Origin: a virus
DNA: 23,237 bases
Virus record (IMG/VR): IMGVR_UViG_3300048694_000792
Coordinates: 1-23,237 of that record
Direction: 5' to 3' (one strand)
Below, in pieces: positions 1 through 23,237 of this stretch. Both the position numbers and the translations under genes were made by a program. Below the pieces are notes generated by a model. That model worked only from the letters and a program-made list of their open reading frames with translations. It was not told the DNA's origin and did not search any database. The number at the start of each line of letters is the position of its first letter. Position 1 is the first letter of the stretch.

Positions 1-226
1 GACCAAATCCTGTAATACCTGAATATCTTCCAGCGGCAACAGGATTATTATCGACATATTTGATAGGTACATTGATATTGATAATCATATAATGGCTATT
101 ATCTTCATTGCCCAAGTCATTTGGAAAGACTAAATAACTGAAATCATATCTGCTTTGACCAAGATCAATTGGTTCTAAGCCTGTGTTTTGCTGTTCGGAA
201 GTTTGTGGATTGAGTTCTGTAGCCAT
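1..226 (-). CDS. Baseplate tail-tube cap-like protein (gp48-like), N-terminal fragment
   Basis: Only the first 75 codons are inside the window; the gene continues past the left edge. Reading the minus strand from the ATG at 226-224 gives a protein starting MATELNPQTSEQQ, then a segment reading SRYDFSYLVFPNDLG and NSHYMIININVP. A phrase of the type 'YP-DLG...HY--F-INV' recurs, as I remember it, in baseplate tail-tube cap proteins (gp48) of T4-like phages; this is motif memory, not an alignment. A divergent tail-tube/gp54-like gene nearby fits, since gp48 and gp54 act together at the tube-baseplate junction. A perfect T4-late-type box lies at 262-255. It could be another baseplate protein sharing this motif. 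Confidence 0.5.
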   Translation of the reverse strand, partial: MATELNPQTSEQQNTGLEPIDLGQSRYDFSYLVFPNDLGNEDNSHYMIININVPIKYVDNNPVAAGRYSGITGFG

Positions 227-254
227 CGTAATCCTTAATTTGTTTATCAGAAGA

Positions 255-262
255 TATTTATA
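255..262 (-). promoter_or_regulatory. T4-type late promoter for the gp48-like gene
   Basis: The minus strand reads TATAAATA exactly (plus strand TATTTATA), which is the T4 late -10 consensus used by the sigma-gp55/gp33/gp45 system. It lies about 29 nt upstream of the ATG at 226, a normal leader length. gp33 is encoded in this window, so late-type promoters are expected. The octamer also overlaps the first base of gp4 on the other strand. Such octamers occur by chance several times in AT-rich DNA of this length, so position is the main support. Confidence 0.65.
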
Positions 263-714
263 TGACATTTACTAAAACATACAAAGGTATTTTCAAACCT
301 AAAAACCCTCAAAAATATAAAGGCAATGTCGATAATATAATCTACAGGTCTTTGTGGGAAAGACAGGTTATGAATTGGTTAGATGATAATGCCAATGTAA
401 TAGAATGGCAAAGTGAAGAAGTGGCTGTACCATATATCTCGCCTGTCGACTCAAGATGGCATCGATATTTTCCTGACTTTATTGCTAAGATGAAACGACC
501 AGACAATAGTATAATCACAGTTATGTTAGAAGTTAAACCTGCTGTTCAAACAAAAGAACCTAGGCCCTCTAAAAGAAAAACCCAGAAGTATATAACCGAG
601 GTGATGACATGGGGTGTCAACCAGGCTAAATGGAAATATGCTCAGGACTATTGTAATGATCGTGGCTGGGAATTTAGATTGATTACCGAGAAAGAATTAG
701 GTTTGAGTAGATAA
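262..714 (+). CDS. 4: gp4-like head completion protein (PD-(D/E)XK, TnsA-like fold)
   Basis: At 150 aa it has the same length as T4 gp4 (also called gp50/65), the head completion factor acting on the packaged DNA end before tail joining. Conserved features seen: an N-terminal YKGIFKPKNPQKYKGN block, YRSLWERQ with the catalytic-type Glu, HRYFPDF with the Asp, and LEVKP as the E-x-K half of a PD-(D/E)XK nuclease site. A DRGWEFRLITE tail matches the T4 'RDRGWEF' ending. It is the first gene of the plus-strand virion block, diverging from the gp48-like gene. The start is the only ATG before the conserved block; the Shine-Dalgarno (AGAAG) is weak. Confidence 0.9.
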   Translation: MTFTKTYKGIFKPKNPQKYKGNVDNIIYRSLWERQVMNWLDDNANVIEWQSEEVAVPYISPVDSRWHRYFPDFIAKMKRPDNSIITVMLEVKPAVQTKEPRPSKRKTQKYITEVMTWGVNQAKWKYAQDYCNDRGWEFRLITEKELGLSR

Positions 715-722
715 ATAATAAT

Positions 723-1226
723 ATGGCAAAAGATCCAAAAAAAGAAAAAGAAGCAGTTGATTGGTGGCTTAATAAAGCTAGAGGTGCTGCTGGATACAGA
801 AGAAATCTTCTTGCTAAGGCAGATAGAGCTAAGTCCTCTACTGTCATAGGCAAGATGTTTTTCTTTGAGTATGACCCTAAACATAAGATGAAACTTCCCG
901 TATACGACCGATTTCCTCTGGTATTTCCTATTGAAAGATATCCAGATGGATTTCTTGGATTAAATCTTCATTATCTTGATGTTTCTACTAGATCAGCAAT
1001 TCTTGATAAACTAAGTGAGTATAGAACCCATATGAACATGACTGAAAATTCTAGACTAAAGCTATCATATGAACTTCTTAGTCGCACTAGACTTTTATCA
1101 TCAGTTTCTCCTTGCATCAAAAGATATCTAATCGGTCATGTTAGAAGTGATTTTATAGAAATAATTCCTAGTGAATGGGAAAAAGTGGCACAGTTACCCG
1201 TACAAAGATTCATAGTAAAGGCATAA
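723..1226 (+). CDS. Conserved T4-like virion-block protein, function unknown
   Basis: A 167-aa soluble protein directly between gp4 and the tail-tube-type gene. The N-terminus is basic (KKEKEAVDWWLNKARG, then RRNLLAKADRAK). The central signature MFFFEYDPKHKMKLPVYDRF followed by FPLVFPIERYPDGFLGLNLHYL looks strongly conserved and hydrophobic, as in a packed structural protein. In T4 this position holds gp53, but I do not see the gp53 signature, so I do not assign that symbol. No signal peptide or membrane segment is seen. It is probably co-transcribed with its neighbours: 8 nt separate it from gp4, and 1 nt separates it from the next gene. Confidence 0.75.
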   Translation: MAKDPKKEKEAVDWWLNKARGAAGYRRNLLAKADRAKSSTVIGKMFFFEYDPKHKMKLPVYDRFPLVFPIERYPDGFLGLNLHYLDVSTRSAILDKLSEYRTHMNMTENSRLKLSYELLSRTRLLSSVSPCIKRYLIGHVRSDFIEIIPSEWEKVAQLPVQRFIVKA

Positions 1227-1227
1227 A

Positions 1228-1890
1228 ATGGCATCTTTCGATATTCCTGATCCACCACAAAATCTAACAATGAATGACTTTAGAGCCATATCAGATGATT
1301 ATGGCGGTTTAGTCAAAACATGCAGATTTGCGGTAAGATTATTACCAACCGGTTCTTTATTACAAGGCTATTCTTCTTTTTGTAGAGATTTTACATATCT
1401 TTGTGAAATTGCTGAAATGCCAGGTCGTGGTTTTATGAATCTGGATATTAGATATTATGGTCCTAGCCATAAGCTTCCATTTCAGACAACATATGAAGAT
1501 ATGAATTTGACATTTTTATGTAGATCAGATTCAATAGAAAGACAATTTTTTGATGATTGGATGTATCATGTAAATCCAACAAATACTTTCGATTTCAATT
1601 ACCGTGATGAATACAGAGCACAGATTGAAATATACCAATTTGCCGATTATTCGGAAGACGAATATGATAGTGCTCCTGAAGCCACATACTGCATTACTGT
1701 TCATAATGCTTATCCTATTCTTATAAATCCACAACCTATGACATGGGGTGATGCTCAGTTTCAAAGAGTTGTTGTGTCGTTTACATATACTCACTGGTCT
1801 CGTAAAAACCGAGATCCAGAACCGGCTTCATTTGAACTTATTGAGGCCAGACCTGGTTCACCTGGCGGTTTACCAAATCGATCTAGATAA
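1228..1890 (+). CDS. Tail-tube-family protein (gp19/gp54-like), likely baseplate tube initiator
   Basis: A 220-aa protein resembling the T4 gp19 tail-tube fold. Motifs seen include EIAEMPGRGFMNLDIRYYGP, then a 'YEDMNLTFLCRSD--ERQFFDDW' block and a C-terminal 'ILINPQPMTWGDAQFQRVVVSFTY' block. In gp19-type tube proteins the 'PGR...YYGP...F.D...RQFF..W' series defines the beta-barrel. It is longer than gp19 (163 aa) and has an acidic insert, DYSEDEYDSAPE, plus a Pro/Gly/Arg C-tail. Its place in a baseplate block next to gp26 and opposite gp48 favours the tube initiator gp54, a gp19 paralogue, over the main tube subunit. The family call is firm; which paralogue is not. Confidence 0.75.
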   Translation: MASFDIPDPPQNLTMNDFRAISDDYGGLVKTCRFAVRLLPTGSLLQGYSSFCRDFTYLCEIAEMPGRGFMNLDIRYYGPSHKLPFQTTYEDMNLTFLCRSDSIERQFFDDWMYHVNPTNTFDFNYRDEYRAQIEIYQFADYSEDEYDSAPEATYCITVHNAYPILINPQPMTWGDAQFQRVVVSFTYTHWSRKNRDPEPASFELIEARPGSPGGLPNRSR

Positions 1891-1912
1891 AGGATATAAA
1901 GGATGATAAAAT

Positions 1913-2638
1913 ATGGCACTACCTAAAATTGACCTACCAATATATGAAGTGAAGTTACCATCAAATGGTAAAACAATTCGTATAAGACCATTTTTAGTCA
2001 AAGAGGAAAAGTTGCTTTTGATGGCAATCGAAGCTCAAGATGAAATGGAAATTATCAACACAACAAAACAGATCATCAATAACTGTCTATTAGATTCAGA
2101 CGTTAATGTTGAAACGCTACCTTTCTTTGATGTTGATTATTTGTTTATTGCATTGAGAGCCAAATCTATTGGTGAAGCAATAGACATAAAATTTACATGT
2201 AACAACACAGTTAATGATAACATATGCGGTAAAAACTTTCCGGCAAAAATAGATATTTCAAACTGCGAAATTGTCAAAGATCCTAATATATCTTCGATGA
2301 TCGACTTGGGTAAAAATATCAAAGTAAAGATGAAATATCCAAGTTATACGACTATGAAAATGATTTTGGATAATGATACAGTTATCAACAAACAAATTAA
2401 TATTATTGCTGGTTCTATAGATCAGGTTATTGATGGTGATACTGTTCATACAACAAAAGACTTGACAAAAGAAGAGATTATAGAGTTTATTGAAAACTTG
2501 ACCAAAGAACAATACTCTAAACTAGAATACTTTATTAACAATTTTCCGTCATTTGAGATTAAGAGCAAAGCGACATGTGATAAGTGTGGTTTTGAGCATA
2601 ATCTATCATATTCGGACTTTACAAGTTTTTTCGTCTAA
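1913..2638 (+). CDS. 26: gp26-like baseplate hub / tail-assembly protein
   Basis: A 241-aa member of the T4 baseplate hub gp26 family. The N-terminus LPIYEVKLPSNGKTIRIRPF with the following VKEEKLLLMA is the family hallmark. Cys96/Cys105 and the C-terminal CDKCGFEH (Cys222/Cys225) could form a four-Cys zinc site that joins two distant segments. The reading frame ends ...FFV-stop, and the stop overlaps the ATG of the next ORF (TAATG). The heptamer T-TTT-TTC at 2626-2632, in phase just before that stop, is a canonical -1 slippery site (see findings). The RBS region is AAGGATGATAAA before the ATG. Confidence 0.88.
   Translation: MALPKIDLPIYEVKLPSNGKTIRIRPFLVKEEKLLLMAIEAQDEMEIINTTKQIINNCLLDSDVNVETLPFFDVDYLFIALRAKSIGEAIDIKFTCNNTVNDNICGKNFPAKIDISNCEIVKDPNISSMIDLGKNIKVKMKYPSYTTMKMILDNDTVINKQINIIAGSIDQVIDGDTVHTTKDLTKEEIIEFIENLTKEQYSKLEYFINNFPSFEIKSKATCDKCGFEHNLSYSDFTSFFV
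2626..2632 (+). promoter_or_regulatory. Candidate -1 ribosomal frameshift site (T-TTT-TTC)
   Basis: In the gp26 frame the codons run AGT TTT TTC GTC TAA, giving the X-XXY-YYZ heptamer T-TTT-TTC four codons before the stop including it. Slipping back one base gives CGT CTA ATG CTT..., which enters the 70-aa downstream ORF in frame and would make a fusion of about 312 aa. The downstream ORF has no visible Shine-Dalgarno of its own. I see no clear stimulatory stem or pseudoknot just downstream. Confidence 0.55.
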
Positions 2639-2850
2639 TGCTTGGTTACGACACGCTGATGAACTATTTCCAAACTAATTTTTCGTTAATGCAACATCAC
2701 AAATATAGTATTACTGAAATTGAATCTATGATGCCTTGGGAAAAATTCATCTATATTGATATGCTCAAACAGTTTATCAAACAACAAGAAGATTTAGCAC
2801 GTGATCAAGCAGCACAGATAAGAGCCCAAAACAACATAAGAAGAAAGTAA
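2638..2850 (+). CDS. gp51-like small hub-assembly protein, or C-terminal extension of gp26 made by frameshifting
   Basis: A 70-aa ORF that starts with an ATG overlapping the gp26 stop (TAATG). The core reads YSITEIESMMPWEKFIYIDM followed by LKQFIKQQEDLARDQAA and a basic tail. The 'S-TEIE-MMPWE--IY---L' phrase resembles the short proteins after gp26 in T4-like phages, often called gp51 (hub assembly catalyst). The ORF is much shorter than T4 gp51 (249 aa). There is no Shine-Dalgarno before the ATG (AGTTTTTTCGTCT), so it needs coupling by termination-reinitiation or -1 frameshifting. The arrangement copies the G/GT tail-assembly chaperone pair that precedes large tail genes in lambda-like phages. 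Confidence 0.65.
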   Translation: MLGYDTLMNYFQTNFSLMQHHKYSITEIESMMPWEKFIYIDMLKQFIKQQEDLARDQAAQIRAQNNIRRK

Positions 2851-2851
2851 T

Positions 2852-5800
2852 ATGGCAAAAGGCAAATTCGATCCAAACAGACTGACAGTCGATTTCAAGC
2901 AATTGATGAGACTGAATATACAAGACAGAATTGGATTTTATAGAAGTGGTGGCGCTAGTTACTTTGAAGGGCTCACACCAACACAATTAGCACAGTTATT
3001 CCCTAAACAATACTTGCAGCAATTGCCAGATATTGGTAGAGCAGTTTCTGGTGGTACTAGAGGTGCTGGTGGTGGTTTACCGTCTTTTGGAGGTGGCGGA
3101 GGCGGAGGTGGAGCACCAAGTGGCGGCGGAACTGCCACACCTTCTGCTGTACCAACGGCTACTGTTGCTGGAGGTGCAAAACCTACTACCGGAATTAGCA
3201 CATCACCTAAACAATCTCAAACTGCATCAAAAAATTCTTTCATGGAGTATTTGGAAAAAATACAAGGTCCAAGTGAAGGTAAAATTGTGACAAGTGGATC
3301 CGGATCTCCATTAGCTAAGGCTAGAGCAAAATTGTTTGAGCAAATGAATGATCCTAAAGTAAGAGCTGCTGTTTTTGCTAGAATAGATATAGAAGTGGGT
3401 AGCCAAGGACCTAGAGCGCAATTAGGATTTTTCGAAACGGTTGCAAATAGGGCTCTTGCTCGAAAAATGAGTCTTTACGATACTGTGAGTAATAAAGACG
3501 GCTATTATCCACAAAAAGATAATTCTAGATTCAGAAGCTTATCACAGAGAGCTGATCCTAATTTAGAAAAGAAATATTCGGAAATGTCAAATTCTGTAGC
3601 AGGAGGATCAAATACGGTCAATTATGCCACAGGAAACGGTTCTGGCGGCATAGGCGTAGGTTCAAAGACTAAAAGCATTAATGGTGAAGATTTTGGTATA
3701 GAAAATCAAAAAAGTGATATAAATTGGGCGGCTTCAATGAGGAAGCAAATGTCCGATTTTAGCTCTGAAGAAACAAAAGCAGGAACTTCTGCCCGATATA
3801 CATTTAGTACTGATAAACCAACATCAGTGCAAGAAATGCGTGAATTATTAAAAAAGCACCCAGATAGTATTCATTATGTTGGTGCCAATATGGATAGTGA
3901 AGATTATAAAACTACCGTTGAAAATTACAAGAAATTAACACCAGATGAGCAATCAAAAATCAAATTATCTGGTTATACTTATGGACCAAGATCACACGAC
4001 AAATTCCCAGAAGAACAAAGAGACCTTGCAAATAGAATGAAAGAAATGGGAATGAGTAAAGAAAGATATGAGAAAGGAGGATTTGTAGATTATACTTGGG
4101 ATAAACAAATACTCAGATACGGAAAAAATGCTCCAAATATGATAGAATTTGATAATACGAATTTTGGTAGAGGTGAAGATCATTTATTTGAAGCATATTT
4201 AACCAGACACTATCAAAAAGAACAAGAAACAGGTCTAAAAGTCGATCTCGTAGCAAAAAATTTAGATGAACATCAGTATGCAATATATGACAAATTAGTC
4301 AAAGAAGGAAAAATACGAGAAGGCATGTTCAGGACAGCCGTATCTGAAAGTATTTATAGTGATGTTAATAAAAAAACTGGTAAGCCATCTTGGGTATCGG
4401 CCGCTGAAGAAAGAGGATTACCAGTAGCAGATTTAAGAGGTACACAAAACGAAACTTATTTTGGAACTGTTAGTATGACAGCAGAACCTCAAAGAATTGT
4501 AGGTCCTGTGAAGCCATTACCGCAAGAATTAAGAGATAATCCTATATTTGATCAATACTATCAAAATGCAACGCCAGAAATAAAGAGGTTGATTGATAAC
4601 AATTTAGGTAGAGAAATTGCAGCAGGGAAAAAGTCTATTCCTGATATCATCGATCATATAAAAAGAGATCAAGAGCAAGCGAATCGGCCACAACAACCTC
4701 AAGGCACAGCAACACCAACACAAAATACTGGTGCACCAAGTGGAACACCTTCTGATAAAGTCGGAGCAGCAAAAGGTGTGACTAATTTAGGTGCCGTTGA
4801 TGATTGGCTCATGAGTCGATATACCGGAGGTGGAGTCAGATGGAAAGATGAACAAGCTGCAAAAAAATATAATATGAATATGCAAGATTATGTAGTAAGA
4901 GGTATAGATCCTAAAATAAGAATGGAGATGTATGAGCTTGGTCAAAAATTTGAAAAAGAAACAGGAAAAAAATTTCAAATTAACACAGGATTCAGAGATG
5001 ATTATAGGCAATCATTAATAACAAGTGGCACTTTTGCTCCTGTGGGTGCAAGTCAGCATGGAGGAAGCGGGTCAAGACCCACTAACAAAGAAGCTATTTC
5101 TCAGTTTGGAAAAGCAATGTCGGCATATGGTAATGGTGGAGCATTCGATAGTAGTCCTGACTTCACAAATTGGTTAGAGAAAAATAGGCCTGCCGATTCT
5201 GCAATTGCGCCGACAGGACTAAGAATACCAAAGGATCCTTTTCATATTAGTGATAGTTTTTCCAGAGAAGCCAGTCGATTGGGATATGGTGGAACACCCG
5301 AACAAAGAGAATCGTTGAATAAAAGATTCCAATCTTGGTATAATAATATTGGTGATTCTAATGTGCAGAAAGAAATTTCAGATAGGTTGGCTAAAGAAGG
5401 ATTTAATGTATCTAATCAAGGAACATTAGTTCCTCCTACTTCTGTATCGCCACCACCGGTACCGGTATCACAAAGAGGCATAACTTCAGGAATGCCACCA
5501 CAACAACAGGTTTCACCCGCCGAAGTTAAGACAGAAAATATGCCTGGTTTAACTCCTGCACCAGCACCAACGGCAGTTCCTGCCCAAGAATCTACACCAG
5601 CAGAACCACCAAAAAATGAATACGGTGGTGAATATCAAGCACAGTCAGAAGATTTAGCTGTTGTTAATGCTAGAACAGGTCAACCTCAGTTTACATTCAA
5701 TCGTGATGAACAGTTGTCACTACAAGATGGTAGACTTAAGGTTACACCAGAACAAAGAACAAATCCTGATAATCTACAGCCAACCAACCAAGTCGCACCA

Positions 5801-6058
5801 CAACAACAGCAACAACCATCATCATATGAAAATGCTGCTGGTATGTTTAATGGCATATCTCCTCAGCCACACGCACCTATAGCACCACAAGCTCATAATA
5901 ATTTTGCTAATAGATTAGAACCAGCTTCAATGCCGCAGAATGATGGTATAACAAGAGCTATGGCACAATCAATTGGATTTCATGAGCCTGTTAGTTCAAA
6001 TTACGGATATGGCACAGCAGCAAATATCCGTAATGGATATAATACAATCATATCATAA
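2852..6058 (+). CDS. Large multidomain virion protein with wall-hydrolase-like modules
   Basis: 1068 aa. A conserved N-terminus (about 1-65) is followed by a Gly-rich linker (67-110). Residues 150-235 contain IDIEVGSQGPRAQLGFFETV and ANRALARKMSLYD, resembling SleB-type or lytic-transglycosylase hydrolases. Residues 318-545 (HYVGANMDSEDY, NMIEFDNTNFG, KVDLVAKN) recall a GH114-type TIM barrel. Residues 690-800 resemble a VanY/M15 D,D-peptidase: FQINTGFRDDYRQSL, ASQHGG and DPFHIS, though the Asp of the SxHxxGxAxD zinc motif is not in place. Pro/Gln-rich linkers (610-635, 860-1010) join the parts. Its place after gp26/gp51 suggests a baseplate hub or tail-tip protein that opens the cell wall. All enzyme assignments are tentative motif readings; there is no obvious tape-measure coiled coil. 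Confidence 0.7.
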   Translation: MAKGKFDPNRLTVDFKQLMRLNIQDRIGFYRSGGASYFEGLTPTQLAQLFPKQYLQQLPDIGRAVSGGTRGAGGGLPSFGGGGGGGGAPSGGGTATPSAVPTATVAGGAKPTTGISTSPKQSQTASKNSFMEYLEKIQGPSEGKIVTSGSGSPLAKARAKLFEQMNDPKVRAAVFARIDIEVGSQGPRAQLGFFETVANRALARKMSLYDTVSNKDGYYPQKDNSRFRSLSQRADPNLEKKYSEMSNSVAGGSNTVNYATGNGSGGIGVGSKTKSINGEDFGIENQKSDINWAASMRKQMSDFSSEETKAGTSARYTFSTDKPTSVQEMRELLKKHPDSIHYVGANMDSEDYKTTVENYKKLTPDEQSKIKLSGYTYGPRSHDKFPEEQRDLANRMKEMGMSKERYEKGGFVDYTWDKQILRYGKNAPNMIEFDNTNFGRGEDHLFEAYLTRHYQKEQETGLKVDLVAKNLDEHQYAIYDKLVKEGKIREGMFRTAVSESIYSDVNKKTGKPSWVSAAEERGLPVADLRGTQNETYFGTVSMTAEPQRIVGPVKPLPQELRDNPIFDQYYQNATPEIKRLIDNNLGREIAAGKKSIPDIIDHIKRDQEQANRPQQPQGTATPTQNTGAPSGTPSDKVGAAKGVTNLGAVDDWLMSRYTGGGVRWKDEQAAKKYNMNMQDYVVRGIDPKIRMEMYELGQKFEKETGKKFQINTGFRDDYRQSLITSGTFAPVGASQHGGSGSRPTNKEAISQFGKAMSAYGNGGAFDSSPDFTNWLEKNRPADSAIAPTGLRIPKDPFHISDSFSREASRLGYGGTPEQRESLNKRFQSWYNNIGDSNVQKEISDRLAKEGFNVSNQGTLVPPTSVSPPPVPVSQRGITSGMPPQQQVSPAEVKTENMPGLTPAPAPTAVPAQESTPAEPPKNEYGGEYQAQSEDLAVVNARTGQPQFTFNRDEQLSLQDGRLKVTPEQRTNPDNLQPTNQVAPQQQQQPSSYENAAGMFNGISPQPHAPIAPQAHNNFANRLEPASMPQNDGITRAMAQSIGFHEPVSSNYGYGTAANIRNGYNTIIS

Positions 6059-6082
6059 AAAAGGGGCAGATTTCTCTGCCCC
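6056..6082 (-). terminator. Intrinsic terminator of gp32
   Basis: On the minus strand GGGGCAGA, loop GAAA, TCTGCCCC (6082-6063) is followed by TTTTTT. This is a perfect 8-bp stem with a stable GNRA-type tetraloop, 8 nt after the gp32 stop. It has no U-tract on the plus side, so it mainly stops the minus transcript. The convergent late block ends just to its left. Confidence 0.9.
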
Positions 6083-6089
6083 AATACTC

Positions 6090-6986
6090 TCAGCCCGCTA
6101 GAGCCTTAAACTGCTTTAGATCATCATCATCTTCATCAACATCGATTGTATCTTGTGTTACAGATTGACGCTTAGAAGCGGATGCAAACACATCTTCCTT
6201 AGGTGCAGAACGAGTCACAGGTGCTTCGTTCAACTCCAAAACTTCGTTGAGTCTCTTCTTCAATTCATCATAGCTCTTGAAGTTCTTAGCATCAACAAAT
6301 TCCTTGAGAGAATATTGTGACTTCCAAATCTGTTCAAGCTTAGCATCATCAGAATTGAGCACAGAGGGTGACTCAAATGTTGATTGATCATAATTAGGAT
6401 AACCATCAACTGTACGCATACGCAACTTGAAGTTGGCACCAGCCCAGAAATCAAAAGGATTGACCTTTTCATCACCCTCAAACTCTGGATTCATAAGCAT
6501 AGAAATCTTATCGAAAATCTTCTTACCGTACCTAAAGAGCTTTACTTGACCTTCATTTTGTGGATTCTTGGGATCAGAAATAACAAGAATGTTTGAAATA
6601 TAGGATAGCTTACGCTTTTGAGCACGAGCTTGCTTACGCTGAGGCGAACTTTCATCAGAAGATGCATTCCAAAGTTGTGAATTATACTCCGAAACTGGAT
6701 CTTTTTGATTTAATGTAGTGAGTGAATTTTCAATGTACCACTTGCCAGAAGGACCCTTGAATCCATGGTTGAAAACACGAACCCACGGAAGACCTTCATC
6801 ACCATCAACAGCAGGTGCAGGGAGAAACCTGATGACTGCCATACCGTTACCAGACTTATCAACTTCTGGTCGCCAGAAACGATCATCTTCCTTACGATCT
6901 GATGCTGGTGCATTGAGCTTTTCAAGTTCCTTGGCAAGACGATCAATAGAACCTGAAGACTTCTTAAGTGTAGCGAAATTTACCAT
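6090..6986 (-). CDS. 32: Single-stranded DNA-binding protein gp32
   Basis: 298 aa from the ATG at 6986, chosen because GGAGA lies 7-8 nt upstream and the T4-like N-terminus starts here; an upstream in-frame ATG at 7034 has no such signal. The basic N-terminus holds LKKSSGS, a LAST-type cooperativity motif. GNGMAVIRFLPAP matches T4 'GNGQAVIRFLP', followed by the OB-fold core (WVRVFNHGFKGPSGKWYIEN, FDFWAGANFKLRM). The C-terminus is strongly acidic (VDEDDDD), the region that recruits replication partners. The protein has no cysteine at all, so the T4 zinc module (His-Cys3) is absent. A strong host-type promoter lies at 7075-7047, inside the end of gene 59. Confidence 0.97.
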   Translation of the reverse strand: MVNFATLKKSSGSIDRLAKELEKLNAPASDRKEDDRFWRPEVDKSGNGMAVIRFLPAPAVDGDEGLPWVRVFNHGFKGPSGKWYIENSLTTLNQKDPVSEYNSQLWNASSDESSPQRKQARAQKRKLSYISNILVISDPKNPQNEGQVKLFRYGKKIFDKISMLMNPEFEGDEKVNPFDFWAGANFKLRMRTVDGYPNYDQSTFESPSVLNSDDAKLEQIWKSQYSLKEFVDAKNFKSYDELKKRLNEVLELNEAPVTRSAPKEDVFASASKRQSVTQDTIDVDEDDDDLKQFKALAG

Positions 6987-7046
6987 TGTATGTTCTCCAT
7001 ATATCGTTGTATGTTGTTTTGTCCACAATATCATAATGAATGTTAT

Positions 7047-7075
7047 ATGTTAACACGAAACTCTCTCCGTGTCAA
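7047..7075 (-). promoter_or_regulatory. Host sigma70-type promoter for gp32
   Basis: The minus strand has TTGACA (7075-7070), a 17-nt spacer and TAACAT (7052-7047). The -35 box is perfect. The element overlaps the 3' end of gene 59 and gives a leader of about 55 nt before the gp32 ATG at 6986. Confidence 0.75.
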
Positions 7076-7673
7076 TTGTATATATCTTACTTTTAAACGC
7101 TGCTTTGATTTTTTTTCGATCATACTCTAAAAAAGGATAAAGTTTAAGAAGCAGCAACTTGACCTTTGACCATATTACATCATCTTTGCCTATCCTTTCA
7201 TCAAACCTATCAGCAAATTGAACTAAGCGATTAAGCACGCTAAACACCTCAGCAGATAATTCTCCTGAGAGATACCTGTTGAGTATTTCGGGATACTGGT
7301 TCTTTTTGACAAGAAAAACATCTGATGGAGCACTCACATTACCGAACAGTTTGTCCAGTTCGTTATTGAAATTATATGTGAATGCTTGCTTGCGCTTGGT
7401 GTAATCTTTGAAGTTCTGTTCTGCTTCATCATCAAGGAAATCACCGACCCATAGCTTACCTTTGATCAGGTTGGATAGAATATAGTCCCTCATCTGTGCT
7501 TCATCGCACATTCTACATAAGCGTTGGAATTGAAATCTATCTTTTCTAGCCATGAAGGAATCTGGTGTAGCTGTGACTTTACCAGAATACTTAAAATAGT
7601 CATACGACTTAGTGGTCATATGATTCTTCAAGGCTAGAAATAGACAATATGTTTCAAATGCGGATAGTCTCAC
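7050..7673 (-). CDS. 59: gp59-like loader of the replicative helicase
   Basis: 207 aa, against 217 aa in T4 gp59, the protein that binds fork DNA and gp32 and loads gp41 helicase. Shared features with T4: YCLFLALKNHMTTKSYDYFKY ('LYLMIKQHMNGKYDVIKYN'), MARKDRFQFQRL ('YQKRRDKYFFQKL'), SNLIKGKLWVGDF ('SNLVANQDAWIGD'), and a C-terminal DVIWSKVKLLLLKLYPF. It lies directly upstream of gp32, as in T4. The start is a GTG overlapping the stop of the nucleotidyltransferase gene (TAGTG), which suggests translational coupling. Confidence 0.9.
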   Translation of the reverse strand: MRLSAFETYCLFLALKNHMTTKSYDYFKYSGKVTATPDSFMARKDRFQFQRLCRMCDEAQMRDYILSNLIKGKLWVGDFLDDEAEQNFKDYTKRKQAFTYNFNNELDKLFGNVSAPSDVFLVKKNQYPEILNRYLSGELSAEVFSVLNRLVQFADRFDERIGKDDVIWSKVKLLLLKLYPFLEYDRKKIKAAFKSKIYTIDTERVSC

Positions 7674-8230
7674 TATACACGATATCCTCTTGTGATATAT
7701 TTGTCCATACGGAATTGCTTTATTGCTACACCGGGTTTATGAGGAATAAGCTTTTTATTAGCAAGAGCATCATATGTTGCTCGGCTGATGAATAATCCAT
7801 CTATTTTAGGATCATAAGAAACACAGCAATGCTGAAGGTCAAATTCATCCATCAATGCTTCTCTTGTAGGATATTTTGTATAAATGAAATTGAACACATT
7901 GGTCTTGAAGGTTATGGCCCTTATAATTTGAGGATTACTCATATACTCAGTTTCTGATTCTTTCTTGATCTCTTCCTTCATTTTAGGAAAGACAAAATAG
8001 TTTTCTAAAAGTTGATTAGGATCAAGAAAGAATATGTCAATATCATGAACAGCTTCATTGTGAAATTTTGAAGCAAAGAATCCACCTGCGATAATATAAT
8101 TTAACCCAGTAGCACCATAATAATCAGTAAGCACTTGATTGAGAAAAGGCATTGTACCTTTAACATATCCTTTTAGGGCACCAATATTGGCACGCTCTTC
8201 TGGTCTAAAAATCTCTTCTCGATTAGACAT
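7673..8230 (-). CDS. Nucleotidyltransferase-fold protein
   Basis: 185 aa from the ATG at 8230, preceded by GAGG with 6-nt spacing; a TTG two codons upstream is rejected. The motif YIIAGGFFASKF followed by HDIDIFFLDP is the GG/S...DxD signature of the pol-beta-type (MNT/Cca-like) nucleotidyltransferase fold, with the two metal-binding Asp of DID near residues 66-68. The C-terminus is basic and aromatic. It sits between gp33 and gp59, which are adjacent in T4, so it is an insertion in a core replication/transcription operon. Its substrate is unknown; nucleotide transfer to RNA or to a protein is possible. Confidence 0.75.
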   Translation of the reverse strand: MSNREEIFRPEERANIGALKGYVKGTMPFLNQVLTDYYGATGLNYIIAGGFFASKFHNEAVHDIDIFFLDPNQLLENYFVFPKMKEEIKKESETEYMSNPQIIRAITFKTNVFNFIYTKYPTREALMDEFDLQHCCVSYDPKIDGLFISRATYDALANKKLIPHKPGVAIKQFRMDKYITRGYRV

Positions 8231-8239
8231 GATCAACCT

Positions 8240-8473
8240 CTAAAAAGGAAGTTTTGCTGTATTAGACTTTGGAAGAAAGTTGAGGTCTTCTGCTTCAATC
8301 TTGATCTTAGACTTGAGAGCACCTGTGACCATTTTAGCAATGACCTCTACTTCCAAATCATTGGACTCACAATAATGGACCACAGCATCAATATATGATA
8401 ACGATTTATTCCTGACCAACTTTTCAATTTCATAAGAAAAGTCTATCATACCATCATGTGAGTCGTCGAGCAT
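8240..8473 (-). CDS. 33: gp33-like late-transcription coactivator
   Basis: 77 aa (T4 gp33 is 112 aa). The core LSYIDAVVHYCESNDLEVEV matches T4 'MSYLEATTAFLEENSI'. The ending LNFLPKSNTAKLPF corresponds to the T4 tail 'KTNTLDFLL', the sliding-clamp-binding C-terminus. gp33 bridges host RNA polymerase (beta flap), gp55 and the gp45 clamp at late promoters, which fits the TATAAATA boxes in this window. RBS AGGAAATAACAT precedes the ATG. It lies upstream of gene 59 as in T4, separated here by one inserted gene. Confidence 0.9.
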   Translation of the reverse strand: MLDDSHDGMIDFSYEIEKLVRNKSLSYIDAVVHYCESNDLEVEVIAKMVTGALKSKIKIEAEDLNFLPKSNTAKLPF

Positions 8474-8476
8474 ATG

Positions 8477-8869
8477 TTATTTCCTATATGATTTTAGTTC
8501 CTGATCAAATGAGTCTCGGTCAACAATCAATTGACTGTAAGTGATTATATCAAATTCATTCAGTTTGTCAAGAACATTCTGAATATCAAAATCCTTACAT
8601 GAAAATAGATCAAACTCAATAAGAGCAGGATCAACCTTGTCCCAGGTATGAATAGAAAGATGAGAGAAATCGAGAACAGCAACAGCGGTAAACCCCTCGT
8701 TATCTACCATGTCTGAATAGACTACATGAGGACCACTGATTACATTCATACCAACACGACCAATAACATCACAACACCAACTCGAAAGTTGTTGTTCAGT
8801 TTTAGGAGGATTCTTTACATAAGCACGGATGATAATATGCTTGTGTTGGCGAATTACTTTTTGTTCCAT
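8477..8869 (-). CDS. speD: S-adenosylmethionine decarboxylase (SpeD-like)
   Basis: 130 aa from the ATG at 8869. AdoMetDC makes decarboxylated SAM for spermidine synthesis and self-cleaves to a pyruvoyl enzyme. Key stretch: GMNVISGPHVVYSDM, then LDFSHLSIHTW, in which the Ser before His is the expected cleavage/pyruvoyl residue (usual 'ESH' is 'FSH' here), then FDLFSCKDFD with the catalytic-type Cys. The length is typical of the small bacterial/phage form. The frame stays open upstream to TTG at 8995, but that stretch holds a terminator and the tmRNA 3' region, so I start at 8869. An AUG-UAA pair at 8879-8874 follows GAGAGG. Cyanophages carry related genes. Confidence 0.9.
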   Translation of the reverse strand: MEQKVIRQHKHIIIRAYVKNPPKTEQQLSSWCCDVIGRVGMNVISGPHVVYSDMVDNEGFTAVAVLDFSHLSIHTWDKVDPALIEFDLFSCKDFDIQNVLDKLNEFDIITYSQLIVDRDSFDQELKSYRK

Positions 8870-8898
8870 TTCGTTACATCTATACCTCTCTCTGGAAA

Positions 8899-8935
8899 TA
8901 AAAAAGGTGGTTTTGTTTGATCGAGGATTACCACC
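8899..8935 (-). terminator. Probable terminator of the tmRNA transcript
   Basis: On the minus strand GGTGGT (8935-8930), an 18-nt loop and ACCACC (8911-8906) are followed directly by six T (8905-8900). The stem is only 6 bp, so partial read-through into speD is likely. It lies inside the open frame upstream of speD and argues that this stretch is not coding. Confidence 0.55.
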
Positions 8936-9008
8936 AACCTCTAGTACAATACGGATGTACCCGAATGATTGTTCTGTTACGAGGTCAATCACCAAAACCC
9001 TATGAAAC

Positions 9009-9053
9009 TTAAGCCGCTAGGCGAGTTTCAAATGGAGCATTATCGTTAGCTGC
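9009..9053 (-). other. tmRNA tag reading frame
   Basis: Codons GCA GCT AAC GAT AAT ... CTA GCG GCT TAA encode AANDNAPFETRLAA. The N-terminal AANDN matches the SspB-binding end of known tags (E. coli AANDENYALAA), and the C-terminal LAA is the ClpX recognition end. The middle, APFETR, differs from the tags I know. Confidence 0.92.
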
Positions 9054-9144
9054 CTTTACGTTTTTGGACTGATTGTCAGCCGTTCCTTGCTGGTATCTCC
9101 ATCTATCTCCCATATGCCTGTCGATCCTATTTCGCCCCCATCAG

Positions 9145-9260
9145 CAACATATTACTTCAAACTTTCCTAGCCAAACAGGTCTGGGCTATCGTACTCGTTT
9201 GATTAAGAGTGACCTTTACGATGACTCTAAAAATCATCTTCCTTCTCAAGTAATATGTTG
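9145..9260. repeat. 13-bp perfect inverted repeat flanking the tmRNA intervening segment
   Basis: CAACATATTACTT at 9145-9157 is the exact reverse complement of AAGTAATATGTTG at 9248-9260. In the precursor RNA this stem brings the CCA end of the acceptor piece next to the 5' G of the coding piece, the expected substrate geometry for RNase P and 3' processing. Confidence 0.85.
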
Positions 9261-9328
9261 TTGGTGGAGGCGTCGGGTACTGCCCCCGAGTCCAGTTCAT
9301 TGTTTGACGACTTCAACGATACAATTCT

Positions 9329-9336
9329 TATTTATA
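9329..9336 (-). promoter_or_regulatory. T4-type late promoter box for the tmRNA
   Basis: The minus strand reads TATAAATA exactly, starting right after the stop codon of the phosphatase gene. Transcription would begin around 9323, just before the acceptor piece. No TTGACA-type -35 is seen at the right distance, so late or read-through expression from the promoter at 10074 is more likely than a separate early promoter. Confidence 0.6.
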
Positions 9337-9786
9337 TTAGAAATCTCCTAATTGAACCTGAAGACACCGAATGCCTTCATTACGCCACATCTCGACAACA
9401 CCATTATGATCATCAAATACCATATATGGATCATATCCATCGAGGCGAATGTCCTGTAGAAGTTCTTTCTTTACGATTCTATGATCACGATAATCATCTA
9501 CTGCACGCATATAAAGCTTGTCATAAACACCACGAAGACCCGCAGTCTTATCAAGCCATTCCTTTGTTTGCTTGCGTTCATCATCCGATCTAGCAGTCAC
9601 AATAAGAATAGTGTTGCCAGCTTTCTTAAGAGTTTTGATCAGCCATACAATATCTTCATAAGGAGTATCAAGGTGTGCAACCTTCTTATACTCTTTCCAA
9701 CGCTTAGGCTTTACTGTCAGAAAATGTTCACGGTGATCTGTATTAGCCAAAGTACCGTCAACATCACAAAGAATCACTTTGTTCAT
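9337..9786 (-). CDS. Stand-alone HAD phosphatase, PNK 3'-phosphatase type
   Basis: 149 aa from the ATG at 9786 (GGA 8 nt upstream; a TTG at 9792 is rejected). HAD motif I is VILCDVDGTLA; motif II is LIVTARSD with the Thr; motif IV is MVFDDHNGVVEMW. The ending VVEMWRNEGIRCLQVQLGDF closely follows the T4 polynucleotide kinase end '[20 protein letters not shown]'. T4 Pnkp has an N-terminal kinase; here only the 3'-phosphatase domain exists. The predicted role is removing 3'-phosphate or 2',3'-cyclic phosphate from broken RNA or DNA ends, as in tRNA repair after anticodon nuclease attack. It lies directly upstream of the tmRNA in the same orientation. Confidence 0.88.
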   Translation of the reverse strand: MNKVILCDVDGTLANTDHREHFLTVKPKRWKEYKKVAHLDTPYEDIVWLIKTLKKAGNTILIVTARSDDERKQTKEWLDKTAGLRGVYDKLYMRAVDDYRDHRIVKKELLQDIRLDGYDPYMVFDDHNGVVEMWRNEGIRCLQVQLGDF

Positions 9787-9788
9787 AA

Positions 9789-10013
9789 TCAATTTCCTTT
9801 GAGGTTCAATTCTATTATTGCAGACTTAGATACGCACACAGTATTAATCAAAACACCATTGTTCTTTTCACATTCTTCTTTGACAGCCCATTCAAATTTC
9901 ATAGAAGCTCCAGCTAAAAGAATGAATAGAACGGGAATTATCCATAAAAACTTCGATCTAGCTATAAAGACCTCATACATAAACCAAAGCACAGATATCA
10001 AAAAGAATAACAT
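9789..10013 (-). CDS. Small membrane protein
   Basis: 74 aa. Two hydrophobic segments, at about residues 1-16 (MLFFLISVLWFMYEVF) and 22-37 (FLWIIPVLFILLAGAS), make a likely hairpin in the inner membrane. A soluble C-terminal part contains two cysteines (EECEKNNGVLINTVC) that could form a disulfide if periplasmic. RBS AGGA lies 7-8 nt before the ATG. It has its own sigma70-type promoter at 10074-10046 and sits 2 nt upstream of the phosphatase ATG. I do not recognise a family; an early membrane-acting protein such as a superinfection or lysis modulator is conceivable but not shown. Confidence 0.7.
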   Translation of the reverse strand: MLFFLISVLWFMYEVFIARSKFLWIIPVLFILLAGASMKFEWAVKEECEKNNGVLINTVCVSKSAIIELNLKGN

Positions 10014-10015
10014 GG

Positions 10016-10708
10016 TTAATTCCTGTTTTTTTGAGCTACATGATAATCATACACTTTTTGGCAGAGCATGTCAACATAATCATTTGGGTCTTTGATGAAC
10101 AATTGTGGTTCTGGTAATCCATCTGTTGACATTAGGATAACAATTTGATTAACAGGTATCTTGGTTAGTTCCTCATACATTATCGCATATGCTGTGGATT
10201 GAATGAAGTAGTCTTGTATCCATTCCTCTTTCTTTTCTTTAGCAGAAGTTTTGAAATCGATAACCGACAATGTGCCATCAAACTCTGCTATAACATCAGT
10301 TCTTCCAGCTAACTTTAGCCGTTCTGAATATAATCCACATTCTATGAAATGAATGTTATCTATACGATTGACAGCAGGTCTCATAGTAAGAAAAGACTGC
10401 TTGATGTCAGGCATAGTGGATTCTGTGATTATTTCATTGAAGGGTTTATTCTCAAGGTATTTTTCAAGTAACGAATGAACTTTAGTCCCACGATAAGAAG
10501 CACGATAAGAGACTTTATTAGCCTCTTCATGCCCTACTCGGTTTCTCCACTCTTGGATACTTTTCTTTTTGAAATGTGAAAGAACGGTAGTGATAGAAGG
10601 TACAAGGTCACCATTAGGCAACTTATACTTTCTACCACTCTCGTTCTCTATGGATTCTATCTTAGATAGAACAGGAAGATTTTCCACATATTTGAATGTT
10701 TTCTGCAT
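10016..10708 (-). CDS. PD-(D/E)XK exonuclease (RecB/MGME1-like)
   Basis: 230 aa from the ATG at 10708, chosen because GGAG lies 6 nt upstream; a GTG at 10720 overlaps that RBS. Motifs: VPSITTVLSHF near the N-terminus, RGTKVHSLLEKYL, LAGRTDVIAEFDGTLSVIDF with the catalytic Asp pair, then KTS (motif III D-F-K), and YFIQSTAYAIMYEE, the Q-x-x-x-Y motif of RecB-family nucleases. The same order occurs in mitochondrial genome maintenance exonuclease 1 and many phage homologues. The role is processing single-stranded or flap DNA during replication or recombination. A strong promoter lies at 10748-10720. Confidence 0.9.
   Translation of the reverse strand: MQKTFKYVENLPVLSKIESIENESGRKYKLPNGDLVPSITTVLSHFKKKSIQEWRNRVGHEEANKVSYRASYRGTKVHSLLEKYLENKPFNEIITESTMPDIKQSFLTMRPAVNRIDNIHFIECGLYSERLKLAGRTDVIAEFDGTLSVIDFKTSAKEKKEEWIQDYFIQSTAYAIMYEELTKIPVNQIVILMSTDGLPEPQLFIKDPNDYVDMLCQKVYDYHVAQKNRN
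10046..10074 (-). promoter_or_regulatory. Sigma70-type promoter for the membrane protein and phosphatase genes
   Basis: TTGACA (10074-10069), 17-nt spacer, TATGAT (10051-10046) on the minus strand, inside the 3' end of the exonuclease gene and about 33 nt before the next ATG. Read-through could also supply the tmRNA. Confidence 0.7.
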
Positions 10709-10719
10709 GATGATCTCCA

Positions 10720-10748
10720 CTTATAACACATAAAAGTATATATGTCAA
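10720..10748 (-). promoter_or_regulatory. Sigma70-type promoter for the exonuclease gene
   Basis: TTGACA (10748-10743), 17-nt spacer, TATAAG (10725-10720) on the minus strand. A second TTGACA begins 8 nt further upstream. The resulting leader is very short, running almost straight into the GGAG of the exonuclease RBS. Confidence 0.75.
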
Positions 10749-10751
10749 GTG

Positions 10752-11306
10752 TCAATCTCGTTTTGGATTACCCAATATGGTTTTAACATGTGGTTTTCCA
10801 CCAATCTCTCTTTCATATGTGGTAGGAGACTTAATGGACACTTTTTTGCTCAATAATTTTTCTGCTTCAGAACTTGGAATAACATCCGCTCCAGTTTTCT
10901 TCCAAATATGACCTAACTTACCTGAAAATTCGCCCCATGCATTTCTGTTCTTTTGTTTTATATCATCAACAATATTTCTGGCTAATCCTTTTTTACCTTC
11001 AGTTGTGCCATCAGTGCCAGCAGCAATTACTTTGCGACCATTTTTATGTTTTTTATATAATGTAGCACTAACAATTTTACCGCCCGATCTGACAAGTTTC
11101 ATATCAGAATGTGAAATATCATGATGTATAGCTTTTGATTCTTCTTCTGATCCTGAACCAAGTTCTCCATAACCTCCAATATCTGCATATGATTTTCTAA
11201 GCATATCATGAACATCTTGTCTATGCTTTTCACGATATGGCTCATGTTTCTCATTAAAACCAGGATTGAGAAATCTTTCAAGTATGAATTGAGAAAAACT
11301 TATCAT
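10752..11306 (-). CDS. CTS-like N-terminus plus GNAT-like domain; putative head-internal protein
   Basis: 184 aa. It starts MISFSQFILERF, matching the T4 capsid-targeting pattern of internal proteins (MKTYQEFIAEA in IPII/IPIII), which the gp21 protease cleaves after Glu. The body has SYADIGGYGELG, GGKIVSATLYKKHKNGRKVI, AAGTDGTTEGKKGLAR, NAWGEFSGKLG and TYEREIGGKPHVK. As I recall, this pattern belongs to a phage GNAT-like family: a 'DGT-EGKKGL' loop in the acyl-CoA-binding position and an 'AW-E-SG' strand. Acetyltransferase activity is inferred, not proven. The ATG overlaps the stop of the upstream ligase-like gene (ATGA), so the pair is coupled. It is the last gene of a late-type cassette. 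Confidence 0.65.
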   Translation of the reverse strand: MISFSQFILERFLNPGFNEKHEPYREKHRQDVHDMLRKSYADIGGYGELGSGSEEESKAIHHDISHSDMKLVRSGGKIVSATLYKKHKNGRKVIAAGTDGTTEGKKGLARNIVDDIKQKNRNAWGEFSGKLGHIWKKTGADVIPSSEAEKLLSKKVSIKSPTTYEREIGGKPHVKTILGNPKRD

Positions 11307-13309
11307 TCTTCATCACCCTTTGAGCCCGATCTTGTTGGAACAAGTCTTAGGGCATCTATTCTTTTTCTGAATCTGATCATAGGATCATTCTTTTCATTCA
11401 GCTTAGTATTTGGTTTATTAGAAGTAAAGAACTTTTTCACATCTTCTAGTTCTTTATCGGAAACATCATCGAGTTGAGATGTTTTACCTTTAGACCATCC
11501 TTTAGTCAAATGAAACTTTTTGGTAGCATCAGAAGCAGAGGATTCGATGATAAATTTTTCAAACAACTCATCTATAGATTCCTTCTGTGTTCTGATAGTA
11601 TCATAATTTCTCTTTACTAACTTTTCATTCATACCAGGATGATATGCTTTGAATCCTTTATAATCACCTGCCCTGGCTAGACCAATGATCTTAGTGGCTG
11701 ATGCGCTTCTCTCCAGTTCATCTTTGCTCATTTGTGTAGGGTGTTTATCAACATCTTCTCTTTTGCCTGTTACTTCATGAACATGCACACCACCTGGGAA
11801 ATGGAATGGAATATTACCTTTCTTATCTGGTTTACCATTATATTTCTCAGCTATTTTCCTATATTCATTAGCTCTGTCAGAACCTGCAACTATATGTAAA
11901 GTATGATGTTGACCATTTAGTCGGCTCAATGAGTCCAATACATTTGTTGTCGATTCTACAGGATGATCAAACATGGCTTCAGCATGTTCTTTCTTCTGTT
12001 CTGGTGTCAAAGGATCAGAAGTTCCTGTTAGATGAATATGGAGTTTGCCTTTGTTCTTTTTAGCTATACCTTTAGCTTGATCAATAGCTTTCTTGTGCCC
12101 TAAAGTAGCATATCTAACTTTACCAACAAAGAGCACTCCTGTAGAACCAGTCTTACTTTCGTTTATTGCTCCCTTAGTTGGAAATCTTGGGTTGTTACCC
12201 AAAGCATGTTGAACATCGGAATGAACCAATTTAGATACCGGTCTCAATCTGCCTTCGTTATCCTTCTTTTGTATAACGATACCTTCAGTCTTTGATTGTT
12301 TACCATCAACACTTGTTTCCAAATCTGGATGTTTTACACCACCTAGAGCATGATCTGTAGCAGCCTGTAGGTGATGCCTGATATCCAATGATCTTTGGAA
12401 ATGTTCTGAATTGTTTTCAGCATCTTTAGCTAGAGATTCAAATTTATCTCGTGCTTTCTTTTGTCCTGCTTCTGATTTAAGTTTCTTAGCAGCCTCTTCA
12501 CCACGACCTCTTAGATAAGAAGCATATCCAGCTACCGATGGTTTTCTATTACCACGAGCAACACGGTTATTATAGATTGTGAAATGTTCCTTATGTTCCG
12601 GTGTCAAATGGTCTGTAGTATGTTTAGCAAGCAATTTCTCTGCCTGCCCCAAATGATGTTCCACAGCTTTCTTGTCTTCGTCAGAATATGGATGTTCTGA
12701 TGGCTTGAAGTCTGTTCTAGGAACAAAAATATTTTTGCTTGATTGTATTGCTTTCTTTTCAGGAGCATGTGCTACACCTTTTGATACCTCAGTATGAATA
12801 GCAATGCCAACTGGAGCAGAACTCTTAGCATGATATGTTAATCGGTTAGGAGTATAAGAAGTTTTACCACCTTTATGTTCACTTGTTCCATCACCTGGAG
12901 TCCAAAGAATATCACCTTGTACATGATGACCTTTACCTACAATTTCATGCCCATGATTTCTAAGATGCTTTAAAGCTTCTGCATATCCTGGATGTTTACC
13001 AAAATGTTGATCTATTTCTTGATCAGAATGGGCAACCACACCTCTAGCTAACCTATGCTTATCTGAAATACCTACTTGACCGTCAGCACCATGAACAATA
13101 TGAACCGATGCACCGCCGTCATGTTTCAATGAAGCAGAAACGGTACTGGGTTTACCTTGTCTAAGATTATGGAACTGACGAATCAGATCAACAGCCGCAT
13201 GAGAATGTTGAGGGGCTTCGTGAGGTAAATCTTTAGTGTGTGTTAGATGCCCTAATAGGTCATCATCTACAGACACAGCTTCATTTAGATATTCTAGGAA
13301 CGATCTCAT
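11303..13309 (-). CDS. Ligase/nucleotidyltransferase-NMNAT-like fusion with CTS-like N-terminus
   Basis: 668 aa. The N-terminus MRSFLEYLNEA resembles T4 capsid-targeting sequences. Residues 55-365 look like a covalent nucleotidyltransferase (ligase) domain: motif I K62-H-D-G, a VQGDIL strand at 130, motif IV TEGIVIQ at 341-347, then a Lys-containing stretch (RPVSKLV) for motif V. Residues 390-575 look like a nucleotidylyltransferase: FVGKVRYATLGHKKAI with T402-x-G-H, AGSDRANEY, and SATKIIGLARAGDY (S537-x-T-K, the ISxTxI-type motif of NMNAT/cytidylyltransferases). The rest is His/Lys-rich, including ELFEKFIIE at 581-589. Both active sites look intact. Substrates are unknown; NAD metabolism, nucleic-acid joining or protein nucleotidylation are options. 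Confidence 0.75.
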   Translation of the reverse strand: MRSFLEYLNEAVSVDDDLLGHLTHTKDLPHEAPQHSHAAVDLIRQFHNLRQGKPSTVSASLKHDGGASVHIVHGADGQVGISDKHRLARGVVAHSDQEIDQHFGKHPGYAEALKHLRNHGHEIVGKGHHVQGDILWTPGDGTSEHKGGKTSYTPNRLTYHAKSSAPVGIAIHTEVSKGVAHAPEKKAIQSSKNIFVPRTDFKPSEHPYSDEDKKAVEHHLGQAEKLLAKHTTDHLTPEHKEHFTIYNNRVARGNRKPSVAGYASYLRGRGEEAAKKLKSEAGQKKARDKFESLAKDAENNSEHFQRSLDIRHHLQAATDHALGGVKHPDLETSVDGKQSKTEGIVIQKKDNEGRLRPVSKLVHSDVQHALGNNPRFPTKGAINESKTGSTGVLFVGKVRYATLGHKKAIDQAKGIAKKNKGKLHIHLTGTSDPLTPEQKKEHAEAMFDHPVESTTNVLDSLSRLNGQHHTLHIVAGSDRANEYRKIAEKYNGKPDKKGNIPFHFPGGVHVHEVTGKREDVDKHPTQMSKDELERSASATKIIGLARAGDYKGFKAYHPGMNEKLVKRNYDTIRTQKESIDELFEKFIIESSASDATKKFHLTKGWSKGKTSQLDDVSDKELEDVKKFFTSNKPNTKLNEKNDPMIRFRKRIDALRLVPTRSGSKGDEE

Positions 13310-13327
13310 TTATTATTTCTTTCTTTA

Positions 13328-14194
13328 TTATCTTGCTCGGGCATCACGGTAAGCGTTCATAACTTTTTGTGAAAACCCATGATCTCTTGCTACAATATGT
13401 TGTTCACCTGTATGCGGATGAGTCCATACTCCCATGTTACCCATTTGTCGGTAATCATGTGGTGGAGCATCCATGTTTCTTTGATGATCTAAGAATTTTT
13501 GCACCAAAGGATGAGATTCAATATGATCCATAGCCTTTTCTTTTTCTGGACCTCTGTCCCAATGTTTACCATGGTTTCTGTTCCAATCTCTCTCTAAGGC
13601 TTCATTAAATTCTGAATGACTGATGCCTTTAGGATGCGATTCTGTCTTGGTTAATTCTCTGAATTTCTTACCTGTTATTTTATCTACATGACCCACATGA
13701 GTCCATTCATTATTATCATGGTCGTGGTCTATTTGTGGTGGAAATATACCAGATTCAGAATTGGAATGATAGTGCCCTGTATGATGGTCTTTTGTGATGA
13801 TTCTATAATTAGAATTAACGAAATGATCACCGCCTTCGGCTTCATTTTGCATTTGACCTAAACTCATATCATCATATTTTTTTCTCTTATGAGTTTTATC
13901 AAGTGTAGCACGAATAGCCACCTTCATGCCAGTTTTCAATTGAGCTGGTTTACCATCAAGTGTGATATTTTCTTTATCTTTGAGAGGAACATAAGCACGA
14001 CTAGAACCTTTAGGCATCTTGCCTTCGATACCAGTCTGTTCACCTCTATTGGTAAGTTCTTTAACTTTCTTAGCCAATTGTGCTTGCTTTGAAGTTCCAT
14101 AAGGCGCAGTCTTCTGAGTTACAATTGCTTGCAACTCAGGATGAAGATTCTCAATTATGATATTTTCTAAAAATTCTCTGAGTGAATAGATCAT
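13328..14194 (-). CDS. Kinase-like phage protein with CTS-like N-terminus; putative head-internal protein
   Basis: 288 aa. It begins MIYSLREFLENIIIE, a capsid-targeting-like amphipathic start. A kinase-like order of motifs can be read: GSSRAYV (63-69) as a glycine loop, KVAIRA (91-96) at the VAIK position (with Arg where Lys is usual), QNEAE (116-120) as helix-C Glu, H246-D247...N253 as a catalytic loop, and D271-H-G-F as DFG. The D-to-N spacing is one longer than usual. The middle is rich in His/Asp. It may be an active atypical kinase or a pseudokinase; an unrelated fold is possible. The ATG overlaps the phoH stop (ATGA). A late box lies inside phoH at 14308-14301. Confidence 0.6.
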   Translation of the reverse strand: MIYSLREFLENIIIENLHPELQAIVTQKTAPYGTSKQAQLAKKVKELTNRGEQTGIEGKMPKGSSRAYVPLKDKENITLDGKPAQLKTGMKVAIRATLDKTHKRKKYDDMSLGQMQNEAEGGDHFVNSNYRIITKDHHTGHYHSNSESGIFPPQIDHDHDNNEWTHVGHVDKITGKKFRELTKTESHPKGISHSEFNEALERDWNRNHGKHWDRGPEKEKAMDHIESHPLVQKFLDHQRNMDAPPHDYRQMGNMGVWTHPHTGEQHIVARDHGFSQKVMNAYRDARAR

Positions 14195-14910
14195 ATGCCC
14201 ATTTCTGTTCGTTTGATAATGTAATCACGAACCAAGCCTGAGCGAACAATATCCTGCTTCTCAAACTCAATATACTCGAATCGGTTCATGCGTTTAGTTA
14301 TATTTATAAAATCCATAAGACCACTTTTATCTCTTTCATGAGTTAAATCTGTCTGTCTGAAATCACCACAGAATATGATGCGTGATTTATCACCAAGTCG
14401 TGTCATTACGGTATCCAACTCTCCGAAAACCATATTTTGCAACTCGTCCACAACCACGATAGCATTGTTGAATGTTAGACCACGAAGAAATGATGTGGTT
14501 GTAAAATGCATCATATTTCTCATCTTAAGTATATCATATCCATCACCACGCCCAAACAGGTCATCACAAATCTCTTTGTATGGTTCTTCATACACTTTGA
14601 TTTTGTCTTTGATGCTTCCTGGTAAGAAACCAATGTCACGAGATGGAACAACAGACCTAACGACAATCACCTTATCATAAACTGACTGCCCAGATAGCAT
14701 TTGGTTCAACGCCAGATAAAGAGAGATATAAGACTTGCCGGTTCCTGCATATCCGTGGAGCATCAGGTTCATATCTCTGTTATAGGCGTCAAATGTTTTT
14801 TGTTGATTTGCTGTAAGAGGAGATACCTTTCTTAGCTCGAAATGGTTGTTTTGTTGTTGGTTCTTATTATACTTTTCTTGTCTAAGTTGTTTTCTATTCT
14901 TCTTAGGCAT
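14191..14910 (-). CDS. phoH: PhoH-like P-loop ATPase
   Basis: 239 aa. Walker A is GYAGTGKSYIS (near residue 53), Walker B is IVVVDELQN, followed by the PhoH signature IIFCGDFRQTD. The RSVVPSRDIGFLPGSIKDK segment is typical of PhoH. The N-terminus is basic and Gln/Asn-rich (KKNRKQLRQEKYNKNQQQNN). PhoH-like proteins are frequent in marine phages and are thought to be RNA-related ATPases; the precise phage role is unknown. A strong RBS, AAAGGAGATACT, precedes the ATG at 14910. A terminator separates it from the upstream gene, so it may have its own promoter, which I could not identify. Confidence 0.96.
   Translation of the reverse strand: MPKKNRKQLRQEKYNKNQQQNNHFELRKVSPLTANQQKTFDAYNRDMNLMLHGYAGTGKSYISLYLALNQMLSGQSVYDKVIVVRSVVPSRDIGFLPGSIKDKIKVYEEPYKEICDDLFGRGDGYDILKMRNMMHFTTTSFLRGLTFNNAIVVVDELQNMVFGELDTVMTRLGDKSRIIFCGDFRQTDLTHERDKSGLMDFINITKRMNRFEYIEFEKQDIVRSGLVRDYIIKRTEMGI
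14301..14308 (-). promoter_or_regulatory. T4-type late promoter box for the CTS-like cassette
   Basis: TATAAATA on the minus strand, inside the 3' part of phoH and about 107 nt upstream of the kinase-like gene start at 14194. It would drive 14194 to 10752 late, the right time for proteins to be packed into proheads. A chance match is possible. Confidence 0.5.
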
Positions 14911-14928
14911 AGTATCTCCTTTAGAAAG

Positions 14929-14965
14929 CGAAAAAGGGAGTCTTCGTTTTAGCGAAGCTCCCTTT
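14929..14965 (-). terminator. Intrinsic terminator between the 15003-15263 gene and phoH
   Basis: The minus strand has AAAGGGAG-CTTCG (14965-14953), loop CTAAAA, CGAAG-A-CTCCCTTT (14946-14933), then further T. The 13-bp stem has a single bulged base and a T-run of about five. It lies about 38 nt after the stop of the upstream gene. Confidence 0.8.
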
Positions 14966-15002
14966 AGTTTACTGTTGAAATTTTTGTTAAAAAACTTTAT
15001 TG

Positions 15003-15263
15003 TTAAATTTCCTTTTTTAAATCCCAGCGACCCTTGCCGATCTCTGTGTGTGGATTAGCTGCTTTGACTTTTCCCAAAACATATTTTGAAAAATCAGCAG
15101 GTGGACGAGTAACACCGATGCCAACTGGATCAACAACATTAACAGAATGATACACTCGTTCCAAATGATCATTTTTCTGTTCAAAGTCTACAATCTCCGA
15201 CATCGGCATACTGATATCAGAAACTTCATTGGTCTTCTTATTACGAAATGTATAAACTGCCAT
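15003..15263 (-). CDS. Conserved small phage protein, function unknown
   Basis: 86 aa starting MAVYTFRNKKTNEVSDISMP. The 'YTFRNKKTGE' start and a following 'DPVGIG-TRPPADF' block recur, as I recall, in many marine T4-like phages as an unassigned conserved protein. It looks like an FmdB-type N-terminal beta-hairpin that lacks the zinc-binding cysteines. GGAG stands 7 nt before the ATG, which overlaps the upstream stop (TAATG). The C-terminus contains LGKVKAANPHTE, similar to a stretch in the upstream gene product. Confidence 0.75.
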   Translation of the reverse strand: MAVYTFRNKKTNEVSDISMPMSEIVDFEQKNDHLERVYHSVNVVDPVGIGVTRPPADFSKYVLGKVKAANPHTEIGKGRWDLKKEI

Positions 15264-15583
15264 TACGAATCTCCAAGTGAATCCTTTGGTGGAATAGGTA
15301 TCTTTCCTTTATAATCCATTCTATTAGCTGGTGTTGGTGTTGTTGCTTTTTGAAATGTATCGGATAATTCTTTATTAGCTTGTTCAGGTTCAATTGCATT
15401 AGGTGGTTTTACTGTAGATGGATGTTCAGCTTTTACTCTACCTTTAGCCCAATCGATAACAGAAGGTGGTTTTTTATTTAAGCTGTGCATAAGACCGCCA
15501 ATAGGATCACGTCTATCTTCAACATTTGACGATTCTCTATCTGTGACTGTTAATTCTTTGATATATTCTTTAAATCTTTTCAT
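15263..15583 (-). CDS. Small Pro-rich protein with CTS-like N-terminus
   Basis: 106 aa starting MKRFKEYIKELTVTD, fitting the pattern M-x-x-F-x-E-Y/F-I/L-x-E of T4 internal-protein targeting signals. The rest is polar and Pro-rich (KKPPSVIDWAKGRVKAEHPS, STVKPPNAIEPEQ, ATTPTPANRM) and probably disordered. KGRVKAEHPST parallels LGKVKAANPHT in the next gene. The ATG lies inside the 3' end of the upstream gene (14-nt overlap) with AAAGGG as RBS. A late-like box (CATAAATA) is at 15629-15622. It could be a small internal head protein. Confidence 0.7.
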   Translation of the reverse strand: MKRFKEYIKELTVTDRESSNVEDRRDPIGGLMHSLNKKPPSVIDWAKGRVKAEHPSTVKPPNAIEPEQANKELSDTFQKATTPTPANRMDYKGKIPIPPKDSLGDS

Positions 15584-16121
15584 GAATACCCTTTAGCCAT
15601 TCAGGAGCTTGTCTGTTCGTATATTTATGTAAATGAGACTTGCCATTGATGTAATAATTACGATAATTCTCAATTGAATCCTTCGACACAATATACTTAG
15701 CATCCATGGCAGGCGTTGGTTGAGTGAATGGACCATGCTTAATATTTTTTGGCAGATCAGTCAAAGCACTCTTCATGGCATCACACTTATGTACTTTACC
15801 ATACCGATGGTGATACTCATCAATCAAGCCAACGAAATGCCAATAGAGCCACTGATAATTAGATGACGATTGACGGCACCACACAGCAGATGGATGATTG
15901 ATATGTGTGGCTTGATAGATTATGCTATCGAGATTGTCCGACAATTTCCAACGCTTGGCCTTGCGCCCACTAGCACTCTTGCCAATGTATTCAGTACCAT
16001 CAAGCAACCGATGTGCTGTTGATAGTAATTGGGCGCTCTCAAGTATCATTTTGATCACATGCCTATCTACAGCCATGGTGGCTGCAATATGAGGGTCATG
16101 ATGTAGGTAAAAGATGTTCAT
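15570..16121 (-). CDS. Conserved phage protein, function unknown
   Basis: 183 aa from the ATG at 16121, chosen because GGAG stands 5-6 nt upstream; a TTG at 16136 would overlap the RBS. N-terminus MNIFYLHHDPHIAATMAVDR, then HVIKMILESAQLLSTAHRLL, contains His/Asp residues that could bind metal. A WKLSDNLDSIIYQATHINHPSAVW segment and SSNYQWLYWHFVGLIDEYHHRY follow. I recall this family as widespread but unassigned in T4-like phages. It is rich in Trp, Tyr and His and has no membrane segment. It is coupled to the next gene by overlap. Confidence 0.75.
   Translation of the reverse strand: MNIFYLHHDPHIAATMAVDRHVIKMILESAQLLSTAHRLLDGTEYIGKSASGRKAKRWKLSDNLDSIIYQATHINHPSAVWCRQSSSNYQWLYWHFVGLIDEYHHRYGKVHKCDAMKSALTDLPKNIKHGPFTQPTPAMDAKYIVSKDSIENYRNYYINGKSHLHKYTNRQAPEWLKGIHEKI
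15622..15629 (-). promoter_or_regulatory. Late-promoter-like box (one mismatch)
   Basis: CATAAATA on the minus strand, 39 nt upstream of the ATG at 15583. It differs from TATAAATA only in the first base, the position I would expect to be most tolerant. It fits late expression of the CTS-like small protein, but is weak evidence alone. Confidence 0.3.
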
Positions 16122-16132
16122 TTTTTCTCCGA

Positions 16133-16528
16133 TCAAGGCGTATAGAGAGTTACACCATAATTCATACCACGTTTACAGTAGATAAATTTACCAGCGATTT
16201 TACCTTTTACCATAAGAGGAATGAATGTGTCAAGATCAGTCATGAACACTGTAAATCTTTGGCCTTTAGCATTTGTAAATGTGGCACCAGCAGCAGATCG
16301 ACCACGATAATATCCATCATAGATCAATTCATCATCCCATGGTACATTATCGACCATGACAGGACCAATTTTTGCACAAATTCCTGTGATAGGATCACTT
16401 TCACCGTAACGAAACTCTCCACTATATTCAGAGTGTGATAGAACATCTAGTTCTATTCGTTGTTTCGTTTTAATATCCCAATATGAAGTGGGAAACATAG
16501 GAATTTGTTTGATCTTAGATTTCTTCAT
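16133..16528 (-). CDS. Hypothetical phage protein
   Basis: 131 aa, soluble, beta-rich by composition. Recognisable stretches: SYWDIKTKQRIELDVLSHSE, IGPVMVDNVPWDDELIYDGYY, GATFTNAKGQRFTVFMTDLD, and a C-terminal GKFIYCKRGMNYGVTL. I do not know the family; the small-barrel impression is only an inference. The ATG overlaps the stop of the preceding 45-aa ORF (ATGA), so it is translated in a coupled chain with its neighbours. Confidence 0.65.
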   Translation of the reverse strand: MKKSKIKQIPMFPTSYWDIKTKQRIELDVLSHSEYSGEFRYGESDPITGICAKIGPVMVDNVPWDDELIYDGYYRGRSAAGATFTNAKGQRFTVFMTDLDTFIPLMVKGKIAGKFIYCKRGMNYGVTLYTP

Positions 16529-16662
16529 TGCATCTGCCCCTTGTGTTTGATCTTGCGGCTATAAGCCTTCTTAGACTTTACCACCTTAGGTTTATATGGA
16601 GTATCACGCTGAAACAGCATGAGAGCACTCCGCACTTTTCTAGGTTTTCTCTCTTTTCTCAT
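16525..16662 (-). CDS. 45-aa very basic small protein
   Basis: Starts MRKERKPRKVRSALMLFQRD and ends KKAYSRKIKHKGQMQ; about 40% Lys/Arg. The RBS GGAG stands 7 nt before the ATG. It overlaps the end of the DUF1289 gene upstream and the start of the 131-aa gene downstream (ATGA). That packing and RBS are the main evidence that it is real. It is likely a nucleic-acid or ribosome/RNA-polymerase-binding peptide by charge alone; no function is claimed. Confidence 0.7.
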   Translation of the reverse strand: MRKERKPRKVRSALMLFQRDTPYKPKVVKSKKAYSRKIKHKGQMQ

Positions 16663-16918
16663 TTGTCTTCTCCAAAAAGTCTTCTATGTCTCGTATAAGA
16701 TGCTTTAGATTACCATTGCCCATTTCACTGTGAAACCAATTTACGACCTGTTCCAACAAATGCCTGCACTCTCGATTATTTAATTCCATGAGCACTTCTG
16801 ATTTTTCATCGACATTCATTCTCGTCCATTCCTTTATCTCTGTTAATGTACGAAAACACCCGATGCAATAATCTGCACCGGGTGCCAGCTTACATATTTT
16901 TACACAAGGACTTTTCAC
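16640..16918 (-). CDS. DUF1289-family cysteine-cluster protein
   Basis: 92 aa from a GTG that overlaps the stop of the AKP-rich gene (GTGA). The N-terminal half is the DUF1289 signature: SPCVKICKLAPGADYCIGCF, followed by RTLTEIKEWTRM, with cysteines at Cys5, Cys9, Cys18 and Cys21 arranged C-x3-C-x8-C-x2-C, suited to binding zinc or Fe-S. The C-terminal half is helical and charged, beyond the usual domain. Bacterial DUF1289 proteins have no settled role. Phage copies are frequent in marine T4-like genomes, as I recall. Confidence 0.85.
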   Translation of the reverse strand: MKSPCVKICKLAPGADYCIGCFRTLTEIKEWTRMNVDEKSEVLMELNNRECRHLLEQVVNWFHSEMGNGNLKHLIRDIEDFLEKTNEKREKT

Positions 16919-17460
16919 CGAAGAAGGTCACGAACATCTTCGACACCCTTGTCCCAATCGGGGTCCACATTGAAGGAAGATGCCGCAGGAGCCGAGGTCA
17001 AAACCTTCTCGACATCCGACTTGACATTCTTTTCACGCATAGCAACGATTGCAGCCGTCGCCTTCTTAATTTCCTCAACCGTCATAACAGGCTTGCCGTC
17101 GGTCTTAGCCGCCTTAGCAGGCTTAGCCGACTTAACAGACTTGGTCACCTTAGCAGGCTTGGGAGCCTTAGCTGCCTTGGCAACCTTAGGAGCCTTCGGT
17201 GCCTTGGCAGGCTTATCCCACTGGTTCAAGTCCATATCAGTGTCCTTGACCAGCGTATAAGATTGAACCGTACGACCATCCTTGTTAACATCGATGCCAA
17301 AGTTTAGGTACTTGCGCATCATAGACACATACTTGATAGCATAAGGACCAGAAGTCAAAGCCTTGTTGATTTCATCGACACTCAACGTAGGCTTTGCCAG
17401 AAACATCTGGCGGATTTGCTTGATATGATTGATGTAGTTACCATTGTAGATCATAGCCAT
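16915..17460 (-). CDS. Winged-helix-like protein with histone H1-like AKP linker
   Basis: 181 aa from the ATG at 17460 (AGGAA upstream). A longer frame to 17535 runs through the promoter and is rejected. Residues 1-75 look like a helix-turn-helix/winged-helix unit: TLSVDEINKALTSGPYAIKY, then MRKYLNFGIDVNKDGRTVQS with a YTLV wing. Residues about 85-120 are a Lys/Ala/Pro repeat (KAPKAPKVAKAAKAPKPAK and on), as in histone H1-like and alginate regulator AlgP-like tails. The C-terminus (TVEEIKKATAAIVAMREKNV to DLLR) is helical and more acidic. A DNA-binding early protein is a reasonable inference. A perfect TTGACA-N17 promoter precedes it. Confidence 0.75.
   Translation of the reverse strand: MAMIYNGNYINHIKQIRQMFLAKPTLSVDEINKALTSGPYAIKYVSMMRKYLNFGIDVNKDGRTVQSYTLVKDTDMDLNQWDKPAKAPKAPKVAKAAKAPKPAKVTKSVKSAKPAKAAKTDGKPVMTVEEIKKATAAIVAMREKNVKSDVEKVLTSAPAASSFNVDPDWDKGVEDVRDLLR
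17100..17215 (-). repeat. Degenerate tandem repeat encoding Lys-Ala-Pro units
   Basis: The plus strand repeats units of the type GCCTTAGCAGGCTTA / GCCTTGGCAACCTTA, coding on the minus strand for K-A-P/V-K-A. Copies are imperfect, so length changes by slippage are possible. An open Leu/Ser/Arg-rich frame on the opposite strand is only its mirror. Confidence 0.7.
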
Positions 17461-17491
17461 GTGGTATTCCTTGTTTGTTGTCGATTGGATG

Positions 17492-17520
17492 ATACTAGCA
17501 CATATCCAAAAATATGTCAA
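17492..17520 (-). promoter_or_regulatory. Sigma70-type promoter for the AKP-rich gene
   Basis: TTGACA (17520-17515), 17-nt spacer, TAGTAT (17497-17492) on the minus strand. The TGA of the upstream 53-aa gene is part of the TTGACA, the same economy seen at RNase H and gp32. The leader is about 25 nt. Confidence 0.8.
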
Positions 17521-17678
17521 CCACACACACCACAAGCCTCATAGAATCGTTGGGTGTCAAAATTCGGACTGATGCGTTTACAAGCCACGGCGATAGCCTT
17601 GGCTGCACTAAGGCGTTGGACTTCATCAGAGATATGGCTAATCTCTTCAGCCAGGATTTTGAAATGCTTGCGGGTCAT
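17517..17678 (-). CDS. Small conserved phage protein (MTRKxF type)
   Basis: 53 aa from the ATG at 17678: MTRKHFKILAEEISHISDEV, then an Ala-rich helix and ISPNFDTQRFYEACGV. The pattern 'MTRK-F---A-...NP-FD--RF--ACGV' recurs, as I recall, in many tailed phages as a 50-60-aa protein. An open frame runs upstream to a GTG at 17885, but that stretch holds a hairpin and a promoter shared with the gene at 18367, so I take the short start (GAGG 7 nt upstream). Function unknown. Confidence 0.7.
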   Translation of the reverse strand: MTRKHFKILAEEISHISDEVQRLSAAKAIAVACKRISPNFDTQRFYEACGVCG

Positions 17679-17709
17679 AGGCGAGCCTCGATCTGTTGAA
17701 CATTCCACG

Positions 17710-17764
17710 ATATTAGACGAACCATGGAAGAAAGCAAGCGTTATCTTTGCATAGCTGGTATGCA
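17710..17764 (-). promoter_or_regulatory. Repeated early-type promoter, copy A
   Basis: -35 TTGCTT (17737-17732), 16-nt spacer, -10 TAATAT (17715-17710). A 23-bp block at 17764-17742 is identical to copy B and contains the inverted repeat TGCATA-CCAGC-TATGCA. It ends 4 nt upstream of the -35 in both copies. It lies about 32 nt before the 53-aa gene. Confidence 0.7.
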
Positions 17765-17795
17765 CCGAATGTAGGTCTTGATAGGAAGCGGTACT

Positions 17796-17833
17796 AACCT
17801 GTCCAGCCGTGAGGATTTCACGGAGGACAGGTT
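17796..17833. other. Strong intergenic hairpin
   Basis: The plus strand has AACCTGTCC, AG, CCGTGA, loop GGATT, TCACGG, A, GGACAGGTT, a 15-bp stem with a small internal bulge, followed by TTCTC. On the minus strand, where the genes lie, no good U-tract follows. Positions 17679-17897 otherwise hold only promoter copy A and I see no gene. Confidence 0.6.
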
Positions 17834-17897
17834 TTCTCATAAAGTATTGATCCATAACACAATTAGTTGTAGTAGTATCAGTCACTTAGCACAAATC

Positions 17898-18095
17898 CTA
17901 GTGTATTGTATCAAATAGAGAAAATTCCTTGCCGTTCCAAACATTTAGCATATATTGCTCGGCATAGTGCTCTGCAAACTCAGGGTCGATGAACACCATA
18001 TGATGCACCATCAACTTATCTTCATACATCTTAACGTCATACCGACGATGGCCTTGAGTGTCACGACCATCTTCCTTGATTATAATGCTCTTCAT
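17898..18095 (-). CDS. Small hypothetical protein
   Basis: 65 aa, starting MKSIIIKEDGRDTQGHRRYD and ending NGKEFSLFDTIH; a small alpha/beta protein by composition. A good RBS (AAAGGAGACAGT) precedes the ATG. It overlaps the stop of the upstream gene at 18092 and is probably co-transcribed from promoter copy B. I do not recognise the family. Confidence 0.65.
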   Translation of the reverse strand: MKSIIIKEDGRDTQGHRRYDVKMYEDKLMVHHMVFIDPEFAEHYAEQYMLNVWNGKEFSLFDTIH

Positions 18096-18367
18096 ACTGT
18101 CTCCTTTGTTTTCAAGGCTTCCATAGCACGAATGACACTAAAGGCCGACACCGAGGCTTTGATACCGGTCGTCTTCTTATCCAAAGGATAAGCTGTCAGA
18201 ACAAAGCCAAGTGTCGAAACATAACCATACTTAGACCAGTTGGTTCTGTTAGCAGTGTCTTTCATACGTTGAACCAACTGGTTCACGCTCATGTCAGACA
18301 CAAAAGGATTGACCAACAACACAGCCTTAGCCGTCTCAACCAGGTTTTCTTCGTCAAATTCCAGCAT
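18092..18367 (-). CDS. Small hypothetical early protein
   Basis: 91 aa from the ATG at 18367. GAGGA stands 6 nt before this ATG but directly abuts an ATG at 18373, so the second ATG is the better start. Sequence MLEFDEENLVETAKAVLLVN, then a mixed helical body and WSKYGYVSTLGFVLTAYPLD; no membrane segment of full length. First gene after promoter copy B. Family unknown. Confidence 0.65.
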   Translation of the reverse strand: MLEFDEENLVETAKAVLLVNPFVSDMSVNQLVQRMKDTANRTNWSKYGYVSTLGFVLTAYPLDKKTTGIKASVSAFSVIRAMEALKTKETV

Positions 18368-18397
18368 ATTCATTCCTCTGTTTAAGATGATGATGTG

Positions 18398-18453
18398 ATA
18401 TTAGACTAGCTTAGGAAGAAAAGCAACACATATCTTTGCATAGCTGGTATGCA
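18398..18453 (-). promoter_or_regulatory. Repeated early-type promoter, copy B
   Basis: -35 TTGCTT (18426-18421), 17-nt spacer, -10 TAATAT (18403-18398), with the same 23-bp upstream block (18453-18431) as copy A, including TGCATA-N5-TATGCA. CTTCC after the -35 and GTC before the -10 are also shared. It lies about 30 nt before the gene at 18367. Confidence 0.7.
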
Positions 18454-18465
18454 GGAATGCATAGC

Positions 18466-18627
18466 TCAACCCTTGATGATAAGCTTAACATTTTTATTAT
18501 TAAAAGTCAAAGACTTACCCTTACGAGGCTTGCAGACCTTGACCTCTCCACCCTTTTTAAGAAAGTCGACCATAAGGTCGCTGACAAGGGCGCTGGTGGC
18601 TTTACGGCTAAGCTTTTGATTGGTCAT
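18466..18627 (-). CDS. 53-aa basic small protein
   Basis: Starts MTNQKLSRKATSALVSDLMV and ends KNVKLIIKG; the middle reads FLKKGGEVKVCKPRKGKSL. GAGGA stands 7 nt before the ATG and overlaps the stop of the GIY-YIG gene, so the two are likely one transcript. Promoter copy B begins 13 nt after its stop. Basic and probably nucleic-acid-binding by charge; no family assigned. Confidence 0.7.
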   Translation of the reverse strand: MTNQKLSRKATSALVSDLMVDFLKKGGEVKVCKPRKGKSLTFNNKNVKLIIKG

Positions 18628-18637
18628 GATATTTTCC

Positions 18638-18958
18638 TCAGCGGATATCTGTGTTTAGAACAGGCTTGAGTTGCTTAATCAACTGCCGCTCGGATTGGTG
18701 GGCAGCAGTCTTACCACGAACTACTTCCACGATGGAAACGTCAAAGGCATCAACACCATGTTTGCGAATAGCCTTGCACAACTTCCAGTCGTGTTGCTCA
18801 GTCAACGCACGCTGAACATGCTTGAGCCAACGGCGACGAAGACTTTTGGAAGGGCTACGATCATGGACATGGGTCACGCCGATGTAAACCAGCTTACCCA
18901 CCTGGAGCTTGTACACCAGGTGGTTGCGGTCACTGCGCTTTTTGCGTCGTTTCATCAT
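18638..18958 (-). CDS. GIY-YIG nuclease-domain protein
   Basis: 106 aa. The GIY-YIG core is seen as LVYKLQVGKLVYIGVT (degenerate 'GIY' as LVY, intact YIG), RRRWLKHVQRA with the catalytic-type Arg, AIRKHGVDAFDVSIVE, then SERQLIKQLKPVLN with the metal-binding Glu and C-terminal Asn. It is a bare catalytic domain with a basic N-tail (MMKRRKKRSDRN) and no NUMOD/DNA-binding C-terminus, so it may be a structure-specific or damage-control nuclease rather than a full homing enzyme. The promoter places its start at, or next to, the first AUG (AUGAUG), implying a leaderless message. Confidence 0.85.
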   Translation of the reverse strand: MMKRRKKRSDRNHLVYKLQVGKLVYIGVTHVHDRSPSKSLRRRWLKHVQRALTEQHDWKLCKAIRKHGVDAFDVSIVEVVRGKTAAHQSERQLIKQLKPVLNTDIR

Positions 18959-18964
18959 GCGTCC

Positions 18965-18992
18965 ATAATATCAATCTGGACGCCAAAGTCAA
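18965..18992 (-). promoter_or_regulatory. Sigma70-type promoter for the GIY-YIG gene
   Basis: TTGACT (18992-18987), 16-nt spacer, TATTAT (18970-18965) on the minus strand. Only 6 nt separate the -10 from AUGAUG, so the transcript would start at or next to the AUG. Confidence 0.6.
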
Positions 18993-19026
18993 TCACTATT
19001 TGTAGAAAATTATTGCTTTTTTAAGT

Positions 19027-19061
19027 CAGGGTGTGAAATTTTATTTCTCTCTCACACCCTG
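19027..19061. other. 10-bp perfect stem-loop after the 60-aa gene
   Basis: CAGGGTGTGA (19027-19036) pairs with TCACACCCTG (19052-19061), loop 15 nt. The strand leading out of the minus genes continues ACTTAAAAAAG, so a classical U-tract is missing. It may be a Rho-type or RNA-stability element. The rest of 18959-19082 holds only the GIY-YIG promoter. Confidence 0.55.
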
Positions 19062-19082
19062 TACAGATAATCAGAAGTCTGA

Positions 19083-19265
19083 TCACTTCCTTACATAAAA
19101 ATCGTCCATTTCGTCATATTCATCATGGTGTCGGTTCCATGCTTTCTTCCAGTTTCGAGTTTCACGACGGCGAGGAGATTCCTTCTTCTTACCTCGCTTC
19201 ATGTAATCATCATCATAGTATTCATCATCAGTCAATTCAATGTTATGATTATGACGATTCTTCAT
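19083..19265 (-). CDS. 60-aa highly charged protein
   Basis: MKNRHNHNIELTDDEYYDDD, then YMKRGKKKESPRRRETRNWK and an acidic-aromatic tail (HHDEYDEMDDFYVRK). Alternating acidic and basic blocks suggest an intrinsically disordered, interaction-type peptide. It follows the DUF6433 gene by 24 nt in the same direction with only a weak RBS (GGACAG). Real by position and codon continuity, but family unknown. Confidence 0.6.
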   Translation of the reverse strand: MKNRHNHNIELTDDEYYDDDYMKRGKKKESPRRRETRNWKKAWNRHHDEYDEMDDFYVRK

Positions 19266-19289
19266 TGGGTCTTCTGTCCTTTGCTTGTT

Positions 19290-19721
19290 TTACTTGATCA
19301 AATCTGGAAAGGCTTGTTTTACCACAGATGGAGTTAAACCTTTCACACGCTGCTTTTTGAGCAACATGTTGGCATACACTTCAGCCTCTTTTGCTTCAAG
19401 AGACTCAAGAATCTGGATTAGAATTTCCTCTTTACGCTTCATAGAGAGATTAGGATTGACCTTAGGATTGTTCTCTTGAAACAGATATGCACGACCTAGC
19501 TCTTGATGTATTGATGTATAACCAAGACCGGCAGGAGCATCAGAGGGTTTATAGTCAGGAATCTTTTTGATTGAAAATTGGATGTTTGGGCTAAAGGTGC
19601 CTTCAAGAATGTTTCGTAAGGCATATGAAGAATTATTCTTGAGCACATTTACTTTTTCAGCGGTAGTCTTAGCCTTCTCAAATTCATCGAAGACTTCGTA
19701 TATATTCTTAAGCATAGTCAT
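19290..19721 (-). CDS. DUF6433-like conserved phage protein
   Basis: 143 aa from the ATG at 19721 (AAGGTGAA upstream; a TTG at 19733 is rejected). The N-terminus LKNIYEVFDEFEKAKTTAEK and the body YALRNILEGTFSPNIQFSIK, KIPDYKPSDAPAGLGYTSIH and KQRVKGLTPSVVKQAFPDLI match, as I recall, a protein family conserved across marine T4-like phages (DUF6433). All-helical with no catalytic motif seen. It sits 8 nt downstream of RNase H and may be tied to replication by context only. Confidence 0.8.
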   Translation of the reverse strand: MTMLKNIYEVFDEFEKAKTTAEKVNVLKNNSSYALRNILEGTFSPNIQFSIKKIPDYKPSDAPAGLGYTSIHQELGRAYLFQENNPKVNPNLSMKRKEEILIQILESLEAKEAEVYANMLLKKQRVKGLTPSVVKQAFPDLIK

Positions 19722-19729
19722 TTCACCTT

Positions 19730-20581
19730 TCAAAATTCATCAGCAACTTCGACCAAGTTTTTCAGTCTGTTCTGGATCAAATAGTTTAACATGTTCGTCT
19801 TAGTGTTAGGTTTTGTTGTATCATAGGATTCGACAATCTTGGACTTCAATTCATCTGGTACAAAATCAAGGTCCACCAGCATCTTGTTCCTGTTATAACC
19901 ACGCTTCATTGTATCGGTTACACAGAATTGGTTAGGATCAGTCTTGAGCCATTCCAATAGCTTCGTCTTATTTATTCTTTTCTGTCTTTCTCCGATAGCA
20001 AAGGTGTTATCAGCAGACAGGAAGTTAGGAATGCCATCGCCAGCATCGCCCTTGAGAATATGTTCCTTGACGAAGAGGTATGGATCATCTGTGCGGATAA
20101 AACGTTTGAGGATAGGGCTATATTGCTGGACATTATCATACTTCTGAAGCTGTACGAAATCCTTATCTGAACTAAGGATCAGCACATCTTCGGAAGAAGA
20201 GAACCGACCAGCCAACACAGCAATAATGTCATCAGCCTCAGCACCCTCGACTTCGAGCACTCGATAAGGAAAGTTCTTCTTCAGTTCATCACGAATCTTG
20301 TTGAGAGTTTCAAAGATGAGACCCCAATCGAACTCAGACTTTTCACGAGCCTTGCGCCGATTAGACTTATAAAATGGAAACACCTCACGGCGCCAGTATT
20401 TCTTACTGTCGCAGCAAATGACCATACTACCATACTTGGATTTGAATTGCTTGTTATATGACCTGAGGCTATTAAGCACGATATGCCTAATCAAGTCTTC
20501 TTGGATTTTTACCTTGGGGTCACTGTTGATGTGCATCATCAAGTTTGAGATGAGCACCTGGTTGAGGTCGACGAGGATAAT
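19730..20581 (-). CDS. rnh: RNase H / 5'-3' flap nuclease (T4 Rnh, FEN-1 family), apparent AUU start
   Basis: 283 aa if translation starts at ATT 20581. From there the sequence reads IIILVDLNQVLISNLMMHIN, matching T4 'CLIDFSQIALSTALVNF' with the essential metal-binding Asp. The first ATG/GTG in frame (GTG at 20557) would cut that Asp off. GGAG stands exactly 7 nt before the ATT; the nearby ATG at 20594 is out of frame. Other FEN motifs: WRREVFPFYKSNRRKAREKS, EVEGAEADDIIAVL, LILSSDKDFVQL and LKGDAGDGIPN. The enzyme removes RNA primers from Okazaki fragments with gp32. A frameshift or sequencing slip upstream is the alternative to AUU. Confidence 0.93.
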   Translation of the reverse strand: MILVDLNQVLISNLMMHINSDPKVKIQEDLIRHIVLNSLRSYNKQFKSKYGSMVICCDSKKYWRREVFPFYKSNRRKAREKSEFDWGLIFETLNKIRDELKKNFPYRVLEVEGAEADDIIAVLAGRFSSSEDVLILSSDKDFVQLQKYDNVQQYSPILKRFIRTDDPYLFVKEHILKGDAGDGIPNFLSADNTFAIGERQKRINKTKLLEWLKTDPNQFCVTDTMKRGYNRNKMLVDLDFVPDELKSKIVESYDTTKPNTKTNMLNYLIQNRLKNLVEVADEF

Positions 20582-20608
20582 GACACTTCTCCATGATTTG
20601 TTTCATTA

Positions 20609-20637
20609 TATATAGCACAGTTATTTGTTGCTGTCAA
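20609..20637 (-). promoter_or_regulatory. Sigma70-type promoter for rnh
   Basis: TTGACA (20637-20632), 17-nt spacer, TATATA (20614-20609) on the minus strand. The leader is about 20 nt, just long enough for the GGAG that serves the ATT at 20581. The -35 sits just before the end of the upstream gene. Confidence 0.75.
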
Positions 20638-20944
20638 CTTCATCAATCATTTTGACCACTACATTTTCATCCATAAATTTGTGCAGGTCATGTTCAATTT
20701 CCAATGCTCGGTAGACTGTAGCCTTGAGCACTGTCGTTGCAAAGTAAAAATCTTTAATAAAGTCTTCCTGTTCAATGTCGATACCACAACCATCCAGTTC
20801 ACGCAGGACATTATCTTCAATATCACTACACAAGGCATCCGCAAAATTCTTGACTCCATTTTCTTTCATTTTCTCAAGGTATTCTATGTTCATGTTCTCA
20901 CGGATAATCTTGTTCTTGGGAAATTGAAGAATGTTTTCTGTCAT
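20621..20944 (-). CDS. Conserved phage protein, function unknown
   Basis: 107 aa, acidic and helical: MTENILQFPKNKIIRENMNI, FADALCSDIEDNVLRELDGC, FIKDFYFATTVLKATVYRAL, EHDLHKFMDENVV. A start 'NILQFP-N' followed by an 'I-D-...KD-.......A' helix pattern is, as I recall, common in marine T4-like phages. The ATG overlaps the stop of the 357-aa gene (ATGA). No motif gives a function. Confidence 0.75.
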   Translation of the reverse strand: MTENILQFPKNKIIRENMNIEYLEKMKENGVKNFADALCSDIEDNVLRELDGCGIDIEQEDFIKDFYFATTVLKATVYRALEIEHDLHKFMDENVVVKMIDEVDSNK

Positions 20945-22014
20945 TTAATAGCCCTCAAAAGAATTGTGTCTGTATTTATTCTGCCCTTTGCAGCCTTCTC
21001 TTTGGTAGTAAGTTCATCCATGAGTTTACGCAGAACAATCTTACCACCCTCAAGCACACGAGGCAGAATAACATCGGGCTTTCTAACAGTCTTGGTGACA
21101 GAAGTCTTTTCATCAAAACCAGTTATCGTGGACCCTTTGACAGACAGCCCAGAGCCAATTGCATTGAATACAGAGAGTGTCTTGGTTTTATCATTAAACA
21201 CCCATAGCTGCATAGCACCAACAATCTCGGTAGGCTTGATGCTGGTCAGCTTGTCGTTCTTCTGCTTATACTTAAGCTTAGATACCAGAACACCAGCGGG
21301 CTTGATCTTCTTCTGGCGAGGCTTACGAGTAGCCTTAATAACAAGGGACTGGGTATCACAGACAGCTAGAATTTCCTTGAGAAAGGCTAGATACGCTTTG
21401 ATGCTGGGCTTGGACCAATGCTTGTATGCTCGCTTGATTTCAGGATCACTGGTCTTGATAGCATCAAAGATTTCAGCATAGATTGGCTCATAGTAATCTT
21501 TAATTTTCTTAGCTACCTGAGGTTTGATAGCTTTATTACGGAACCAATCTGCCACATCAAAATCACTTTCACCATGCAGAATGAATTGATCAACCTGTTC
21601 TTCCAGGTCACCAATCAATTCAGATGCACGGTTCTCGATACGATCTTGTATGGAGATAACAACAACAGGTTGTGTGTTTGTTACTTGAGGTTCCACGACC
21701 TTCTGAATAAGATCGTGTAGTCTTTGGAGCATAGACTGCTCCGCTTCTTTACTTAAAGTACCACCGTTAGTCACAATGCGACACTGCCAACCAATTGTAC
21801 GGAGCTTGATTGGTTCAATACGCTCCACTTTTTTGAGGGTTGTCTTGGATACCTTCTTAGCCTTCAGATATGCTAGAACAAATTTCTTGGCATCTTCGTT
21901 ATCATAGTTATAGTTATACCAGTTGTACGCCTTCATAACATCAACCGTGCTAGAATTTTCATCTAGCACGGGCTCAGTTCCCATAACCTTGGAATCAATC
22001 GATGGCTTTCGCAT
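20941..22014 (-). CDS. Large conserved phage protein, function unknown
   Basis: 357 aa, Lys-rich and mixed helical/beta. Seen stretches: VMKAYNWYNYNYDNEDAKKF, LRTIGWQCRIVTNGGTLS, HGESDFDVADWFRNKAI, and a C-terminal beta unit AMQLWVFNDKTKTLSVFNAI with SVKGSTITGFDEKTSVTKTV. As I recall this is a core but unassigned family in cyanophage-type T4 relatives. A long helix with VEPQVTNTQPVVVISIQDRI in the middle may mediate self-association. No nuclease, ATPase or membrane motif is visible. RBS GAGG lies 6 nt before the ATG, inside the end of the upstream gene (20-nt overlap). Confidence 0.8.
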   Translation of the reverse strand: MRKPSIDSKVMGTEPVLDENSSTVDVMKAYNWYNYNYDNEDAKKFVLAYLKAKKVSKTTLKKVERIEPIKLRTIGWQCRIVTNGGTLSKEAEQSMLQRLHDLIQKVVEPQVTNTQPVVVISIQDRIENRASELIGDLEEQVDQFILHGESDFDVADWFRNKAIKPQVAKKIKDYYEPIYAEIFDAIKTSDPEIKRAYKHWSKPSIKAYLAFLKEILAVCDTQSLVIKATRKPRQKKIKPAGVLVSKLKYKQKNDKLTSIKPTEIVGAMQLWVFNDKTKTLSVFNAIGSGLSVKGSTITGFDEKTSVTKTVRKPDVILPRVLEGGKIVLRKLMDELTTKEKAAKGRINTDTILLRAIK

Positions 22015-22306
22015 TCTGTTCCTCTAGATCAGAAAAGGCATATTCTTGGAAGTCCGTGATCAACGAAGCTCCATATTCACTATACCCTACTTCTTCATCG
22101 ATGTCAAATGCATAATCCCATGCATCCTCTATGTTATTGAAAATCTTAGAGGAAGAAAAGGTTTCTACAATTGTCTTAGGGTTCGGAAGATACTTTCCAG
22201 ACTCTTCCAAAAAGGTTCCATAGATATTGTCTATGGCTTGTGTGTATACGACACGAAATTCAGGACCATACGTTTGCAGAATATATGTTCCATTGTCTGC
22301 TGACAT
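21995..22306 (-). CDS. Small conserved phage protein
   Basis: 103 aa, acidic: MSADNGTYILQTYGPEFRVV, YTQAIDNIY, then DAWDYAFDIDEEVGYSEYGA. The start 'MSADNG-YIL' followed by 'R-----QAIDNI' is a pattern I have seen in many phages for an unassigned protein. GGAG is 6 nt upstream of the ATG and overlaps the stop of the DUF458 gene. No enzymatic motif seen. Confidence 0.75.
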   Translation of the reverse strand: MSADNGTYILQTYGPEFRVVYTQAIDNIYGTFLEESGKYLPNPKTIVETFSSSKIFNNIEDAWDYAFDIDEEVGYSEYGASLITDFQEYAFSDLEEQNAKAID

Positions 22307-22308
22307 TC

Positions 22309-22785
22309 TTATCTCCCGTTTGCTACTTTGAGGAATTTATCAGCAACATGGGTAGCACACCAGCTTTCAGGCTTCACCATAGGAACAATGTTACAAGTGC
22401 CCTTGATGTAACCAATAGCTTGGTCAAGCACCAGATTTGATGCATGTCGTTCATCTTTGTTAATGTCAAGATGAATTTCTACCTCACGATTACCGATGGA
22501 GTCTGCTAGTTGTAGATATAGCTCCGAAGCCTTGTACACCTCTTTCATAAGTCTATGTGTTGGTCTCTTCTTGTCGGTTGTAAAATCTTGTTCGGTAAAC
22601 TTTTCACCAAAAATCTTACAACCATGTGATTGATCAATATGGATCACCACAACAAGATAAAAGTCGGCAAAACGACCTCTTTTGGTCACACGAACTTCCG
22701 AGTCACAGCCAATATAGATTTTTGACTGTTCACTTTGCTGTTCTATAAATGCTTTTGCTTCTGCCAACTTTTTGTTGCTAAACAT
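22309..22785 (-). CDS. DUF458-family RNase H-like protein
   Basis: 158 aa. The RNase H-fold signature is IYIGCDSEVRVTKRG with the first Asp/Glu, then FYLVVVIHIDQSHGCKIFGE, VEIHLDINKDERHASN with the middle Asp and VLDQAIGYIKG; the family (YkuK/DUF458) usually has this arrangement. A nuclease or nucleic-acid-binding role is expected from the fold but has not been settled for the family. AGGA lies 10 nt before the ATG. A 30-aa basic ORF ends 1 nt upstream of the ATG. Confidence 0.8.
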   Translation of the reverse strand: MFSNKKLAEAKAFIEQQSEQSKIYIGCDSEVRVTKRGRFADFYLVVVIHIDQSHGCKIFGEKFTEQDFTTDKKRPTHRLMKEVYKASELYLQLADSIGNREVEIHLDINKDERHASNLVLDQAIGYIKGTCNIVPMVKPESWCATHVADKFLKVANGR

Positions 22786-22786
22786 G

Positions 22787-22879
22787 TCACTTCTTCCTAT
22801 TTAATCTTCTTGCTTTACGAGCTTTACTTCCAATTTTTCTACGACCTTTTCTGGGCCTATTTTTTCTTTCATGTGCCAA
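22787..22879 (-). CDS. Possible 30-aa basic peptide with TTG start
   Basis: Reads MAHERKNRPRKGRRKIGSKA, then RKARRLNRKK-stop if TTG at 22879 is used. AAGGA lies 8 nt before that TTG, and the ORF ends 1 nt before the DUF458 ATG. More than half of its residues are Lys/Arg. An overlapping ATG frame of 23 codons also exists. It fills an otherwise empty 97-nt gap, but its size makes the call weak. Confidence 0.4.
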   Translation of the reverse strand: MAHERKNRPRKGRRKIGSKARKARRLNRKK

Positions 22880-22882
22880 TTA

Positions 22883-23237
22883 TTAATTCCTTTCATAATA
22901 ATGAGTTCCGTCTTCACGATAAACTCGTTTTCTACCAAGTTTACTAAGAGTTATTTTTTTTCTAACTTCTAGATTTGATGCAGGGTTTAAATTGCCTGTT
23001 TTACCATACATTGGATTATTTTTGCCTCTCATTCTTTCTTTATGTACATCTTCACGTATCCATTTACCATTACGCCCTTTCATATTATTTCTAGTTTTTT
23101 CAGATTTACGTTTACCTTTAAACATTTCAGAATTTTTTTCTGCGATTAATTTTCTAACTAAAGAATATGAATTAGATGTATATCTTTTTTGGCCTTTAGA
23201 TTTGCTAAAAGACATTTTTATAAGAGCATTTATCATC
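22883..23237 (-). CDS. HNH-type homing endonuclease, C-terminal part (cut by window edge)
   Basis: 118 codons in frame up to the right edge; the N-terminal nuclease domain would lie outside. The segment RYTSNSYSLVRKLIAEKNSE, MFKGKRKSEKTRNNMKGRNG, GKNNPMYGKT and NLEVRKKITLSKLG is typical of the NUMOD3-type DNA-binding region that follows an HNH or GIY-YIG domain in phage homing endonucleases. An internal ATG (M8) could start a stand-alone remnant. Such genes are selfish insertions between phage genes. Confidence 0.75.
   Translation of the reverse strand, partial: MINALIKMSFSKSKGQKRYTSNSYSLVRKLIAEKNSEMFKGKRKSEKTRNNMKGRNGKWIREDVHKERMRGKNNPMYGKTGNLNPASNLEVRKKITLSKLGRKRVYREDGTHYYERN

Follow-up and report, generated by a model that had tools for sequence, protein, structure and literature searches.

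The window, a 23,237-nucleotide stretch of viral DNA (IMG/VR record IMGVR_UViG_3300048694_000792), carries on its minus strand, at positions 9322-9009, a permuted (two-piece) tmRNA gene that is intact and conserved. The features of the locus, listed here in the direction of transcription, are as follows.

9337..9792, minus strand: polynucleotide kinase 3'-phosphatase (HAD) domain protein, the upstream gene (PF25109, 2e-31)
9339-9337, minus strand: stop codon of the upstream gene, abutting TATAAATA
9329..9336, minus strand: T4-type late promoter element TATAAATA (exact match)
9262..9322, minus strand: acceptor piece, 61 nt, with the P2 3' strand (RF04321 and RF01849 alignments; compensatory stem changes)
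9289-9273, minus strand: T arm of the acceptor piece (RF04321 and RF01849 alignments)
9272-9266, minus strand: acceptor 3' strand CGCCTCC (sequence; RF04321 and RF01849 alignments)
9265-9262, minus strand: ACCA end of the acceptor piece (sequence; RF04321 and RF01849 alignments)
9261-9140, minus strand: intervening segment, 122 nt (folds)
8965..9139, minus strand: coding piece, with first letters GGGGGCGAAATAGGATCGAC at 9139 and a predicted 3' limit at 8965 (RF01849; sequence)
9139-9133, minus strand: acceptor 5' strand GGGGGCG (RF01849; sequence)
9009..9053, minus strand: tag frame AANDNAPFETRLAA with stop TAA at 9011-9009 (sequence reading)
8992-8986/8971-8965, minus strand: 3' pseudoknot hairpin GTGATTG/CAATCAT with loop ACCTCGTAACAGAA (sequence)
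8900..8935, minus strand: terminator-like hairpin, GGTGGT (8935-8930), 18-nt loop, ACCACC (8911-8906) and T6 (sequence; fold)
8477..8995, minus strand: S-adenosylmethionine (AdoMet) decarboxylase-like protein, the downstream gene (PF02675, 7.7e-11; phrog_3125)
8240..8473, minus strand: gp33 late-transcription coactivator (phrog_254, 3.5e-24)

The acceptor piece, with its T arm and CCA, is encoded 5' of the coding piece, and the acceptor stem formed between them is paired at 7/7 positions and contains G3-U70. The coding piece contains, in order, the acceptor 5' strand, a D-loop-like GAAATAGGATCGAC, PK1, the tag frame, the tag hairpin and the 3' pseudoknot hairpin, the last of which, with its loop ACCTCGTAACAGAA, is similar to the 3' end of alpha_tmRNA.

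Other T4-like neighbours in the window are gp32, gp59, a PD-(D/E)XK exonuclease and PhoH, together with structural genes for head closure, end protector, tail tube and baseplate hub (gp3/gp4/gp19-like). The phosphatase directly upstream of the tmRNA promoter stands alone, without the kinase half. The AdoMet decarboxylase-like gene begins with a TTG that overlaps the tmRNA 3' domain, and its real start is probably an internal ATG; the nearest isolates by protein are pelagiphages, with about 35% identity, and the placement of this gene just 3' of the tmRNA is common to IMG/VR contigs L005 and L006. Elsewhere in the window, a 1068-residue protein in the tail/baseplate region (2852-6058, plus strand) has no Pfam or PHROGs match, and a 668-residue protein (11303-13309, minus strand) combines DUF6267 with a region similar to a phage cytidyltransferase family. 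No megablast match by DNA to an isolate was found among 50,697 phage records.

In a cmscan search against all of Rfam, the minus strand was found to match RF04321 (tmRNA_permuted) at 107.6 bits (E 1.8e-20; gathering cut-off 47) over the whole model (1-213/213), and RF01849 (alpha_tmRNA) at 87.5 bits (E 8.9e-23; gathering cut-off 50), likewise over its full length (1-355/355), with the latter alignment extending as far as 8963. An earlier note, made from the letters of this DNA, had described a phage-encoded, circularly permuted tmRNA of alphaproteobacterial type on the minus strand of a T4-like phage: an acceptor piece with ACCA, an intervening segment and a coding piece with a D-loop motif and a tag frame, joined by a 7-bp acceptor stem with G3-U70. 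All of these elements were located, the T4-like assignment agrees with the neighbours gp32, gp59, gp33, the phosphatase and the gp3/gp4/gp19-like genes, and the alpha_tmRNA model that the note had proposed as a check gave the match above. The other program proposed there, ARAGORN, reported no tmRNA in the window; since it also missed 7 of 28 further phage loci with a tmRNA, this silence carries little weight against the gene. Surveys based on ARAGORN undercount phage tmRNA. The extent that the note had given, 9001-9328, contains the tmRNA gene but is somewhat too short for the transcription unit, which runs from the promoter at 9336-9329 to the terminator-like hairpin at about 8900. A one-piece tmRNA in the same phages was considered and rejected, RF00023 giving sub-threshold partial matches only.

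Stem pairing was compared across 31 distinct phage tmRNAs, those readable over their full length. Standard pairs filled every one of the 217 cells of the acceptor stem and the 155 cells of the T stem, whereas 5000 partner shuffles reached at most 196 acceptor and 130 T-stem pairs, which excludes chance. Both strands vary at pairs 4-6 of the acceptor stem and pairs 1-3 of the T stem, and acceptor pair 3 is G-U in 31/31. The closest relative of the window, sister contig L005, has the acceptor stem GGGGTGG/CCACTCC and the T stem ACCGG/CCGGT, all paired, and differs from the window by two compensatory pair changes in each stem. L005 encodes the identical 14-residue tag with one synonymous change, and this combination of the same tag with different, still-paired stems indicates selection on the RNA. 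On inspection, a P2 helix between the two pieces looks plausible, with pairing that includes GUAUC/GAUAC; a crude duplex-energy test showed no significant preference for cognate partners, with a mean of -14.2 kcal/mol for cognate pieces vs -13.9 kcal/mol for others and 5394/20000 permutations as low.

The codons at 9053-9009 read GCA GCT AAC GAT AAT GCT CCA TTT GAA ACT CGC CTA GCG GCT TAA. UA before the resume codon is seen in other tmRNAs as a resume determinant, and UA is present at -5/-4 relative to the GCA at 9053-9051; this GCA is therefore most likely the resume codon, giving the predicted tag AANDNAPFETRLAA. Every tag examined, that of the window included, ends in an AA-type (ClpXP-type) C-terminus. 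The tag also bears on the possibility that the RNA is a decoy that binds SmpB or ribosomes and so blocks host trans-translation, for which mycobacteriophage DS6A provides a precedent in the form of an RNA made up of the tRNA-like domain only and proposed to be a trans-translation blocker (PMC4131195; PMC11915505). The DS6A RNA has no tag frame, whereas the window keeps the full coding piece with tag and pseudoknots, and between the window and L005, which form the closest pair, tag evolution is synonymous; a decoy role is accordingly considered very unlikely.

The late element TATAAATA lies 47 nt before the T stem, with a predicted transcription start at about 9323-9322. A standard sigma-70 promoter was sought for the window tmRNA and rejected, the best site having 4 mismatches and no -35 hexamer. 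Across 26 gp32-linked phage tmRNA loci, an exact TATAAATA was found 46-52 nt before the T stem in eight (shuffles: mean 0.3, maximum 1), and a sigma-70 promoter with at most two mismatches in 16 (shuffles: mean 0.95, maximum 4); the latter always has a 17-nt spacer, and its -10 box precedes the T stem by 46-53 nt. The late element overlaps a sigma-70 promoter in 7 of its 8 loci, and in the window it stands by itself. At the site of the window's late promoter, most relatives thus carry either a sigma-70 promoter or a dual one. Because these promoters stand at a near-constant distance before the T stem, the start of the acceptor piece appears to be set by the promoter. Expression of the window tmRNA should be late and gp55/gp33-dependent, which would suggest a late role in the infection and not one confined to early host shut-off. 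For the Methylophilales phage Melnitz (MZ577097, published 2022), early expression was proposed by the authors (PMC9004378). The promoter types yield testable predictions of when each phage needs ribosome rescue. At the other end of the unit, a terminator scan of the window locus found none, the 18-nt hairpin loop being too long for the scan; in L005, the last hairpin continues directly into a T7 tract. Folding also gave an alternative 7-bp stem (8999-8993/8915-8909) that encloses the tmRNA 3' domain.

The RF04321 cut-off was exceeded in 31 of 50 related IMG/VR contigs, a set selected by gp32 in which many contigs lacking a match are short fragments. The order exonuclease, tmRNA, gp33, gp59 and gp32, all on one strand, was found to recur in related contigs and in Melnitz. 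The remark in the earlier note that a permuted form in a T4-like phage is rarely described does not hold, given these contigs, the same placement in Melnitz and the 53 two-piece phage tmRNAs counted in the Melnitz study, which also described its two-piece ssrA (PMC9004378). Among isolates, Caulobacter phage Cr30 is related by its gp32 but lacks a permuted tmRNA, so that at least one T4-like phage of Alphaproteobacteria can do without the gene. Depending on the phage, the best Rfam model among the gp32-related phage tmRNAs is alpha or beta, and on the gp32 tree this type changes 3 times, vs 13.5 in shuffles, indicating inheritance along the phage lineage; the alpha-type exception is Melnitz, which sits on a long branch beside the beta group. 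The 28-nt T-arm/acceptor sequence of the window was found in 21 bacterial contigs, all from Alphaproteobacteria. The host of the window phage is likely alphaproteobacterial, as the earlier note had proposed, although the alpha-type Melnitz infects an OM43 methylotroph.

Permuted tmRNA is common in alphaproteobacterial hosts (131/142 genomes), which makes capture easy, and the locus might accordingly be a functionless, decaying host copy acquired by accident, for example through imprecise excision. Such an origin is contradicted by the perfect stem pairing with compensatory changes, by an intact tag frame common to the diverged sister L005, by a dedicated promoter, by synteny conserved over the gp32 tree with few type changes and by a context free of integrase, and is regarded as extremely improbable. 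In all probability, the locus is a working phage two-piece tmRNA gene of alphaproteobacterial type that is vertically kept just upstream of gp33, processed by the host and used to rescue ribosomes. At the level of sequence, this reading is carried by the anatomy, the covariation, the synteny and the promoter match. SmpB was found in none of 33 phage records searched and in all of ten control bacterial genomes, so that host SmpB would be used; the window being a 23-kb fragment, an SmpB gene might still lie elsewhere in the same genome.

A scheme can be proposed for processing, charging, trans-translation, timing and the benefit to the phage. Transcription from the phage promoter would begin where the acceptor piece begins, giving a primary transcript in which the intervening segment folds into a long hairpin that prolongs the acceptor stem. 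This segment would then be excised by host RNases, with RNase P cutting at G1 of the coding piece and other nucleases at the CCA, and the two mature pieces would remain paired. Host alanyl-tRNA synthetase would charge the molecule via G3-U70, and host SmpB and EF-Tu would bring it to stalled ribosomes, where addition of the tag AANDNAPFETRLAA would free the ribosome for phage translation and mark the fragment for proteolysis. It is reasonable to suppose that the ribosomes rescued are those stalled on host mRNA undergoing decay. Far from being a curiosity, ribosome rescue would then be a permanent function of a large branch of environmental T4-like phages, conserved in its genomic position. Alternatively, the same molecule might benefit the phage mainly as a substitute for host tmRNA that a host defence or toxin has destroyed, and not by adding rescue capacity. 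Host tRNAs cut by defence nucleases are often replaced by phages, and an RNA-end repair gene, the polynucleotide kinase phosphatase, adjoins the tmRNA; no defence target site was identified, however, and replacement as the main benefit is judged rather unlikely.

The intervening segment of the window was predicted by folding to close with a 13-bp helix, CAACATATTACTT/AAGTAATATGTTG, and to end in a TGAT facing the ACCA; it would be absent from the mature tmRNA. This arrangement is a shared phage signature: TGAT lies immediately 5' of the coding piece and faces ACCA as A-U, C.A, C-G and A-U, followed by one unpaired position on each side and then a helix with the consensus AARYACA/TGTRYTT. The TGAT end was found in 84 of 113 unique viral but only 2 of 73 alphaproteobacterial permuted tmRNAs, counts in which related sequences enter more than once, the IMG/VR set was chosen by a coding-piece pattern and may contain some host DNA, and the bacterial sample is biased to high-scoring and long matches. 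It occurs in unrelated phages (T4-like phages, RcSimone-Hastad, RpoS-V10, MAL1, MD18 and Mesorhizobium phage Cp1R7A-A1) and was absent from the sole betaproteobacterial control; a pattern scan of 385 alphaproteobacterial genomes detected it in 8. None of the tmRNAs compared had a segment ending in UGGU, which would complement ACCA perfectly. Median segment length is 88 nt in viral vs 36 nt in alphaproteobacterial tmRNAs. A hammerhead-like CUGAUG...GAAA at the junction was rejected on inspection: stem II is missing, and in relatives the motif reads UUGAUG or AUGAUG.

In the alphaproteobacterial genomes L368, L369 and L378-L385, the tmRNA intervening segment ends in TGAT as in phages, accompanied in L368, L369 and L380 by a phage-like helix; these genomes could have donated the phage form or received it. 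On the beta side, the phage tmRNAs of L043, L044 and L045 have a 172-nt intervening segment and the tag ANESRFLMAA, and L236 passes the general permuted model alone, the Rfam beta model remaining below its cut-off. Tentatively, and with somewhat less than even confidence, phage permuted tmRNAs may be viewed as a phage-adapted lineage of their own that spans unrelated phages and both alpha and beta types and is marked by an ACCA:UGAU, RYACA/UGURY maturation hairpin. If so, the maturation and timing of tmRNA in phages would follow a route unlike that of most hosts, and the gene would have passed among phages rather than being recaptured from each host. The shared segment signature offers a handle on maturation of the two-piece tmRNA precursor and on possible gene trade between phages.

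How does this locus compare with known systems? Melnitz is similar in having a permuted alpha-type tmRNA with G3-U70 and an intervening segment ending in TGAT, located between a PD-(D/E)XK exonuclease gene and gp33-gp59. Its sigma-70/late dual promoter stands at the same distance as the window's promoter but includes a -35 box, which the window lacks, and its tag, ANDNYVPVDYALAA, is different; a glutamine riboswitch was also reported with the Melnitz tmRNA (PMC9004378). The Rhodobacterales siphophages DSS3_MAL1, vB_RpoS-V10, MD18, RcXuper and RcSimone-Hastad likewise have permuted tmRNAs with a TGAT-type segment; unlike the window phage, they are not T4-like, carry the gene at another genomic place and have no T4 late promoter, and some have the acceptor GGGGCCG. 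Compared with the sampled alphaproteobacterial tmRNAs, in which segments are short and TGAT is rare, the window differs in the length of its segment, its long closing helix and its TGAT. Mycobacteriophage and Bacillus phage G also encode ssrA, but in one piece (PMC4131195); tmRNA has further been reported in phages of B. elkanii and others (PMC12656738), and a 2025 database holds 79 phage tmRNAs (PMC11915505). The literature searched, which did not extend to some key older papers, makes no mention of the late promoter or the UGAU signature. Overall, two-piece tmRNA has already been described in a few phages, and the exact T4 late promoter, the UGAU segment ends and a tmRNA type that follows phage phylogeny go a little further than what was found in print.
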